In this document: in pieces, positions 1-64,000 of the stretch | Layout of the letters: every line of letters starts with the position of its first letter | How positions within the stretch are numbered: position 1 is the first letter of the stretch | NCBI RefSeq assembly: GCF_015645095.1 | Contig: NZ_JADOTW010000020.1 | Location: 1 to 64,000, forward strand | Reading direction: 5' to 3' | DNA from: Halomonas sp. 328 | GTDB taxonomy: Bacteria; Pseudomonadota; Gammaproteobacteria; Pseudomonadales; Halomonadaceae | DNA length: 64,000 nt | Notes under the pieces: generated by a model | Databases searched by the model: none | The model's input: the letters and a program-made list of their open reading frames with translations, nothing else | What the model was told of the DNA's origin: nothing | Program-made: the position numbers and the translations under genes

Positions 1-1
1 G

Positions 2-85
2 CTGCTGGTGGCAAGCGCAGCCGACAAGCCATGGGGTCATAACGCGCGATTCGGTACCTTCGTGAATAAGGCGGGTTCACGCTAA
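2..85 (+). CDS. Possible 3' end of an upstream gene (partial)
   Basis: An open frame runs in from the window edge and ends at TAA 83-85, giving about 27 residues that end in FGTFVNKAGSR. I do not recognise it. It converges with the minus-strand ABC ATPase that ends at 125. The stretch also has a short GTGAA/TTCAC inverted repeat near 61-80, so it could equally be the end of a mobile element or non-coding DNA. No function can be given. Confidence 0.15.
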   Translation: MLVASAADKPWGHNARFGTFVNKAGSR

Positions 86-124
86 ACGGCGAAGAACCCG
101 AAGTAAGTGCCTGGCCCGGTCGGC

Positions 125-889
125 TCACAGGGCACTGCGAAAGCGCAGGATCCGGCCGTGATCCCTGGGGTCATCGAGGAAGTCCGCCTGCACGCCGAAG
201 GTGCGGCGCAGCCGCTCGACGGTGAGGACCCGCTCGGGCGGGCCGATGTCCACCAGGCGGCCGGCTTCCATCACCCCGATGCGATCACAGGCCATGGCCT
301 GATTGAGGTCGTGCAGGGCGATCACCACCGTGACCGGTAGCCGCCCGACCAGTTGCAGGATCGACAGCTGGTGGCGGATATCCAGGTGGTTGGTGGGCTC
401 GTCGAGCAGCAGGATCCTCGGCCGCTGGGCCAGGGCGCGGGCGATATGCACCCGCTGGCGTTCGCCGCCGGAGAGGGTGTGCCAGAGACGCCCCGCCAGA
501 TGTCCCATATCGACGTCGTCGAGGGCCTGGCCGACGATGGCATCATCCTCGTCGGACCAGGGCCGCAGCGGCGAGAGGAAGGGGGTCCGACCCAGGGCGA
601 CCACCTGGTGAACCACCACCCGGTCGAGGGTCTCCGCCTGCTGCTCGACGAAGGCGAGGGCGCGGGCGATATCCCGCTGGCGCATCCGCTGCATCGGCCG
701 GTCATCCACCAGCACGCGTCCGCGCTTCGGCCGGCGCAGCCCGGCCAAGACCCGTAGCAGGGTGCTCTTGCCCGAGCCATTCGGGCCGATCAGGCCGAAG
801 GTCTCCCCGGGGGCCACCGTGAGGCTGACCTCGCTCAGCAAGCGGTGCCCCTGGATCGTCCAGTCTATGCCTTCCGCGCTCAGTCTCAT
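125..889 (-). CDS. ABC transporter ATP-binding protein, FecE/BtuD type
   Basis: This 254-residue protein should energise uptake of a metal-chelate or corrinoid with the two genes upstream of it. Visible motifs are Walker [10 protein letters not shown] (residues 35-43), the signature LSGGERQR, Walker [12 protein letters not shown] and the switch histidine in ALHDLNQAM. Its ATG overlaps the permease stop as ATGA, so it is translationally coupled. Longer same-frame readings upstream run out of frame through the permease and are not real. Substrate is inferred only from family and the B12 neighbourhood; ferric siderophore is the alternative. Confidence 0.9.
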
Positions 890-1953
890 TGTCTTCTCGT
901 CCCGCGCACCAGGATCATGGCGAAGGCCGGGGCGCCGATCAGCGCCGTGACCACGCCGATCGGCAGCACCTGCCCCGGCACCAGGATGCGCGAGAGGATA
1001 TCCGCGCCGATCAGGAAGACCGCGCCGGCCAGCGCCGAGGCCGGGACCAGCCGGGTGTGGCGGCTGCCGACCAGGAAACGCATGGCATGGGGAATCACCA
1101 GGCCGACGAAGCCGATGGCGCCGACCATGGAGACCATCACCGCGGTGACCAGGGCCATGGCGCCGATCAGCACGCCGCGCACCCGGTTCACGGCGATACC
1201 CAGCGCGGCGGCGCCGTCGGCCCCGAAGGTAAAGGCGTCCAGCGCCTGCCGGTACCACAGGCAGACCAGCAGGCCGCCGAGGGCGGCGGGCAGTCCCAGG
1301 AAGACATCGTCCCAGCGCACGCCGGAGAGGTTGCCCATCAGCCAGAACATGATCCCCCGCGCCTGCTCGGCACTCGCCGACCTGGCGATGATAAAGGCGG
1401 TGAGGGCATTGAAGAGCTGCGAGCCGGCGATACCGGCGAGGATGATGGCCCCCGCGGCCTGGGCACCGCGTCCGCCCCCGGTGCCGCTGCCGGCGGCATG
1501 GGCGAGCAGCACCACCAGGCCGAAGGCCAGCCCCGCCCCGGCGAAGGCGCCGAGGGAGAGCGTCAGGGTGCCGGCGCCGAGCCCGGCGATGGTCACCGCC
1601 ACGGCGCCGGTGGAGGCGCCGGCGGAGATCCCCATCAGGAAGGGATCGGCCAGGGGATTGCGCAGCAGCGCCTGCAGGACCACGCCGGCCAGGGCCAGCC
1701 CGGCGCCGCAACCGGCGGCGAGCAGGGTGCGGCTGAGCCGATAGTTCCAGATGATGCCGGCATCGATGCGATCGACGGCATAGCCGGCCCCCCAGAGCTG
1801 GTTGGCCAGCACCTTGAGGATGGTCTCCACCGGGATCGAGGTCTCGCCGATGGCGGTACCCGCCATGATGGCGATAAACAGGATCGGTGGCGCCAGCCAG
1901 GCCCAGCGCCATGGCAAGCGCACCGATGGAGGCAGGACTATCGACGAATTCAT
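886..1953 (-). CDS. ABC transporter permease, FecCD/BtuC family
   Basis: A 355-residue polytopic inner-membrane protein of the usual FecCD size. Family landmarks are [19 protein letters not shown] near residue 95-115 and [16 protein letters not shown] in the C-terminal third, the loop that contacts the ATPase. It overlaps by 4 nt both the substrate-binding gene before it and the ATPase after it. Together the three genes form a complete type II importer. The substrate is not readable from sequence; cobalamin or its precursors and iron chelates are both possible. Confidence 0.9.
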
Positions 1954-2966
1954 CGGTCGAAGGCGAGGGTCGGCAAGGCGTCGACCAGGGTTTCGAGGCC
2001 GACGAGGGTGCGCATGGTGGCGCTCATTGCATGGGCATCCATCTCGATGATGCGGCCGTTGCGTACCGCCGACATCTCCCGGGTCACCGGGTCGCTATGC
2101 AGAAAGTCGAGCTTTTCGGCGATATCGTCGGCCGGGTAGCGACGACGATCCATGCGGGCCACCACGATGATATCCGGGTCGGCCCGGGCGATGGATTCCC
2201 AGCCGACGGTGGGCCACTCCTCATCGGATGCCACCACGTTGCGGATGCCCAGCGCGTCCATCATATAGCCCGGTGCACCGAGCCGGCCGGCGACATAGGG
2301 ATCGGCGGATCGGTCGGGGGAAGAGAACCAGAATACCGCCGACAACTCCTCCGGCAGTTCCAGGGCCTCGGCAGCGGCGATGGCAGTCGCCTCGCGCGCT
2401 TCCAGGTCGGCCACCAGCGCCTGCCCGGCCTCCTGGACGTCGAAGATGGTGGCCAGCTCGCGGATGCCCTTGTAGACCGCCTCGGGGGAGAAGGCGGCGA
2501 CGCGAGTGCCGTCGCCGCCGGTGCTGTTGTCCTTGGTATCGCAATCCGCCGGCATCACATAGGTGGCGATGCCCAGCTCGTGAAACTGCTCGCGGGTCGC
2601 GACGCTGCCGGTGGGGCCGATATGCCACTCATACTGGGCGGCGACGAGCTCGGGGCGGCGGTTGACCACGGCCTCGAAACTCGGGTCGTTGTCGGCCAAT
2701 CGCTCGATGCCGGCATTGACCTCGCGGAACTCCGGCAGCACCGGAGTGAACCAGACCGAGGTGCCGGACACCCGCTCGGCCAGTCCCAGGGCATAGAGGA
2801 TCTCGGTGGCCGACTGGCCGACGGTGACCGTGCTTTCCGGTGCGGATGGGACGCTGATTTCCATGCCGCAGTTGGTCAATGTCAGCGGATAATTCGTGCC
2901 ATCTGACAGGGCATGGGAGGCGGGAATTATCGATAACATGGCCAGTAGATGGCGAGCGAATTTCAT
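1950..2966 (-). CDS. Periplasmic substrate-binding protein of a metal-chelate-type ABC importer
   Basis: A 338-residue protein with an N-terminal signal peptide (about residues 1-19, cleavage after SHA) and a class III binding-protein body. The conserved pattern TEILYALGLAERVSGTSVW, then FEAVVNRRPELV and PVTREMSAVRNGR, closely recalls the group named 'putative F420-0 ABC transporter' binding proteins in actinobacteria. No F420 gene is seen here, so that name should not be transferred. It is the first gene of the operon, and its ATG is preceded by a GGAAGAAAG-like ribosome site. A corrinoid or siderophore is the likely ligand by family and position. Confidence 0.85.
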   Translation of the reverse strand: MKFARHLLAMLSIIPASHALSDGTNYPLTLTNCGMEISVPSAPESTVTVGQSATEILYALGLAERVSGTSVWFTPVLPEFREVNAGIERLADNDPSFEAVVNRRPELVAAQYEWHIGPTGSVATREQFHELGIATYVMPADCDTKDNSTGGDGTRVAAFSPEAVYKGIRELATIFDVQEAGQALVADLEAREATAIAAAEALELPEELSAVFWFSSPDRSADPYVAGRLGAPGYMMDALGIRNVVASDEEWPTVGWESIARADPDIIVVARMDRRRYPADDIAEKLDFLHSDPVTREMSAVRNGRIIEMDAHAMSATMRTLVGLETLVDALPTLAFDR

Positions 2967-3328
2967 AAACTTTCTTCCGGTAATATTTGGATAATGGATA
3001 CTGAATTAACGCTAAGTTTTGGTTCATCGAAGATCAGAGTGAAGCCACGGAATAGCTGATTTTCGACAGGCTATTGTGGGAGTTCGGCTATGCCGAACGA
3101 TTGGCGCCGTCAGGCGCCTTGGTGCTTCCCAGGATCGCCCTTCGGGCGATATCGCGCGGAATCCGCGCTCCCACAATGGCATTCACGTCAGAGTGCGAAG
3201 AACCTAAGTTTTTGGCGGTAAATCGATAAATAAGCCGCGTCTTGCATGATGGGGCTCGTCGCTCTCCCCGGGGAGTCGGCGCAAGCGGCGAAGATCATGG
3301 AGGAAGTCGGCACAAAAAAACAAGCCCG
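2967..3328. other. Intergenic region, no gene seen
   Basis: Together with the riboswitch leader this gap of about 740 bp contains no convincing gene. It should hold the minus-strand promoter for the ABC importer and the plus-strand promoter of the cob operon. A palindromic repeat element occupies 3073-3178. The short frames here lack Shine-Dalgarno sequences and recognisable domains. Confidence 0.6.
3073..3178 (+). repeat. REP/REPIN-like palindromic element, copy 1
   Basis: The element is bounded by ATTGTGGGAG and CTCCCACAAT, perfect 10-bp inverted ends. Inside are successive hairpins: TTCGG-ctatg-CCGAA, GGCGCC-gtca-GGCGCC and a GATCGCCC/GGGCGAT stem. Related copies lie at 17512-17634 and, inverted, at 22619-22703. 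Stem sequences differ between copies while pairing is kept. Confidence 0.8.
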
Positions 3329-3329
3329 G

Positions 3330-3358
3330 TTGCCGCCGGTGCGGTTCTTGCTTTAGGA
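3330..3358 (+). promoter_or_regulatory. Candidate sigma-70 promoter for the cob riboswitch transcript
   Basis: TTGCCG at 3330-3335 and TTAGGA at 3353-3358 are 17 bp apart and sit just before the riboswitch. The -10 box is a weak match, so this is a tentative call from position and spacing. Confidence 0.35.
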
Positions 3359-3364
3359 TGGCCC

Positions 3365-3563
3365 GACTGAAAATGGGTGCCCCTGCCTGCAGGGGATAAT
3401 CGGGAAGTATGGTGAGGCCTCGCGCCGATCCCATCGCTGCCCCCGCAACGGTAATGAGTGAAACGCCTGCGACGACCACTGGCATCCGCCGGGAAGGTGC
3501 AGGCGACGGCACGGCGCCGAGACGATCTGCGCCATGCCCTCCTCGAGCCCGGAGACCGGCCCA
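3365..3563 (+). ncRNA. Cobalamin riboswitch upstream of the cob operon
   Basis: The leader carries the conserved cobalamin-riboswitch blocks in order: GGGTGCCC, a GGGAAG...GGTGAGGCC segment, GCTGCCCCCGCAACGGTAA, CCACTGGCATCCGCCGGGAAGG, and the B12 box AGCCCGGAGACCGGCC at about 3546-3561. A strong hairpin CCCGACGG-ggcat-CCGTCGGG at 3634-3654 follows and may be the expression platform. It should repress the downstream chelatase-cob genes when adenosylcobalamin is plentiful. Confidence 0.92.
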
Positions 3564-3706
3564 TTATTTCGTTCATCCAGTGACGGTGCGGTGGGCACCG
3601 GGGATAGTCTGCCTGTGATTCCTTTCCTAGCTTCCCGACGGGGCATCCGTCGGGGGCCGCGGCTGGTCGTGTGCCAGGCCCCGACGCCGTGTCGGGCGGT
3701 GGCGCC

Positions 3707-5446
3707 ATGAGCCCCGTGGCCGAGTTCCCCTTCGTCGCCGTGGTCGGCCAGCCGGCCCTCAAGACCGCCCTGCTGCTCAACGCCATCGACCCCCGGGTGG
3801 GGGGCGTGCTGATCAGCGGACCCCGCGGCAGCGCCAAGTCCACCCTGGCCCGGGCGCTGGCGGCGATCCTCCCCGACACCGCCGAGGGGCGCCGGCCGCC
3901 CTTCGTCACCCTGCCGCTGGGCGCCAGCGAGGAGCGTCTGACCGGCAGCCTGGACCTGCAGCGGGTGCTGTCCGAGCGCGAGGCGGCCTTCCAGCCGGGG
4001 CTGCTGGCCAGGGCGGACGGCGGCGTGCTCTACGTCGACGAGGTCAACCTGCTGCCGGACTCCCTGGTGGACCTGCTGCTCGACGCGGCGGCCAGCGGCG
4101 TCAACAGCGTCGAGCGCGACGGCATCAGCCATCGCCATCCCGCCCGCTTCGCCCTGATCGGCACCATGAATCCCGACGAGGGGGAGCTGCGCCCCCAGTT
4201 GCTCGACCGCTTCGGCCTCTGCCTCGAGCTCGAGGCGGCGGTGGGCGTCGAGGAGCGCATCGCCATCCTGCACCAGCGGGAGGCCTTCGACCGTGACCCC
4301 GAGGGTTTCGTGGCGAGCCATGCCGAGGCCCAGGCCGCGCTGACCCACCGCCTGAGCCAGGCGCAGCGGGTGCTGCCCGACGTGACCACCGACCCCTGGG
4401 TCTACGAGCATATCGCCCGGGGCTGCGAGGCCGCCGGCGTCGAGGGCCTGCGGGCGGACGTGACCTGGCATCGCGCGGCCCGGGCCCATGCCGCCTGGCG
4501 CGGCGCGACCAAGGTGACCCAGGAGGACCTGGAGACCGTCGCGCCCTGGGTACTGGCCCATCGCCGCACCCGGGAGCCCCGGCCCGATCACACGCCGCCG
4601 TCCGGTGGCCTAGGCGGGCAGGGCGGCTCCGATGGCGGGGCGGGCGGCGGTGCCGCGTCCGGCGACGGCCAGGCCGGCCCGACTGGAGAGGGGCAGTGGG
4701 GCGCCATGCCACCGCAGGCCCAGCCGAGCATCGACGTGCCGGCCCAGGCGCTGCCGACGACCGAGGCGCCGGCACGTACCGCCGCCGCCTCGCCCGCGGC
4801 GACAGCACCGCGGGGGACCTGGCCGCAGGGCGGGCCGGGGCGGCAGCGTTCCGGTGGCGAGGCCAGGCCGCGCCGGCCGGACTGGTTCGCCACCCTGGTA
4901 GCCAACCGCGGCCGCTGGCCCTGGCGGGAACTGCGCTATCGCCGGGGCCGCGCTAGACAGCCGCTGGTGCACCTGGTGCTGTTGGATACCTCCGCCTCCA
5001 CCCTGGGCGGGCAGCGGCTGGGTCGCGCCAAGGGGCTGGTGGAGCGGCTGGGGCGCGAGGCCTACGCGGCCCGGGAGCAACTGGCGGTGCTGGGCTTCGG
5101 CAACGACGGCGTCACGCCGCTGGTGCCGCGGCGTCGCGCCCCCAAGGCGCTGCCCGGGCGGCTCGAGGCCGCCGGTGGTGGTGGCGGCACGCCGCTGCGC
5201 GAGGCGATCCAGCACGCGGCGCGGCTGATTCGCCGGTGGCGCCGGCAGGACGCCGGCCTGCGGGTGCGCACCTACCTGATCACCGACGGCCGCACCCGCC
5301 AGCCCCTCGACGGCCTGCCGTCGCTGGGGGAGTGCGTGGTCGTGGATACCGAAGCGGCCGCCGTCAAGCGCGGCCGCGGCGCGCTAATCGCCGCGCAATT
5401 GGGCGCCCGCTATCACCCCTTCTCCAGTAGAGAGTCCCATGACTAA
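3707..5446 (+). CDS. Fused ChlI/ChlD-type AAA+ and VWA chelatase subunit, probable partner of CobN
   Basis: A 579-residue protein. The N-terminal AAA+ domain has Walker A GPRGSAKST (about 38-46), Walker B YVDEVNLL and TMNPDEGEL. A Gly/Pro/Ala-rich linker (about 300-390) leads to a C-terminal von Willebrand A domain with the metal-site motif DTSAS near residue 427 and LITDG. This is the BchI+BchD layout in one chain. As first gene of the cob operon and close to cobN, it probably supplies ATPase power for cobalt insertion in place of CobS/CobT. The frame opens earlier at GTG 3671, but ATG 3707 leaves the AAA core intact and drops a low-complexity start. It overlaps cobB by 8 nt. Confidence 0.85.
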   Translation: MSPVAEFPFVAVVGQPALKTALLLNAIDPRVGGVLISGPRGSAKSTLARALAAILPDTAEGRRPPFVTLPLGASEERLTGSLDLQRVLSEREAAFQPGLLARADGGVLYVDEVNLLPDSLVDLLLDAAASGVNSVERDGISHRHPARFALIGTMNPDEGELRPQLLDRFGLCLELEAAVGVEERIAILHQREAFDRDPEGFVASHAEAQAALTHRLSQAQRVLPDVTTDPWVYEHIARGCEAAGVEGLRADVTWHRAARAHAAWRGATKVTQEDLETVAPWVLAHRRTREPRPDHTPPSGGLGGQGGSDGGAGGGAASGDGQAGPTGEGQWGAMPPQAQPSIDVPAQALPTTEAPARTAAASPAATAPRGTWPQGGPGRQRSGGEARPRRPDWFATLVANRGRWPWRELRYRRGRARQPLVHLVLLDTSASTLGGQRLGRAKGLVERLGREAYAAREQLAVLGFGNDGVTPLVPRRRAPKALPGRLEAAGGGGGTPLREAIQHAARLIRRWRRQDAGLRVRTYLITDGRTRQPLDGLPSLGECVVVDTEAAAVKRGRGALIAAQLGARYHPFSSRESHD

Positions 5447-6815
5447 GCCGACCGAGGCGGCGAGCGCCGCCTGTCCCGCCCTCTTTATCGCCGCCCCGGC
5501 CTCGGGGCAGGGCAAGACCACGGTGACCGCGGCCCTGGCCCGGCTGCTGCGCAACCGGGGCAAGGTGGTGCGGGTCTTCAAGACCGGCCCCGACTACCTG
5601 GACCCGCGGGTGCTGGCCCAGGCCTCCGGGCGGCCGGTGGACCCCCTCGACCTGTGGATGGCCGGCGAGGCCGATTGCCGCCGGCGCCTGTACGAGGCCG
5701 CCCGGGAGGCGGACCTGATCCTGGTGGAGGGCGCCATGGGGCTGTTCGATGGCGAGCCCTCCAGCGCCGACCTGGCGGCGCTGTTCGACCTGCCGCTGGC
5801 CATCGTCATGGACGTCAAGGGCATGGCCCAGACCGCGGCGGCGCTGGTGGCCGGCCTGGCGGGGTTCCGCGATGACGTGCGCATCGCCGGGCTGATCGCC
5901 AACGCCTGCGGCTCCCGGCGCCACCGGGAGCTGATCGAGGCTGCGCTGCCGGCCGAGATTCCGCTGCTGGCCGCGGTGCCCCGGGATGCCGCTCTGGCCC
6001 TGCCGGAGCGCCACCTGGGGCTGGTCCAGGCCGAGGAGATCCGCGACGACCTGGAGGCCCGCTTTGAGGCCGGCGCCGCCGCACTCGAGGCCGAGGGGCT
6101 GGCGGAGGCGCTGCTGGCGCTGCCGCCGGTCACCTTCGCGGCGCCGCCCCAGGCCGCCACGGCGCCCCTGCCGTCGCTGCGGGGCCGGACTATTGGCGTG
6201 GCCCGGGACGCGGCCTTCAGCTTTATCTACCAGGCCAACCTGGAGCTGCTGGAGCGCATGGGCGCGAGCCTGCGCTTCTTCTCGCCGCTCACCGACAGCC
6301 GCTTGCCGCCCTGCGATGCCCTCTGGCTGCCGGGGGGCTACCCGGAGCTGCACGCCGCTCGGCTTGCGGCGAACGTGCCGATGCGCGAGGCGATCCAGGG
6401 CTTCTTCGCCGCGGACAAGCCGATCCTCGCCGAGTGTGGCGGCCTGCTCTACTGCCTGGAGAGCCTGACCGATGTGGACGGCGAGACCCACGCCATGCTG
6501 GGGCTGCTGCCCGGCCGGGGCGCCATGCGCGGGCGGCGCGGCTGCCAGGGGATGCAGACCGCCGAGCTGCCGGAGGGGCCGGTGCGTGGGCACGCCCATC
6601 ACCGCTCGGTGGCGGAAGGCACGCCTGAGCCCATCGCCTTCGGCCGGCGCCAGCGCCACCCCGCGCCGGGGGAGGCCATCTATCGTGAGCGCGGCCTGAC
6701 GGCCACCTACCTGCACCTCTACTTCCCCGATAACCCCGCCGCCCTGGCCCGGCTTTTTGCGTCGAGCGGGCAGCCGGCATGCGCGACCATAGAGACTGAG
6801 GAGTCCCAAGGATGA
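5439..6815 (+). CDS. cobB: Hydrogenobyrinic/cobyrinic acid a,c-diamide synthase
   Basis: A 458-residue ATP- and glutamine-dependent amidase that converts the corrin a and c carboxylates to amides. The N-terminal dethiobiotin-synthetase-like ATPase has PASGQGKTTVT (about 20-30) and KTGPDYLDP. The C-terminal class I glutamine amidotransferase domain carries the nucleophile in LAECGGLLYC (about Cys332) and the YLHLYFPDNP end with its catalytic histidine. In the aerobic route it makes the CobN substrate, which fits its place beside cobW and cobN. It overlaps both neighbours. Confidence 0.95.
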   Translation: MTKPTEAASAACPALFIAAPASGQGKTTVTAALARLLRNRGKVVRVFKTGPDYLDPRVLAQASGRPVDPLDLWMAGEADCRRRLYEAAREADLILVEGAMGLFDGEPSSADLAALFDLPLAIVMDVKGMAQTAAALVAGLAGFRDDVRIAGLIANACGSRRHRELIEAALPAEIPLLAAVPRDAALALPERHLGLVQAEEIRDDLEARFEAGAAALEAEGLAEALLALPPVTFAAPPQAATAPLPSLRGRTIGVARDAAFSFIYQANLELLERMGASLRFFSPLTDSRLPPCDALWLPGGYPELHAARLAANVPMREAIQGFFAADKPILAECGGLLYCLESLTDVDGETHAMLGLLPGRGAMRGRRGCQGMQTAELPEGPVRGHAHHRSVAEGTPEPIAFGRRQRHPAPGEAIYRERGLTATYLHLYFPDNPAALARLFASSGQPACATIETEESQG

Positions 6816-7933
6816 ACCTGAACAAGATCCCCGCCACGGTGGTGACCGGCTTCCTGGGCAGCGGCAAGACGACGCTGCTGGCCGGCATGCTGCGCCAGGT
6901 CACCGGCAAGCGCATCGCCGTTATCGTCAACGAGTTCGGCGAGCAGGACATCGACTCCAGCCTGCTGCGCGGCTGCGCCCTCGGCTGTGATGAAGAGGGG
7001 GAAGACGCCCCCGTGGAGCTCGAGCGCGGCATCTATGAGCTGGCCAACGGCTGCATCTGCTGCACCGTGGAGGAGGAGTTCCTGCCGGTGATGAAGCAGC
7101 TGGTGGCCCGCCGCGACGATATCGACCATATCCTTATCGAGACCAGCGGCCTGGCCCTGCCCAAGCCGCTGGTCCAGGCCTTCAACTGGCCGGAAGTGCG
7201 CCAGCACTGCACCGTGGACGCCATCATCACCGTGATCGACGGCCCAGCGGTGGCCGCCGGCCGCTACGCCAGCGACGTCGACAAGGTGGAGGCCCAGCGC
7301 CGGGCCGACGAGAGCCTGGATCACGACCCCAGCCTGCGCGAGCTGCTCGACGACCAGCTCAGCGCCGCCGACCTGGTGCTGGTCACCAAGACCGATCTGC
7401 TCGCCCCGGATGAGCGGGCTCGAGTGGAAGCGCTGGTGGCCCAGCGGGTGCCGGCCTCGGTCAAGACCCTGTTTATCGACCAGCGTGCCTATGGTGACCA
7501 GTCTCGGGCCGCGGACCGGGCCCAGTTGGAGGCCCTGATGGGCATCGGCGCGGCCAGCGAGGAGCATATCGACCGCATCGACAACCACCACGATCGCCAC
7601 CACGCCGAGGGGGCCCACCACGACCACGCCCACGATCACTTCGACTCCTGCGTGATCCGCCTGGGCGAGGTGGACGGCGAGGCCCTGGCGGCGCGCCTCC
7701 AGGCGCTGCTGCAGGGCCACGAGATATACCGCGCTAAGGGCTTCGCGGCCCTGCCGGGCAAGCCCATGCGCCGGGTGATCCAGGCCGTGGGCGAGCGCCT
7801 CGACGGCTACTTCGACCGCCTCTGGGCGCCGGACGAACCGCGCGCTACCCAGCTCGTGATCATCGGCAAGGGGCTGGATAGCGAGGCCCTGCACGCCGCC
7901 CTGGCGGGCGCCGAGATCGCGACGGCGCCCTGA
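6812..7933 (+). CDS. cobW: CobW, GTP-binding metallochaperone
   Basis: A 373-residue COG0523/G3E GTPase with P-loop GFLGSGKTT near the N-terminus, the metal-binding CxCC motif in NGCICCTVEEE (about residues 78-85), TKTD for guanine recognition and a histidine-rich stretch (HHDRHHAEGAHHDHAHDH, about 260-280). Family members deliver metal; next to cobN the likely cargo is cobalt(II) for corrin insertion. ATG overlaps the cobB stop by 4 nt, and its stop overlaps the cobN start as TGATG. Confidence 0.95.
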   Translation: MNLNKIPATVVTGFLGSGKTTLLAGMLRQVTGKRIAVIVNEFGEQDIDSSLLRGCALGCDEEGEDAPVELERGIYELANGCICCTVEEEFLPVMKQLVARRDDIDHILIETSGLALPKPLVQAFNWPEVRQHCTVDAIITVIDGPAVAAGRYASDVDKVEAQRRADESLDHDPSLRELLDDQLSAADLVLVTKTDLLAPDERARVEALVAQRVPASVKTLFIDQRAYGDQSRAADRAQLEALMGIGAASEEHIDRIDNHHDRHHAEGAHHDHAHDHFDSCVIRLGEVDGEALAARLQALLQGHEIYRAKGFAALPGKPMRRVIQAVGERLDGYFDRLWAPDEPRATQLVIIGKGLDSEALHAALAGAEIATAP

Positions 7934-10900
7934 TGCACCTCTTCGCCGCCAAGCCCGGGGGCTTCGTCGACGACGAGGGCATCGTCGACCTGCAGCAGAG
8001 TCCCGCCGAGGTCGTCATCCTGTCCGCCGCCGACAGCAGCCTGTCGGCCCTGGCCCAGGCGGTGGAGCGCCTGGACGGGGCGGGCGGCGAGGGCTTTCCC
8101 TCGCTGCGCCTGGCCAACTGGATGAACCTGGTCAAGCCCGCCGCCTATGACCTCTACGAGGATCGGGTGCTGGACGAGGCGCGGCTGGTGATCGTCTCGC
8201 TGCTGGGCGGCAGCGGCTACTGGCGCTACGGCTTCGAGCGCCTGCAGGCCTGGGCGGCCGCCGACAAGCGGCGTCAACTGATCCTGGTGCCGGGCTGCGA
8301 CGCCCCGGACGACGATCTGCTGGCGGCCTCGAGCGTCCCCATCGCCTTGGCCCACCGGGTGTGGCGCTACCTGCGGGAGGGGGGCGTGGACAACGCCGAG
8401 CAGCTGCTGCGCCGTGTCGGTGCGGAATGCCTGGGACTGCCCCTGGCGTGGCAGGAGCCCAAGCCCCTTCCCGCGGCGCTGCTCTATTTTCCCCAAACCG
8501 CTTCTTATCAAGGTTCTGGCCGGGGGGCGCCGCTCACCACCCTGAGTGAGTGGCAAGCAAGCCGCGACCCCGCGCGTCCGGTCTGCCTGCTGCTCTTCTA
8601 TCGCAGCCATCTGCAGGGCGCCAATACCGATGTGCTGGATGGCCTGATCGCGGCGCTCGAGGCCCAGGGCCTGGCGCCCCTGGCGGTGGCGGTGGCCTCC
8701 CTCAAGGAGTCGGCCTGCCTGGCCTTCGTCAATCACCTGATCGAGGAGACCGGCTCGGGCCTGGTGGTCAATACCACCGGCTTCTCCGTCAATCGCCATA
8801 CGGACGATAGCGAGGCCCTCGGCGAGGCGGAGCTCGAACAGGAGCTCGCGGGACTCTTCGTCGGCCGGCCGGTGGTGCTGCAGGCGATCCTGGCCAGCAG
8901 CACCGAAGAGGACTGGCGGGCCGAGGCCGGCGGGCTGCGCAGCCGCGACCTGGCCATGCAGGTGGTGCTGCCGGAGATGGATGGCCGCATCCTGACCCGG
9001 GCGGTGGGCTTCAAGAGCGAGGCCCACTACAGCGAGCGCTGCCAGCTGTCGGTGGTTCGCCACGCCCTGCACCCGGAGCGCGCCGCCTTCGTCGCCCGGC
9101 TGGCGCGGCGCTTCTGCGACCTGCGACACGGGCCGAATCGGGACAAGCGCCTGGCACTGGTGCTGGCCAACTACCCCAACCGCGACGGGCGCATCGGCAA
9201 CGGCGTCGGCCTCGACACCCCGGCCTCGACGGTCGCCATCCTGCGGGCCCTGGCCGGGGCGGGCTATCCGGTGAGCGAGGTGCCGGAGGATGGCGACGCC
9301 CTGATCCGACGGCTGCAGGGCGGCGTCACCAATGCTCGCGAGGCCCTGGACGGGCGCCCCTGCTGGCAGAGCATCGCCGTCGGCGACTACCTGGCCTGGT
9401 TCCGGACCCTGCCGGAGGCCCTTCAGGCGGCGGTGTGGACGCGCTGGGGGCCGCCCGGCGCGGACCCCAAGTGCCGCCAGGGCCGGCTGATGATCGCCGG
9501 GATCCGCCTGGGGGAGACCTTCGTCGGCATCCAGCCGGAGCGCGACATCAGTGAAGGGCCTGGCGCTGACCTCACCAAGAGCTATCACGATAGCGAGCTG
9601 GTGCCGCCCCATAGCTACCTGGCCTTCTATCTCTGGCTGCGCGAGCACTATCGGGTGGACGCGGTGATCCATGTCGGCAAGCACGGCAACCTGGAGTGGC
9701 TGCCGGGCAAGAGCACGGCGCTCAGCGCCGACTGCTGGCCGGAGATCGCCCTGGGGCCGCTGCCGCACTTCTATCCCTTTATCGTCAACGACCCGGGGGA
9801 GGGCGCCCAGGCCAAGCGCCGCAGCCAGGCGGTGATCATCGACCACCTGATGCCGCCGCTGGCCCGCGCCGAGCTCTATGGCGCCATGGCGGAGCTGGAG
9901 GCGCTGACCGACGAGTACTACCAGGCCCTCGGCATGGACCCGCGCCGCGAGGCCCTGCTGCGCGAGCGGATCCTGGCCCATCTGCGCGACACCGGGATCG
10001 ACCGGGAGCTGGCCCAGGGCGGGGATGGCACCGAGGGCGACACGGATAACGAGCGCCTGCTTAACGAGCTGGATACCTACCTGTGCGATATCAAGGAGGC
10101 GCAGATTCGCCACGGCCTCCACGTGCTGGGCAGCCTGCCGCCCCGGGACAAGCGGGCCGGGACCCTGGTCGCCATCCTGCGGCTCCCGAGAGGCGAGTCG
10201 CCGGCCCAGCGCGGCCTGCTGCACAACCTGGCCGCCGACCTGGGGCTGCCGCCGGAGTTCGACCCCCTGGCGGCCGGGGCCGAGCCCTGGCACGGGCCGC
10301 GGCCAGCGGCGCTGGCCGCGCTCGACGATTCCCCCTGGCGCAGCGCCGCCGATACCCGCGAACGCCTGGAGCTGCTGGCCCATCGGCTGGTGGAGGCGCA
10401 CATCCTGGAGGAGGGCTGCCTGGCGACCCTGGCCCGCGACTACCCGGCCACCGCCGAGCAGTGCCGCCATGCCCGGGAGCGGCTCTGGGCCGATATGCAA
10501 CGCGGCGCCGAGATGGAGCTGCAGTCGCTGCTGGATGGCCTCGAGGGGCGCTTCGTGCCCCCCGGGCCAAGCGGCGCCCCCAGCCGCGGGCGCCTGGACG
10601 TGCTGCCCACCGGGCGCAACTTCTTCGGCGTCGACAACCGGGCGATTCCGTCCCCCGCCGCCTGGTCCCTGGGGGAGGCCTCGGCCCAGGCGTTCGTCGA
10701 GCGCTACCTGCAGGATCACGGTGACTACCCGCGCCGCCTGGGCCTGTCGATCTGGGGCACCGCCACCATGCGCACCGGCGGCGACGATATCGCCCAGGCC
10801 TTCGCCCTGATGGGGGTGCGGCCGGTCTGGTCGCTGGGCTCCCGGCGGGTGATCGATATCGAGGTGATTCCCGCCATGCTGCTGCAGCGGCCCCGGGTGG

Positions 10901-11820
10901 ACGTCACCCTGCGGGTCTCCGGCTTCTTCCGCGACGCCTTCGCCAATGTGATCCGCCTCTTCGACCGGGCGGTGCGGGCGGTGGCCGAGTACCAGGAGCC
11001 GGGGGACTCCAACACCATTCGCACGGCGGTCCGGGCGCGCCGGGACGAGCTCGAGGCCCAGGGGCTCTCACCCGAGGCGGCGGCCCGGGAGGCCGGCTAC
11101 CGGGTCTTCGGCAGCAAGCCCGGCGAGTACGGCGCCGGCCTGAACCGGCTCCTCGACAGCCGCGCCTGGGAGGACGCCGACGACCTGGCCGAGGCCTACC
11201 TGGGGGCCGGGGCCTTCGCCTACGGCCAGTTCCCGGAGTCCGGCGTCGCCGCCCGGGCCGCCTTCGAGCACCAGCTCGAGGGGCTGGAGGCGGTGATGCA
11301 CAACCAGGACAACCGCGAGCACGATATCCTCGACTCCAACGCCTACTACGCCTTCCAGGGCGGCATGGCCAACGCCAGCCGGGCGCTGGCCGGCCAGGCC
11401 CCGGCCATCTACCACGCCGATCACGCCGACCCGGCGCGGCCGCGGATGCGCACCCTTGAGCAGGAGCTGGCCCGGGTGATCCGCTCCCGGGTGCTCAATC
11501 CCAAGTGGATCGAGGCGATGCGCGAGCACGGCTACAAGGGCGCCGCCGAGATGGCGGCGACGGTGGACTACCTGTTCGCCTACGACGCCACCACCGACCT
11601 GGTGGCCGACTACCAGTACGCCCAGGTCACCGAGGCGCTGGTGCTGGACCCGCGTAACCAGGCGTTCCTGCGTGAGCATAACCCCTCGGCCCTGGAGGAG
11701 ATGGCGGAGCGGCTGCTGGAGGCCGCGCAGCGCGACCTGTGGCGGGAGCCCGGCGAGCAGGGCGAGGCGCTGCAGGACCTGCTGCTGGAGATCGACGAGA
11801 GCCGGGAGCTGGCGCCCTGA
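7933..11820 (+). CDS. cobN: Cobaltochelatase subunit CobN
   Basis: A 1295-residue protein of normal CobN/BchH length, the large subunit that binds hydrogenobyrinic acid a,c-diamide and cobalt. Recognisable blocks include HVGKHGNLEWLPGKS with catalytic-region histidines (about residue 580), the GDYPRRLGLSIWGTATMRTGGDD segment (about 930) and ENKDNREHDILDSN-like sequence near 1130. It sits directly behind cobW and in the same operon as the ChlI/ChlD fusion, which probably replaces CobS and CobT. Its stop shares one base with the cobG start. Confidence 0.95.
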   Translation: MHLFAAKPGGFVDDEGIVDLQQSPAEVVILSAADSSLSALAQAVERLDGAGGEGFPSLRLANWMNLVKPAAYDLYEDRVLDEARLVIVSLLGGSGYWRYGFERLQAWAAADKRRQLILVPGCDAPDDDLLAASSVPIALAHRVWRYLREGGVDNAEQLLRRVGAECLGLPLAWQEPKPLPAALLYFPQTASYQGSGRGAPLTTLSEWQASRDPARPVCLLLFYRSHLQGANTDVLDGLIAALEAQGLAPLAVAVASLKESACLAFVNHLIEETGSGLVVNTTGFSVNRHTDDSEALGEAELEQELAGLFVGRPVVLQAILASSTEEDWRAEAGGLRSRDLAMQVVLPEMDGRILTRAVGFKSEAHYSERCQLSVVRHALHPERAAFVARLARRFCDLRHGPNRDKRLALVLANYPNRDGRIGNGVGLDTPASTVAILRALAGAGYPVSEVPEDGDALIRRLQGGVTNAREALDGRPCWQSIAVGDYLAWFRTLPEALQAAVWTRWGPPGADPKCRQGRLMIAGIRLGETFVGIQPERDISEGPGADLTKSYHDSELVPPHSYLAFYLWLREHYRVDAVIHVGKHGNLEWLPGKSTALSADCWPEIALGPLPHFYPFIVNDPGEGAQAKRRSQAVIIDHLMPPLARAELYGAMAELEALTDEYYQALGMDPRREALLRERILAHLRDTGIDRELAQGGDGTEGDTDNERLLNELDTYLCDIKEAQIRHGLHVLGSLPPRDKRAGTLVAILRLPRGESPAQRGLLHNLAADLGLPPEFDPLAAGAEPWHGPRPAALAALDDSPWRSAADTRERLELLAHRLVEAHILEEGCLATLARDYPATAEQCRHARERLWADMQRGAEMELQSLLDGLEGRFVPPGPSGAPSRGRLDVLPTGRNFFGVDNRAIPSPAAWSLGEASAQAFVERYLQDHGDYPRRLGLSIWGTATMRTGGDDIAQAFALMGVRPVWSLGSRRVIDIEVIPAMLLQRPRVDVTLRVSGFFRDAFANVIRLFDRAVRAVAEYQEPGDSNTIRTAVRARRDELEAQGLSPEAAAREAGYRVFGSKPGEYGAGLNRLLDSRAWEDADDLAEAYLGAGAFAYGQFPESGVAARAAFEHQLEGLEAVMHNQDNREHDILDSNAYYAFQGGMANASRALAGQAPAIYHADHADPARPRMRTLEQELARVIRSRVLNPKWIEAMREHGYKGAAEMAATVDYLFAYDATTDLVADYQYAQVTEALVLDPRNQAFLREHNPSALEEMAERLLEAAQRDLWREPGEQGEALQDLLLEIDESRELAP

Positions 11821-13040
11821 TGGTGGATCAGCGGGATACGGTGGCCAAGGCGAATCAGCCACGTATTAAAGGCTGGTGCCCCGGGGCCTGGCACCCCATG
11901 GCCAGCGGCGATGGGCTGCTGGTGCGGGTGCGGCCGCGGTTCGGCCGGCTGACCCGGGACCAGCTGCTGGCGCTATGCGAAGCGGCGGAGACCTACGGCA
12001 GTGGCCTGATCGAGCTGACCAGTCGCGCCAACCTGCAGCTGCGCGGCGTCTCCGAGGCCGCCTGGCCCGGGCTGATGGAGGCCCTCGTCGAGCACGGCCT
12101 GGTCGAGGCGGACCCCGCGGCCGAGCGCCGTCCCCAACTGCTGCTGGCCCCCGACTGGCGGGCCGGCGACGCCACCCATGAGGTGGCGCGCCTGCTGGAG
12201 GCCCGGCTTAGTGAGCTGCCGGCGCTGCCGGCCAAGTGGGGCCTGGCCATCGACGCCGGGGCGGCGCCACTGCTGGGCGAGGCTTCGGCGGACCTGCGTA
12301 TCGAGCGGGCGGCGGTGGGGGGCCTGCTCGTTCGTGCAGAGGGCCGCGCCCGGGGCACCCCGGTGGACTCTCCCGCTGCCGCCGTCGAGCTGCTGATTCG
12401 GCTGGCCCACTGGTTCGTCGCCAGCGGCGGCCGCGACGCCGGGCGGATGCGCCGGCACGAGGCGCCGCTGCCGCCCTGGGCGCCGGCATCCACGCCGCCG
12501 GCTTCTACATTGCCAATCAGGGCCGGCAAGCCCATGGCGCTGGGGCGGCATCCGAGGGGGCGAGTCCTTGGCCTGCCCTTCGGCCGGGCGGAGGCCTCAG
12601 TGCTGCGGGCTGCGGTCGGCTCCGAGGCGCTTACCGCCGTGCGGGTCACCCCCTGGCGGCGCCTGCTGATCGAGGGGGTTCCCACGGAGGAGACTTTCCA
12701 GAAACAGGTGCCGCCGGGGCTAGTGGAGAGCGAGGGCGATCCGCGCCTGGCCATGCAGGCCTGCCCCGGGGCCCCCCACTGCGAGCAGGCCAGCGTGGCG
12801 ACCCTGGGCCTGGCGCGGGCGCTGGCCGAACGCCGGCTTATCGCGGGCTCCGTGCATCTCTCCGGTTGCGCCAAGGGCTGCGCCTGCCGGCAACCGACCG
12901 ACCTCTGCCTGACCGGGCGGGACGGGCGCTATGACCTGATCATCGGCGGTCGCGCCGATGGCACGCCGGCCGCCACCGGCCTCAGTGAATCCGATGTGAT
13001 CGAATACCTAGAGAAGAATCGCGATGCCTTACGTCTATGA
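11820..13040 (+). CDS. cobG: Precorrin-3B synthase CobG
   Basis: A 406-residue sulfite/nitrite-reductase-like iron-sulfur monooxygenase that hydroxylates precorrin-3A to precorrin-3B, the oxygen-dependent step that defines the aerobic B12 pathway. Cysteines for the 4Fe-4S cluster are visible as CPGAPHC (about 314-320) and CAKGC (about 349-353). The start chosen is ATG 11820, one base into the cobN stop; the frame is open upstream but reads antisense to nothing useful and through cobN. It overlaps cobH by 17 nt. Confidence 0.93.
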   Translation: MVDQRDTVAKANQPRIKGWCPGAWHPMASGDGLLVRVRPRFGRLTRDQLLALCEAAETYGSGLIELTSRANLQLRGVSEAAWPGLMEALVEHGLVEADPAAERRPQLLLAPDWRAGDATHEVARLLEARLSELPALPAKWGLAIDAGAAPLLGEASADLRIERAAVGGLLVRAEGRARGTPVDSPAAAVELLIRLAHWFVASGGRDAGRMRRHEAPLPPWAPASTPPASTLPIRAGKPMALGRHPRGRVLGLPFGRAEASVLRAAVGSEALTAVRVTPWRRLLIEGVPTEETFQKQVPPGLVESEGDPRLAMQACPGAPHCEQASVATLGLARALAERRLIAGSVHLSGCAKGCACRQPTDLCLTGRDGRYDLIIGGRADGTPAATGLSESDVIEYLEKNRDALRL

Positions 13041-13653
13041 AACGGACGGCCCGGCCATCTACCGGGAGTCCTTTGCCACGATCCGGCGCGAGGCCGAATT
13101 GGCGCGCTTCGCGCCGGAGGAGGAGCCGGTGGCCGTGCGCATGATCCATGCCGCCGGCCTGGTGGAGCTGGCCCCCTACATTCATTTCCGTGGCGATGCG
13201 GTGAACCGGGCCCGGGCGGCGCTGGAGGCGGGGGCGCCGATCCTCTGTGACGCGCGCATGGTCGCCGAGGGCATCACCCGCACGCGCCTGCCGGCGGACA
13301 ACGCCATCCTCTGCACCCTGCACGACGCGCGGGTGCCCGACCTGGCCTGGGAACTGGGCAACACCCGCTCGGCGGCGGCGCTGGAGCTGTGGCGCCCCCA
13401 ACTGGACGGCGCGGTGGTGGCCATCGGCAATGCGCCGACGGCCCTGTTCCACCTGCTGAATATGCTGGAAGACCCGGCGTGCCCGCGGCCGGCGGCGATC
13501 ATTGGCTGCCCGGTGGGCTTCGTGGGCGCCGCCGAATCCAAGCAGGCCCTGTGGGAGAGCGCCGCGGCGCCCTGCGTGGTCGTCGAGGGGCGCCTCGGCG
13601 GCAGCGCGGTGACGGTGGCCGCCCTCAACGCCATGGCGGATCGCCGCGAATGA
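13024..13653 (+). CDS. cobH: Precorrin-8X methylmutase
   Basis: A 209-residue enzyme that moves the C11 methyl to C12, yielding hydrogenobyrinic acid. The expected catalytic histidine is in RMIHAAGLVE (about His42), and GNAPTALFHL and GCPVGFVGAAESK are conserved active-site blocks. It is in the usual gene order cobG-H-I-J. It overlaps cobG by 17 nt and cobI by 4 nt (ATGA), implying coupled translation. Confidence 0.95.
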   Translation: MPYVYETDGPAIYRESFATIRREAELARFAPEEEPVAVRMIHAAGLVELAPYIHFRGDAVNRARAALEAGAPILCDARMVAEGITRTRLPADNAILCTLHDARVPDLAWELGNTRSAAALELWRPQLDGAVVAIGNAPTALFHLLNMLEDPACPRPAAIIGCPVGFVGAAESKQALWESAAAPCVVVEGRLGGSAVTVAALNAMADRRE

Positions 13654-14390
13654 GCCTCGCCACCATGACACCGGGCACCATCCACGGCGTCGGCCTGGGC
13701 CCCGGCAGCCAGGACCTGATGAGCGTGCGCGCCGACCGGCTGATCCGCGGGGCCTCCCATGTCGCCTACTTCCGCAAGCAGGGCCGCCGCGGCCATGCCC
13801 GCAGCATCGTCGAGGGCCTGCTGGCGCGGGACGTGATCGAGCTGCCCATGGAGTACCCGGTCACCACCGAGATCCCCTTCGACGACCCCCGCTACAACGC
13901 GCTGCTGGCGGCCTTCTACGACAAGCAGGTCGCGCAGCTCACTGAGATCGCCGAAGCGGGCCAGGACGTGGTGGTGCTCTGCGAGGGCGACCCCTTCTTC
14001 TACGGCTCCTTTATGCACCTCTATACGCGCCTCGAGGGGCGGGTGCCGGTGGCGGTGGTGCCGGGCATCACCGGCATGTCCGCCGCCTGGACCGCCACCG
14101 GGCGGCCGGTGACCTGGGGCGACGACGTCCTCACCGTGCTGATGGGCACCCTGCCGGAGGAGGCCCTGGTCGAGCGTATCGCCCGCACCGACGCCCTGGT
14201 GGTGATGAAGATCGGCCGCAACCTGGACAAGCTGCGCCGGGCCCTGGTCCGGGCCGGCCGCGACGACGAGGCCTGGCTGATCGAATACGCCGCCATGCCC
14301 CAGGAGCGCATCCGGCCGTTTCGCGAGGTCGGCGACAGCGTGCCCTACTTCTCCATCCTGGTGATCCACGGCAACGGGAGGCGGCCATGA
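13650..14390 (+). CDS. cobI: Precorrin-2 C20-methyltransferase
   Basis: A 246-residue SAM-dependent class III methyltransferase acting on precorrin-2 to give precorrin-3A. It has the N-terminal HGVGLGPGSQDLMSVRA loop, CEGDPFFYGSFMHL and VPGITGMSAAWT, all typical of CobI/CbiL. The start is ATG 13650 overlapping the cobH stop; the open frame before it lies inside cobH. It overlaps cobJ by 4 nt. Confidence 0.95.
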   Translation: MSLATMTPGTIHGVGLGPGSQDLMSVRADRLIRGASHVAYFRKQGRRGHARSIVEGLLARDVIELPMEYPVTTEIPFDDPRYNALLAAFYDKQVAQLTEIAEAGQDVVVLCEGDPFFYGSFMHLYTRLEGRVPVAVVPGITGMSAAWTATGRPVTWGDDVLTVLMGTLPEEALVERIARTDALVVMKIGRNLDKLRRALVRAGRDDEAWLIEYAAMPQERIRPFREVGDSVPYFSILVIHGNGRRP

Positions 14391-15199
14391 ACGAGACGGC
14401 AAGCGGCGGCTGGCTCAGGGTGGTCGGCCTGGGGCCGGGCAGTGAGGCGCTAATTACCCCCGAGGTCTCCGCCGCCCTGGCCGAGGCCACCGATGTGGTG
14501 GGCTATGTGCCCTACGTGGAACGGGTGGCGCCGCGGCCGGGGCTGGTGCGCCACGGCTCGGACAACCGCGAGGAGATCCGCCGGGCGGAGGCGGCCCTGC
14601 GCCTGGCCGCCGCGGGTCACCGGGTGGTGGTGGTCTCCTCGGGGGACCCGGGGGTCTTCGCCATGGCCGCGGCGCTCTTCGAGGCGCTGGAGGCGGGCGA
14701 GCCCGAGTGGCGCGCCCTGGATATCCAGGTGCTGCCGGGCATCTCCGCCATGCTGGCCGCCAGCGCCCGGCTGGGGGCGCCCCTGGGCCACGACTTCTGC
14801 TGCATCAACCTCTCCGACAACCTCAAGCCCCGGGCGCTGATCGAGCGCCGCCTGCGCCTGGCCGCCGAGGCCGACTTCGCCATGGCCTTCTACAACCCCC
14901 GCTCCAGGGCGCGCCCGGAGGGCTTCGAGCGTGCCCTGGAGGTGCTGCGCGAGGCCTGCGGGCCGGAGCGTCTGATCATGTTCGCCCGGGCCGTGGCCAC
15001 GCCGGAGGAGTCCCTACGGGTCACCACCCTCGGCGAGGCCAGGGCGGAGATGGCCGATATGCGCACCCTGGTGCTGGTGGGCTCCAGCCAGACGCGGCTG
15101 ATCCCGCGCCTGACCCCGCATCAGGGCCTGCCCTGGGTCTATACCCCGCGGTCGGCCTTGGGGGCTGGCTCAGGGTCTGGTTCAGGGGCCGACTCGTGA
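14387..15199 (+). CDS. cobJ: Precorrin-3B C17-methyltransferase
   Basis: A 270-residue class III methyltransferase that ring-contracts precorrin-3B to precorrin-4. Family motifs are VVGLGPGSEALITPE, SSGDPGVFAMA, LPGISAMLAAS and FYNPRSRARP. The last ~12 residues are a Gly/Ser repeat encoded where the gene overlaps the 3' end of the convergent cobK by 61 bp, so the tail may be dispensable. Confidence 0.95.
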   Translation: MNETASGGWLRVVGLGPGSEALITPEVSAALAEATDVVGYVPYVERVAPRPGLVRHGSDNREEIRRAEAALRLAAAGHRVVVVSSGDPGVFAMAAALFEALEAGEPEWRALDIQVLPGISAMLAASARLGAPLGHDFCCINLSDNLKPRALIERRLRLAAEADFAMAFYNPRSRARPEGFERALEVLREACGPERLIMFARAVATPEESLRVTTLGEARAEMADMRTLVLVGSSQTRLIPRLTPHQGLPWVYTPRSALGAGSGSGSGADS

Positions 15200-15921
15200 G
15201 CGAGGCAGGCCAGCACATCTTCGACCGAGTGCACCTCATAACGGGAAGGCAGCGCCGGCCGCTCGATCATCACCACCGGCAGGCCCAGCTCGCGGGCGGC
15301 GCTGAGCTTGGCCACCGCACCGCCTCCCCCGGCGTTCTTGCAGACGATGCGCTGGATGCCGTGCTCCCGCAGCAGGGCCCGATCGCCCGCCAGGGTAAAG
15401 GGGCCGCGGTCCAGGATCACCCGGTGATGGGGCAGGGGCGGCGGCGCCTCGGGGGCATCGACCAGGCGCAGCAGGTAGTGGTGCCGGGGTTGGGCCGCGA
15501 AGGCGGCCAGGTGCTGGCGCCCGATGGCCAGCAGGATCCGCTCGGGCGGGCCGGCAAGCGCCGCCACCGCCGCCTCGATATCGGCGACGCGGGTCCAGCG
15601 ATCGCCGGCCTGGGGCACCCAGGGCGGGCGGGTCAGGGCAATCAGGCGGACGCCAGCATGGTGCGCCGCCGCCACGGCGTTCTGGCTCATCCGCTCGGCG
15701 AAGGGGTGGGTGGCGTCGACCAGGTGGGTGATGCCGTGCTCCGCGAGGAAGTCGGCCAGGCCCGCCACCCCGCCGAAGCCGCCGACCCGGGTGGGCAGCG
15801 GCTGCGGCTTGGGGGTGGCCACCCGGCCGGCATAGCTGAACAGGGCAGGAACCTGGCGCTCGGCCAGGGCGCCGGCCAGGGCACTGGCTTCCGTGGTGCC
15901 CCCTAGAATCAGGATTTTCAT
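15139..15921 (-). CDS. cobK: Precorrin-6A reductase, antisense within the cob operon
   Basis: A 260-residue NAD(P)H-dependent reductase making precorrin-6B. It shows the nucleotide-binding start ILILGGTTEASALA, then VDATHPFAERMS and VCKNAGGGGAVAKL, which are CobK/CbiJ hallmarks. Unlike its neighbours it is on the minus strand. Its 3' end overlaps cobJ by 61 bp, and its start codon abuts that of cobL in the palindrome CATATG with no gap. It needs its own promoter inside cobL, or a position-dependent one not seen. Confidence 0.93.
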   Translation of the reverse strand: MKILILGGTTEASALAGALAERQVPALFSYAGRVATPKPQPLPTRVGGFGGVAGLADFLAEHGITHLVDATHPFAERMSQNAVAAAHHAGVRLIALTRPPWVPQAGDRWTRVADIEAAVAALAGPPERILLAIGRQHLAAFAAQPRHHYLLRLVDAPEAPPPLPHHRVILDRGPFTLAGDRALLREHGIQRIVCKNAGGGGAVAKLSAARELGLPVVMIERPALPSRYEVHSVEDVLACLAHESAPEPDPEPAPKADRGV

Positions 15922-17145
15922 ATGACGGACCTAGACGACGCTCCCTGGCTGACGCTGCTTGGCTGGGGGGAAGGTGGCACAGAAGGGCTGACCGCGGCAA
16001 GCCGCAGCGCCTTGGAGGACGCCGAGCTGGTGTTCGGCGCGCGGCGCCATCTGCGCCGCTTGCCGCCGCTGGCGGCCGAGGTGCGCGAATGGCCGGTGCC
16101 CTTCGCCGACGGCATCCCCCAGCTGCTGGCCGAGCGCGGCCGCCGGGTGGTGATGCTGGTCTCCGGCGACCCCTTCTGGTTCGGGGCGGGCACCAGCCTG
16201 GCGCGTCATCTGCCCGCCGACGAGTGGCGGGCCCTGCCGGTGCCCTCCATCTTCGGCCTGGCGGCGTCCCGCCTGGGCTGGCCGCTGGAGGCCTGCACCT
16301 GCCTGGGCCTGCATGCCAAGCCGCTGACGCGGATCCGCCCCCATCTGCACCTCGGCCGACGCCTGCTGGTGCTGGTACGGGACGGCGACGCCGTGAGCGA
16401 GCTGGCCGGCTGGCTGGTGCGCTTCGGTTTCGGCGCCACCCGGCTGCATCTGCTGGAGGCCCTGGGCGGCGGCGAGGAGCGCATCCGCAGCGTGCGGGCC
16501 GATGCCACCCTGCCGGACGATATCGCCCACCCGGTGGCGGTGGGCCTGGAAGTGGCCGGCGAGGGGCCGGCCCTGCCGCTGACGCCGGGCCTGCCGGACG
16601 AATGGTTCGACCACGATGGCCAGATCACCAAGCAAGCCGTGCGCGCCCTGACCCTGGCTGCCCTGGCCCCCCGGGCGGGGGAGCGGCTCTGGGATCTCGG
16701 CACCGGCTCGGGCTCTATCGCCATCGAATGGTTGCTGGCCCACCCGGACAACCGCGCCCTGGGCGTCGAGCGCGACGCCGGGCGGGCGGCCCGGGCGCGC
16801 CGCAATGCCCATGCCCTCGGCGTCGACTGGCTGGAGGTGGTGGAGGGCGATGCACTGGCGATGCTGGAGGAAGGCGCCCTGGCCGAGGCCCCACCACCCG
16901 AGGCGGTCTTTATCGGCGGCGGGCTGTCCCAGGCCCTGCTGGAGGCGCTGTGGCGGCGATTGCCGGCCGGCGTGCGGATCGTGGCCAATGCGGTGACCCT
17001 GGAATCCGAGGCCCTGCTGACCGAGTGGCAGCGGCGGGCCGGCGGCGAGCTGCTGCGCCTGGAGCTGGCCAGTGCCGCGCCCCTCGGCACCCGGCGGGGC
17101 TGGAAGGCCAGCTACCCCATCGTGCAGTGGCGGGTCAGTCGATGA
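15922..17145 (+). CDS. cobL: Precorrin-6Y C5,15-methyltransferase (decarboxylating), CbiE-CbiT fusion
   Basis: A 407-residue bifunctional enzyme converting precorrin-6B to precorrin-8X. The N-terminal half (about 1-200) is a CbiE-type methyltransferase with LVSGDPFWFGAG. The C-terminal half (about 215-405) is a CbiT-type Rossmann methyltransferase with WDLGTGSGSIAIEW (about 255-268) for C15 methylation and decarboxylation. ATG 15922 directly touches the divergent cobK start; an AGGA about 7 nt upstream is inside cobK. Its stop overlaps cobE as ATGA. Confidence 0.93.
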   Translation: MTDLDDAPWLTLLGWGEGGTEGLTAASRSALEDAELVFGARRHLRRLPPLAAEVREWPVPFADGIPQLLAERGRRVVMLVSGDPFWFGAGTSLARHLPADEWRALPVPSIFGLAASRLGWPLEACTCLGLHAKPLTRIRPHLHLGRRLLVLVRDGDAVSELAGWLVRFGFGATRLHLLEALGGGEERIRSVRADATLPDDIAHPVAVGLEVAGEGPALPLTPGLPDEWFDHDGQITKQAVRALTLAALAPRAGERLWDLGTGSGSIAIEWLLAHPDNRALGVERDAGRAARARRNAHALGVDWLEVVEGDALAMLEEGALAEAPPPEAVFIGGGLSQALLEALWRRLPAGVRIVANAVTLESEALLTEWQRRAGGELLRLELASAAPLGTRRGWKASYPIVQWRVSR

Positions 17146-17498
17146 GGGTGGCGGGCTTCGGCTTTCGCCGCGGCGCCGGCCTGGCCTCGCTGGATAACGC
17201 CCTGGACCGGCTGTGCCGGCGCTATGGCCCGGTCGACCGGCTGGCCGCGGTGCAGTCGATGCTACCGCTGGTCCAGGCACTGGGGGAACGACACGGCATC
17301 CCGGTAATGGGAGTGGCGGAGGGTGACTTGCCCCGGGCGGCCACCCTGACCCGTTCCCCGCATAGCCTGGCGGCCCGGGGCACCGGCAGCGTCGCCGAGG
17401 CGGTGGCCCTGCTGGCGGCGGGACCCGGGGCGACCCTGCTCGGCCCCCGACTGATCTCGACGGACCGCCAAGCCACCGCGGCCCTGGCAACAGGGTAG
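17142..17498 (+). CDS. cobE: CobE, small cobalamin biosynthesis protein (CbiG C-terminal type)
   Basis: A 118-residue protein matching the CbiG C-terminal/CobE fold, with the start VAGFGFRRGAGLASLDNAL and RGTGSVAEAVALLAAG. CobE is needed for aerobic corrin synthesis, but its exact role is unsettled, possibly as carrier or partner of the methyltransferases. The open frame extends far upstream inside cobL; ATG 17142 overlapping the cobL stop by 4 nt is the natural start. Confidence 0.88.
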   Translation: MRVAGFGFRRGAGLASLDNALDRLCRRYGPVDRLAAVQSMLPLVQALGERHGIPVMGVAEGDLPRAATLTRSPHSLAARGTGSVAEAVALLAAGPGATLLGPRLISTDRQATAALATG

Positions 17499-17511
17499 AC
17501 CCCCGATCCGC

Positions 17512-17634
17512 CATTGTGGGGGATCTCCAGCCTGCCCTTGTGGGAGTCCGGATTCCGGACGATTGGCGCCGATAGGCGCCTTGGTGTGTGTAGGAGCCGG
17601 CTTTAGCCGGCGATTGGTGCCGATGAACGCAATA
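17512..17634 (+). repeat. REP-like palindromic array within the cob operon, copy 2
   Basis: The 150-bp gap between cobE and cobM is filled by at least two related units. One at 17538-17586 is TTGTGGGAG plus TCCGG-att-CCGGA and GGCGCC-gat-AGGCGCC. The other at about 17590-17634 has GCCGGC-ttta-GCCGGC and the same CGATTGG core. It matches the element at 3073-3178 with compensatory stem changes. It may affect mRNA stability between the two cob segments. Confidence 0.75.
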
Positions 17635-17648
17635 AGAGGAAAGCCAAT

Positions 17649-18443
17649 ATGACCATCCACTTTATCGGCGCCGGCCCCGGGGCACCGGACCTGCTGACGC
17701 TGCGCGGCCGGGACCTGATCGCTGCCTGCCCGGTGTGCCTCTATGCGGGATCGCTGGTGCCCGAGGCACTGCTTGAGCACTGCCCGGATGGCGCCCGCAT
17801 CATCAATACCGCGCCCTTCTCCCTCGACGAGATCATCGCCGAGATGCGCGCCGCCCATGCCGCGGGGCACGATGTCGCCCGGCTGCACTCCGGGGACCTG
17901 TCGGTCTGGTCCGCCATGGGCGAGCAACTGCGCCGGCTGCGTGAACTGGCGATTCCCTATGCCATTACCCCGGGGGTGCCGGCCTTCGCCGCCGCCGCCG
18001 CCACCCTGGGCCAGGAACTGACCCTGCCGGGGGTAGCCCAGTCCGTGGTGCTGACCCGCACCCCGGGGCGAGCCAGCGCCATGCCGGACGGCGAGACCCT
18101 GGCCAACTTCGCCAGGAGCGGCGCCACCCTGGCCATTCATCTCTCCATCCATAACCTGGCCCAGGTGGTGGAAGCGCTGACGCCCTACTATGGTGCCGAC
18201 TGCCCGGTGGCCATCGTCTGGCGGGCCAGTTGGCCCGACGAGCGGGTGGTGCGGGGGCAGTTGTCGACCGTGGAGGCTCGGGTCGACGCCACCATGCAGC
18301 GCACCGCGCTGATCCTGGTGGGCCCGGTGCTGGGCAGCCAGGACTTCCAGGAGAGCTGCCTCTATTCGCTCGGCTATGACCGCCGCTTCCGGCCCCAGTC
18401 GGCGGATTCGCCCTTCGCCGCGGGTGAGGGTGACGGCGTATGA
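17649..18443 (+). CDS. cobM: Precorrin-4 C11-methyltransferase
   Basis: A 264-residue class III methyltransferase giving precorrin-5. Motifs: [17 protein letters not shown] at the N-terminus, [27 protein letters not shown] and [18 protein letters not shown] 17649 has AGAGGA 8 nt upstream. It follows the palindromic repeat and overlaps cobF by 4 nt, so transcription probably continues from cobE or restarts after the repeat. Confidence 0.95.
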
Positions 18444-19210
18444 TCCATCTCTCGCTGATCGGCATCGGCACGGGCAATCCCGAGCATGTCACCCTGGCCG
18501 CGGTGCGGGCCCTCAACGAGGCGGACCTGATCCTGCTGCCCCGCAAGGGCGAGGCCAACTCGGACCTGGTGGACCTGCGCCGGCTGCTGTGTCGCAATCT
18601 GCTGGAGGCGTCGTCCCGCCCCCGGGTCGTGGAGTTCGACCTGCCGCGCCGCGATGCCCATGCCGACTACCTGGCCGCGGTGGACGACTGGCACGGGGCC
18701 ATTGCCGCCATCTGGGGGGAACTGATGGCGACCCATCTGCCCCAGGGCGGGCGGGTCGGCCTGCTGATCTGGGGGGACCCCTCGCTCTACGACAGCAGCC
18801 TGCGTATCGCCGGGAGACTGGGGTCCCGAACGAGGGGCGAGGTGACGGTGGACGTGGTGCCGGGCATCACCAGCCTGCAGGTGCTGACCGCCGCGCACCG
18901 CATCCCCCTCAATGCGCTGGCCGAACCGGTGCAGATCACCACCGGCCGCCGTCTAAGAGAGCGCGGCTGGCCGAGCGACGCCGCGAGCGTGGCGGTGATG
19001 CTCGATAGCGGCGGCGCCTTCCAGGCGCTGCCGCCGGAGGGCCTGCATATCTGGTGGGGCGCCTACCTGGGCATGGACAAGCAGCACCTGATCGACGGCC
19101 CCCTGGCGGAGGTGGCCGCGACGATTCTCGAGCGGCGTGCCGCCCTGCGCGAGCGGCATGGCTGGATCATGGACATCTATCTGTTACGCAAAATAAGCGG
19201 TGGAGAGTGA
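18440..19210 (+). CDS. cobF: Precorrin-6A synthase (deacetylating)
   Basis: A 256-residue methyltransferase that methylates C1 of precorrin-5 and releases acetate, found only in the aerobic pathway. It has the CobF-type start [20 protein letters not shown], then [11 protein letters not shown] and [15 protein letters not shown], and [13 protein letters not shown]. The ATG lies in the cobM stop (ATGA). With CobG, it confirms the oxygen-dependent route. Confidence 0.95.
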
Positions 19211-19211
19211 A

Positions 19212-19817
19212 ATGAAGAAAGTCGATCCTCAGCGTCATGCCGAACGCATGGCCATCAAGCAGCGCATCATGAACGAGCGCATCGAGGCCGCCGACAAGGA
19301 CCAGGGCGTGCTGCTGGTGCTGACCGGCCCCGGCAAGGGCAAGAGCAGCTCCGGCTTCGGCATGCTGGCCCGGGCCTTGGGCCACGGCATGAAGGTAGGC
19401 GTGGTGCAGTTTATCAAGGGCGCCTTCAGCACCGGCGAGGAGGCCTTCTTCCGTAACCTGCCGAACGTGGAGTACCACGTGATGGGCGAGGGCTACACCT
19501 GGGACACCCAGGACCGGGAGCGCGACGTCCAGACCGCCGAGGCGGCCTGGGAGGTGGCGAGTCGCATGCTGAGCGACCCGAGCTTCGATATGGTGCTGCT
19601 CGACGAGCTCAATATCGCCCTGCGCTACGAGTATCTGAACCTCGACCGGGTGCTCGACGACCTCCAGGCTCGCCCGGCCATGCAGCACGCCATCGTCACC
19701 GGCCGCTACGCCCCCGAGGCACTGATCGAGCTGGCCGATACCGTCACCGAGATGAAGGTGGTCAAGCACGCCTTCAAGGACCAGGGCGTCAGGGCCCAGA
19801 AGGGCGTCGAGCTCTAA
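19212..19817 (+). CDS. cobO: Cob(I)yrinic acid a,c-diamide adenosyltransferase (CobO/BtuR)
   Basis: A 201-residue ATP:corrinoid adenosyltransferase that attaches the 5'-deoxyadenosyl ligand. The P-loop GPGKGKSSSGFG is near residues 38-49; further family blocks are VQFIKGAFSTGEE, LDELNIALRY and VTGRYAPEALIELAD. GTG 19200 is in frame, but GGAGAG just before ATG 19212 marks the latter as start. It is the last gene of the plus-strand cob run and is followed by a hairpin. Confidence 0.95.
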   Translation: MKKVDPQRHAERMAIKQRIMNERIEAADKDQGVLLVLTGPGKGKSSSGFGMLARALGHGMKVGVVQFIKGAFSTGEEAFFRNLPNVEYHVMGEGYTWDTQDRERDVQTAEAAWEVASRMLSDPSFDMVLLDELNIALRYEYLNLDRVLDDLQARPAMQHAIVTGRYAPEALIELADTVTEMKVVKHAFKDQGVRAQKGVEL

Positions 19818-19847
19818 GCCGTACATGACGCCATTTCGGATACGCAC

Positions 19848-19890
19848 GGGGCAGGGTGGGGGCCTATCCAAAGCCCTCCACTCTGCCCTG
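19848..19890 (+). terminator. Candidate transcription terminator after cobO
   Basis: GGGCAGGGTGGGGGC and GCCCTCCACTCTGCCC form an imperfect G:C-rich stem with G:U pairs, 30 bp after the cobO stop. There is no long T-run, so Rho-independent action is uncertain. Confidence 0.45.
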
Positions 19891-19952
19891 TTCCGCGCCG
19901 CCCGTACCTATCCATGTAAGCGATCCACGAACTCCATCTGCCCAAGGCGACC

Positions 19953-21548
19953 TTACAGCGGTAGCGTCTCTTTCCAGCGCCAAGGCAGCAGCGGGCTGAG
20001 GTCGTCAGCTTCACTGAGGGTGGGGAGGGTCTCGAACACGAACTGCAAGTAGTCGTATGGCGAGTGGCCGTTGGCCTTGGCCGTCTCGATCAGACTGTAG
20101 ATCGCTGCGCTGGCGTGGGCACCACTCGGCGTATGGCTGAACAGCCAGTTCTTGCGGCCGACCACGAAGGGGCGGATGGCGTTCTCCGCCAGGTTGTTAT
20201 CGAGCGGGATCAACCCATCATCAAGAAAGCGGGTCAGGCGCCCCCACTGGCCATCCAGGTAATGCAGCGCCTTGCCCAGCGCACTCTTCGGCAGTACCTG
20301 CTGCTGGGATTTGTCGAGCCAGGTGCGCAACTGGGTGATCAGCGGACGGCTTTTCTGATCGCGCAGTTCCCGCCGCGCGTCGGCATCCAGGGCCTTGGCC
20401 TGTTTCTCCACGGCGTAGAGCTTGCGGATCTGGTTGAGCGCCCAGTCGGCCTTGCCGGTCTTGCCCTTGGGCTGCACCTTCTGGGCCTCGACGAACTTGC
20501 GTCGCGCGTGGGCCCAGCAGCCGGCATGGAGGATGCCGTTCTTTCGCACCACTTCGGCATAGCCTTCGTAGCCGTCGGTGACCAGGCGACCGGTATAGTC
20601 GCCCAGCAGGCGCACGGGCACCCGACCGGCGCGGCTGGCGTCATAGTCGAACAGCACCACTTGTTGGCCCGGCGGGCCACCCCGCTGCAACCACATGTAG
20701 GAGGTCGAGCTCGCCAAGCGGTTGACTTCGGTGTTGACCTGTAGGGTGGTCTCATCCATGTGGATCAGCGGGGCCTGCAGCAGGTGCCGACGCAGGGCTG
20801 CGACCAACGGCTGCAATCGCTCGCCAGCCTGGACCATCCAGCGCGCCAGGGTGTTGCGCGGGATCTCGACGCCGTGCCGGGCAAAGATCTGGCTCTGCCG
20901 GTAGAGCGGCAAGGCATCCTGGTATTTGGCGGTGGCCACGTAGGCAAGCAGCGTGGCGCTGGCGTTGCTCTTGGGCAGTAACTTGGCCGGCGGTGAGGCG
21001 ACGCGCACGCCCTCTTCGCAGATTGGGCAGGCGTACTTGCGCCGTACATGGCGAATGACCTCGACCCGGGCCGGCACCACATGGAGTTCCTCGCTGACCT
21101 CCTCGCCGATGACCTTGAGCGCGGTGCCATCCTCGGCACACCGACGCCCTTCCTCGGGAAGCTCATGCACCACCTCAATGCGCGGGAGATCGGGCGGCAG
21201 CGCAACACGGCCACCACGCGTACGGCGCTTGGCCGGCTGACGGGGCTCGGCCGCGGCGTCTTGCGTGGTGGACTCCTCATCGGCGGCGGTGTCCTCTGCA
21301 TCCACGGCCACTTCGGCCTCGTTGATCAGCAGGTCACCCTGCTCGACGCGGTACTTCTCGGTGGAGGGACCAAACTGACGCTCGATGGCCAGACGGAACT
21401 GCTCGAACAGCGATTGCTTGGCCGCTTCCCACTGGGCCTCCTTCCTGGCCATCAAGGCGAGCAGGCGGTCATTCTCGGCCTCGGCAGCGGCCAGCTTACG
21501 TTGCAGCTGATCCAGCGTGTCGGCGGTGTGGGAAGCGGAGGAGGTCAT
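19953..21548 (-). CDS. tnpC: IS66 family transposase TnpC
   Basis: A 531-residue DDE transposase with the N-terminal IS66 helix-rich region (leucine-rich coiled coil about 10-60), a zinc-finger-like CPICEEG (about 175) and the catalytic core: HMDETTLQV, TDGYEGY and the late NNLAENAIRP glutamate motif. C-terminal sequence YDYLQFVFETLP is typical. The protein is full length, so the element may still be active. Confidence 0.95.
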   Translation of the reverse strand: MTSSASHTADTLDQLQRKLAAAEAENDRLLALMARKEAQWEAAKQSLFEQFRLAIERQFGPSTEKYRVEQGDLLINEAEVAVDAEDTAADEESTTQDAAAEPRQPAKRRTRGGRVALPPDLPRIEVVHELPEEGRRCAEDGTALKVIGEEVSEELHVVPARVEVIRHVRRKYACPICEEGVRVASPPAKLLPKSNASATLLAYVATAKYQDALPLYRQSQIFARHGVEIPRNTLARWMVQAGERLQPLVAALRRHLLQAPLIHMDETTLQVNTEVNRLASSTSYMWLQRGGPPGQQVVLFDYDASRAGRVPVRLLGDYTGRLVTDGYEGYAEVVRKNGILHAGCWAHARRKFVEAQKVQPKGKTGKADWALNQIRKLYAVEKQAKALDADARRELRDQKSRPLITQLRTWLDKSQQQVLPKSALGKALHYLDGQWGRLTRFLDDGLIPLDNNLAENAIRPFVVGRKNWLFSHTPSGAHASAAIYSLIETAKANGHSPYDYLQFVFETLPTLSEADDLSPLLPWRWKETLPL

Positions 21549-21592
21549 GCGCTGATGTTACCGAATCCCGCCACGCAAGGGGAGTGGGAAGC

Positions 21593-21949
21593 CTATCCAA
21601 CCGATTGAAAGTCCAGTGTCTTATGGGGTTGCATGGCACGCAGGTCGTAGCCATCCAACAACCAGTTCAGCTCCTGCCCCGTCAGCGTGACGGTATCGCC
21701 CTCCAGTCGGTCGGGCCACTTGAAGCGCTCGCGCTCCAGGCGCTTGTACCAGACCACGAAGCCGTTGCGTTCCCAGAACAGCAGCTTCACCTTGTCGCGC
21801 CGGCGGTTGCCGAACACGAACACGGCCTTGTCGAAGGGGTTGAGCGCCATGGCCTCCTGGACCAGCAGGGCCAGGCCATCGATCTGCTTGCGCATATCGA
21901 CCGGCTCGCGACACAGATAGACCCGTAACCCGGTGTCGGGCCGGATCAT
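21593..21949 (-). CDS. tnpB: IS66 family accessory protein TnpB (Orf2)
   Basis: A 118-residue IS66 Orf2 protein with the family signature DMRKQIDGLALLVQEA near residues 18-33 and KLLFWERNGFVVWYKRLE. It is required for transposition of full IS66 elements although its biochemical role is not settled. The start is ATG 21949, in a 4-nt overlap with tnpA; the longer frame upstream crosses tnpA. Confidence 0.93.
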   Translation of the reverse strand: MIRPDTGLRVYLCREPVDMRKQIDGLALLVQEAMALNPFDKAVFVFGNRRRDKVKLLFWERNGFVVWYKRLERERFKWPDRLEGDTVTLTGQELNWLLDGYDLRAMQPHKTLDFQSVG

Positions 21950-22155
21950 GATGCCACCTCCACGGTGACGAAGCGCAGTGGTCGATACCGCGGCGGCACC
22001 GGCATGCCCTGGACCGCGAGACGCTGCTCCCAGGCCAGCAACGCCGCCAAGTTCAGGCCCTGCTCCTTGGCATACTCGCTCAACGCCAGTTGCCGGGATG
22101 AGGCATGGAACAGATGACCCAGCCAATAAGCCTGCGTTGACGTCAGTTCGTTCAT
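21946..22155 (-). CDS. tnpA: IS66 family protein TnpA (Orf1), short
   Basis: A 69-residue protein in the IS66 Orf1 position with a helix-turn-helix-like core (SEYAKEQGLNLAALLAWEQRL). It is shorter than common Orf1 proteins of about 90-130 residues, but it is coupled to tnpB by ATGA and the ribosome site is good (GGAGGATG...). It is probably the DNA-binding accessory factor. Confidence 0.8.
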   Translation of the reverse strand: MNELTSTQAYWLGHLFHASSRQLALSEYAKEQGLNLAALLAWEQRLAVQGMPVPPRYRPLRFVTVEVAS

Positions 22156-22249
22156 GGCATCCTCCAGATCAACAGGAGTTGCCAGTGTGATCGACGCCGC
22201 TCAGCTCAAGAAGATGGGGTTCGTGGATCGCTTACGAATAAGTTGAAAA

Positions 22250-22277
22250 AGCCCTCCTTCCGCGCGGAAGGAGGGCT
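22250..22277 (-). terminator. Rho-independent terminator, minus strand
   Basis: GCCCTCCTTCC-gcgc-GGAAGGAGGGC is a perfect stem. On the minus strand it is followed by TTTTTC. It lies just 4 bp after the stop of the unassigned frame at 22282 and could end btu-operon transcription. Confidence 0.8.
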
Positions 22278-22281
22278 AAGG

Positions 22282-22587
22282 TCATGCAACAAGCTGCCTG
22301 GCCAAAGCCATCTCGACGGAATCACCATCCGTGTTGAGGGCATCTAGATGTGATCTCTCGCCCTCCACGCTAGGTTGAAAAGGCTTGTCGGGGTGCACCC
22401 AAGCGCTGGCTTGCCAAGATCGTCGGTCTGAGGGGCGCTCAGCCGATGGATTCCTTATCGGCGCTTGGTGGGTGGGGTGGGGCCATGTCTCCCACTGTCT
22501 GTACCCGAGCAGGGCCAGATGCGCGGCTCGTCCCTCCACTCCGACAAGCCTTCTCACTATTGCCCGTTCTGGGTCTCCTTCAAACAT
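22282..22587 (-). CDS. Unrecognised minus-strand frame, possible gene remnant
   Basis: The frame is open back to 22734, but its 5' part is the palindromic repeat. From the internal ATG at 22587 it gives about 101 residues starting MFEGDPERAIVRRL and ending ALARQLVA. A clean terminator begins 4 bp after the stop, which is the only positive sign of coding. No domain is recognised and no good ribosome site is evident. It may be the tail of a gene broken by rearrangement near the IS. Confidence 0.2.
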   Translation of the reverse strand: MFEGDPERAIVRRLVGVEGRAAHLALLGYRQWETWPHPTHQAPIRNPSAERPSDRRSWQASAWVHPDKPFQPSVEGERSHLDALNTDGDSVEMALARQLVA

Positions 22588-22618
22588 ACAAGCGCGGCGG
22601 TCCGGCGTCCCGGTTCCG

Positions 22619-22703
22619 CGCGATATCGGCCGCAGGGCGATCCTGACCGGCACCCAAGGGCGACTGCGTCGCCCAATCGTTCGGGGAACCCGAACTCCCA
22701 CAA
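22619..22703 (-). repeat. REP-like palindromic element, copy 3 (inverted)
   Basis: On the minus strand this reads TTGTGGGAG, TTCGGG-ttc-CCCGAA, CGATTGGGCGAC-gca-GTCGCCC, then AGGATCGCCC and GATATCGCGCGGAA. It follows copy 1 (3073-3178) block by block, with paired substitutions in both hairpins. The far end, CTCCCACAAT in copy 1, is lost. Confidence 0.75.
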
Positions 22704-22786
22704 CCCCAGAGCCTCTCCCAGCACCAGTGGCCAACCAGGCCCACTATGGGAATAGCTACCCAGCCTACCTGTAAGTGCGATGAACC

Positions 22787-23554
22787 TTATTTCAGGGGCA
22801 CGAAGACCGGGGCCCCGTCGACCCAGGCGGTGGCCAGGCGCTGGCCGTAGAGCCGTTCCAGGGCCGCGGGCTCCAGCATGGCCTCCGCCGGGCCCCAGCA
22901 CGCCTCGCCGCCCGGGTAGAGCAGCAGCAGGTGGTCGCACCAGCGGGCGGCCAGGTTGAGGTCGTGCAGGCACATCATCACCGCCCTGCCCTGGCGGGCC
23001 TCGCCGGCGAGCAGCGCCATGACTTCGGTCTGGTGGTGCAAGTCGAGGTGGTTGGTGGGCTCGTCGGCAAGCCACAAGGCCGGGGCCTGGGTCAGCACCG
23101 TGGCGATGGCCAGGCGCTGGCGCTCGCCGCCGGAGAGGGTCCCCACCAGGCGGTCGGCCAGGTGGGCGATATCGAGCCGCTCCAGGGCCGCCTCGGCCAG
23201 GCGCAGCTCCTCGGCCCCCTCCATCTGCCAGGGCGAGAGGTAGGGGTGGCGGCCGATCAGGGCGGTCTCGCGCACCGTGGCGGGGAAACCATCATGGCGC
23301 TCCTGGAAGACCAGCCCCAGCTGGCGCGCCACCCGGCGACGGCCCAACGCCGCCAGCGGCCGGTCGTCGAGGCGCACCTGCCCCGAACGCGGGGCCCTGA
23401 GGCCGGCCAGGGTATGCAGCAGCGTCGTCTTGCCGGCGCCATTGGGCCCCAGCACGCCCCACACCTGGCCCGGCTCGATGCACACGTCGAGGGCCCGGCC
23501 GTCGCCACGCCCGGGAATATCGATCACCAACTGGCGGGCCTCGAGACGGCTCAT
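22787..23554 (-). CDS. btuD: Cobalamin ABC transporter ATP-binding protein
   Basis: A 255-residue ABC ATPase with GPNGAGKTT (Walker A, about 32-40), [24 protein letters not shown] and MCLHDLNLAARWCD. It starts at ATG 23554 sharing one base with the permease stop (TGATG). It is the fourth gene of a riboswitch-controlled operon after btuB, btuF and btuC, which makes cobalamin uptake the likely function. Confidence 0.9.
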   Translation of the reverse strand: MSRLEARQLVIDIPGRGDGRALDVCIEPGQVWGVLGPNGAGKTTLLHTLAGLRAPRSGQVRLDDRPLAALGRRRVARQLGLVFQERHDGFPATVRETALIGRHPYLSPWQMEGAEELRLAEAALERLDIAHLADRLVGTLSGGERQRLAIATVLTQAPALWLADEPTNHLDLHHQTEVMALLAGEARQGRAVMMCLHDLNLAARWCDHLLLLYPGGEACWGPAEAMLEPAALERLYGQRLATAWVDGAPVFVPLK

Positions 23555-24522
23555 CACTGGCTCCGATAAAGCAGGTAAAGAAAGGTCGGCACCCCCAGCA
23601 GGGCGGTGATCACCCCCACCGGCAGCTGCTCGGGGGCGATCATCGTGCGCGCCAGGGTGTCCGCCAGCAGCAGCAGGGTGCCGCCGGCCAGGGCGCAGGC
23701 GGGCAGGATCAGCCGCTGATCGTTGCCCAGCAGCAGGCGCAGCATATGCGGCACCACCAGGCCGACGAAGCCGATGCTGCCGGCGCTGGTTACCGCCATG
23801 GCGGTCAGGGCGCTGGCCCCCAGGTAGATGCCCCACTCCAGGCGGCGTACCGAGACGCCGAGGGCGGCGGCCTGCAGGGGCCCCCGGGCCAGCACATTGA
23901 GGCTGCGCCCCAGCGGCATGACCAGCAGGCAGACCACCAGCAGCAGGGCCAGCGGCGGCCAGGGCGCACGGGCATAGGCGAGGTCCCCCATCAGCCAGTA
24001 GAGCATGCCGGGCAGGCGGTCGGCGGGGGTCACCGCCAGCATCAGGGTGATCATCGCCCCCCAGCCGGCCGCCACCACCACCCCGGTGAGCAGCAGCCGC
24101 GCCGGGGTCCAGCCGCCGCGACCATGGGCCAGGCCGAACACCAGCAGGGTCGAGAGCAGCGCCCCGGCGAAGGCACCGCCGGAGACCACCAGGCCGCCGA
24201 CGCCCGCCAGCATGGCGGCCAGGGCCCCCACCGAGGCGCCCCCGGAGAGCCCCAGCACATAGGGGTCGGCCAGGGGGTTGCGCAGCAGCACCTGCATCAG
24301 GGCGCCGGCCACGGCGAGCAGCCCGCCCACCGCGAAGGCGGAGAGCGAGCGGGGCAGGCGCAGCTCGAGGATCAGGGTCTGGGCCAGCGGGCTGCCCTGG
24401 CCGCGCAGGACGGCGAGGATCTCGCCCGGTGGCAGGGTCACGCTGCCCAGTGCCACCGACAGGATCAGGGCCGCCAGGGCGGCCAGGGCCAGGCCCCCCA
24501 GGGGGCGCGCCAGGGTCACCAT
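23554..24522 (-). CDS. btuC: Cobalamin ABC transporter permease
   Basis: A 322-residue FecCD/BtuC permease with about ten membrane segments. Conserved blocks are [19 protein letters not shown] and GFVGLVVPHMLRLLLG. The frame is open upstream through btuF, but ATG 24522 shares one base with the btuF stop and gives the normal length. It lies between the binding protein and the ATPase of the same operon. Confidence 0.92.
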   Translation of the reverse strand: MVTLARPLGGLALAALAALILSVALGSVTLPPGEILAVLRGQGSPLAQTLILELRLPRSLSAFAVGGLLAVAGALMQVLLRNPLADPYVLGLSGGASVGALAAMLAGVGGLVVSGGAFAGALLSTLLVFGLAHGRGGWTPARLLLTGVVVAAGWGAMITLMLAVTPADRLPGMLYWLMGDLAYARAPWPPLALLLVVCLLVMPLGRSLNVLARGPLQAAALGVSVRRLEWGIYLGASALTAMAVTSAGSIGFVGLVVPHMLRLLLGNDQRLILPACALAGGTLLLLADTLARTMIAPEQLPVGVITALLGVPTFLYLLYRSQ

Positions 24523-25412
24523 CAGGGACTCGCCTCGCGACGAGACCGGGCCACCTCGAGCTTCTCGCAGAAGAGCCGGCTGCCCTCCAGCAGGCGCGGC
24601 GTGGGGCGCTGGATCAGCGAGGGCGGCACGAAGAAGAGGTTGTCCCGGGCCACGGCGGTGAGCGCCGGATACTGCTCCCAATGAGTCAGCCAGGCGCGGT
24701 TCTCCTCGCCCATGCCGCCGGCGAGGATCGCCTCGGGGTCGGCGGCCAGCACCGCCTCCTCGTCGAGGCGCGGCACCAGCCGGTCGAGCTCGCCGAAGAC
24801 ATTGACGCCGCCGCACAGGGAGAGCACCTGGCCGATCAGGTGGTCGTCGTTGATGGTCATCAGCGGCTCGTCCCATACCTGGTAGAAGACCGACAGCGGC
24901 GCGGCATTCGCGTAGCGCTCGGCGAGTTCCGCCATGCCGTCGCGAAAGCGCGCCGCCTCGACCTCCCCCGCCGCCTCGCTGCCGGCCAGGCGCGAGAGGC
25001 GTTCGATGGCCGTGGCCACGCCCTCGAGGGTGCGTGGCTCGATATAGAAGACCGGCAGGCCCAGGGCCTCGAGGGTCTCGAGCTGCTCCGCCGGGTTGCC
25101 GGTGACCCAGCCGATCACCAGGTCGGGAGCGAGCGCCAGCAGCCGCTCCAGGTCGACCCGGGTATGGCTGCCCACCGAGGCCACCTGGCGGGCCTCCGGG
25201 GGATAGTCGCTATAGGCCACCACGGCGACGACCCGCTCGCCGGCCCCGGCGGCATAGACCAGCTCGGTGGCCCCCGGCGACAGGGCGGCGATACGCTCGG
25301 CGGGGGCCGGCAGGCACACCTCCCGGCCCCGATCATCGACGGCGCAGCGCTCGCCGGCCTGAACCGCGCCCGCAAGGAGCAGCGCCAGGGCTGCCAGCAG
25401 TCGCTTACCCAT
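24522..25412 (-). CDS. btuF: Periplasmic cobalamin-binding protein
   Basis: A 296-residue protein with a signal peptide (ALALLLAGAVQAG, cleavage near residue 19) and the BtuF-like blocks RIAALSPGATELVYAAG, VVAYSDYPPEARQVASVG, and DHLIGQVLSLCGGVNVFG. It binds corrinoid in the periplasm and docks on BtuC. Its ATG overlaps the btuB stop (TAATG), so receptor and binding protein are co-translated. Confidence 0.92.
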   Translation of the reverse strand: MGKRLLAALALLLAGAVQAGERCAVDDRGREVCLPAPAERIAALSPGATELVYAAGAGERVVAVVAYSDYPPEARQVASVGSHTRVDLERLLALAPDLVIGWVTGNPAEQLETLEALGLPVFYIEPRTLEGVATAIERLSRLAGSEAAGEVEAARFRDGMAELAERYANAAPLSVFYQVWDEPLMTINDDHLIGQVLSLCGGVNVFGELDRLVPRLDEEAVLAADPEAILAGGMGEENRAWLTHWEQYPALTAVARDNLFFVPPSLIQRPTPRLLEGSRLFCEKLEVARSRREASP

Positions 25413-27259
25413 TAGCCACCGAAGTGCAGGCTAAGGAAGGCGGCGCGACCGGCATTGAGGTAGTCATCACCGTCGAAAAATCTCGCCGTGACATACTCCT
25501 TATCCAAAGCATTCTCCAGGGTTAGGCGGGCCGACCACAGGGGCGCGAACTCCCAGCCGGCGCGCAGATTGACCAGGCCGAAGCCGGCAAGCCGTTCTTC
25601 GTTGGCGGCATCGTCATAGCGGTGATTCTGCACGACCCAGGAGCCCCCCAGGGACCAGTCGCCCAGCGCACGATCGGCATCCAGACGCAGACTCTGTGAC
25701 GCGCGTCGGGCCAGCCGGTTACCGGTCTCGCGATCCTCCGGATCGGTATAGGTCAGGGCCGCGGCCAGGTTCCAGTCGGCAACCTCGGCACCAGCGGAAA
25801 GCTCGACGCCGCGAATCCGCGTAGTCGGCACATTCGTTGCTCCGCCATTCTGTCCAGAAATCAGGTTGTCGATATCACTCTGATATAGCGCCAGATCCCA
25901 GAAATAGTGGCGATACTGACCACGAGCACCGAGTTCATAGGACGTCGACGTCTCGGCCTCTAGGTCAGGGTTACCAAACCCCGGCCAGTAGAGCTGATTA
26001 AACGTCGGTGCCTTGAAGGCAGTGCCATAACTGGCCCTCAAGGTATGGTAGGCGTCCAGGTCATAGCCCAGGGCCAGGCTGCCGGTTACCTCTTCACCAT
26101 AGGCTTGGTTATCGTCATATCGCAGGCTGGCCTGTACCGCGAAGGGAGAGAAATCGAGCAGTGCTTGGGTAAAGATGGCCTTGTTATCCCGCCCCTCTAC
26201 GTCGTAGGGCCCATCCCAAGGCATGCTTCCCGTAATGCTGCCTGCAACGCTATCGTTCAGGTACTCAGCACCGACGATAAACTCATGGGCACCTGCGCCA
26301 AGCGTATTTTCCCAGCGAGCGGTTCGCGTCTGCGTATCGAGAATGGAGTCATAGAAGTGGTTGTCGCTCTCATCACGCGCCTCGCTCAGGGTCAAGCGAC
26401 TCCGCCAGTTGGCAGTGACTGGTAGCTCACCGTAGATCCCCGCCACTTGCTGAACATAATCCGTCGTAGCCAGGGAACCGCTCTCGTCGTACTCGGTAGT
26501 TCCCCGGGCCCGCAGCGCCAGCACCCCCACCTCGGCGCCGTTATCGAAGGTGTGAGAGAGCCGCACCAGGCCCGAGGTATTGTCATAGCCCTTGTCGTCA
26601 CCGCCGCGGCGCACCGGCTGCCCATCGGTTTCGAAGCGGCTACCGGCGAAGTAGTAGCGGGTGCCGCCGCTGCTGCCGGCGAGGCTGGCGCTATAACGCT
26701 GGGTATCGAAGGAGCCGCCGCCCACCGAGATGCGTGGCGTCGGCGCCCCCGCCTCGCCCTCGGGCGTAAAGAGCTGAATGACGCCGCCCATGGCATCGGC
26801 GCCATAGAGGCTGCCGCGGGGGCCGCGGACGATCTCGGCACGCTGGAACAGCCGCGGATCGAGGAATTGCCAGGCGGCACTGCCCAGCGTCGCCGAGCGC
26901 AGGCGAATGCCATCGATCAGCAGTACATTCTGGTCGCTGTTGGTACCACGGAGAAAGACGCTGCTGTTCTTGCCGAAGCTGCCACTGGTGGAGACATCCA
27001 CCCCGGGCTGGCCACGAAACAGGTCGGTGAGGCTGGTGGGGTCCTGGCGGCGCAGGGTCGCCTCGTCCAGCACGGTCACCGAGGCCAGCGATTCGTCGGC
27101 GGTGCGCGGCGCCAGGGTGGCGGTCACCACCAGGGGGTTCAGGGTCTGGAGCGAGTCGTTGTCGCCGGACGTGGCGGCGATCGCCTGGGAGAGCGGTGCT
27201 AGCGGCAAGGCGGCAACGGCCAGGGTCGCCAGGCCACGGGGGGAGAAGGAAGTCGTCAT
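25412..27259 (-). CDS. btuB: TonB-dependent outer-membrane cobalamin receptor
   Basis: A 615-residue receptor with signal peptide (about 1-28), a TonB box-like LVVTAT near residue 43, a plug domain with RGTNSDQNVLLIDGIRL and EIVRGPRGSLYGADAMGGVI, and a beta-barrel ending in FLSLHFGG. ATG 27259 is preceded by AAGGGA; a longer frame begins at 27373 but runs through the leader. A cobalamin riboswitch and a clear promoter lie directly upstream, fixing the substrate more firmly than homology alone. Confidence 0.94.
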   Translation of the reverse strand: MTTSFSPRGLATLAVAALPLAPLSQAIAATSGDNDSLQTLNPLVVTATLAPRTADESLASVTVLDEATLRRQDPTSLTDLFRGQPGVDVSTSGSFGKNSSVFLRGTNSDQNVLLIDGIRLRSATLGSAAWQFLDPRLFQRAEIVRGPRGSLYGADAMGGVIQLFTPEGEAGAPTPRISVGGGSFDTQRYSASLAGSSGGTRYYFAGSRFETDGQPVRRGGDDKGYDNTSGLVRLSHTFDNGAEVGVLALRARGTTEYDESGSLATTDYVQQVAGIYGELPVTANWRSRLTLSEARDESDNHFYDSILDTQTRTARWENTLGAGAHEFIVGAEYLNDSVAGSITGSMPWDGPYDVEGRDNKAIFTQALLDFSPFAVQASLRYDDNQAYGEEVTGSLALGYDLDAYHTLRASYGTAFKAPTFNQLYWPGFGNPDLEAETSTSYELGARGQYRHYFWDLALYQSDIDNLISGQNGGATNVPTTRIRGVELSAGAEVADWNLAAALTYTDPEDRETGNRLARRASQSLRLDADRALGDWSLGGSWVVQNHRYDDAANEERLAGFGLVNLRAGWEFAPLWSARLTLENALDKEYVTARFFDGDDYLNAGRAAFLSLHFGG

Positions 27260-27393
27260 GGGGTGTCCCTTGCTCGCCGTGCTCACCCGCACGGCGTCAT
27301 GCGTTATGGTGGCCGGGACACGGCGGAAAGGACAGGAAAGGCGCCACAAGGCCCCCAGCCTGGCGTCGCCCACCGCGACACGGCATGCCTCTC

Positions 27394-27604
27394 CAGGCCG
27401 GTCTCCGGGCTGACGAGTGAAGGCCTAGGCCCGGGGGCCAGGCTAAGCACCTTCCGCACCGCCGTCTTCCCATGCCAAGCGGCACAGTGACGTTATGGCG
27501 GTGTTTGACTCGATCACCGTTGCGGGGGCAGCGTCGGAATGGCGGCAAGGCCGTGCACCGACTTCCCGTTTACCTGGTAGAAATGGCTTCCACCAGCACC
27601 TGAG
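27394..27604 (-). ncRNA. Cobalamin riboswitch upstream of btuB
   Basis: On the minus strand the conserved blocks occur in order: GGTGCTGGTGGAAGCC, ACGGGAAGTCGGTG, GCTGCCCCCGCAACGGTGAT, GCATGGGAAGACGG, and the B12 box AGCCCGGAGACCGGCCT at about 27395-27411. It should switch off btuBFCD when adenosylcobalamin is abundant. Confidence 0.93.
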
Positions 27605-27613
27605 AGTGCGCGT

Positions 27614-27642
27614 AAGCTAGCAATCCACCAGGCAAAGGTCAA
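27614..27642 (-). promoter_or_regulatory. Sigma-70 promoter for the btuB operon
   Basis: TTGACC (27637-27642) and TAGCTT (27614-27619) are 17 bp apart on the minus strand, just upstream of the riboswitch 5' end. The -35 box overlaps the stop codon of the upstream symporter gene. Confidence 0.65.
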
Positions 27643-28631
27643 TTTGTCGCGGCCAGCGGCTCGGGACGCTGGGCGTAGCGCTGGGCCAGGATGGCGCAGA
27701 CGATCAGCTGGATCTGGTGGAAGAGCATGATCGGCAGCAGCATGGGCCCCAGGGCACTGCCGGCGAAGAGCACCTGGGCCATGGGCACCCCGGTGGCCAG
27801 GCTCTTCTTGGAGGCGCCGAAGACGATGGTGATCTCGTCCTCCTTGCTGAAGCCCAGCCCCCGGGCCAGGGCCGTGGTCAGCACCAGCACCAGGGCCAGC
27901 AGCACGCAGCAGGCCAGGATCAGCGCCAGCAGCGGGCCGAGTCCCACGGTCTGCCAGAGCCCACCCACCACCGAGGCACTGAAGGCGGTATAGACCACCA
28001 GCAGGATGGAGCTCTGATCCACCTTGCTCAGCCAGGGGCGATTGCGGGCCACCCAGTCGCCGATCCAGGGCCGCGCCAGGTGCCCCAGCACGAAGGGCAG
28101 CAGCAGTTGCAGGCTGATCTTGAGCACCGCCTCGCCGGCGTTGTAGCCCTCGCCGGTGGCCTGGATGCCCATGATCAGCATCACCAGCAGGGGGGTGGCC
28201 AGGATGCCGATCAGGCTGGAGGCGGAAGCGTTGCAGATCGCCGCCGGCACATTGCCCCGGGCCAGGGAGTTGAAGGCGATGGCGGACTGCACCGTGCCGG
28301 GCAGCACGCAGAGGTAGAGCATGCCGAGGGTCAGGGGCGTGCCCAGCCAGGGCTCCATCAGCGGCCGCCCCAGCACCCCGAGCAGCGGGAAGGCGACGAA
28401 GGTGAAGCCGAACACCACCAGGTGCAGGCGCCAGTGGGTGGCGCCGCTGATGATCGCCTGGCGGGAGAGCTTGGCGCCATGCATAAAGAACAGCAGGGCG
28501 ATGGCCGCCACGGTCAGCCCCTCGAAGAAGGGCACCCCGCGCCCCTGGGCCGGCAGCACGCTGGCCAGGATCACCACCCCCACCAGGGTCAGGGTAAAGT
28601 TATCGACCCACCGTCGTAATTGTCCCAGCAT
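27639..28631 (-). CDS. Bile acid:sodium symporter family transporter (SBF-like)
   Basis: A 330-residue inner-membrane protein with about nine or ten hydrophobic segments. Conserved SBF-like features are FFMHGAKLSRQAI, LPGTVQSAIAFNSLARGN and FGASKKSLATGVPMAQVLF. Bacterial members of this branch have varied or unknown organic-anion substrates. It sits between the riboswitch-btuB unit and the late cobalamin genes on the same strand, but with a 250-bp gap upstream, so a link to B12 is not shown. Confidence 0.85.
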   Translation of the reverse strand: MLGQLRRWVDNFTLTLVGVVILASVLPAQGRGVPFFEGLTVAAIALLFFMHGAKLSRQAIISGATHWRLHLVVFGFTFVAFPLLGVLGRPLMEPWLGTPLTLGMLYLCVLPGTVQSAIAFNSLARGNVPAAICNASASSLIGILATPLLVMLIMGIQATGEGYNAGEAVLKISLQLLLPFVLGHLARPWIGDWVARNRPWLSKVDQSSILLVVYTAFSASVVGGLWQTVGLGPLLALILACCVLLALVLVLTTALARGLGFSKEDEITIVFGASKKSLATGVPMAQVLFAGSALGPMLLPIMLFHQIQLIVCAILAQRYAQRPEPLAATN

Positions 28632-28743
28632 CTCAGCTCCACTTATTGAAAAACAGTTCCATATTCTATTACGTCCCGAGGCGGCCCAGACAAGCGACTT
28701 TAGCCAAGCCCTTAGGCAATCCAGTTATTACCTTTTCCGCTGA

Positions 28744-28762
28744 AGGCCCGGGGCTATCCTGG
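28744..28762. repeat. 19-bp intergenic repeat, copy A
   Basis: AGGCCCGGGGCTATCCTGG occurs here and again at 43353-43371, both in gaps between genes. It is likely part of a dispersed short repeat; no function can be assigned. Confidence 0.5.
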
Positions 28763-28882
28763 CGGTCAGGCCGCCGCGGGGCGCTGTAAACCCTTCCCTG
28801 GGAGCTACTTTTGCCATCCCTGGCAAAAAACCCCCGCGGCGTCCTGCCCCCAGCGCCCCTCAGCCATTCCATCTGCAAGGCT

Positions 28883-29293
28883 TTAGCCAAGCCTTCTTAG
28901 CAAGCCGTGCCAGACGTAGTAGACCGCCTCGGCCCGGGCCGCGGCGTCCTGGGCCAGCCAGCCGTTGAGGTCGCGCAGGCGCCGCTGGCGGCGCGACAGG
29001 GGCACGAGGCCCCGCCCCATCTCCTCGAGGATCAGGGTGATGGACGCCCCCGTCCGGCGCTCTGCGTCCCGCAGGGCGTCCATGGCCTGGGCGAGGCGCG
29101 CCCGCAGGCGGTCGTTATCGGCCTCGCCTGCCAACTGGGCGGCGATCCACGGCGCCCAGCCATCGATCACCAGGTCTCCGGCGGGCGGCGGGCCTTCGAG
29201 GAGGCTTGCGGCCTCGAGCCAGCGCGGCGCCCCGCCCCAGCTCCTTACCGCGTCGCGCTTGCCGGCGTGGGTACCGCCGATGACCACTCGCAT
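28883..29293 (-). CDS. CobU-like protein with degenerate P-loop
   Basis: A 136-residue protein that resembles a shortened CobU (adenosylcobinamide kinase/guanylyltransferase). It has GGTHAGKRDA where CobU has GGxxSGKS, LVIDGWAPWIAAQL in the Walker-B position, and a C-terminal EEMGRGLVPLSRRQRRLRDLNG like the CobU end. The P-loop serines and the guanylylated histidine region are missing, so normal CobU chemistry is doubtful. The intact cobU is at 30781-31317. It overlaps the phosphatase gene before it by 49 nt. Confidence 0.65.
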   Translation of the reverse strand: MRVVIGGTHAGKRDAVRSWGGAPRWLEAASLLEGPPPAGDLVIDGWAPWIAAQLAGEADNDRLRARLAQAMDALRDAERRTGASITLILEEMGRGLVPLSRRQRRLRDLNGWLAQDAAARAEAVYYVWHGLLRRLG

Positions 29294-29958
29294 CGCCAGG
29301 CGCCTCCGTGTCGAATGAAGTGGAAGTGGCGCCCCTCCGCCTGGGTGACGCCGGCGGCCCAGAAGTCGATGGCCTCGAAGCGCCGACGCAGCTCCCGCAG
29401 CACCCCGCCATGGGTCACCACCAGGGCGCGGTATGCGCCGCCCTCCTTCCCGCCCTCCTTGGCCTCGGCATCCCAGGTCAGCTCACGCCACCAGGCGTCG
29501 AGCCGTGCGCGCAGCTCGCCGGCGGACTCGCCCCCGGGGGGCGGTTGCTCGCCCCGGGCGTCGATCCAGGCCCGGTAACCGGGGTCCGACTCGAGCTCGG
29601 CGTAGCACTTGCCCTCGTAGGCGCCGAAATTCAGCTCCCGCAGCCGGGCATCGAAGCGCGGCTCGGGCTGAGACTCGGGGCGGGTCTCGGAATGGGTCTC
29701 GGGGCGGGTCTCGGAACAGGGTGTCGCGCCAGGCAGGGCCAGGTGTGCCAGGGTCTGGCGACAGCGCGTCAGGTCGCTGCAGTGGATGGCATCCCACTCC
29801 CCCTGCTGCTCGAGCCACCAGGCCCTCAGGCGCTCGAGCCCCGGGCGGGCCGCCTCGAGATCCAGGGGAATGTCCCGGTGGCCCTGGTAGCGGCCGCTCC
29901 GGTTCCAGGCGGTCAGGCCGTGGCGCACCACAACCAGGGTCAGGCTAGGCGATGACAT
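29245..29958 (-). CDS. Histidine phosphatase, probable alpha-ribazole-5'-phosphate phosphatase
   Basis: A 237-residue phosphoglycerate-mutase-fold protein with the catalytic RHGLTAWN near the N-terminus, the acid in LRELNFGAYEG and the second histidine in VVTHGGVLRE. Position after cobS points to removal of phosphate from alpha-ribazole phosphate or adenosylcobalamin phosphate. A short insertion of ETRPE-like repeats (about residues 85-100) splits the fold in a surface loop. It begins about 20 bp after cobS ends. Confidence 0.82.
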   Translation of the reverse strand: MSSPSLTLVVVRHGLTAWNRSGRYQGHRDIPLDLEAARPGLERLRAWWLEQQGEWDAIHCSDLTRCRQTLAHLALPGATPCSETRPETHSETRPESQPEPRFDARLRELNFGAYEGKCYAELESDPGYRAWIDARGEQPPPGGESAGELRARLDAWWRELTWDAEAKEGGKEGGAYRALVVTHGGVLRELRRRFEAIDFWAAGVTQAEGRHFHFIRHGGAWRCEWSSAVPTPASATR

Positions 29959-29977
29959 GCGAATCCCTCCTGTCGTC

Positions 29978-30784
29978 TCACGAACTCAGCCAGAGCCAGG
30001 CCACCAGCAGCAGCCAGAGCTCGCCCCCCTCGATGGCGGCCCCCAGCATATCGCCGTTGATGCCGCGAAAGCTGCGCACCATCAGGGCGGCGAAGGCCAG
30101 CAGGAAGGCGGCCAGCGCCATCAGCAGCAGCCAGCCGCCGGGCAGCCACCAGAAGAGCACGACCAGGGGCAGCAGCGACAGCCCCAGGTCCCGGTGGCGG
30201 CTCTCCTGGCGCCAGGTCCAGGCCAGCCCCTCGCGGCGGGCGATCGGTGCCAGGCGCAGCAGGGCCACGGCGCCGAAGCGCGCCAGGGCCGGCGGCCCCA
30301 GCAGCCACAGCGGGGCGACGCCGGCCTCCAGCAGCGCCCAGAGCAGCACGCCCTTCCAGGCCAGCAGGAAGATCAGCGCCAGGATGGCGAAGCTGCCTAC
30401 CTGGGCATCCTTCATGATCGCCCAGCGCCGCTCCAGGGGGGCATTGCTGCCCAGGGCATCGGCCAGGTCCATCACCCCATCCAGGTGCAGGCCGCCGGAG
30501 AGCGCCACCCAGAGGCTGAGCAGCGCCAGGGCCAGCAGCGGCGTGGGCCAGCCCGACAGCGCCAGCGCCGCCAGGGCCAGCAGGCCGCCCAGCAGCAGGC
30601 CCACCAGGGGGTAGGCGCGCAGCGCCCAGCGCCGGGTGGCCGGGGTCCAGGGGCAGGCCAACGGCAGCGGAATCCGCGTCAGGAACTGCAGCGCCAGCAC
30701 CAGGCCGAAACCGGCGGCGGCCAGGCCCCGGGGCGTGGTCGATGGCGGGGCCGATGGCGGGGTCGATGGCGTCGTCGAGCTCAT
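29978..30784 (-). CDS. cobS: Adenosylcobinamide-GDP ribazoletransferase (cobalamin synthase)
   Basis: A 268-residue membrane enzyme that joins adenosylcobinamide-GDP with alpha-ribazole. Hallmarks are LALQFLTRIPLP, GGLHLDGVMDLADALG (the HxDGxxDxxD site) and RSFRGINGDMLGA. About six membrane segments are visible. The start is ATG 30784 overlapping the cobU stop by 4 nt; the open frame upstream lies in cobU. The name cobV is used for the Pseudomonas form. Confidence 0.93.
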   Translation of the reverse strand: MSSTTPSTPPSAPPSTTPRGLAAAGFGLVLALQFLTRIPLPLACPWTPATRRWALRAYPLVGLLLGGLLALAALALSGWPTPLLALALLSLWVALSGGLHLDGVMDLADALGSNAPLERRWAIMKDAQVGSFAILALIFLLAWKGVLLWALLEAGVAPLWLLGPPALARFGAVALLRLAPIARREGLAWTWRQESRHRDLGLSLLPLVVLFWWLPGGWLLLMALAAFLLAFAALMVRSFRGINGDMLGAAIEGGELWLLLVAWLWLSS

Positions 30785-31317
30785 GGGCCCTCCCCCTTCC
30801 AGACCCAGGGCAGCCCCGCCACCAGTTGCACCACCAGATCCGCCTCGGCGGCCAGGTCCCGGTGCAGGGTCTGGAGGAAGCCCACGAAGGCGCGGGTATC
30901 GCCATCCTCGGCGGGCACTCCCTCGTTGATGTCGTTGGAGACCACCACCAGGGCGATATGGCGTTGCCGGGCCTCGGTCAGCACCGAGGCCAGCAGGGTG
31001 CGGCCCTCGGCATCGCTGCCGCCACCCCCGTAGCGCCACTGGCTGGCCCAGAGGGTCAGGCAGTCGAGCAGCACGGTCTCGCCCGGGGCGACCTCGTCCA
31101 GGGCGGCATCCAGGGCCAGGGGAACCTCCAGGGTCTCCCAGCCCTCCCCTCGCTGGCGTCGATGGCGATCGATGCGCTCGGCCATCTCGTCATCCGAGGC
31201 CCGGGCGGTGGCCAGGTACCAGAGGTTTCCGCCCCGCGCCTCCCGCCATTGGCGGGCCAGGCGCTCGGCGTAGTCGCTCTTGCCGGAGCGGGCTCCGCCG
31301 CTGATAAAGGCAATCAT
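30781..31317 (-). CDS. cobU: Adenosylcobinamide kinase / adenosylcobinamide-phosphate guanylyltransferase
   Basis: A 178-residue bifunctional enzyme. P-loop GGARSGKSDYAERLA (about 7-21), the guanylylation histidine in IDRHRRQRGEGWETLE (about His53), LLDCLTLW and VVSNDINEGVPAE are all present. ATG 31317 overlaps the preceding decarboxylase stop. The name cobP is used in Pseudomonas. It should make adenosylcobinamide-GDP for CobS. Confidence 0.95.
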   Translation of the reverse strand: MIAFISGGARSGKSDYAERLARQWREARGGNLWYLATARASDDEMAERIDRHRRQRGEGWETLEVPLALDAALDEVAPGETVLLDCLTLWASQWRYGGGGSDAEGRTLLASVLTEARQRHIALVVVSNDINEGVPAEDGDTRAFVGFLQTLHRDLAAEADLVVQLVAGLPWVWKGEGP

Positions 31318-32438
31318 GATGTCTCTCCTCGGGCGATCTCTTCCATTGCCTCCGCCAGGGCCGCACAGAGCGCCCGGTTCTCCTCGCCGGTGCGCAGGGC
31401 CAGGCGCAGCCAGCCCCCGTCCAGGCCGGCGAAACCCTGGGTATGGCGCGCCAGCCAACCGCGGCGCAGCAGCGCCGGCAAGAGCCGGGCGGTGGCCGCG
31501 GCGCCCCGGGGGTGGCGCACCAGGAAAAAGTTGGCGCGGCTCGGCACCACCCTCAGGCCCAGGGCGCCGAGCGCCGCCTGCATGGCGGGTCGCTCGGCGG
31601 CGAGCCAGGCCCGGGTGCGGGCATTGAAGTCGCGATCCGCCAGCAGCGGTGCCACCAGGTCGGCGGCCAGCTGGTTAACGCTCCAGGCGGGCTGGAAGGC
31701 CCCGGCGGCGGTGACCCGATCCGGTGAGGCGAGCAGGTAGCCCAGGCGCAGCCCCGGCAGGGTGAACCACTTGGTCAGGGAGCGCAGCAGCACCAGGTGC
31801 TCGAAGCGCTCGAGCCAGGGGGTCAGCCGCTCCGCGTCGCCGACGAAATCGATAAAGGCCTCGTCCACCACCAGGGTACAGCCCCGCTCGGCGGTGAGCG
31901 TCAGCAGCCGCGCCATCACCGGGCACGGCACCAGGGTCGCGGTGGGGTTATTGGGACGCCCCATAAAGAGTACCTCCGCCTCCCCCAGGCCCGCGACCAG
32001 GGCCTCAAGGTCGGGGGAGAAATCAGGAGCGGCCAGGGGCAGGCCATGCACCGACAGTCCATAGGCCGCACAGGCGCGGCGATACTCGGCGAAGCCCGGC
32101 TCAAGGATGGCGGCGGGCCGGCCGGCGTGCAGGGCGGCGGCCAGGTAGATCGCCTCGGCGCCGCCGTTGGTGAGACGCACTTGCTCCGGGGTCACCCCCT
32201 CGTGGGCGGCGATGGCGGCCCGGGCGGCGGCATAGTCCGGGTCGGGGTAGCGGCCCAGGTCGGCGGCCCGTTCGGCCAGCCACTCGGGCAGCCACTCGGG
32301 GGGGCCGAGCGGGTTGAGGTTGGCGCTGACATCGCGCAGCGGCGTCTGTGGCGGCAGGCCAAAGCGCGCCAGCAGCGGCGCCGCCTCGCCCCCGTGCAAG
32401 GGCCAGTGATTCGAGGGGGGGACGTCCGGACTCACCAC
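31314..32438 (-). CDS. cobC: L-threonine-O-3-phosphate decarboxylase (PLP-dependent)
   Basis: A 374-residue aminotransferase-fold enzyme forming aminopropanol phosphate for the nucleotide loop. Visible features: HGGEAAPLLARFGL, ANLNPLGPPEW, TNGGAEAIYLAA, GRPNNPTATLVP and the PLP lysine in RSLTKWFTLPGLRLGYL. The symbol follows Pseudomonas usage; the Salmonella name is cobD. It overlaps cbiB by 7 nt and cobU by 4 nt. Confidence 0.9.
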   Translation of the reverse strand: MVSPDVPPSNHWPLHGGEAAPLLARFGLPPQTPLRDVSANLNPLGPPEWLPEWLAERAADLGRYPDPDYAAARAAIAAHEGVTPEQVRLTNGGAEAIYLAAALHAGRPAAILEPGFAEYRRACAAYGLSVHGLPLAAPDFSPDLEALVAGLGEAEVLFMGRPNNPTATLVPCPVMARLLTLTAERGCTLVVDEAFIDFVGDAERLTPWLERFEHLVLLRSLTKWFTLPGLRLGYLLASPDRVTAAGAFQPAWSVNQLAADLVAPLLADRDFNARTRAWLAAERPAMQAALGALGLRVVPSRANFFLVRHPRGAAATARLLPALLRRGWLARHTQGFAGLDGGWLRLALRTGEENRALCAALAEAMEEIARGETS

Positions 32439-33421
32439 GCCTCCTTGAGCAGGATCAGTGCCGCCATCAGCAGCAGAAAGCCCAGCCAGCCGCCATGCAT
32501 CAGGCGCAGGGTGGCGGCGATATGCCCTGCCATCAGCGGCCGGCGGGGCGTGCCCAGCCGGGCCCGTTCTGAGACCCGCCCGCGATAGTGATTGATGCCC
32601 CCCAGCTGCACCCCCAGCAGATTGGCCACCATCGCCTCCGGCCAGCCGCTATTGGGGCTGGGGTGGCGCGGCGCCTCCCGCCAGGTGGCGGCCAGGGCCC
32701 CACGGGTAGCCACCTCCCCCGATCCCAAGCCTTTCATAAAGAACGCGCTTAGCCAGAGCGTCAGGGCGGTCAGCCGCGCCGGCAGCCAGTTGGCGACGTC
32801 GTCGAGACGCGCCGAGGCCCAGCCGAAGTCGGCGTAGCGCTCGTCCCGGTAGCCGACCATGGAGTCGAGGGTATTGATCGCCTTGTAGGCCAGGGCCAGG
32901 GGGGCGCCGCCGAGCAGGGCGAAGCACAGCGGCGCGGTGATGCCGTCCACGGTGTTCTCGGCCACCGTTTCCACCGCGCCGCGGCTGATCTCCGCCTCGT
33001 CCAGGTGCTCGGTATCGCGGCCTACCACCCTGGCCAGCGCCCGGCGTGCCTCGGGCAGCTCGCCCCGGCTCAGGGGCGCGGCGATCTCCCGGGCGGCGTC
33101 CCGAAGCCCCTTGATGGCCAGGCAACTGGCCAAGAGCCAGAGCTCGGCGAGCCAGGCCAGCCCCGGGTGAATCGCCGCCAGCAGGGCGAGCCCTCCCCAG
33201 GCCAGCAGGAAGGTGCCCAGCACCACCAGGGCGCACATCAGCGCCCCCTTGAGGCGCTGAGCCCGGGCGTTCCCCCGGTTCCAGGCCCGCTCCAGGCGGG
33301 CGATCACCGCCCCCATGCCCACCACCGGATGCGGCAGGGCGCGGGGATCGCCGATGATCAGATCCAGCACCAGGGCCAGCAGCACCAGCCCCAGCAGCCC
33401 GAGAGAGAGCGGCTCAGCCAT
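32432..33421 (-). CDS. cbiB: Adenosylcobinamide-phosphate synthase (CbiB/CobD)
   Basis: A 329-residue inner-membrane enzyme attaching aminopropanol (phosphate) to cobyric acid. It has DLIIGDPRALPHPVVGMG at the start, RGAVETVAENTVDGITAPL, INTLDSMVGYRDERYADFGWASARLDDVANWLPAR in the centre, and GINHYRGRVSERARLG near the end. The start is ATG 33421, with 8 nt overlap on cbiZ; upstream frame extends into cbiZ. The Pseudomonas name is cobD. Confidence 0.94.
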   Translation of the reverse strand: MAEPLSLGLLGLVLLALVLDLIIGDPRALPHPVVGMGAVIARLERAWNRGNARAQRLKGALMCALVVLGTFLLAWGGLALLAAIHPGLAWLAELWLLASCLAIKGLRDAAREIAAPLSRGELPEARRALARVVGRDTEHLDEAEISRGAVETVAENTVDGITAPLCFALLGGAPLALAYKAINTLDSMVGYRDERYADFGWASARLDDVANWLPARLTALTLWLSAFFMKGLGSGEVATRGALAATWREAPRHPSPNSGWPEAMVANLLGVQLGGINHYRGRVSERARLGTPRRPLMAGHIAATLRLMHGGWLGFLLLMAALILLKEAW

Positions 33422-34100
33422 GGCGCTCCTCCTGGCTGCGCCGCAGCGCGTCCCGGGTCGCCACGAAGACCGCCCGGCCCAGCTCGCGGCCCAGTCGCGT
33501 ACCGGAGCCGGCATAGTCGCTGGGTTCCCCCGCCTGGGTGGCGGCGACGGCCAAACAGTCGGTGGAGGTGCCGCTGGCCGGAGTGCCGCTGTGGGGGTCG
33601 CGGATCGCCCGGGCCTGGAGGGCCCGGGCCTTGGCCTCCGTCGCCGAGAGGGCGGCATTGACCAGGCCCGCATCGCTCAGGTGGGCGTCCAGGAAGACCA
33701 GGGTATTGATGGTGCCCACCGGCCGCGGGTCGCCCGTCAGGGGCGCGGTGATATCCACCGCATTGCCGGCCCCGGCGGTGACCGCCACCAGCAGCCCCTC
33801 CCCCGCCACCAGGGCCAGGTGCTCGAGATGCACCGCGGTCATCATCGCCAGGCTCTCACCCAAGCCCAGGCCGCGCCGGGCCAGCCAGGCGCCCAGGTCA
33901 TTAGCAGGCGCCCGGCCATCATAGGCCTTGTCCACATGGAAGTTGCAGAAGTGGCGCCGCCAGCCCAGGCCGCCCCCCACCAGGGCGCTGCTCAGGGTAC
34001 GCAGGGGCCGGGCGGCGGCGAAGTGCAGGCAGTGGGCGTCCGCCGCCAGGCTCAGGCCCGGGGCGAAATCCAGTGCTTGCGGGCAGACCGGGGCATTCAT
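33414..34100 (-). CDS. cbiZ: Adenosylcobinamide amidohydrolase CbiZ
   Basis: A 228-residue protein with the CbiZ pattern: SSALVGGGLGWRRHFCNFHVDKAYDGRAP, AMMTAVHLEHLALV, VAVTAGAGNAVDI and TINTLVFLDAHLSDAGLVNA. CbiZ cleaves adenosylcobinamide to adenosylcobyric acid, allowing salvage and remodelling of foreign corrinoids. It is locked between cobT and cbiB by overlaps of 4 and 8 nt, so remodelling is built into this late-pathway operon. Confidence 0.88.
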   Translation of the reverse strand: MNAPVCPQALDFAPGLSLAADAHCLHFAAARPLRTLSSALVGGGLGWRRHFCNFHVDKAYDGRAPANDLGAWLARRGLGLGESLAMMTAVHLEHLALVAGEGLLVAVTAGAGNAVDITAPLTGDPRPVGTINTLVFLDAHLSDAGLVNAALSATEAKARALQARAIRDPHSGTPASGTSTDCLAVAATQAGEPSDYAGSGTRLGRELGRAVFVATRDALRRSQEERHG

Positions 34101-35152
34101 GGGGCGTTACCGATGCCCGCCTGATCGAAGGTCGCCATCTCGGCGAGCATGCGGCAGGCCGACTCCAGCAGCGGGAAGGCCAGGGCCGCGCCGCTGCCCT
34201 CCCCCAGGCGCAGCCCCAGATCCAGTAGCGGCTCCGCCGCCAGGGCACGCAGGGCGATATCGTGGCCCGGCTCCCGGGAGCGGTGGCCGAAGATCAAGTA
34301 AGGGCGCAGCGCCGGGCAAAGGCGACAGGCCACCAGGGCCGCCGCCGTGGCGATCAGCCCATCCACCAGTAGCGGCACCCGCCGGGCCGCCCCGCCCAGG
34401 TAGGCCCCTGCCATGGCGGCGATCTCCAGGCCGCCGAGGGCGGCGAGGGCCCCCAGGGGGTCATCCGCCTCGACCCGGCGCGCGCCCAGGGCCCGGGCGA
34501 TCACCTCGCGCTTATGGGCCAGGCCCGCGGCGTCGATGCCGGTCCCCGGCCCCACCACGGCCTCCGGGGAGGCGTCACAGAGAACCGCCAGCAGGGCGCT
34601 GCTGGCGGTGGTATTGGCGATGCCCATCTCGCCAACGATCAGGCAGCGACAGCCCGCCGCCACCGCCCGCTCGGCGGCCTGGATCCCGACCCCGATGGCG
34701 GCCTCGGCCTCGTCCCGGGTCATGGCGTCCTCCCGGGCCAGGTTACGGGTGCCGGGGCGCACCTTGGCGTTCACCACCGCCTGGCGCACCTCGGCGGGCA
34801 GCTCGCCGGCCACCCCCACGTCGATCACCTCCAGGCGCGCCCCGTGCTGGCGGGCGAAGACATTGATCGCCGCGCCGCCGGCGGCGAAGTTGGCCACCAT
34901 CTGGGCGGTGACCGCCTGGGGAAAGGCCGAGACCCCCTCCGCCGCCACCCCGTGATCGGCGGCGAAGACCAGCACCCCGGGAGGCGAGACCCGCGGCAGG
35001 GCCTCGCCCTGGATCAGCGCCAGCTCGATGGCCAGGCGCTCCAGACGACCCAGGCTGCCCGGCGGCTTGGTGAGGTTGTCCAGGTGCTGGGTCACCCGCT
35101 CGGCCAGGGCCGAGTCGGGCTCGCGAATGACGGCGAGGGTCGAGGAGAGCAT
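34097..35152 (-). CDS. cobT: Nicotinate-nucleotide:dimethylbenzimidazole phosphoribosyltransferase
   Basis: A 351-residue enzyme that activates dimethylbenzimidazole to alpha-ribazole phosphate. Landmarks: LTKPPGSLGRLERLA, FAADHGVAAEGVSAFP, GEMGIANTTASSALL, VGPGTGID and the base-handling glutamate near the C-terminus (RLGEGSGAALAFPLLES). ATG 35152 has GGAG 7 nt upstream. It is the first gene of the minus-strand late B12 operon; no riboswitch is seen before it. The Pseudomonas name is cobU. Confidence 0.94.
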   Translation of the reverse strand: MLSSTLAVIREPDSALAERVTQHLDNLTKPPGSLGRLERLAIELALIQGEALPRVSPPGVLVFAADHGVAAEGVSAFPQAVTAQMVANFAAGGAAINVFARQHGARLEVIDVGVAGELPAEVRQAVVNAKVRPGTRNLAREDAMTRDEAEAAIGVGIQAAERAVAAGCRCLIVGEMGIANTTASSALLAVLCDASPEAVVGPGTGIDAAGLAHKREVIARALGARRVEADDPLGALAALGGLEIAAMAGAYLGGAARRVPLLVDGLIATAAALVACRLCPALRPYLIFGHRSREPGHDIALRALAAEPLLDLGLRLGEGSGAALAFPLLESACRMLAEMATFDQAGIGNAP

Positions 35153-35238
35153 GGGGACTCCGGGCGGATCATCAGAAGAGGCGCATGGTAGCAGATGCGC
35201 CACGTCCTGATGCAGGTCATGGCGCCGGCGGCGCCACG

Positions 35239-35390
35239 GACTAGGCTTTGTCTGAAAAGTCGGCGAGCGAAGGTCAGACAAGGCAAAAATCGGCGAAAAG
35301 ACGGAGTTTACGGGGTGTAAATGAGTACTTTGAGCCGATTTTTAACGCCGTATGGCCGAGCGCAGCCAGTTTTCGGACATAGACTAGGCT
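35239..35390. mobile_element. MITE-like element (134 bp) with 9-bp flanking direct repeats
   Basis: GACTAGGCT is repeated at 35239-35247 and 35382-35390. The 134 bp between begin TTGTCTGAAAAGTCGG and end with the related inverse (TATGTCCGAAAACTGG on the other strand). The centre, around GGAGTTTACGGGGTGTAAATGAGTA, is AT-richer than its surroundings. It has no coding capacity. This is the layout of a non-autonomous transposable element with a target duplication. Confidence 0.75.
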
Positions 35391-35428
35391 AACGGGAAGC
35401 CCTGACGAACCGACGGGAGGAACCGAGC

Positions 35429-35893
35429 ATGCGCTTTCATCAAGTGAAGGAGCTGGTGACCTGGGCGGTGGACTTTCACCGCCAACTGGCCGGCCAGTAC
35501 CAGCGGCTGGCCGATGAGGCCAGCAACGAGCGCCAGAAGATGGCGCTGGAGTACCTGGTGCAGCGGGAGACCAAGCAGGGCCAGGAGCTGGCCAGCTACC
35601 TGGAGGAGAATGGCGACCATACCGCCGTGCTGGAGACCTGGTTCGACGACCCCGCCGACTTTCCCCATGCTCCCGTACTGGGCCGCCTGCCGGAGCGGCT
35701 CGACGGCGGTGAGGTACAGGACGTGCTGGCCACCGCCCTGGCCACCCATCGCACTCTGCAGGACCTCTACGAACACCGCGCCGAGCGGGCCGGTGCCCAG
35801 CGGGAGGAGGAGTTCTTCGCCTCCCTGGCGGCGGAGCACAAGGCGGAGGTGCGGCGCATCGTGCGCGACCTGCAGCGGTTGGAGGCCTACTAG
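35429..35893 (+). CDS. Ferritin-like/rubrerythrin-type helical protein, function unknown
   Basis: A 154-residue, wholly alpha-helical, acidic protein with repeated Glu/His positions (LVTWAVDFHRQLAGQYQRLAD, LEYLVQRETKQGQELASYLEE, EEFFASLAAEHKAEVRRIV) that suggest a four-helix bundle like ferritin-like proteins. I do not see a full pair of ExxH di-iron motifs, so metal binding is open. GGGAGGA precedes ATG by 8 nt. It stands alone between the MITE and a convergent gene. Confidence 0.7.
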   Translation: MRFHQVKELVTWAVDFHRQLAGQYQRLADEASNERQKMALEYLVQRETKQGQELASYLEENGDHTAVLETWFDDPADFPHAPVLGRLPERLDGGEVQDVLATALATHRTLQDLYEHRAERAGAQREEEFFASLAAEHKAEVRRIVRDLQRLEAY

Positions 35894-35915
35894 CCGGCAT
35901 CGCGCCGAGGAGGGC

Positions 35916-36425
35916 TTAGAGGATCTCCTCGATGGGGTAGACATGCACCAGGTAGAGGTAGAAGAAGAGCAACGACAGGGTCAGGATGATGACCCCGAGC
36001 ACCGGCGAGCTCAGCTTGATGCCGCCGGGGCTCGCCTCCAGGGTGGTGCGGGTATCACCGCCTCCCCCTTGCCCCTGGCGAAACTGCAGCCAGGAAAAAT
36101 AGATCCCGACCACCACCAGGAAGACCACCAGCACGAAGGTGATCTTCGATGAGAGGAGCTGCCAGGCGAAGACCCGCCGGCGGTGCTCATACCCCTCGCG
36201 GCGATAGTCGTAGTAGGCCTGCAGGGCCCGGCGCTGGGCCGCCTGTCCCTGGTCGTCGAGCCAGCCGGGGTCGACCATCATCGGCGCGAAGTCCCCCTCG
36301 CCACCCTCCAGGGCCGACACGAGGTCGGCGATGCGTTCGGGGAGTGGCTCGGGCGTTTCCGCGGCGGCGCTCCCCGCCATGGCGATCATCCATACCAGCA
36401 GTAGCCAGCGGCATATCGGGCACAT
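35916..36425 (-). CDS. Hypothetical membrane protein
   Basis: A 169-residue protein with a cleavable signal (MAGSAAAE, about residue 22), a periplasmic helical segment rich in Arg/Tyr (about 50-85), and two membrane helices (about 94-114 and 138-160). It ends YPIEEIL. I recognise no family. It lies 20 bp downstream of another exported protein on the same strand and may be co-transcribed with it. An AGGA site precedes the ATG. Confidence 0.7.
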   Translation of the reverse strand: MCPICRWLLLVWMIAMAGSAAAETPEPLPERIADLVSALEGGEGDFAPMMVDPGWLDDQGQAAQRRALQAYYDYRREGYEHRRRVFAWQLLSSKITFVLVVFLVVVGIYFSWLQFRQGQGGGGDTRTTLEASPGGIKLSSPVLGVIILTLSLLFFYLYLVHVYPIEEIL

Positions 36426-36445
36426 CGGCGTGTTCCTGCGAAAGT

Positions 36446-37042
36446 TCAGGGCGCCGCGGTCAGGAAGCGCAGGCTGCGCAACCGCCAGTCAATCACCTCA
36501 TAGTAGCCCTTGCCGGCCTCGGTCTGCCGGTAGGCCTCGAACTCGGCGTCACCGAGCAGGTTGCCGAGCACCCCCAGCAAGCGTTCGCCGAGCTCGCCGC
36601 CCCAGGCAGCGAGTTCATCGGGCAGCAGCGGCAGCTCGGCCGAGGGTACCTGCATGGGCAGGGTGCCCAGGGAGGTGCCGTCGGGGAAGTGCGTGGTGGT
36701 GGAGCCGTCGGGGAACTGGCGGTGAATGCGCCCATCGGGATAGTGCGTCTCGAAGGTGCCGTCCTCGAGGATGCGGCGCCGCTCCCCCGGCGTCTCGGGA
36801 GCAAGGCCCGGCTCCCGCAGGCGCGCCTCGTCCACCCCACTGCAACGGGCCAGGCACTGCATCAGCCGGGGCGACAGCTCCTCGAGGGCGGGCCCCAGCT
36901 GCGCCAGGGCCGGGGGCGCGCCGAAATCGTCCGCCTGCCCGGGTCCCCAGGCCACCAGCCCGAGGCACAGCAGCCCCGGCCAGAGCCTGGCGCACGGCGA
37001 CCATCCACTTCCCCGGCACCATGAATCGCATCGCTTGCCCAT
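36446..37042 (-). CDS. Exported protein with TCP10/CPAP-like PDG repeats
   Basis: A 198-residue protein with an N-terminal hydrophobic signal (LWPGLLCLGLVAWG, about 20-33). The middle holds short beta-hairpin repeats, LEDGTFETHYPDGRIHRQFPDG and then TTTHFPDGTSLG, like the G-box repeats of TCP10/CPAP C-terminal domains. The remainder is helical. The role is unknown. Start ATG 37042 is preceded by GGAGGG. The unusual Cys/Arg-rich first 15 residues may mean the true start is slightly later. Confidence 0.65.
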   Translation of the reverse strand: MGKRCDSWCRGSGWSPCARLWPGLLCLGLVAWGPGQADDFGAPPALAQLGPALEELSPRLMQCLARCSGVDEARLREPGLAPETPGERRRILEDGTFETHYPDGRIHRQFPDGSTTTHFPDGTSLGTLPMQVPSAELPLLPDELAAWGGELGERLLGVLGNLLGDAEFEAYRQTEAGKGYYEVIDWRLRSLRFLTAAP

Positions 37043-37142
37043 AAGCCCTCCGAGTCATTTCCGGCGCGCGGCGCACTGATCTGCAGTTTAGTTCGAGGCA
37101 GGGCCCCTCGCCCGGCCTGGCCAGCCTGGGCGCTCCGACATA

Positions 37143-37162
37143 TACTGTATTTATATACAGCA
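37143..37162 (+). promoter_or_regulatory. LexA (SOS) box
   Basis: TACTGTATTTATATACAGCA contains the perfect core CTGT-N8-ACAG at 37145-37160. It lies 14 bp before the ATG of the radical SAM gene, where bound LexA would block its promoter or early transcription. Confidence 0.9.
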
Positions 37163-37175
37163 TCAGGAGCGCCCT

Positions 37176-38249
37176 ATGCCGACCCCGCCACCGCTCAAGG
37201 GCCGCGGCGCCACCTATGATCCCGACAATCGCTTCGCCCCCACCCGGGTCGAGGCGGAAGACGACGGCTGGTGGCAGGAGGAAACGCCACCACGGCGGGC
37301 CACCCTGGTGGCCGAGGAGGCGGCGCGCAGCGCCCTGGCCTGGAACGACTCGCCGGACCTGCCCTTCGACCGCTCCCTCAATCCCTACCGCGGCTGCGAG
37401 CACGGCTGCATCTACTGCTATGCCCGCCCCAGCCATGCCTACTGGGATCTCTCCCCGGGGCTCGACTTCGAGACCCGCTTGATCGCCAGGAGCGGCCTGG
37501 TGGAGCGGCTGCGCGAGGAGCTCTGCCGTCCCGGCTATGTGTGCCGCCCGATCAACCTCTCCGGCAACACCGACTGCTACCAGCCCCTGGAGGCGGAGCG
37601 GGGCAGCACCCGGGAGCTGCTGGCCTTCCTGCTGGAATGCCGTCACCCCCTGACCCTGGTCACCAAGAGCGCCCTGCTCCTGCGCGACCTGGACCTGCTC
37701 CGGGCCCTGGCCGAGCGCCGCCTGGTGCGGGTGATGATCAGCCTGACCAGCCTCGACCGCACCCTCAAGCGCCGCCTGGAGCCCCGGGCCGCCAGCCCGG
37801 GGGCGCGACTCAAGGCGATCCGCGCCCTGGCCGAGGCAGGCGTGCCGGTGGGCACCCTGGTGGCCCCGGTGATCCCGGGCCTCACCGACCACGAGCTGGA
37901 GCGCCTGCTCGGCGCGGCCCGGGAGGCCGGGGCCGATAGCGCCGGCTGGATGCTGCTGCGCCTGCCCCGGGAGGTGGCGCCGCTGTTCGAGGCCTGGCTC
38001 GAGGCCCACTACCCGGAGCGGGCCGCCAGGGTAATGAGCCTGATGCGCCAATGCCGCGGCGGCGCCGCCTATGACGCCCGCTTCGGCAAGCGCATGCGCG
38101 GCGAAGGGGTCTTCGCCGAGCTACTGGCCCAGCGCTTCGCCACCACCTGTCGGCGCCTGGGGCTCAACCAGGCCCCGGCCCTGGCCGCCCAGCGGCTGGA
38201 TACCAGCGCCTTTCGTCCGCCGCATCTCCAGGGCGACCTCTTCGATTAG
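37176..38249 (+). CDS. PA0069-family radical SAM protein, SOS-regulated
   Basis: A 357-residue radical SAM enzyme related to the SplB/DNA-repair-photolyase-like group. The cluster motif is CEHGCIYC (about residues 74-81), followed by the SAM-barrel strands PINLSGNTDCYQPLE and TLVTKSALLLRDLDLL. AGGAG lies 7 nt before ATG. A LexA box overlaps its promoter region, so DNA-damage induction is expected. To my knowledge the P. aeruginosa homologue PA0069 is also in the LexA regulon. The reaction is unknown. Confidence 0.9.
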   Translation: MPTPPPLKGRGATYDPDNRFAPTRVEAEDDGWWQEETPPRRATLVAEEAARSALAWNDSPDLPFDRSLNPYRGCEHGCIYCYARPSHAYWDLSPGLDFETRLIARSGLVERLREELCRPGYVCRPINLSGNTDCYQPLEAERGSTRELLAFLLECRHPLTLVTKSALLLRDLDLLRALAERRLVRVMISLTSLDRTLKRRLEPRAASPGARLKAIRALAEAGVPVGTLVAPVIPGLTDHELERLLGAAREAGADSAGWMLLRLPREVAPLFEAWLEAHYPERAARVMSLMRQCRGGAAYDARFGKRMRGEGVFAELLAQRFATTCRRLGLNQAPALAAQRLDTSAFRPPHLQGDLFD

Positions 38250-38277
38250 GGGTTTAGTCCCGGCGGCACACCGCCGC

Positions 38278-39273
38278 TCAGGGAATCAGCACGGCGGCGC
38301 CCGAGAAGCACCCGGCGCGCAGGTCATCGAGGGCGCGATTGGCGTCTGCCAGGGGGTAGGCATGGGTTTCGGTCTGGATGGGGATTCGCGCCGCCAGGGG
38401 CAGGAAGGCCTCGCCATCGGCACGGGTGAGGTTGGCCACCGAGCGCACCAGGCGCTCCTCCCAGAGCAGCCGATAGGGGAAGGCGGGAATCTCCGACATA
38501 TGGATGCCGCCACACACCACCACGCCACCGGGGCGCACCCGGGCCAGCGCCTCGGGGACCAGCTCGCCCACCGGGGCGAAGATAATGGCCGCATCCAGCG
38601 GCCGGGGCGGCGCCTGCCCCGAGTCCCCCGCCCAGCGGGCCCCCAGGCGTCGGGCGAAGGCCTGGGCCTCTCGATCGCCGGGGCGAGTAAAGGCGTAGCA
38701 GTGCTGGCCCTTGGCTCGGGCCAACTGGATCAGCAGGTGCGCCGCGGCGCCGAAGCCGTAGAGCCCCAGGTGGCGCAGTGACTCGCCCCCCGCCAGGCGC
38801 CAGGCGCGGTAGCCGATCAGCCCGGCACAGAGCAGCGGTGACGAGGCCCGGGCCTCGCCGGTGACGGGAAAGCCGTAGCGGGCATCCGCCACGCAATACT
38901 CCGCGTAGCCACCGTCCCGGGTGTAGCCGGTGAACTGCGCCCGCCGGCAGAGGTTCTCCCGCCCGGCACGACACTCGGTGCACTCGCCACAGGTCCAGCC
39001 CAGCCAGGGCACCCCTACCCGGCTGCCCGGTGCCGGCGTCGTCACCCCCGGCCCCAGGGCCACCACCTCGCCGACGATCTCGTGCCCGGGAATCAGCGGC
39101 AGCCGCGCCTCATTGAGCTCGCCGTCCACCACATGCAGGTCGGTGCGGCACACCGCACAGGCCTCGACCCGGATCAACAGCTCCCCGGGGCCCGGCACGG
39201 GACGCGGGACCCGTTCCCGGCGTAGCGGCCGCCCGGTCTCGTGGAGCCGCATGGCCCACATCGTTTCGCTCAT
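38278..39273 (-). CDS. Zinc-dependent alcohol dehydrogenase family protein
   Basis: A 331-residue medium-chain dehydrogenase. Catalytic zinc ligands are in VEACAVCRTDLH and GHEIVG; the structural zinc site has four cysteines in CGECTECRAGRENLC. The cofactor motif is GLYGFGAAAH, a variant of GxGxxG. ATG 39273 follows GAGGTGAG, so it is preferred over the in-frame ATG at 39303. Natural substrate is unknown; the family includes AdhA-like alcohol dehydrogenases. Confidence 0.88.
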   Translation of the reverse strand: MSETMWAMRLHETGRPLRRERVPRPVPGPGELLIRVEACAVCRTDLHVVDGELNEARLPLIPGHEIVGEVVALGPGVTTPAPGSRVGVPWLGWTCGECTECRAGRENLCRRAQFTGYTRDGGYAEYCVADARYGFPVTGEARASSPLLCAGLIGYRAWRLAGGESLRHLGLYGFGAAAHLLIQLARAKGQHCYAFTRPGDREAQAFARRLGARWAGDSGQAPPRPLDAAIIFAPVGELVPEALARVRPGGVVVCGGIHMSEIPAFPYRLLWEERLVRSVANLTRADGEAFLPLAARIPIQTETHAYPLADANRALDDLRAGCFSGAAVLIP

Positions 39274-39346
39274 CGCCCTCACCTCGATATTGGCCACCCT
39301 CAAGGCGTAGGATAGATGGCTCCCCCGCGAAACGAGTCAGCGACCC

Positions 39347-39646
39347 ATGGCCGAGTCCCTCAGCAAGACCAAGAGCAGCTTCTATCGACGCCTCTATGTG
39401 GCCCACCTGATCGATCACGGCGTGGCCAGCGTGCCCGAGCTGATCGAAGCCACCGGCATGCCGCGGCGGACCGCCCAGGACACCATCCACTCCCTCGCCG
39501 AGCTGGATATCGCCTGCGACTTCGAGCAGGCCGAGGGGGCCCGCCACAATATCGGCCGCTACCGCATCCGCGACTGGGGCGCCATCGACCCACGCTGGGT
39601 CGAGGTCAACGCGGCACGCCTCAAGGCCGCCCTGGGCTACCCCTGA
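39347..39646 (+). CDS. Small winged helix-turn-helix protein
   Basis: A 99-residue basic protein with an N-terminal winged HTH (VPELIEATGMPRRTAQDTIHSL as the recognition segment, about 28-49) and a short C-terminal wing ending RWVEVNAARLKAALGYP. It resembles the YfeC-like single-domain regulators of Pseudomonas and Halomonas. It ends 13 bp before the lipoprotein hydrolase gene, suggesting co-transcription. Targets unknown. Confidence 0.75.
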   Translation: MAESLSKTKSSFYRRLYVAHLIDHGVASVPELIEATGMPRRTAQDTIHSLAELDIACDFEQAEGARHNIGRYRIRDWGAIDPRWVEVNAARLKAALGYP

Positions 39647-39659
39647 CCGCGGGCCCGCC

Positions 39660-40643
39660 ATGAGGCTGCCGTGGCTCATCGGCCTGCTGGCCTTCGCCCT
39701 GGGTGGCTGCGCGTCGTCGGGCGAGGCGCCGCCGTTCGACCTGCCGCCCCCCTATGCGGGCTATGTCGAGGTCGCGGAAGACCAGCGCCTGCCCTACCGG
39801 CAGTGGCTGCCGGATCACGCCCCCCGGGCCCTGGTGCTGGCCCTGCATGGCTTCAACGACCACGCCGGCAGCTTCGCCCCCCTGGGGGAAACGCTGAGTG
39901 GGCAAGGCATCGCCCTCTATGCCCATGATCAGCGCGGCTTCGGCACCACCGAGCCCCGCGGCCACTGGCCCGGCGAGGCGGCCCTGGTGGCGGACGCCCA
40001 CGCCATGCTGGCCTGGCTGGAGGCACGCTATCCCGACACGCCCCGCTACCTGCTGGGCAAGAGCATGGGGGCCGCCGTGGCGCTGCGAGTGCTGGCGGAG
40101 CGGCCCGCGGTAGCGGGCGGGGTCCTGGTGGCCCCGGCGGTATGGGGACGCAGCACCATGCCCTGGTACCAGCGCCTGGGGCTGTGGCTCGGCATGCGCC
40201 TGGCGCCGGAGGCGCGTTTCTCGGCCCGCACCGCCCGGCGCCTGGGCATCGAGCCCACCGATGACCCGGAGATTCGCCACCAGCTGGCCCGGGACCCGCT
40301 GCTGCTGCGCAGCGCCCGCATCGAGGCCCTGGACGGGGTGGCTCGATTGATGGACACCGCCCTGGCCGCGGCGCCCGAGCAGACGGGGCCCCTGCTGCTG
40401 CTCTACGGCGAGGCGGATCAGGTGATTCCCGAGGACGCGGTCTGCACCCTGCTGGCGACCCTGCCGCCGCCCCCGGCCTGGCGCCTGGTGCTCTACCCCG
40501 AGGGCTACCATATGCTGACCCGCTACCGGGGACGGGCCCAGACCGAGGCGGACCTGGCGGCCTGGCTGCAGGACCCGGCGGCGCCCCTGCCCTCCGGCCG
40601 GGAGGTCACGCCGGAGACCGCCGAACGACGCCTGTGCCGATAA
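39660..40643 (+). CDS. Lipoprotein alpha/beta hydrolase, lysophospholipase-like
   Basis: A 327-residue hydrolase with a lipobox LGGC at the end of the signal (about residues 13-16), so it should be membrane anchored. The fold markers are ALVLALHGFNDHAGSF, YAHDQRGFGTTEP, the nucleophile elbow LGKSMGAAVAL (GxSxG), LYGEADQVIPED for the acid, and GYHMLTR for the histidine. It is a monoacylglycerol lipase/lysophospholipase-type protein. Confidence 0.85.
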   Translation: MRLPWLIGLLAFALGGCASSGEAPPFDLPPPYAGYVEVAEDQRLPYRQWLPDHAPRALVLALHGFNDHAGSFAPLGETLSGQGIALYAHDQRGFGTTEPRGHWPGEAALVADAHAMLAWLEARYPDTPRYLLGKSMGAAVALRVLAERPAVAGGVLVAPAVWGRSTMPWYQRLGLWLGMRLAPEARFSARTARRLGIEPTDDPEIRHQLARDPLLLRSARIEALDGVARLMDTALAAAPEQTGPLLLLYGEADQVIPEDAVCTLLATLPPPPAWRLVLYPEGYHMLTRYRGRAQTEADLAAWLQDPAAPLPSGREVTPETAERRLCR

Positions 40644-40670
40644 AAAAAAACGGCGACCCGAGGTCGCCGT
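40642..40670 (-). terminator. Terminator after the acyl-CoA dehydrogenase gene
   Basis: ACGGCGAC-ccga-GGTCGCCGT forms an 8-bp stem. On the minus strand it is followed by a run of nine T. It lies about 65 bp past the dehydrogenase stop and just after the plus-strand hydrolase stop, so it can end transcription from the right. Confidence 0.85.
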
Positions 40671-40734
40671 AAGGAAGCGGTCAGCGCGACTGACCAGAGA
40701 GATCGATCACAGCAAGTCTGGCATCACCTCGAAC

Positions 40735-42546
40735 TCAGAGCTCGAAGCCGCGGCCGAAGTCCTCGGCGGAGAGCGCCATCAGCGACTCGGCGCCGGCCTC
40801 GATGGCCTGCTTATGGGTGCGGGTGCGCGGCAGCAGGCGGTCGAAGTAGAAGCGCGCGGTATTCAGCTTGCTGCGGTAGAAGGCGGCATCGTCGCTGCCC
40901 TCGGCCAGGGTCGCCTGGGCCTGCCTGGCGGCGCGGGCGAAGAGGTAGGCCAGGGTCACGTAGCCGGAGTACATCAGGTAGTCGACGCTGGCCGCGCCCA
41001 CTTCCTCGCGATCGGCCATGGCCTTCATGCCGATGCCCATGGTCAGCTCGCCCCACTCGGCGTTGAGCTTGGCCAGGGGCCGCACGAATTCGGCGAGGGC
41101 GGTGTTGCCCTCCTCCGCCTGACAGAACTTGTGGATCTCCTTGGTGAAGACCTTGAGGCTCTCGCCCTGGCTCATCAGTACCTTGCGGCCCAGCAGGTCG
41201 AGGGCCTGGATGCCGGTGGTGCCCTCGTAGAGACGGGTGATGCGGGCGTCCCGCACCAGCTGCTCCATGCCCCACTCCTGGATAAAGCCGTGACCGCCGA
41301 AGACCTGCACGCCCTCGTTGGTGGCCTCGAAGCCCACCTCGGTAAGGAAGGCCTTGACGATGGGGGTCAGCAGACCCAGCAGGGTCTCGGCGTGCGCCTT
41401 CTCGGCGGCATCGCTGCCGTGCTCGACGATATCGATCATCTGGGCGGTATAGAGCACCAGCATCCGGCCGCCCTCGGCGAAGGCCTTCTGGGTCAGCAGC
41501 ATGCGCCGCACGTCCGGGTGCACGATGATCGGGTCGGCGGCCTTCTCCGGCGCCTGGGGCCCGGAGAGGGCACGCATCTGCAGGCGGTCGCGGGCATAGG
41601 CCAGGGCGTTCTGGAAGCTCGCCTCGGTGAGGCCCAGGCCCTGGATACCGACGCCGATGCGGGCCGCGTTCATCATGGTGAACATGCAGGCCAGGCCCTT
41701 GTTGGGGGCGCCCACCAGGAAGCCCTTGGCCCCATCGAAGTTCATCACGCAGGTGGCGTTGCCGTGGATGCCCATCTTGTGCTCCAGCGAGCCGCAGACC
41801 ACCCCATTGCGCTCGCCCGGATTGCCATCGGTATCGGGCAGGAACTTGGGCACCACAAAGAGCGAGATCCCCTTGGAGCCCTCCGGAGCGTCGGGCAGCT
41901 TGGCCAGCACCAGGTGAACGATGTTCTCGGCCAGGTCGTGCTCGCCGGCGGAGATAAAGATCTTGGTGCCGGTGATCGCGTAGGCGCCGTCATCGGTGGG
42001 CAGGGCGCGGGTCTTGATCAGTCCCAGGTCGGTGCCACAGTGGGGCTCGGTGAGGCACATGGTGCCGGTCCAGGTGCCCTCCACCAGCTTGGTCAGGTAG
42101 GTGGCCCGCTGCTCATCGGTACCGTGGTGACGCAGGGCGTCGGCGGCGCCGTGGGAAAGCCCCGGGTACATGCCCCAGGCCAGGTTGGTGGCGCAGATCA
42201 TCTCCGAGAGGACCATGGCCAGGGAGTGCGGCAGGCCCTGGCCCCCGTGCTCGGGATCGGCGGCGAGGCTCGGCCAGCCCCCCTCCACGTACTGGGCATA
42301 GGCTTCCTTGAAGCCCTTGGGCGCCTTGACCTCACCGCCCTCCAGCCGACAGCCCTCCTGGTCGCCGCTCTGGTTCAGCGGCAGCAGCACCTCGCGGGCG
42401 AAACGGGCCCCTTCCTCGAGGATGGCCGCCACCACGTCCGGGGAGGCCTCTTCGCCAGCCGGCAGGCGGGCGTAGTGGGCCGGATAGTCGAGCATCTCGT
42501 CCATCACGAAACGCAGGTCACGCAGGGGGGCCTGATAGTCGGGCAT
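40735..42546 (-). CDS. Acyl-CoA dehydrogenase, DmdC/FadE-like
   Basis: A 603-residue flavoprotein of the long acyl-CoA dehydrogenase class with the C-terminal extension, the group that includes 3-methylmercaptopropionyl-CoA dehydrogenase (DmdC) and some FadE proteins. Motifs: PDYQAPLRDLRFVMDEM at the start, MCLTEPHCGTDLGLIKT (flavin site), GTKIFISAGEHDL and QVFGGHGFIQEWGMEQLVRDARI. ATG 42546 follows GGAGAG. A PsrA-like operator overlaps the promoter, which suggests fatty-acid control. Confidence 0.9.
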   Translation of the reverse strand: MPDYQAPLRDLRFVMDEMLDYPAHYARLPAGEEASPDVVAAILEEGARFAREVLLPLNQSGDQEGCRLEGGEVKAPKGFKEAYAQYVEGGWPSLAADPEHGGQGLPHSLAMVLSEMICATNLAWGMYPGLSHGAADALRHHGTDEQRATYLTKLVEGTWTGTMCLTEPHCGTDLGLIKTRALPTDDGAYAITGTKIFISAGEHDLAENIVHLVLAKLPDAPEGSKGISLFVVPKFLPDTDGNPGERNGVVCGSLEHKMGIHGNATCVMNFDGAKGFLVGAPNKGLACMFTMMNAARIGVGIQGLGLTEASFQNALAYARDRLQMRALSGPQAPEKAADPIIVHPDVRRMLLTQKAFAEGGRMLVLYTAQMIDIVEHGSDAAEKAHAETLLGLLTPIVKAFLTEVGFEATNEGVQVFGGHGFIQEWGMEQLVRDARITRLYEGTTGIQALDLLGRKVLMSQGESLKVFTKEIHKFCQAEEGNTALAEFVRPLAKLNAEWGELTMGIGMKAMADREEVGAASVDYLMYSGYVTLAYLFARAARQAQATLAEGSDDAAFYRSKLNTARFYFDRLLPRTRTHKQAIEAGAESLMALSAEDFGRGFEL

Positions 42547-42600
42547 GTCGGTCTCTCCAGAAGAGGGCGCCGGAAATCGGAAGCAACAAGGCAGCGCCAC

Positions 42601-42620
42601 TTTCAAACACATGTTTGAAA
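42601..42620 (-). promoter_or_regulatory. PsrA-like operator over the acyl-CoA dehydrogenase promoter
   Basis: TTCAAACACATGTTTGAA is a perfect dyad and fits CAAAC-N4-GTTTG, the form known for PsrA sites. A second half site TTCGTTTGAA is at 42651-42660. No psrA gene is in the window. Confidence 0.6.
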
Positions 42621-42647
42621 ACTAGCCGCTAGCCCAGCGGACGTCAA
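42619..42647 (-). promoter_or_regulatory. Promoter of the acyl-CoA dehydrogenase gene
   Basis: TTGACG (42642-42647) and TAGTTT (42619-42624) are 17 bp apart on the minus strand. The -10 box touches the operator dyad at 42601-42620, so repressor binding would block it. Confidence 0.65.
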
Positions 42648-42712
42648 GCGTTCGTTTGAATTCTCCCCGGGGAACCGCCCCCGACCTTGGTCGATAGTCA
42701 CCCGGGGCCCGA

Positions 42713-42756
42713 CACGACACCGCCCACCCCGAGGCCTCGGGGTGGGCGGTGTCGTG
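42713..42756. terminator. 44-bp perfect palindrome between two convergent-or-tandem units
   Basis: A 22-bp arm starting CACGACACCGCCCACCCC is followed immediately by its exact inverse, with no loop and no T-run on either side. It lies 33 bp past the Ohr gene stop. It may end Ohr transcription as a strong stem or serve as a protein site. Confidence 0.5.
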
Positions 42757-42788
42757 CTGGGGCTATCTCCCCCAGTTTTAGCCGCTGC

Positions 42789-43217
42789 CTAGTCGACCAG
42801 GGTCAGGGTCACATCAATATTGCCCCGGGTGGCATTGGAGTAGGGGCAGACCTGGTGAGCGGCATCGATCACCTGCCGGGCCTGTTGCTTGTCCATGCCC
42901 GGCAGGGAGATCTTGAGCTCCACCTCGATACCGAAGCCGCCGGGAATCTCGCCGATGCCCACCACCCCCTCGATGCTGGCGTCATCCGGCATCGGCAACT
43001 TGTCGCGGCCGGCGACGAACTTCATGGCCCCCAGGAAGCAGGCGGAGTAGCCGGCGGCGAAGAGCTGCTCGGGGTTAGTGGCCTCGCCCCCGCCGCCGCC
43101 CATCTCCTTGGGCACCGCCAGGGCGACATCAAGGACCCCGTCGGAGGAGACGGCGCGGCCGTCACGACCGCCGGTGGCCTTGGCATGGGCACGATAGGCA
43201 ACTTTCTCGATAGACAT
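42789..43217 (-). CDS. ohr: Organic hydroperoxide resistance protein (Ohr/OsmC family)
   Basis: A 142-residue thiol peroxidase that reduces organic hydroperoxides. Both reactive cysteines are present, Cys60 in [11 protein letters not shown] and Cys124 in [13 protein letters not shown], the spacing of Ohr. Start ATG 43217 has a strong AAGGAGG 6 nt upstream; the longer frame reading from 43319 is not needed. No ohrR regulator lies beside it. Confidence 0.92.
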
Positions 43218-43352
43218 TCGACGCCTCCTTGATCGCTTGAGTCGCGCTTCAACAGGCCGGCCCATCGTGGGCCGGGGTCTATTAAACCAAGCAGCTGGGG
43301 CCGATTCGCGCAACTCCAACCGTCAAGCCGTCGCAGGCCCCCTTCCCCGTAG

Positions 43353-43371
43353 AGGCCCGGGGCTATCCTGG
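43353..43371. repeat. 19-bp intergenic repeat, copy B
   Basis: AGGCCCGGGGCTATCCTGG repeats the sequence at 28744-28762. It lies between the Ohr start region and the 3' end of the dehydrogenase gene. Confidence 0.5.
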
Positions 43372-43392
43372 GGGCAGGTCACCCCCTCGGGC

Positions 43393-44166
43393 TTATTGCA
43401 TCCGGATCCCGCCATCCAGGCGGATCACCTCGCCGTTGAGCATGGTATTGGTAATGATCTGCTCCGCCAGGCGGGCGAACTCATCGGGCTTGCCGAGACG
43501 CTTGGGGAAAGGCACGGCGGCGGAGAGGGCCGCCACCGCGTCTTCGGGGATGTCGCTCATCATCGGCGTCTCGAAGACCCCGGGGGCGATGGCCATTACC
43601 CGGATACCGTGCCGGGAGAGCTCCCGGGCCGCCGGCAGGCTCATCCCCACCACCCCGGCCTTGGAGGCGCTGTAGGCGCACTGCCCCACCTGGCCATCGA
43701 AGGCGGCGATGGAGGCGGTATTGATGATCACGCCCCGCTCGCCATCCTCGCCCGGCGCATTGCGGGTCATGGCGGCGGCGGCCAGGCGCATCACGTTGAA
43801 GCTGCCCACCAGGTTGATCTGGATGGTGCGGGCATAGGCCTCGAGATCCGCGGGGTTGCCCTCCCGGTCCACCAGCTTGGCCACGCTGACCACCCCGGCG
43901 CAGTGGATCACCCCCGCCAGGCCGCGCCCCTCGCTGAGCTCGATGGCGGCGTCGATGGCCGCCTGCATGTCCGCTGCCGAGGTCACGTCGCCGCACAGGG
44001 CCCGGGCGACCCCGCCCAGGGCCTGGGCCTGGGCCTGGGCCTCGACCTTGTCGCTCAGGTCACTGAGCAGTACCCGGCCGCCGGCGGCCACCAGGCGCTC
44101 GGCGGTGGCCGCCCCCAGCCCGGAGGCGGCACCGGTAATCAGGAAAGTCTGGTCTTGAATCTGCAT
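43393..44166 (-). CDS. Short-chain dehydrogenase, 3-hydroxyacyl-CoA dehydrogenase type
   Basis: A 257-residue SDR. The cofactor motif is [12 protein letters not shown] (about 9-20), with [18 protein letters not shown] and the catalytic YSASK. The pattern, including [12 protein letters not shown] and [13 protein letters not shown], is that of 3-hydroxy-2-methylbutyryl-CoA dehydrogenase/HSD17B10-like enzymes. GGAGAA precedes ATG 44166; the in-frame GTG at 44178 overlaps that site. It is 15 bp downstream of the acyl-CoA synthetase gene and likely in its operon. Confidence 0.88.
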
Positions 44167-44181
44167 GGGGTTCTCCACGAA

Positions 44182-45843
44182 TTAAGAGGGGGTCGCCGCC
44201 GTCTCGTCGGCGGCCTGGGCGCGCAGCTTGAAGCGCTGAATCTTGCCGCTGGGGGTCTTGGGCAGGGTCTCGACGAATTCGATCTCCCGCGGGAAGGCGT
44301 GAGTGGAGAGCCGCTCGCGCACCCGCTGACGAATCTCGTCGGCCAGGGCCTCGCTGGGCTCATGGCCCTCCCGCAGCACCACGAAGGACTTGATGATCTC
44401 GCCGCGGATCTCGTCGGGCTTGCCCACCGCCGCGGACTCCGCCACCGCCGGATGCGTCAGCACCGAGTTCTCCACATCGGCGGGGCCGACCCGGTAGCCG
44501 GCGGTGGTGATGATGTCGTCGTCACGGCCGGCGAACTGGAAGCTGCCATCGGCATTGCGAATCACCACGTCCCCGGTCAAATAGTAGCCCTCGGCGAAGG
44601 GGTGCTTCTCCTGCCAGGTGTAACCGGGGAAGAAAAAGGCCGGCGAGCGGGCGATGTCCACCGCCAGCACCCCGGGCTCCCCATCGGGTAGCTCCCGGTA
44701 CTCGGCATCGAGGATCGCCAGCTGATAACCGGGCATCGGCACCCCCATGCCACCGACATGCTTGGGATGGGCCAGGGCATGGTGGTTGCAGCAGGTCATG
44801 CCGGTCTCGGTCTGGCCGTAGTGATCCATCACCGGGCAACCCAGGGCCCGCTCCACCCAGCCGACCACTTCGGTGTTGAGGGGCTCACCGGCGGAACTGG
44901 CGACCCGCAGCGACAGCTGCTCGGCGGCCTCGTCGAAGATCCCCGAGGCCTTCATCAGCCGGTAGGCGGTGGGGGCAGCGGCGAAGTTGGTGATGCGGTG
45001 GCGCCGCATGAAGTCGAGGGCCCCTTCGGCGCTGAAGCCCGCCTCGCACAGGTGCGTCGTCACCCCCAGCAGCAGGGGCCCGGCGATGGCGTAATAGAGG
45101 CCATAGGCCCAGCCGGGGTCGGCCATGTTCCAGAAGCGATCCTCGGGCCTCAGGTCGATGGCCAGCTCCATATAGAGGGCGAAGGCGGGCAGCGCCGAGA
45201 GCGGCACCGCCACCCCCTTGGGCTTGCCCACGGTGCCGGAGGTGAACATCTGCAGGAAGGGGGCCTCGGGGGCCAGGCGCGGTGGTGCCTCGGTGAGCGG
45301 CGCCTGGGCCAGGGCCTCGGCCCAGGCCAGGTCACCCTCACCGGCACCATCCACATTGAGGATCGGCGGGCAGGCCGCGAGGCCCGCGAACTTGGTCCGG
45401 TTCGCGGCATCGGTGATCACCAGGCGGGTCTCGGCCCGGCCCAGGCGATACTCCAGGGCGTCGGGGCCGAAGGCGGTGAACAGCGGCTGATAGACCGCGC
45501 CGATCCGCCAGGTCGCCAGCACCGTGACCAGCAGCGCCGGGGTACGCGGCAACATGCAGGCGATGCGATCCCCCTCCCCCAGGCCGCGGGCCTTGAACCA
45601 GCCGGCCAGCCTGGCGCTCTGGGCATCCAGCTCGGCATAGGTGAGGCGGCTGACGCTGCCGTCCAGCCCCTCCTGGACCAGGGCTTCCACCTCGCCGCGT
45701 CCCTCGCGCAGGTGGCGGCCACAGCAGGCCTCGAAGGCGTTGAAGCGGCCATCCCGGTGATCGTCGAGGCGCGCGATCAACGCCTCCAGGGAGAAGCCTT
45801 CCAGGTAGCTGGCGTAGTCGGTCTGGGTCGCGGTGATGCTCAT
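44182..45843 (-). CDS. Acyl-CoA synthetase (AMP-forming)
   Basis: A 553-residue ANL-family enzyme activating a short or medium carboxylic acid. Motifs: MFTSGTVGKPKGVAVP (P-loop), YGQTETGMTCCNH, GYYLTGDVVIRNADG, GRDDDIITTAGYRVGP and the lysine in KTPSGKIQR. It resembles acetyl/propionyl-type synthetases, but substrate cannot be told. ATG 45843 is used; the frame is open to 45921 through the operator. The promoter region carries the recurrent TetR-type and MerR-like dyads. Confidence 0.88.
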   Translation of the reverse strand: MSITATQTDYASYLEGFSLEALIARLDDHRDGRFNAFEACCGRHLREGRGEVEALVQEGLDGSVSRLTYAELDAQSARLAGWFKARGLGEGDRIACMLPRTPALLVTVLATWRIGAVYQPLFTAFGPDALEYRLGRAETRLVITDAANRTKFAGLAACPPILNVDGAGEGDLAWAEALAQAPLTEAPPRLAPEAPFLQMFTSGTVGKPKGVAVPLSALPAFALYMELAIDLRPEDRFWNMADPGWAYGLYYAIAGPLLLGVTTHLCEAGFSAEGALDFMRRHRITNFAAAPTAYRLMKASGIFDEAAEQLSLRVASSAGEPLNTEVVGWVERALGCPVMDHYGQTETGMTCCNHHALAHPKHVGGMGVPMPGYQLAILDAEYRELPDGEPGVLAVDIARSPAFFFPGYTWQEKHPFAEGYYLTGDVVIRNADGSFQFAGRDDDIITTAGYRVGPADVENSVLTHPAVAESAAVGKPDEIRGEIIKSFVVLREGHEPSEALADEIRQRVRERLSTHAFPREIEFVETLPKTPSGKIQRFKLRAQAADETAATPS

Positions 45844-45901
45844 GACGTGCCCTCTTGTGATTGTTGTCGAAGCGACGGCGTCGCCGGCCTTCGATCTATC
45901 C

Positions 45902-45935
45902 TTGACGTAAACGTTAACCAAGCAAGCGCTCGGTT
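45902..45935 (-). promoter_or_regulatory. Composite operator before the acyl-CoA synthetase
   Basis: TTGACGTAAACGTTAA (45902-45917) adjoins AACCAAGCAAGCGCTCGGTT (45916-45935). The second motif recurs at 47690 and 48391, the first at 47667. On the minus strand TTGCTT and ATAGAT boxes are about 20 bp apart around the first dyad, a spacing typical of MerR-controlled promoters. Confidence 0.65.
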
Positions 45936-46027
45936 CAAGCTAGTGGCTCACCCGGCGAGAGGCAAGCCCTGTGGCACCGGGACGACTACGACCTTGGTCG
46001 AGCCGCCCCGAGCCCCGGCGATACCCC

Positions 46028-47458
46028 CTAGCGGGGCTGGGCGGCGCCCGTGTCGGCGGAGACCGCCGACGTCTCACTCTGTGTGGCCTCCTCGTCGATG
46101 GCCTCCTCGGGGATCGCCTCCCGGGCCTCGCGCCCCAGCAGGTTCTGCTTCTCCACCAGGTAGTAGAGCACCACCCCGGCGGCCAGGCCCCAGCCGGCGC
46201 CATACACCGCCAGCACCACCGCCATGGTGCCGGCCACGCCCCGCTCGGCGGTGGTCTGGGTCTGCTCGATGCCCACCATCAGGCAGATGTAGCCGGTCAG
46301 CAGCAGGGTCAGCGACAGGGCGATGGGCAGCACCGGCTGGAAGAGGCTGACCAGCGGCAGCATGAAGAGGGCGAAGAAGCCGGTAATCCAGAAGGTGCCG
46401 GCCCCGCTGAAGATGGAGTCCATGGCCCGGCGCCCGTGCTTGTAGCGCTCCGCCATGGTGGCGGTCACCGCGGTCCAGATGGGCCCGGCGAGCCCCGGGT
46501 AGGGGGCGAAGAAGGCGTGAATCAGGTTGCGCAGGCCGGTGACATGGTGAATGCGGTCGGTGCTGTAGTCGATCTTCTCGTCCCGGCGCAGGTGGTCGGC
46601 CCGGGACATCAGGGAGCGCCCCACCAGGATGTCACCGAAGGCGATCACATAGGCGATGATGGCGGTGGGAATGGCCAGCAGGAAGACCTCGATACCGGGG
46701 AAGCCGACGGTGAAGGGCAGGTAGTTCCATAGCTCGCCGAAGTTGGGCTGGGTGATGCCGAACTCCACCGTGGGGCGCGGGTACTCGTTGAGGGCCCAGG
46801 CGATCAGGATGGCGGCGATCATGCCCGGCACCATGCCGTAGTTGGCGATCTTGCGAAACAGCACATGGCGGGCCACCCAGCCGCGGAAGGCCACCGAGAA
46901 GAGCATGAAGACCGAGAGCAGCATTCCCAGCACCAGGGAGATGGGCGTTTCCGCCAGGCGGCCGCCGGGCTGGATCTCGCCGGTGATGGCGGCGATGCCG
47001 GCACCGATGATGATGCCCGCCTGCAGGGAGTTGGGCACCAGGTGCACCAGGCGTCGCCCCAGGCCGGTGATGCCCATCACGAAGAAGATCACGAAGACCA
47101 GGAACTGCAGGGCGAAGAGCGCCTGGATCGCCTCCGGCCCCGGGGCGAAGTCCCCCAGGAAGACCAGCACCACCGGCACCGCCGGGGTGATCCAGCCCGG
47201 CACCAGGGGTACACCCAGCAGGGCCGGCAGCATGAAACCGATGCCGCAGATCACCACATAGGCCAGGGCCACGTCGTAGGGCACGCCCAGGTACTGGTCG
47301 AGCAGCGGAATGGCGCTGAGGCTGACCACGAACATGATCAGCGCCTGGATCATCTCGGCGGTTTCCCAGCGGTAGTGGACGAAGGGCAGGCGAATCTTGA
47401 AGGGCCCCGCGGGCCAGTAGGGTTGTTCGTCACCCTCGCGACGGTGCTTGAGTTGCAT
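46028..47458 (-). CDS. NCS2-like (xanthine/uracil permease family) transporter
   Basis: A 476-residue inner-membrane protein with 12-14 hydrophobic segments. It resembles SLC23/NCS2 permeases in the C-terminal GTFWITGFFALFMLPLVSLFQPVLPIALSLTLLLTGY part and the ITGEIQPGGRLAETP region, but it lacks the strongest nucleobase-carrier signatures. ATG 47458 follows GGAGAG. It shares its operator arrangement with the acyl-CoA synthetase, so a carboxylate substrate related to that pathway is inferred. Confidence 0.75.
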   Translation of the reverse strand: MQLKHRREGDEQPYWPAGPFKIRLPFVHYRWETAEMIQALIMFVVSLSAIPLLDQYLGVPYDVALAYVVICGIGFMLPALLGVPLVPGWITPAVPVVLVFLGDFAPGPEAIQALFALQFLVFVIFFVMGITGLGRRLVHLVPNSLQAGIIIGAGIAAITGEIQPGGRLAETPISLVLGMLLSVFMLFSVAFRGWVARHVLFRKIANYGMVPGMIAAILIAWALNEYPRPTVEFGITQPNFGELWNYLPFTVGFPGIEVFLLAIPTAIIAYVIAFGDILVGRSLMSRADHLRRDEKIDYSTDRIHHVTGLRNLIHAFFAPYPGLAGPIWTAVTATMAERYKHGRRAMDSIFSGAGTFWITGFFALFMLPLVSLFQPVLPIALSLTLLLTGYICLMVGIEQTQTTAERGVAGTMAVVLAVYGAGWGLAAGVVLYYLVEKQNLLGREAREAIPEEAIDEEATQSETSAVSADTGAAQPR

Positions 47459-47799
47459 GGCTCTCTCCGGCCGCTCGAGGCGGCACTCCGTGGTGGTTGT
47501 CCTTGTGCGAGCAGGCCCGGGCCAGGGAGGGCGCCGGGATCGCCGGCCGCCGAGTCCGGCAGGGGTGGCCGGATGGCAAGGGACTCGAGGAGCGGCGGGG
47601 TGCTACCGCTGACCACTCGGGGCCGGGTGGGCGCGAGTGGCGTCGCCTGACGGATCAAATTTGCACTTTACGTAAACGTAAACTTGCAAAACCAAGCAAG
47701 CGCTTGGTACAACGCTAAGGCGAAAGGGGAAGGCTCGGCAAGGCGACCGGGACTAGACCATGGTCGAGCGGGCCGCCCGAACGGGCGGCAATGAAGCAT
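47459..47799. other. Long leader and operator region between permease and tetR
   Basis: This 341-bp gap holds the composite operator at 47667-47709, about 210 bp before the permease ATG. No gene is seen in it. The long 5' leader has no recognised riboswitch. The piece next to the tetR stop (47710-47799) shows nothing beyond a short inverted repeat CGGGCCGCCCGAACGGG-like near 47768. Confidence 0.5.
47667..47709 (-). promoter_or_regulatory. Composite operator before the NCS2-like permease
   Basis: TTTACGTAAACGTAAA (47667-47682) lies next to AACCAAGCAAGCGCTTGGTA (47690-47709), in the same order and strand sense as before the acyl-CoA synthetase. The second dyad is likely bound by the adjacent TetR protein. 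Confidence 0.7.
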
Positions 47800-48378
47800 T
47801 CAGCGCGCAGGAGGAGTGATCATGGCGATCAGTTCGCGGGCCAGCTCTTCGGGGGTTCTCGACCCCTCGGGGTCGTACCAGCGCACCGTCCAGTTGAGGG
47901 CCCCCAGCACGAAGCGCGAGACCAGGAACTTGTCGCCATGAATCAGGCCGGCCTCCAGGGCATCCCCCACCACCTCCTGCCACAATGCCTCATAGGCGTC
48001 GCGCAGGTGGCTGAGGTGGGCCCGGGACTCGGCGTCCAGGCGCCGCCATTCGTAGAGGGCCACCACATGGGCGTTGCGGTCGGTGAGCAGGGTCTCGAGG
48101 TGTGCCCGGGCCATGGCGTGAAGGCGCGCCTCCGGGGTGGACGCACAGGCCTCCAGGGCCTCCCGGGCGATGGCCAGGGCATTCTGGGTGCCCTCCTCGA
48201 TCACCGCGCAGAGGATCTCCTGCTTGTCGCGGAAGTGATGGAAGAGGCTACCGGACTTGATGCCCATCTCCTGGGCCAGCATGCGCACCGTGGTGCGATC
48301 GAAGCCCTCCTGGACGAACAGCTGGGCCGCCAGGCGCGTCAGTTCCCGGCGGCGTGGAGAATCATTCACGACATTCAT
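47800..48378 (-). CDS. TetR family transcriptional regulator
   Basis: A 192-residue repressor with an N-terminal HTH (TTVRMLAQEMGIKSGSLFHHFRDKQEIL, about 27-54) and an alpha-helical ligand domain. It is divergent from the thiolase gene, and the shared gap contains a copy of the operator found before the synthetase and permease genes, implying autoregulation and control of the cluster. ATG 48378 has only a weak AGG upstream; an in-frame ATG at 48423 lies beyond the operator. Confidence 0.88.
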   Translation of the reverse strand: MNVVNDSPRRRELTRLAAQLFVQEGFDRTTVRMLAQEMGIKSGSLFHHFRDKQEILCAVIEEGTQNALAIAREALEACASTPEARLHAMARAHLETLLTDRNAHVVALYEWRRLDAESRAHLSHLRDAYEALWQEVVGDALEAGLIHGDKFLVSRFVLGALNWTVRWYDPEGSRTPEELARELIAMITPPAR

Positions 48379-48390
48379 CCTGTTTACACT

Positions 48391-48405
48391 AGCGCTTGCT
48401 TGGTT
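48391..48405. promoter_or_regulatory. TetR-type operator in the tetR/thiolase gap
   Basis: AGCGCTTGCTTGGTT matches the minus-strand reading of the operators at 45916-45935 and 47690-47709. It is 12 bp before the tetR start and 71 bp before the thiolase start. Confidence 0.65.
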
Positions 48406-48475
48406 ATGCTGACAGCAAACCATGGCCCCGCCCGAGGGTCAACGAGATAGCGCCCCATCATCAAGGAGAACCACC

Positions 48476-49654
48476 ATGAACGACGTCGTCATTCTTTCCG
48501 CGGCTCGTACCCCCATGGGCGGCCTGCAGGGCAGCCTGTCGAGCCTCACCGCCCCGCAGTTGGCCGCGGTGGCGACCCGGGCCGCCATCGAGCGGGCCGG
48601 CATCGCGGCAAGCGCGATCGACGAGGGGATCTTCGGCTGCGTGCTGCCCGCCGGGGTCAAGCAGGGGCCGGCCCGCCAGGCGATGCGCCAGGCCGGCATC
48701 CCCGATGGGGTCGGTGCCACCACCATCAACAAGCTGTGCGGCTCCGGCATGAAGGCCACCATGCTGGCCCATGACCTGATCCGCGCCGGTTCCGGCGAGG
48801 TGCTGCTGGCCGGCGGCATGGAGTCCATGTCCAATGCCCCCCACCTGCTGACCAAGGCGCGCAGTGGCTACCGCCTGGGGCATGGCGAGCTCAAGGACCA
48901 TATGTTCCTGGATGGCCTGGAGGATGCCGAGACCGGCAAGCTGATGGGCGGCTTCGCCCAGGAAATCGCTACCCAGCGGGGCTATAGCCGCGAGCGCATG
49001 GACGACTTCGCCATCGCCTCCCTGGAGCGTGCCATGGCTGCCCAGGAGGCGGGCCACCTGGAGGCCGAGATGGCCCCGGTGACGGTCACCAGTCGCCAGG
49101 GCGAGACCCGGGTCGCCCACGACGAGCAACCCTTCCAGGCCAAGATCGACAAGATCCGCGGCCTGCGCCCGGCCTTCGCCAAGGACGGCACCATCACCGC
49201 CGCCAATGCCAGCTCCATCTCCGACGGCGCCTCGGCGCTGATCCTGGCCAGCCAGGCCGCCGCAGAGCGCCATGGGGCCACGCCCCTGGCGCGAATCCTC
49301 GGCCACAGCACCCACTCTCAGCACCCCAGCGAGTTCACCATCGCCCCGGTGGGCGCCATCGACAAGCTGCTCAAAAAGCTCGGCTGGGGCGTGGGTGACG
49401 TCGACCTCTTCGAGATTAACGAGGCCTTCGCGGTGGTGACCCTGCTGGCCATGGACGGGCTCGACATTCCCCACGACAAGGTGAATGTCTTCGGCGGCGC
49501 CTGCGCCCAGGGCCACCCCATCGGCTCCACCGGCTCGCGGATCATCGCCACCCTGGTGCACGCCCTGCGCACCACCGGCGGCAAGCGTGGCATCGCCAGC
49601 CTGTGCATCGGTGGCGGCGAGGCCACCGCCATCGCCGTGGAACTGATGGATTGA
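48476..49654 (+). CDS. Acetyl-CoA C-acetyltransferase (thiolase)
   Basis: A 392-residue thiolase. Catalytic Cys88 is in NKLCGSGMKA, the histidine in GGACAQGHPIGSTGSR and the second cysteine in SLCIGGGEATAIA. It ends VELMD. AAGGAG precedes ATG 48476 by 9 nt. With the nearby synthetase and dehydrogenase it could cleave beta-ketoacyl-CoA or make acetoacetyl-CoA. Copies of its last codons are repeated just downstream. Confidence 0.93.
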   Translation: MNDVVILSAARTPMGGLQGSLSSLTAPQLAAVATRAAIERAGIAASAIDEGIFGCVLPAGVKQGPARQAMRQAGIPDGVGATTINKLCGSGMKATMLAHDLIRAGSGEVLLAGGMESMSNAPHLLTKARSGYRLGHGELKDHMFLDGLEDAETGKLMGGFAQEIATQRGYSRERMDDFAIASLERAMAAQEAGHLEAEMAPVTVTSRQGETRVAHDEQPFQAKIDKIRGLRPAFAKDGTITAANASSISDGASALILASQAAAERHGATPLARILGHSTHSQHPSEFTIAPVGAIDKLLKKLGWGVGDVDLFEINEAFAVVTLLAMDGLDIPHDKVNVFGGACAQGHPIGSTGSRIIATLVHALRTTGGKRGIASLCIGGGEATAIAVELMD

Positions 49655-49801
49655 AGAAAGCAGACCGGCGGATCGCCAGCCTTGTCCTGTTCCACCCCAG
49701 CGGCGGCGAGGCCACCGCCATCGCCGTGGAACTGATGGATTGAAGGGAGGCAACCCAGCGGCGGCGCAGCCATCACGATGGCGGTCGAGCTCATCGACTG
49801 A
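49613..49801 (+). repeat. Repeated 3' end of the thiolase gene (three copies)
   Basis: The final 44 bp of the thiolase gene plus stop (49613-49656) recur exactly at 49702-49745, again ending in GATTGAAG. A diverged third copy at about 49756-49801 would still encode SGGGAAITMAVELID and a stop. The spacers differ, so this is not a simple tandem array. The third copy resembles another thiolase's C-terminus. Confidence 0.85.
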
Positions 49802-50052
49802 TGGGGGCTTCCCCCATCGAGACCCCGTCGGGCGGCCTGTAGGCCGCCCGACGGCATTCGGGGCAGGCCGAGGAAAGCGCCTGCCCCATTGGGGTAGCAA
49901 GCAATAGGTATCGCCCCTACAGGACCAAGGGTGCCATCACGGCAAACCTCGCGTCGTCACAAGAGCGCATCGCACCGGCGATGCTATCCGCCGAATGCCC
50001 GGAAAAGCCTGCTAGGGTAGACGGATCCCCCACCGCATTAGGAACCATCATT
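49655..50052 (+). other. Non-coding gap after the thiolase
   Basis: Besides the repeated thiolase ends and the hairpin at 49825-49854, this 398-bp gap shows no gene. The last part (49860-50050) should hold the promoter for the flavin reductase; no convincing boxes were found. Confidence 0.5.
49825..49854. terminator. Strong hairpin after the thiolase region
   Basis: CCGTCGGGCGGCC-tgta-GGCCGCCCGACGG is a perfect 13-bp stem. There is no T-run, but it is the only stem in the gap and likely ends thiolase transcription. Confidence 0.6.
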
Positions 50053-50730
50053 ATGCCCCATTACCTGGTCTTTCTCGGCTCGGCCCGGGAGAGCACACCG
50101 CCGGCCCCCGCCCGACTCGGCTTGCGGGTGGCTCGCGCTTGCGTCCGGTTACTGGAGGCCAATGGCGCCAGCGTGGAGCTGATCGATCCGCTGGACCTCG
50201 AGCTCGGCGCCGTCTTCAAGCCGCACTTCGCCTATGCGAGATCGAAGGTGCCCGCGCCCCTGGAGGCCCTGGCCGGGAAGATCGCGGCCGCCGATGGCTA
50301 CGTGATGGTCAGCCCCGAGTACAACCACGCCATGAGCCCGGCGCTCTCGCACCTGCTCAACCACTTCGGCAGCTCGCTATTCGCCTTCAAGCCCAGCGCC
50401 ATCGTCACCTATTCGGCGGGCCAGTGGGGGGGCGCCCGGGCGGCGGTGTCCATGCGCAGCTTCCTCGCGGAGCTCGGCTGCCTGCCGGTCTCGGCGATGA
50501 TTCATGTCCCCAAGGCCCAGGAAGCGTTAGATGACGATGGCCGCTTTCGCGAGGCCCCGGATCGCTGGGCCGGCTACTTCGGACGCACCCTCGGCCAGCT
50601 CGACTGGTGGGCCGAGGCCGCCGCCACCCATCGCCTGAGGCAGGATCCCCGCGAGGTCTCGCCGGCTTTCCTGCGCGCCCCGGATCAGCGCAACGCGCCG
50701 GCCGCCGGGGAAGCCCGGGAGCAGGAGTGA
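50053..50730 (+). CDS. NAD(P)H-dependent FMN reductase-like flavoprotein
   Basis: A 225-residue flavodoxin-fold protein. LVFLGSARESTPPAPARLG binds FMN phosphate, VSPEYNHAMSPALSHLLNHF is the hallmark second block, and YSAGQWGGARAAVSMR follows. Such proteins reduce flavin, quinones or azo dyes. The frame is open from 49981, but ATG 50053 gives the normal N-terminus. The C-terminal 30 residues are extra compared with the core fold. Confidence 0.88.
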   Translation: MPHYLVFLGSARESTPPAPARLGLRVARACVRLLEANGASVELIDPLDLELGAVFKPHFAYARSKVPAPLEALAGKIAAADGYVMVSPEYNHAMSPALSHLLNHFGSSLFAFKPSAIVTYSAGQWGGARAAVSMRSFLAELGCLPVSAMIHVPKAQEALDDDGRFREAPDRWAGYFGRTLGQLDWWAEAAATHRLRQDPREVSPAFLRAPDQRNAPAAGEAREQE

Positions 50731-50852
50731 CTTCCCAACCATTCGTTCGGGGGTCGGGCAGGCATGGGCGACATCTTTCGATGGCCACGCCAGTCCAGGG
50801 GGCCGATCACCATCATGAGGGTGAACCGGCGCCCGCCATCAGGCGGGCGCCC

Positions 50853-51656
50853 TTATTTCCGCGGCGGCGCCAGGCGGTCCAGGCGCAGCCGCTCCCGGGA
50901 GTCGAACAGCCGCCGGCTGCCCGCCGCCACCGCCGCCAGGGCGCCGAAGCCGGTGCCCAGGGCGATGGCGAACATGATCAGGATCTGGTACTTCACCGCC
51001 AGTCCCGGTGCCGTGCCGGCCAGGATCTGCCCGGTCATCATCCCCGGCAGGCTGACCAGCCCCGCCGCCGCCATGCCGTTGATGGTGGGCATCAGGCCAC
51101 TGCGCATGGCCTCGCGGCGAATATCGCCGATCGCCTCCTGCCAGGGCTGACCCAGCATCAGGCGATTCTCGATCACGCCCCGCTGGCGCCAGGCGCTCTC
51201 GGTGAGCCGGTCCAGGGCCAGGGCGACCCCGGTCATGGTATTGCCCAGCAGCATGCCCAGTAGTGGAATGGCGTACTGGGGCCGGTACCAGGGGTCGGGG
51301 CCGATGATCACCGTCAAGGTCAGGACGGTCACGGCGAAGGAAGAGAGGAACATCGCCAGGGTGCCGATGCCGAAGGCCCAGCCGCCGCGCAGCCGGCGCT
51401 GCTGGCGGGCCATCACTTCGCGCCCGGCGATCAGCAGCATGGCCAGGGCCATCAGGGCGACCCACAGCAGGCGCTCGGCGGCGAACAGCGCCTCCAGCAC
51501 CAGGCCGATCAGCGCCAGCTGCACCACGGTGCGGGTGGCGGCGATCAGCAGACTGCGCCCGACCCCCAGGCGCATGGCCGCCGTGCAACCGGCCAGTGCC
51601 ACCACCATGACGGCGGCCAGGGCCAGTTGCCACCAGCTCAGGGCGATCACGTCCAT
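50853..51656 (-). CDS. FetB/YbbM-like ABC exporter permease (UPF0014)
   Basis: A 267-residue membrane protein of the UPF0014/FetB family: GVGRSLLIAATRTVVQLALIG at the N-terminus, PLLGMLLGNTMTGVALALDRL in the middle and SGLMPTINGMAAAGLVSLPGMMTGQILAG near the end. In E. coli FetAB helps iron homeostasis and peroxide resistance. The start is ATG 51656, overlapping the ATPase gene by 10 nt. Confidence 0.9.
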   Translation of the reverse strand: MDVIALSWWQLALAAVMVVALAGCTAAMRLGVGRSLLIAATRTVVQLALIGLVLEALFAAERLLWVALMALAMLLIAGREVMARQQRRLRGGWAFGIGTLAMFLSSFAVTVLTLTVIIGPDPWYRPQYAIPLLGMLLGNTMTGVALALDRLTESAWRQRGVIENRLMLGQPWQEAIGDIRREAMRSGLMPTINGMAAAGLVSLPGMMTGQILAGTAPGLAVKYQILIMFAIALGTGFGALAAVAAGSRRLFDSRERLRLDRLAPPRK

Positions 51657-52282
51657 GGGCGGGGCTCCCTCTCGACCAGCCGCTGGCCCTCGATCTGCCA
51701 GTGGCGATGCGCTACCCGGCGAATCTGTTCCCGGTCGTGAGCCACCCAGAGGGTCGGCCAGCCCCGTTGCCGCAGGCGCTCGCTCAACCAGGCCTCTACC
51801 GCCCGGGTCGTGGCCTCGTCCAGGTTGGCGGTGGGTTCGTCCAGCAGCAACGCCCCGGGCTCGCCAGGGTGTTGATCCAATACCGTGATGGCACGCAGCA
51901 GCGCCAGGCGCTGCTTCTCCCCCGAGGAGAGCCGGGCCACCTCCCACTCCAACACCCCGGCCGTGAAGCCCAGGGCGGCGAGGTCCGCCTCGGCGGGCGG
52001 CGTCACCAGGTGCTCGCCGACCCACTCCGCCCACCAGTGACTCTCGGCGGGTACCAGCATCACCCGGGCCCGCCATTGGTGGGCCGGTAGCGACGCGCAT
52101 GGTGTCTCCCCCAGCCAGGCCTCGCCCTTATGGGGCTCCAGGTCGGCGATGGCCCGCAGCAGCCGGCTCTTGCCGCTGCCGCTGGCCCCGGAGAGGCAGA
52201 CGACCTCGCCGGGAACCAGGGTCAGACCCACGCCCCGCAGGGCGCCAATGCTCAGGGCCTCGAGTCTCAGGGCCGCGCCCAT
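51647..52282 (-). CDS. FetA-like ABC transporter ATP-binding protein
   Basis: A 211-residue short ABC ATPase with SGASGSGKSRLL (Walker A, about 31-42), LSSGEKQRLALLRA, LLLDEPTANLDE and VAHDREQI. It precedes and overlaps the FetB-like permease, forming a two-gene exporter as in fetAB. Substrate probably iron, by family. Confidence 0.88.
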   Translation of the reverse strand: MGAALRLEALSIGALRGVGLTLVPGEVVCLSGASGSGKSRLLRAIADLEPHKGEAWLGETPCASLPAHQWRARVMLVPAESHWWAEWVGEHLVTPPAEADLAALGFTAGVLEWEVARLSSGEKQRLALLRAITVLDQHPGEPGALLLDEPTANLDEATTRAVEAWLSERLRQRGWPTLWVAHDREQIRRVAHRHWQIEGQRLVEREPRPWT

Positions 52283-52365
52283 ATCACCTCCCTCTCATCC
52301 ATGATGGCCACTCATCCTACCCCGGCTCGCGAGCCGGCGCTGCCACGGCCGGGCCCCAACGGTTT

Positions 52366-52387
52366 ACATATGTGCTTATGCGTATAT
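52366..52387 (+). promoter_or_regulatory. Candidate ArsR operator before acr3
   Basis: ACATATG at 52366-52372 and GTATAT at 52382-52387 form an imperfect AT-rich dyad in GC-rich DNA, about 50 bp before acr3. A related CATATG pair precedes the gapdh gene. Assignment to ArsR is by position only. Confidence 0.4.
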
Positions 52388-52433
52388 CATCAAGCGAAAC
52401 GCCCTCGATCCACGCCTTGCTGCGGAGCCTCCC

Positions 52434-53507
52434 ATGCCCCCATCCACGAGTTCTCACGCCCCCAGTACCGCCGAAGGCATGGGGCGATTCGAGCGCTTCC
52501 TCTCGGTCTGGGTGGCCCTGGCCATCGTCGCCGGGGTACTGCTCGGCCAGTTCGCCCCGGCGGTACCCGAGACCCTGTCGCGCTTCGAGGTCGCCCAGGT
52601 CTCGATCCCGGTGGCGGTGCTGATCTGGGCGATGATCTTTCCGATGATGGCACAGATCGACTTTGCCGCCGTACTCGGCGTGCGCCGCCAACCCAAGGGG
52701 CTGGTCATCACCACCACGGTGAACTGGCTGATCAAGCCCTTCAGCATGTTCGCCATCGCCTGGTTCTTCCTGATGGTGGTGTTCCGCCCCTTCATTCCCG
52801 AGGAGCTCGCCAGCCAGTACCTGGCCGGCGCCATCCTGCTGGGGGCCGCCCCCTGCACCGCCATGGTCTTCGTGTGGAGCACCCTGACCCGGGGCGATGC
52901 CGCCTACACCCTGGTGCAGGTGTCCCTCAACGACCTGATCATGCTGTTCGCCTTCGCCCCCATCGTGGTGCTACTGCTCGGTATCTCCAATATTCAGGTG
53001 CCCTGGGATACCGTGGTGCTATCGGTGGTGCTGTATATCGTGATACCGCTGACCGCCGGCGTCCTGACCCGGCGCATCCTGGTCAGGCGCCACGGCAGCG
53101 AGTGGTATGACAACGTCTTTATGAAGCATATTGGCCCGGTGACACCGATTGGGCTGATCATCACCCTGGTGCTGCTGTTCGCCTTCCAGGGCGAGGTCAT
53201 CCTCGCCAACCCGCTGCATATCGTGCTGATCGCCATCCCGCTGATTCTCCAGACCTTCCTGATCTTCTTTATCGCCTACGGCTGGGCCAAGGCCTGGAAG
53301 GTGCCCCACAACGTGGCCGCCCCGGGGGCGATGATCGGTGCCAGCAACTTCTTCGAGCTGGCCGTGGCCGCCGCCATCGCCCTGTTTGGCCTGCAGTCCG
53401 GGGCGGCGCTGGCCACGGTGGTGGGGGTGCTGGTGGAGGTGCCGCTGATGCTGGCCCTGGTGCGCATCGCCAACCAGACCCGGCAGCACTTCCCCAGTGC
53501 CGCCTGA
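52434..53507 (+). CDS. acr3: Arsenite efflux transporter Acr3
   Basis: A 357-residue, ten-helix arsenite permease. Key blocks: AVLIWAMIFPMMAQIDF, NWLIKPFSMFAIAWFFL, GAAPCTAMVFVWSTLTRGDAAYTLVQV with the conserved cysteine, and AAPGAMIGASNFFELAVAAAIALFG. It is plus strand and convergent with arsR. GGAG lies 8 nt before ATG; an in-frame ATG at 52479 is the alternative. It exports As(III). Confidence 0.93.
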   Translation: MPPSTSSHAPSTAEGMGRFERFLSVWVALAIVAGVLLGQFAPAVPETLSRFEVAQVSIPVAVLIWAMIFPMMAQIDFAAVLGVRRQPKGLVITTTVNWLIKPFSMFAIAWFFLMVVFRPFIPEELASQYLAGAILLGAAPCTAMVFVWSTLTRGDAAYTLVQVSLNDLIMLFAFAPIVVLLLGISNIQVPWDTVVLSVVLYIVIPLTAGVLTRRILVRRHGSEWYDNVFMKHIGPVTPIGLIITLVLLFAFQGEVILANPLHIVLIAIPLILQTFLIFFIAYGWAKAWKVPHNVAAPGAMIGASNFFELAVAAAIALFGLQSGAALATVVGVLVEVPLMLALVRIANQTRQHFPSAA

Positions 53508-53564
53508 TCCGGCCCTCGGTCGAGACCGGTGTTAACACCGCGCCGAGGCAGGGCCTGCCGGGTA

Positions 53565-53909
53565 TCAACAGAGCGCCGAACGCCGCTCCGGGCGGTTGCC
53601 CATGCAGCCGAGCCGGGCCTGGAGGGCCGAGAGGCGCGGCCCCTCCCCCGCCTCGGCGGCCTCCAGTACCTGGTGAGCCCAGTCGGGTAGGGTCGCGGCC
53701 AGGCGATAGTAGACCCACTGGCCGTCGCGGCGGTCGCTGAGCAGCTCGCAGGCGCGCAGCTGGGCCAGGTGGCGGGAGACCTTGGGCTGGGAAGCCTCCA
53801 GGGCATGGGTCAGCTCGCAGACGCAGAGCTCCCCCTCCCGGTGGATCAACAGCACCAGCAACAAGCGCGTCTCGTCCCCCAGGCACTTAAACAGACGAAT
53901 GGCTTCCAG
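53565..53909 (-). CDS. arsR: ArsR family repressor with apparent CTG start
   Basis: A 114-residue ArsR. The As(III)-binding CVC motif (about Cys29 and Cys31) is in GELCVCELTHALE, followed by the HTH ASQPKVSRHLAQLR. Homology runs N-terminal of any ATG/GTG/TTG start: the frame begins after TGA, and AGGAGGTGATTT leads straight to CTG at 53909, giving residues (M)EAIRLFKCLGDETR. Starting later at TTG 53864 would delete the first helix. The region around the start is repeated twice more upstream. Downstream of arsJ on the same strand. Confidence 0.85.
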   Translation of the reverse strand: MEAIRLFKCLGDETRLLLVLLIHREGELCVCELTHALEASQPKVSRHLAQLRACELLSDRRDGQWVYYRLAATLPDWAHQVLEAAEAGEGPRLSALQARLGCMGNRPERRSALC

Positions 53910-54106
53910 AAATCACCTCCTTCGAGGGCATCGGGCTCAGGCGGCCCGACATGGCAGGGCCCCCCAGGCACTTAAACAGACGAATGGCTTCCAGGAATCG
54001 CCTCCTTCGAGGGCATCGGGCTCAGGCGGCCCGACATGGCAGGGCCCCCCAGGCACTTAAACAGACGAATGGCTTCCAGAAATCACCTCCTTCGAGGGCA
54101 TCGGGC
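53876..54106 (-). repeat. Triplicated 85-bp unit carrying the arsR start
   Basis: AGGCACTTAAACAGACGAAT recurs at 53881, 53966 and 54051, an exact 85-bp period. Each unit includes the arsR Shine-Dalgarno, CTG start and first ten codons. Units 1 and 3 are identical over this part; unit 2 has two changes near the start. The array spans from the arsR 5' codons to the arsJ stop at 54107. Confidence 0.9.
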
Positions 54107-55324
54107 TCAGGCAGGCTGACGGGGCAGCCCCAGGGCCAGCAGGGCACTGGCCGCCACCAGGGCCGCGGCCACCCACAGGCAGGCGCTGAGCCCGTACTGC
54201 ATATAGAGCCAGCCCGACAGCAGGGTACCGATCAGCCGCCCCATGGCGTTGGCCATGTAGTAGAAGCCCACGTCCATGGAGACCCCGTCGGCCCGGGCAT
54301 AGTGGACGATCAGGTAGCTGTGCCAGCTGGAATTGATGGCGAAGAGCACGCCGAAAGCCAGCAAGCCTAGCACCAGCCAGGAGACCGCTTCCAGCGGCAA
54401 GAGCGCCAGCCCCACCCCGAGCAGGGCCAGCGCCGCCGCCCAGCCGGCGGTGAGGCGGCGCGCCTCGCCATGAATCAGCCGGGTCAGCCGCGGCGCCTGG
54501 GTCTGGACGCCGCCATAGCCGATCACCCAGATCGCCAGCAGGCCGCCCACCGTCCAGTGGCTCCAGCCGTGCTGTTCATGGAGGAAGACCGGCAACGCCA
54601 CCACGAACCAGACGTCCCGGGAGGCGAACAGGCAGAGCCGCGCCGCCGAGAGCACGTTCACCGCCCGCGACTTGGAGAACACCTCGCTGAACCTGGGCTT
54701 GCGCTTGAGCCGCCCCAGGTCGGCCTTGAGCCGCCACAGCGACAGCCCCAGCACGGCCACGAGCATCAGCGCCATGGCCAGCACCGCGCCCTGGAAACCG
54801 ATCAGCGTCAGCAGGGCCCCGCCGAGGAAGAAGCCGGCCCCCTTGAGGGCGTTCTTGGAACCGGTGAGGATCGCCACCCAGCGGTAGAGGGCGCTGCCGG
54901 CATTGGCGCTGTCCTGGGGCACCAGCACCTTGACCGCGCTCTTGGCGCTCATCTTGTTGAGGTCCTTGGCGATCCCCGAGAGCGCCTGGGCGGCCATCAC
55001 CCACACCACGGTGAGCAGCTCCGCCGGCACCAGCAGCATGGCGAGCGCGACGATCTGCAAACCGAGGCCGACGTTCATGGTGCGGTTGAGCCCGAGGCGC
55101 GCCCCCAGCCAGCCCCCCACCAGGTTGGTGACTACCCCGAAGGCCTCGTAGAAGAGGAACAGCAGGGCCACCTCCAGCGGCGAGTAGCCGAGCTGGCTGA
55201 AGTAGAGCACCACCAGCATGCGCAGGGCGCCGTCGGTGAGGGTAAAGGCCCAGTAGTTGCCGGTGATCAGCAGGTACTGGCGCACCTCGAAGGGCAGCGC
55301 CCGCAGCCGGGCGCCCAGGGACAT
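54107..55324 (-). CDS. arsJ: ArsJ, MFS organoarsenical efflux permease
   Basis: A 405-residue, 12-helix major facilitator. The start RALPFEVRQYLLITGNYWAFTLTDGALRMLVVLYF, then KDLNKMSAKSAVKVLVP and TGSKNALKGAGFFLGGALL, is ArsJ-like. ArsJ exports 1-arseno-3-phosphoglycerate made by the partner GAPDH, together detoxifying arsenate. ATG 55324 lies 13 bp past the gapdh stop; an in-frame GTG at 55345 overlaps it. Confidence 0.9.
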   Translation of the reverse strand: MSLGARLRALPFEVRQYLLITGNYWAFTLTDGALRMLVVLYFSQLGYSPLEVALLFLFYEAFGVVTNLVGGWLGARLGLNRTMNVGLGLQIVALAMLLVPAELLTVVWVMAAQALSGIAKDLNKMSAKSAVKVLVPQDSANAGSALYRWVAILTGSKNALKGAGFFLGGALLTLIGFQGAVLAMALMLVAVLGLSLWRLKADLGRLKRKPRFSEVFSKSRAVNVLSAARLCLFASRDVWFVVALPVFLHEQHGWSHWTVGGLLAIWVIGYGGVQTQAPRLTRLIHGEARRLTAGWAAALALLGVGLALLPLEAVSWLVLGLLAFGVLFAINSSWHSYLIVHYARADGVSMDVGFYYMANAMGRLIGTLLSGWLYMQYGLSACLWVAAALVAASALLALGLPRQPA

Positions 55325-55337
55325 GCCCCCTCCCCCA

Positions 55338-56354
55338 CTAACCACGGGCCACCTTGAGGGCCAGCTCGGCGGTGCGGTTGGCGTAGCCCCACTCGTTGTC
55401 GTACCAGGCGTAGAGCTTGAGCTGGGTGCCGTTCACCACCAGGGTCGAGGGCGCATCGACGATGGAGCTGCGCGGGTCGGTGCGGTAATCGATGGAGACC
55501 AGCGGCCGCTCCTCGTAGCCCAGGATACCGGCCAGTTCGCCCTCGGCGGCGGCCTTGAGCGCCCCATTGACCTCCTCGGCGGTGACCTCCCGCGCCAGCT
55601 CGAAGACCATGTCGGTGAGGGAGGCGTTGGCCAGGGGCACCCGCACGGCGTGGCCGTTGAGCTTGCCCGTAAGCTCCGGGAAGATGGCGGTGATCGCCTT
55701 GGCAGAGCCGGTGGTGGTGGGGATCAGGCTCATGCCGCAGGCCCGGGCCCGGCGCAGGTCCTTGTGGGGGGCATCGAGGATGCTCTGGGTATTGGTGATA
55801 TCGTGCACCGTGGTCATGGAGCCGTGGCGGATGCCGTAGGTCTCGTGGATCACCTTGACCACCGGGGCCAGGCAGTTGGTGGTGCAACTGGCGGCGGTGA
55901 CGATACGGTGCGTCGCCGGGTCATAGCGGTCGTCGTTGACCCCCATCACCACATTGAGCACTCCGTCTTCCTTGACCGGGGCACTGACCACCACCCGCGC
56001 CACCCCCTGCTCCAGGTAGGCCTGGAGCTTCTCCGTGGTCTTCATCTTGCCGGAGCACTCGATGGCCACCGCGCAGGTCGACCAGTCGCTGTCGGCCAGC
56101 TCCCGGTTGCCGCTGAAGGGGATCACGTGCCCATCGATGACGATGGCCTCCCCCTCGGCGCGGATGCCCTGCCCCGGGCTCCAGTGCCCATGCACGGAGT
56201 CGAACTCCAGCAGGTGCGCGAAGGTGGCGGCGTCGCCGCCCGGGTCGTTGATCCGGGCGATCGTCACCTCGCCGGTCTCGACCCGCGCCCAGAGCGCCCG
56301 CAGTGTCAGCCGACCGATGCGTCCCAGGCCGTTGATTCCGATAGTCAGTGCCAT
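55338..56354 (-). CDS. Glyceraldehyde-3-phosphate dehydrogenase, arsenic-cluster paralogue
   Basis: A 338-residue GAPDH with the NAD motif [10 protein letters not shown], active-site cysteine in [11 protein letters not shown] (about Cys156), and the C-terminal [12 protein letters not shown]. In this position before arsJ it should form unstable 1-arseno-3-phosphoglycerate from arsenate for export. ATG 56354 is preceded by AAGGAGAAGGG. The frame is open further upstream to 56408 through the candidate operator. Confidence 0.93.
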
Positions 56355-56397
56355 CCTACCCTTCTCCTTGACGAGCCCTGCCCGGGGGCAAGGCGCC

Positions 56398-56423
56398 CAT
56401 ATGAACATTCACATTAGCATATG
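56398..56423 (-). promoter_or_regulatory. Candidate ArsR operator before the gapdh-arsJ-arsR unit
   Basis: CATATG at 56398-56403 and again at 56418-56423, 14 bp apart, lie in a short AT-rich promoter region 44 bp before the ATG. Assignment to ArsR is inferred from position and the similar site before acr3. Confidence 0.4.
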
Positions 56424-56432
56424 TATAAAGAC

Positions 56433-56459
56433 AAAAAAGTGACCGTCCAAGCGACGGTC
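56433..56459 (-). terminator. Terminator after pstB
   Basis: GACCGTC-caagc-GACGGTC forms a 7-bp stem, followed on the minus strand by ACTTTTTTG. A second, stronger stem GGCGCCGGCC-ctga-GGCCGGCGCC at about 56473-56496 lies closer to pstB. Confidence 0.8.
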
Positions 56460-56503
56460 AGGCAGCGGTCGGGCGCCGGCCCTGAGGCCGGCGCCAAACG
56501 ACG

Positions 56504-57340
56504 TTAGCCGAAACGGCCGGTGATATAGTCGTGGGTGCGCTGATCGCTGGGGTTGGTGAAGATCTGGTCGGTGGTGTCCACTTCCACCAGATCCCCCATA
56601 TGGAAGAAGGCGGTACGATCCGCGACCCGGGCCGCCTGTTGCATGTTGTGAGTGACCATCACGATGGTGTAGCTGTCGCTGAGCTCATCGATCAACTGCT
56701 CCACCTTGGCGGTGGCGATGGGATCCAGGGCCGAACAGGGCTCGTCCATCAGGATCACCTCGGGGCTGACGGCGATGGTTCGGGCGATGCACAGGCGTTG
56801 CTGCTGGCCCCCGGAGAGGCCGGTACCGGGCTGGTCGAGGCGATCCTTGACCTCCTCCCAGAGGCCGGCCCGGCGCAGGCTGCCTTCGACGATATCGTCC
56901 AGCTCGCTGCGCCGCCTGGCCAGGCCATGCAGCCGCGGCCCGTAGGCGATGTTCTCGTAGATCGACTTGGGGAAGGGGTTGGGCTTCTGGAAGACGATGC
57001 CCACCTGGGCCCGCAGCAGCACCACATCGAGGCTGGGGTCATAGATATCGCTCTCATCCAGCTGCACCCGCCCCTCGACCCGACAACCGGGAATGGTGTC
57101 GTTCATGCGATTGAGGCAACGCAGGAAGGTCGACTTGCCGCAACCGGAGGGGCCAATAAAGGCCACCACCTCGTTCTCGTGAATATCCAGGTCGATGCCG
57201 TGGAGGGCCTCGGTGTCGCCATAGTGCACCTTGACCTGCCGAGCGCGCATCTTGATCCGCTCGCTGGCCTTGCTGGTACGGCTATTGCCGGCCCCCAGGG
57301 GAGTGGGTGTCTCGATTGCCGCTTTTGTTGCCATGTTCAT
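56504..57340 (-). CDS. pstB: Phosphate ABC transporter ATP-binding protein
   Basis: A 278-residue PstB. Walker A is GPSGCGKST with [10 protein letters not shown], then [40 protein letters not shown] and [29 protein letters not shown] site lies before ATG 57340; an in-frame GTG at 57349 overlaps the pstA stop. Last gene of pstSCAB; no phoU follows. Confidence 0.95.
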
Positions 57341-57342
57341 CG

Positions 57343-58716
57343 TTACCACCTCGTCTCGAATCGCTTGCGCAGCCAGATGGCCAGCGCATTGAGGCTCAGC
57401 ATCAGGCCCAGCAGCACGATGATCGCCGCCGAGGTGCGCGCCTCGAAGAAGTTGCGTAGTTCATTGCCCTGCCACAGGTAGATCTGCACCGGCAGGGCCG
57501 TGGACTGCTCCAGGGGCGTACCCGGCACATTGGCCACGAAGGCATTCATGCCGATCAGCAGCAGCGGCGCGGTCTCGCCCAGGGCCTGGGCGACCCCCAG
57601 GATGGAGCCGGTGAGGATCCCCGGCAGCGCCAGGGGCAGCACATGATGAAAGACCGTCTGTACCCGTGAGGCACCGATGCCCAGCGCCGCCTGACGAATC
57701 GAGCCGGGAATCGAGCGCAGCGCCGCCCGGGTCGCGATGATGATGGTGGGCAGGGTCATCAGGGTCAGTACCAGTCCCCCCACCAGGGGTGCCGAGAGCG
57801 GCAGCCCCAGGTAACCGATGAAGATCGCCGCCCCCAGCAGGCCGAAGACGATGGAGGGCACCGCTGCCAGGTTGTTGATATTGATCTCGATCAGGTCGGT
57901 GAGGCGGTTCCGGGGCGCGAACTCCTCGAGATAGATGGCACTCGCCACGCCCAGGGGCACCGCCAGCAGTATCACCACCAGCATCATGAATAGCGACCCC
58001 ATGAAGGCGCCGGCCAGACCCGCCGAGGCCAGCGAACTACGGGAGTCCGGGTTGAGGAAGAGTGCCGTGCTGAAGGCATTGGTGATCACACCCCGGTCAT
58101 GCAGGGCATCCGCCCAGGCCCGGGTCTGGGCGCTCAACTGCTGCTGATGATCGGGCAGGCTGCGGTCGATATTGCCTTTCAACCAGACATCCACGTTGGC
58201 GCTGGCGAGCAGCTTGAGGGACCGCGTCTGGCCCAGCAGATCGGGGTCCTCGATAAAGCGGTCGCGCAGGGCGAACCGCTCGCCGGAAGCGATCAGGGCG
58301 CGCAGGTCACGGGCCTGACGGGCCTCCACCTCGCCCAGCTCCGCCATCAGGGCGCGATCGAGCAGTTGCTGCCAGTTGACCATCCCCACCTGACCCTGCC
58401 AGGCCAGATGACGCTCGCGGAAGTCGGCCTCGCTTTCGCCGGGGCCCCGCTCGGGCTTGGCCTCGACGCGGATCACCTCGGGATCGAAGTGGACATCCAG
58501 CGTGAAGGTGGCCTGCCAGAAGGCCGGCACGCCACGCATCAGGATGCTGGCGAAGAGAATCGCCACCAGCCCCATGCCGAGGATCACGGCGCCCAGCCCC
58601 AGCCGACGGAAGCGGCGCTCCCGGGCATGGCGGCGCTTCAGCGAGGCCTCGATCAGGTCCCGTCGGCGCGAGTGGTCGACGCTTGCGGAAGTCGGAGTCA
58701 TCGGGACCTCACTCAT
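57343..58716 (-). CDS. pstA: Phosphate ABC transporter permease PstA
   Basis: A 457-residue permease, longer than the E. coli form because of a large N-terminal periplasmic domain (about 60-215) after the first membrane helix. The permease core has the [43 protein letters not shown] loop and [26 protein letters not shown]. It overlaps pstC by 8 nt. ATG 58701 is a possible alternative start. Confidence 0.93.
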
Positions 58717-60082
58717 ATTGCTGGCGATATTTGCGCACCACGAGCAGTGCGATGACGTTCAGGCCCAGGGTGATGACGAACAGGGTCAAGCCCAGGGCGA
58801 AGGCGACCAGCGACTGGGGGCTGGCGAAGTCCATGTCGCCGGTCAGCTGATTGACGATGGTGACCGTGATGGTGGAGACCGCCTCGAAGGGATTGCCGTG
58901 CAGCACCGGGTTATTGCCCGCCGCCAGCACCACGATCATGGTCTCACCGATGGCGCGACTGGCGGCCAGCAGGAAGGCGCCAACGATCCCCGGCAGGGCC
59001 GCCGGCAAGACCACCTGGCGGATGGTCTCCGACTTGGTGGCGCCGAGCCCCAGGGCCCCGTCCCGCAGGGCCTTGGGCACCTGGGTGATGATGTCGTCGG
59101 AGAGCGAGGAGACGAAGGGGATGATCATGATCCCCATCACCAGGCCGGCGGTCAGGGCACTGGTGGTACGAATGCTGATGCCGATCAGGTCGCCGAGATC
59201 GGAGAGGAAGGGCCCGATCACGATCAGCGCGAAGAAGCCGTAGACGATGGTGGGAATCCCGGCCAGCACCTCGATCACCGGCTTGGCGACATTGCGCAGC
59301 CAGGGCGGCGCATATTCGGCCATGTAGATCGCGGTCATCAGGCCCACGGGGATCGCCACCAACAGGGCAATCCCGCTGACCATCAGGGTACCCCAGAGCA
59401 GCGGCAGGAGCCCGAACTCGCCCTGGCTGTCGGTCCCGGAGGTGCTGAAGCGGGGGTTCCAGGTGGTGCCCAGGAAGAAGTCCAGGGGGCTGACGAAGCG
59501 GAAGAAGTTGAGCGCCTCGCCCAGCATCGACAGCACGATCCCCACGGTGGTGAGAATGGCCACCGCCGAGCTCATCGCCAGGGCCACCATGATCACCCGC
59601 TCGACCTGGTTGCGGGCGCGCAGGGAGGGCGAGACGCGCCCCCGGGCATGAACCAGACCCGCCACCGCGACCACGGCCATCGCCGCGACCAGGATCAGGC
59701 GCCCCAGGGAGTCCAGTCGGGCCAGGTGCGCCGCCGCCGCCAGCTCCGCCTCGCTACCGCCGGAGGAGACCCGGTTGCCCGCCGCCAGGGCCGCGGCCCG
59801 ACGCATGAAGGTGGCAAACTCCCGTTCGCCCAGGGCCAGCACCTCGGGGGGCAGCTGACGAATCACCAGTTGCTCCACCAGTTGTGGCCCCAGCAGGCTC
59901 CACAGCAGCAATAGGCCGAGTGCCGGCAGGCCACACCACAGGGCCACCAGCACGCCATAATAGCCGGGGCGCGAGTGCAACCGGCGCGGCCCCTGGGCCA
60001 GGGCACGACTGCGTGTCAGGCCGACCTGGTAGGCCAGGGCCATCACGCAAAGCACACTAGCGATCAGTACGAGATTATTCAT
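58709..60082 (-). CDS. pstC: Phosphate ABC transporter permease PstC
   Basis: A 457-residue permease with an extended N-terminal region like its PstA partner. The core has TLMVSGIALLVAIPVGLMTAIYMAEYAPPWLRNVAKPVIEVLAGIPTIVYGFFAL and LGATKSETIRQVVLPAALPGIVGAFLLAASRAIGETM. A GGAGAGAGG site precedes the ATG. It is separated from pstS by a 71-bp gap with a strong stem. Confidence 0.93.
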   Translation of the reverse strand: MNNLVLIASVLCVMALAYQVGLTRSRALAQGPRRLHSRPGYYGVLVALWCGLPALGLLLLWSLLGPQLVEQLVIRQLPPEVLALGEREFATFMRRAAALAAGNRVSSGGSEAELAAAAHLARLDSLGRLILVAAMAVVAVAGLVHARGRVSPSLRARNQVERVIMVALAMSSAVAILTTVGIVLSMLGEALNFFRFVSPLDFFLGTTWNPRFSTSGTDSQGEFGLLPLLWGTLMVSGIALLVAIPVGLMTAIYMAEYAPPWLRNVAKPVIEVLAGIPTIVYGFFALIVIGPFLSDLGDLIGISIRTTSALTAGLVMGIMIIPFVSSLSDDIITQVPKALRDGALGLGATKSETIRQVVLPAALPGIVGAFLLAASRAIGETMIVVLAAGNNPVLHGNPFEAVSTITVTIVNQLTGDMDFASPQSLVAFALGLTLFVITLGLNVIALLVVRKYRQQYE

Positions 60083-60100
60083 CCTCTCTCCGCATCACTG

Positions 60101-60128
60101 CGGCCGGGGCCCCGACGGGCCCCGGCCG
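60101..60128 (-). terminator. Strong stem between pstS and pstC
   Basis: CGGCCGGGGCCC-cgac-GGGCCCCGGCCG is a perfect 12-bp stem without a T-run. It probably protects the pstS mRNA 3' end or attenuates transcription so that PstS is made in excess over the membrane subunits. Confidence 0.65.
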
Positions 60129-60153
60129 GCGTGAGTCTTCGACTCCCTGGGCG

Positions 60154-61158
60154 TTACTCGCCGGTGACGAGGGTGCGCGCCTGGAACTGGGCCAGGGCCT
60201 CGGCACGCTCGTCGTCATCCAGCGGGATCAGGCCGGCGTCTTCCAGCGGGCTGCCGTAGCCGGAGACCATCTCGTTGAGGAAGAACTCGGTGTATTCCGC
60301 CAACCCCGGGATCACATCCAGGTGCTCGCCCTTGACATAGAAGAACAGCGGACGGGAGACCGGGTACTCGCCGGAGCCGATGGTCTCCAGGCTCGGGGTC
60401 ACGCCATCCACGGTGGCCACCTGGAGGCGGTCGCGGTTCTGGTCGTAGAAGCTCAGGCCGAAGACGCCCACGGCGTCGGCCTGGGCATCGAGGCGCGCCA
60501 GGGTCTCGGTGTAGTCGCCGGCGATCTCGATGATGCGCCCGTCGCCACGCAGAGAGTGGCAGGCGTCACCATCCATGCCGAGGCTATCGCAGCCCGGATC
60601 CAGCACCTTCTCCTCGAACACCTCGCGGGTGCCGTGGTTGGAGGCCGGGATCACCAGCACGATCTCCTGATCCGGCAGCTCGGCGTCGATCTCGGACCAG
60701 CGAGTGTAGGGGTTGTCCACCACCTCGCCGTCGACGGTCACCTGGCGGGCGGCGGCGGCGAACACATGGCCCGGGGTCAGGGCGAAGGCGCCCCGGTCGG
60801 CCCGGGAGGCAAAGACGATGCCGTCGTAGCCGAACATCACCTCCAGCACCTCGTTGACGCCGTTGGCCTGGCAGTTCTCAAGCTCGCCGTTGCGGATGGC
60901 CCGGGAGGAGTTGGCGATATCGATGGTGTTCTCGCCGACCCCCTGACAGAACTGGCGCAGGCCACCGCCAGAGCCACCGGAACCGACCACCGGCGTGCTG
61001 AACTGCGCCATGCTGTTGCCGAACTCTTCGGCCACGATGCTGGCGAAGGGCAGCACGGTGGAGGAACCGGCGATCTGGATAGTTTCTCGGGCCTGGGCGA
61101 CGCTCACGCTGCCCATGACGGCGGCGGCGATGGCGGTGGTCTTGATGATGCGATTCAT
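60154..61158 (-). CDS. pstS: Periplasmic phosphate-binding protein
   Basis: A 334-residue binding protein with a signal peptide (cleaved after VSVAQA, about residue 21). Phosphate-site blocks: IAGSSTVLPFASIVAEEF, GSGGSGGGLRQFCQG, ANSSRAI and PASNHGTREVFEE. AGGAG fits ATG 61158; the in-frame GTG at 61167 is too close to that site. A Pho box lies about 65 bp upstream. Confidence 0.94.
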   Translation of the reverse strand: MNRIIKTTAIAAAVMGSVSVAQARETIQIAGSSTVLPFASIVAEEFGNSMAQFSTPVVGSGGSGGGLRQFCQGVGENTIDIANSSRAIRNGELENCQANGVNEVLEVMFGYDGIVFASRADRGAFALTPGHVFAAAARQVTVDGEVVDNPYTRWSEIDAELPDQEIVLVIPASNHGTREVFEEKVLDPGCDSLGMDGDACHSLRGDGRIIEIAGDYTETLARLDAQADAVGVFGLSFYDQNRDRLQVATVDGVTPSLETIGSGEYPVSRPLFFYVKGEHLDVIPGLAEYTEFFLNEMVSGYGSPLEDAGLIPLDDDERAEALAQFQARTLVTGE

Positions 61159-61221
61159 GCGAGTCACTCCTGTCGGTCGAAGAGGTTCTGCCTTGACGTG
61201 GGCTCACTTTGCCCAACGAAA

Positions 61222-61239
61222 ATGACAGCCGCATGACAG
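61222..61239 (-). promoter_or_regulatory. Pho box upstream of pstS
   Basis: On the minus strand CTGTCATGCGGCTGTCAT has two CTGTCAT repeats 11 bp apart, the PhoB consensus layout. It is about 65 bp before the pstS ATG, so pstSCAB should be induced by phosphate starvation. Confidence 0.88.
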
Positions 61240-61252
61240 GGAATGACGTCGC

Positions 61253-61981
61253 CTAGAACAGCAACACCAGGGCCGCCAGGGTACAGACCGTCAGGGAAGC
61301 GGCCTGGATCACCCGGGCATTGAGGCGTGGCGCCAGCCAGGCGCCGAGGAGATGACCGACGAGCACCGCCGGCAGGTAGCTCAGCGCCAGTTGCCAGTGC
61401 CAGAGGCCGACCCGGCCGGCCAGGGCCAGCAGCGCCAGGGTGAGGCTGGCGGTGACGATAAAGTAGGCGGCCAGGTTGCCGCGCAGGCGATCCGGCGGCA
61501 GGCCATGCAGCAGCAGCGCCAGGGGCGGGCCGCCGATGGCCGCCACGGTGCCGAAGATGCCCGACACCACCCCGGCCCCGAACAGGCTGGCGCGATTGAC
61601 CGGCAGCCGGAAGCGCCCCAGGGTGATCGCCACGGTGCTGAGCACGATCAGTGCGATCACCTTCTCCAGCACCACCAGGGGGGCGGCCACCAGCAGCCAG
61701 AGCCCCAGGGCGTTGCCGGGCAGGCGCCCCACCAGGGCCATGCCGATGGCGTCCAGGCGAATCTCCCGGTAATAGCGCCGCACCATCATCAGCGACACCA
61801 GCAGGCCGAAGATCACCAGGATCACCGGCACCAGACAAGGCTCCAGCAACAACAGCAAGGGCGCCCCCACCACCGCCAGGCCGAAGCCGGTGACCCGCTG
61901 CACCAGGGCCCCCAGCAACAGGACCAGGGCGCAGGCGCTCCAGACGGCGGGGGCCATCTCCAGCCACCAGGCCTCAGGCAT
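61253..61981 (-). CDS. TauE/SafE family (sulfite exporter-like) permease
   Basis: A 242-residue membrane protein with 7-8 helices. GALVQRVTGFGLAVVGAPLLLLL and GVVSGIFGTVAAIGGPPLALLLHG are the family repeats. Members move sulfite, sulfonates or other organic anions; this one is not assignable. It overlaps the Bcr/CflA exporter gene by 8 nt and is probably co-transcribed. Confidence 0.88.
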   Translation of the reverse strand: MPEAWWLEMAPAVWSACALVLLLGALVQRVTGFGLAVVGAPLLLLLEPCLVPVILVIFGLLVSLMMVRRYYREIRLDAIGMALVGRLPGNALGLWLLVAAPLVVLEKVIALIVLSTVAITLGRFRLPVNRASLFGAGVVSGIFGTVAAIGGPPLALLLHGLPPDRLRGNLAAYFIVTASLTLALLALAGRVGLWHWQLALSYLPAVLVGHLLGAWLAPRLNARVIQAASLTVCTLAALVLLF

Positions 61982-63158
61982 AACGCGCCTTCGGCACCAG
62001 TCGGCGCAGCCCCAGGTTGGCGATCAGGCTCGCCCCCAGCATGGTCAACACCATGGGCCAGAGGCTATCGATCTCGAAGGCCCCCACCAGCACCCCGGCC
62101 AGGGCCCCGCAGCTGAACTGGATGCTGCCCTGCAGGGCGGTGGCGGTGGCACTCATGCCCGGAAAGTTATCCAGCAGGCAGGTGATGGCATTGGGGGCCA
62201 CCAGGCCGATGGTGCCGGCGAACAGCATGATCAGCGGCACCACCAGCCACAGCGACTCCAGGCCGCTGGCCATCATCGCCACCAGCCCCAGGCCGGCAAC
62301 CAGTTGAATGCCGAGCCCCAAGCGCAGGTTCTGCTGGGGCGTATAGCGGGACAGCAGGTGCATATTGAGGCGATTGGAGGCCAGCATGGTCAGCACATTG
62401 GCGCCGAACAGCAGCGGATAGTGGGAGGGCGAGACGCCGAAGTGCTGCAGATAGACGAAGGGCGAGGCGGTGATAAAGGCAAACAGCCCGGCGAAGGTCA
62501 TGGACGTGGCGCAGATATAGCCCAGGCTTTCGCGGTGGGTCAGGACCCTGGCGTAGTTGCCCAGCATCTGTCGCGGCGAGGCGGTGGGGCCATCGCGATG
62601 GCGGGTCTCCGGCAGCTTGGTGCCCAGCAGCCACAGCAGGAAGGCGGCATAGGCGGCCAGGAAGACGAAGATCAGCCACCAGTCGCCCAGATGCAACAGG
62701 CCGCTGCCCACCACCGGTGCCACCAGCGGCGCCAGCAGCATGATCATCGCCATGGTGGACATGACCCGGGCCGCCTCCCGGCCGCTGAAGCAATCGCGCA
62801 CGATGGCCGCCGAATTGACCACCGTGGCCCCGCCGCCCAGGGCCTGAACGAAGCGCCAGGCCAGCAGGCTCGACAGGGACTCCACCTGGGTGATGGCCAG
62901 GCTGGCCAGCAGGAAGACCACCAGCCCCCCCAGCAGCACCGGGCGCCGGCCGAGGCGGTCCGAGAGCGGCCCGAAGAGCAGCTGGCCCACGGCGAATCCG
63001 GCCAGGAAGACGCTCAGGGAGAGCTCGGTGCGATGGATACTGGCGCCGATGCTCTCGGACAAGGCCCCCATGGCGGGCAGATAGGCATCGATGGCGAAGG
63101 GAGCCAGGGCGGTGTTGGCGGCCACCAGCAGCGCCAGGCGACGGGGGTCGAGAGTCAA
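61974..63158 (-). CDS. Bcr/CflA family multidrug efflux MFS transporter
   Basis: A 394-residue, 12-helix exporter. FAIDAYLPAMGALSESIGAS, GQLLFGPLSDRLGRRPVLLGG (MFS motif A) and RFVQALGGGATVVNSAAIVRD are Bcr/CflA signatures. It is divergent from the partial sensory gene, with a 163-bp shared gap. Substrate unknown; the family exports drugs, sulfonamides or amino acids. Confidence 0.9.
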   Translation of the reverse strand: MTLDPRRLALLVAANTALAPFAIDAYLPAMGALSESIGASIHRTELSLSVFLAGFAVGQLLFGPLSDRLGRRPVLLGGLVVFLLASLAITQVESLSSLLAWRFVQALGGGATVVNSAAIVRDCFSGREAARVMSTMAMIMLLAPLVAPVVGSGLLHLGDWWLIFVFLAAYAAFLLWLLGTKLPETRHRDGPTASPRQMLGNYARVLTHRESLGYICATSMTFAGLFAFITASPFVYLQHFGVSPSHYPLLFGANVLTMLASNRLNMHLLSRYTPQQNLRLGLGIQLVAGLGLVAMMASGLESLWLVVPLIMLFAGTIGLVAPNAITCLLDNFPGMSATATALQGSIQFSCGALAGVLVGAFEIDSLWPMVLTMLGASLIANLGLRRLVPKARYA

Positions 63159-63321
63159 GCGGGCCTCCGGGAAAAAGATAGGTTGCTAATTGTACTCCCT
63201 TGACGCCATGACGCCAGCCCTCGGCTTGCCGCGCCAGCTCAGGGCGAGCGTATTAGTCATAATGCAATAATTGACTGGCAGGCTAGCGACTCCGTTTTCC
63301 GATCCCCCCTGGAGTGCCGCC

Positions 63322-64000
63322 TTGACGCTGCTCGATCGCCTTTCCCTTCGCCACCTCGCCCGCCTGCTACTGCTGTCGATTGCCCTGCTGGTGGGGGCCC
63401 TGACCCTCTTCGCCCTGCAGGTCACCCAGCAGAGCCGCACCCAGCTGATCGAGCTGGAGCGCGTCAATGTGCAGCAGGCCTCCTCCCTGAGCCGCCTGCA
63501 GGTCGCCGCCCTCGAGGGCCTGACCCGGATGGATCGCGCCCTGGAGCGCCAGCTGCGCCCCTCCCTCGGCGACCCCGAGGCCGCCCTCGAAGCGATCGAG
63601 CGTGAGCTGGCGATCATGGCCGCCGCCCAGGCCCAGTTCATGGCCGCTCCCTACGATGCCGCTCAGGCGGACATCCGCCAGCAACTGGCGGCCCACTATG
63701 AGCAACTGGACGAGGCCATGCGGGCGCAGCGGGACGCCATCCTGCGTGGCGATCGGGCAGCCTACCGTGCGCTGACCCATGAGGCCATGGCGGCGAGCCA
63801 TGCCCTTCACGCCGAGGCCCACCGCTTCCATGAGGATGCCGACCGCCGCGTCGCCGACCTGATGCGCCGCGCCGATGCCCAGGCCCGCCTGGCCACCCTG
63901 GGACTGACCCTCGGCCTGGGCCTAGCGGCCCTGCTCCTGGCCGGCGTCGCCGTCTTCGGCCAGCGCCGGGTGCTCGGCCCCCTGCGGGAGGTCATCGCCC
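63322..64000 (+). CDS. Membrane sensor, chemoreceptor or histidine kinase N-terminus (cut by window end)
   Basis: An open frame from TTG 63322 (GGAG 8 nt upstream) runs to the window edge, 226 residues so far. It has a first membrane helix (LLLLSIALLVGALTLFAL, about 17-34), a periplasmic four-helix bundle (about 40-190), a second helix (LGLTLGLGLAALLLAGVAVFG, about 193-213) and the start of a HAMP linker (RRVLGPLREVIA). That is the layout of a 4HB chemoreceptor or sensor kinase; the output domain lies outside. Confidence 0.75.
   Translation, partial: MTLLDRLSLRHLARLLLLSIALLVGALTLFALQVTQQSRTQLIELERVNVQQASSLSRLQVAALEGLTRMDRALERQLRPSLGDPEAALEAIERELAIMAAAQAQFMAAPYDAAQADIRQQLAAHYEQLDEAMRAQRDAILRGDRAAYRALTHEAMAASHALHAEAHRFHEDADRRVADLMRRADAQARLATLGLTLGLGLAALLLAGVAVFGQRRVLGPLREVIA

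Follow-up and report, generated by a model that had tools for sequence, protein, structure and literature searches.

At the junction between arsJ and arsR, on the minus strand of the window (the whole stretch of 64,000 nucleotides that was analysed), a unit of 85 bp occurs three times in succession, spanning positions 54111-53857, and each of the three copies includes a strong ribosome site, a CTG and the first codons of arsR. The anatomy of the array is real and unusual and, among the loci tested, confined to Bisbaumannia; taken as a whole it is an unusual piece of small anatomy and no new kind of system. The account that we regard as probable is an old duplication of the arsJ-arsR junction, homogenised separately in each species, together with an arsR that starts at CTG and with a translation of ArsR that would be at most modestly lowered.

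The triplicated unit and its surroundings

Unit 1 (minus strand, 54027..54111) begins in the stop region of arsJ and holds the ribosome site AAGGAGGTGAT at 54092-54082 and a CTG at 54079, while unit 2 (minus strand, 53942..54026) has the site AAGGAGGCGAT at 54007-53997 and its CTG at 53994. Unit 3 (minus strand, 53857..53941), with the extended ribosome site AAGGAGGTGAT at 53922-53912, holds the start of arsR and continues into the gene, diverging from the other units after CCTGGGGG. Tandem Repeats Finder reports the array with a period of 85, 2.8 copies, 97% matches and a score of 460, the next-best score among its 15 rows for the 64-kb window being 82, and the three 85-bp copies proposed in the sequence-only reading are thus borne out by both the sequence and the program. 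Units 1 and 3 are identical across their shared part and unit 2 differs at two sites, where TGATTT is replaced by CGATTC immediately 5' of its CTG. The ribosome site of unit 2 had been described as changed, which holds in part: the AGGAGG core is intact but the extended match is shortened by the two substitutions, which also abolish an in-frame TGA. The array sequence is a single match in its own genome, ruling out a dispersed repeat or mobile element.

The three CTGs are situated at 54079, 53994 and 53909 and, as had been stated, only the last of them opens arsR. The period of 85 does not divide by 3, which puts both upstream copies in another reading frame than the gene, and the short leader reading frames expected from this are indeed found, each with a predicted length of 35 codons. 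The first (minus strand, 53972..54079) runs from its CTG to a stop within the reading frame of unit 2, with an overlap of 23 nt, and the second (minus strand, 53887..53994), also from a CTG, overlaps arsR by 23 nt. The stop codon of arsJ ends at 54107, and in a hypothetical single-unit form the gap from arsJ to the CTG would be 27 nt, in agreement with the normal gap of about 28 claimed for the removal of two units.

The minus-strand gene row is dehydrogenase-arsJ-arsR, with arsR last. The product of arsJ (54107..55345) is an organoarsenical efflux MFS transporter (NCBIfam MFS_ArsJ, 585.5 bits, cut-off 400), and the gene before it encodes the ArsJ-associated glyceraldehyde-3-phosphate dehydrogenase (55338..56408 for the ORF as listed; NCBIfam G3PDH_Arsen, 558.6 bits, cut-off 450), whose start is likelier to be the ATG at 56354, behind GGAG, because the match to the PRK08955 profile sets in at residue 19. 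Convergent with arsR lies acr3 (plus strand, 52434..53507; NCBIfam acr3, 402.2 bits, cut-off 282.8), encoding an arsenite efflux transporter. Upstream of the dehydrogenase gene a stretch ACATATG...CATATG (minus strand, 56398..56424) is a candidate ArsR operator and ACATATG is also found upstream of acr3 (plus strand, 52366); we take these two stretches to be candidate shared ArsR operators. An operator within the units was ruled out, as neither ACATATG nor CATATG is present in the array. A search of the arsR strand of the array for a promoter-like site gave none and the motif TAGAAT is likewise lacking there, while of the nine loci outside Bisbaumannia in which arsJ lies under 300 nt upstream of arsR, seven have TAGAAT before arsR (read by eye; the exceptions are L060 and L078). 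This composition of the array suggests that the expression of arsR probably depends on read-through from upstream.

The same pair of genes, connected with 1-arseno-3-phosphoglycerate, makes up the arsJ-dehydrogenase operons of Pseudomonas aeruginosa and Halomonas GFAJ-1 (PMC5930303), whereas here the row ends with arsR, whose start is triplicated, and nothing comparable is described in the accessible portion of that paper. Related arsJ genes are also present on two plasmid records, from Halomonas sp. HAL1 (H1) and Hydrocarboniclastica marina (H2), where arsR is located elsewhere in the cluster and not after arsJ.

The probable CTG start of arsR and its ribosome site

The gene arsR (minus strand, 53565..53909, start CTG at 53909-53907) encodes an ArsR/SmtB repressor of 114 aa that scores above the curated NCBIfam cut-offs (PRK10141.1, 120.8 bits, cut-off 97; HTH_metalloreg, 96.1 bits, cut-off 55) and shows a distant match to the solved SmtB structure 1r1t (E 7.1e-10). 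In the arsR frame a TGA stands two codons 5' of the CTG at 53909 and the first in-frame ATG, GTG or TTG after it is a TTG at codon 16. In the nearest relative, Bisbaumannia pacifica NBRC 102220, the homologous codon is TTG, with AGGAGG at identical spacing and TAA immediately before it. The TTG of the sister species, the equal spacing of the ribosome site and the nearby upstream stop make the CTG at 53909 the best candidate for the arsR start; the earlier claim of a CTG start is therefore well supported by comparison, and we infer its use in the cell. ArsR of the two species differs at 8 residues out of 114, and the genes at 9 of 62 fourfold sites; arsR therefore looks constrained.

Among 40 Halomonadaceae loci (43 rows were examined and three, being out of register, left out; the B. 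pacifica TTG is among the 40) the homologous codon encodes Leu in 31, mostly as an internal codon, and is most often CTG (17 of 40). This frequency suggests that CTG might be ancestral and the TTG acquired in the sister species. Many Halomonadaceae loci have a conventional start 2-3 codons upstream of the homologous codon; Bisbaumannia lacks such an upstream start, and arsR there appears to begin directly at the Leu codon.

Switches to such a start are reported as very rare, those to CUG numbering one among 2,468 ancestral UUG starts and two among 61,358 AUG starts (PMC5622118), and in Caulobacter dnaA a CUG behind a ribosome site binds the 30S subunit in vitro but is unused in vivo (PMC8443254), as far as the portions of these papers at hand go. 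In sigR of Streptomyces (GTC start) and in infC (ATT start), the weak start restricts the quantity of product, according to the part of PMC5472188 that was available; arsR resembles both in that its start falls outside ATG, GTG and TTG, and differs in that the codon is CTG and is preceded by duplicated starts.

The extended site AAGGAGGTGAT of units 1 and 3 can pair over 11 nt with the standard 16S tail. This tail is assumed as the anti-Shine-Dalgarno sequence, and both the complementarity and the duplex energies rest on it, because pattern searches for the 16S 3' end were empty in both drafts, the 16S gene being truncated in the draft of the window species and not found in that of the sister. 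On this assumption the predicted duplex over a 13-nt stretch amounts to -18.9 kcal/mol in units 1 and 3, -15.0 in unit 2 and -11.3 in both units of B. pacifica, and AGGAGG is present in all five units of the two species. In a sample of 464 kb of the own genome (the 64-kb window plus 400 kb), both strands, the 11-mer AAGGAGGTGAT occurs twice, both times in the array. Weak starts tend to accompany strong ribosome sites, a compensation described by Belinky et al. 2017 (PMC5622118, in the text available), and by analogy the long ribosome site beside the CTG of arsR is consistent with such compensation. The likeness consists in the combination of a weak start and a strong site; Belinky et al. treat a statistical tendency, as opposed to the one case seen here, in which the polarity may be read either way.

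The junction in the sister species and the background of tandem repeats

In B. pacifica the same junction is duplicated, with two diverged units at a spacing of 78 nt, a repeat that Tandem Repeats Finder does not report and that was recognised by exact block spacing together with alignment. The 17-nt block GATGCCCTCGAAGGAGG is identical in all five units of the two species, and the alignment of the two species' spacers scores above 4998 of 5000 shuffles. Derivation of the spacer from the end of arsJ was also considered; with the window sequence 53 of 1000 shuffles reached the score and with that of the sister 701 of 1000, and this origin is not established. The start and codon 6 are both CTG in all three window copies and both TTG in the two B. 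pacifica copies, and this agreement within each species indicates that the copies have been homogenised within species or duplicated anew. The spacing of 78 in B. pacifica is a multiple of 3 and the upstream copy is in frame, yet stops preclude an extended ArsR.

The diverged two-unit form of the sister suggests that the duplication probably predates the split of the species, one duplication before the split being the simplest reading of the sequences, and makes an assembly error unlikely. An artefact of assembly or sequencing, for which one may point to the draft state of the genome (75 contigs), is highly improbable given that unit 2 carries two substitutions of its own and that the sister form stands in a separate assembly. 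With one genome each, the unit number is three in the window species versus two in B. pacifica, which fits a dynamic array. Variation in the copy number of tandem repeats in leader regions is of a known kind. The array is like such cases in having direct repeats in a 5' region with a copy number that differs between species, and unlike them in that its unit carries a whole translation start and in that the variation is known between species only.

A family search gave matches in 271 of 275 genomes, and the locus set consists of the best 80 of at least 584 confirmed named arsR loci. Within 400 nt upstream of each locus (283 nt for L124) the arsR start recurs upstream in just one of these 80, that of B. 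pacifica (L046); such a copy is found at none of the 79 others, several of which come from one species or genome and which are thus not 79 independent lineages (top score 20 versus 60). The window would accordingly belong to a further species of Bisbaumannia, for which B. salifodinae, the one remaining species that the NCBI taxonomy lists in the genus, is a mere guess. The sequence-only reading had held that relatives with an ATG and a single unit would speak against it, and here the outcome is mixed: B. pacifica has a TTG and two units, whereas the 79 other loci among the best 80 of at least 584 lack an upstream copy and all have ATG, GTG or TTG at the matched start or at most 42 nt upstream.

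Tandem duplication as such is unexceptional in the own genome. In the 464 kb Tandem Repeats Finder reports further arrays with a period of at least 60 at three places (C8 4870-5233, C15 49343-49517 and C15 113719-113914), and the 80 relative loci (the best 80 of at least 584), 490 kb in all, contain one array with a period of at least 50, at L109. When 6,649 candidate ATG, GTG or TTG starts in the 464 kb were searched for a 30-nt near-copy at most 300 nt upstream, 21 matches were obtained. They fall in four places, namely the array on C8 (~4.9-5.1 kb), also on C8 a 39-bp array at ~19.6 kb, position 100833 of C15 and the other strand of the arsR array. Two of the larger arrays can be compared with the sister, where C15 113719 is single-copy and the C8 array is repeated too. 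Arrays of similar size elsewhere, one of them also repeated in the sister, make sharing or persistence alone weak evidence for function.

As to the nature of these other repeats, G000:C8:4870-5233 (L142) consists of palindromic units (TACCAGCCGTGGCTGG) with periods of 60 and 76 bp, intergenic by look, and the matching place in B. pacifica has a 76-bp array of 3.2 copies. The repeat G000:C15:113719-113914 (L131) is a 93-bp tandem duplication at the apparent 3' end of a minus-strand gene, with one copy in B. pacifica, and at G000:C15:100833 (L131) a GTG-started stretch of 30 nt is repeated, with one mismatch, 103 nt upstream. The array L109:5164-5937, next to the arsR locus of Pseudomonas paracarnis, has a period of 134 bp and 5.8 copies.

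Possible consequences of the upstream starts

In the account that we favour, the ribosome site, the start codon, the first 11 codons of arsR and the spacer would have been duplicated in tandem in the genus Bisbaumannia, the outcome being three near-identical copies in the window species and a diverged pair in B. pacifica, with the likeness of the copies within a species kept by recombination or repeated duplication. Translation of arsR would begin in the last copy, at the CTG, aided by the unusually long ribosome site. Units 1 and 2 would then be dead-end starts, where loaded ribosomes would make out-of-frame peptides of 35 codons. Ribosomes from upstream would continue for 23 nt across the next start, which leads one to expect a translation of ArsR that is modestly lowered or unaffected; any use of the upstream copies may thus alter the level of ArsR at most modestly.

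Bio-informatic work on the array RNA gave little sign of structure. It folds more weakly than shuffled sequences (z +3.24; 200 of 200 shuffles as stable or more) and an Rfam search gave no match at E up to 1; a structured leader RNA or attenuator of that type is therefore not supported. To open the arsR ribosome site together with the start, a predicted 8.6 kcal/mol is needed when three units are present and 8.0 when there is one; if the ribosome site is considered by itself, the values are 5.3 and 5.5 kcal/mol, respectively. By this model the number of units hardly changes the accessibility of the arsR start.

An alternative, which we consider possible but would not bet on, is that the array has been selected as an attenuator, in which decoy starts and the weak CTG hold ArsR low relative to ArsJ and thereby sharpen or sensitise induction by arsenic, with the copy number as a dial and selection acting against collapse to one unit. 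Tandem repeats that lie close together would be expected to collapse, and the presence of the duplication in both species in spite of this argues for such selection, as does the AGGAGG kept in every unit, but homogenisation with the functional copy accounts just as well for the upstream copies having been conserved. The comparison with other repeats of the own genome is divided, the 93-bp duplication being single-copy in the sister but the C8 array being repeated in both species. Rare starts that limit a regulator are known (GTC in sigR and ATT in infC; PMC5472188, as far as the text at hand describes them), but here no change in the accessibility of the arsR start is predicted. The more specific proposal of a decoy array, where duplicated complete starts and dead-end reading frames would form a copy-number dial on a CTG-started metalloregulator and would have been maintained across two species, is somewhat less likely still. 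A literature search with a small set of phrases on ribosome sites that are duplicated or in tandem yielded no paper.

Much less likely is a ladder of coupled translation, in which ribosomes leaving arsJ would start again on short ORFs and be handed on to arsR, the translation of arsR being coupled in this way, through the units, to that of arsJ. Short ORFs begin with ATG at 54101, 54016 and 53931, the first of them 5 nt after the arsJ stop, and B. pacifica has two short ORFs that are linked through an overlap of the form TGATG. The hand-over would be weak, as the short ORFs end 20-22 nt beyond the next CTG and each arsR-type start has a strong ribosome site of its own; in the E. coli pairs treated in the accessible text of PMC10666635, translational coupling drops sharply with distance. 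A first step is thus possible but a hand-over to arsR is doubtful.

For annotation, the consequence is that a gene finder restricted to ATG, GTG and TTG begins arsR at codon 16, 15 residues short (99 aa in the ORF list). Even if the decoy reading is false, nature offers in arsR a clear candidate for initiation at CTG combined with a long ribosome site. If the decoy reading is true, the number of repeats would be a simple and evolvable means of setting the level of an autoregulated repressor, and the array would offer a natural test of how strong ribosome sites interfere when an mRNA carries several of them.
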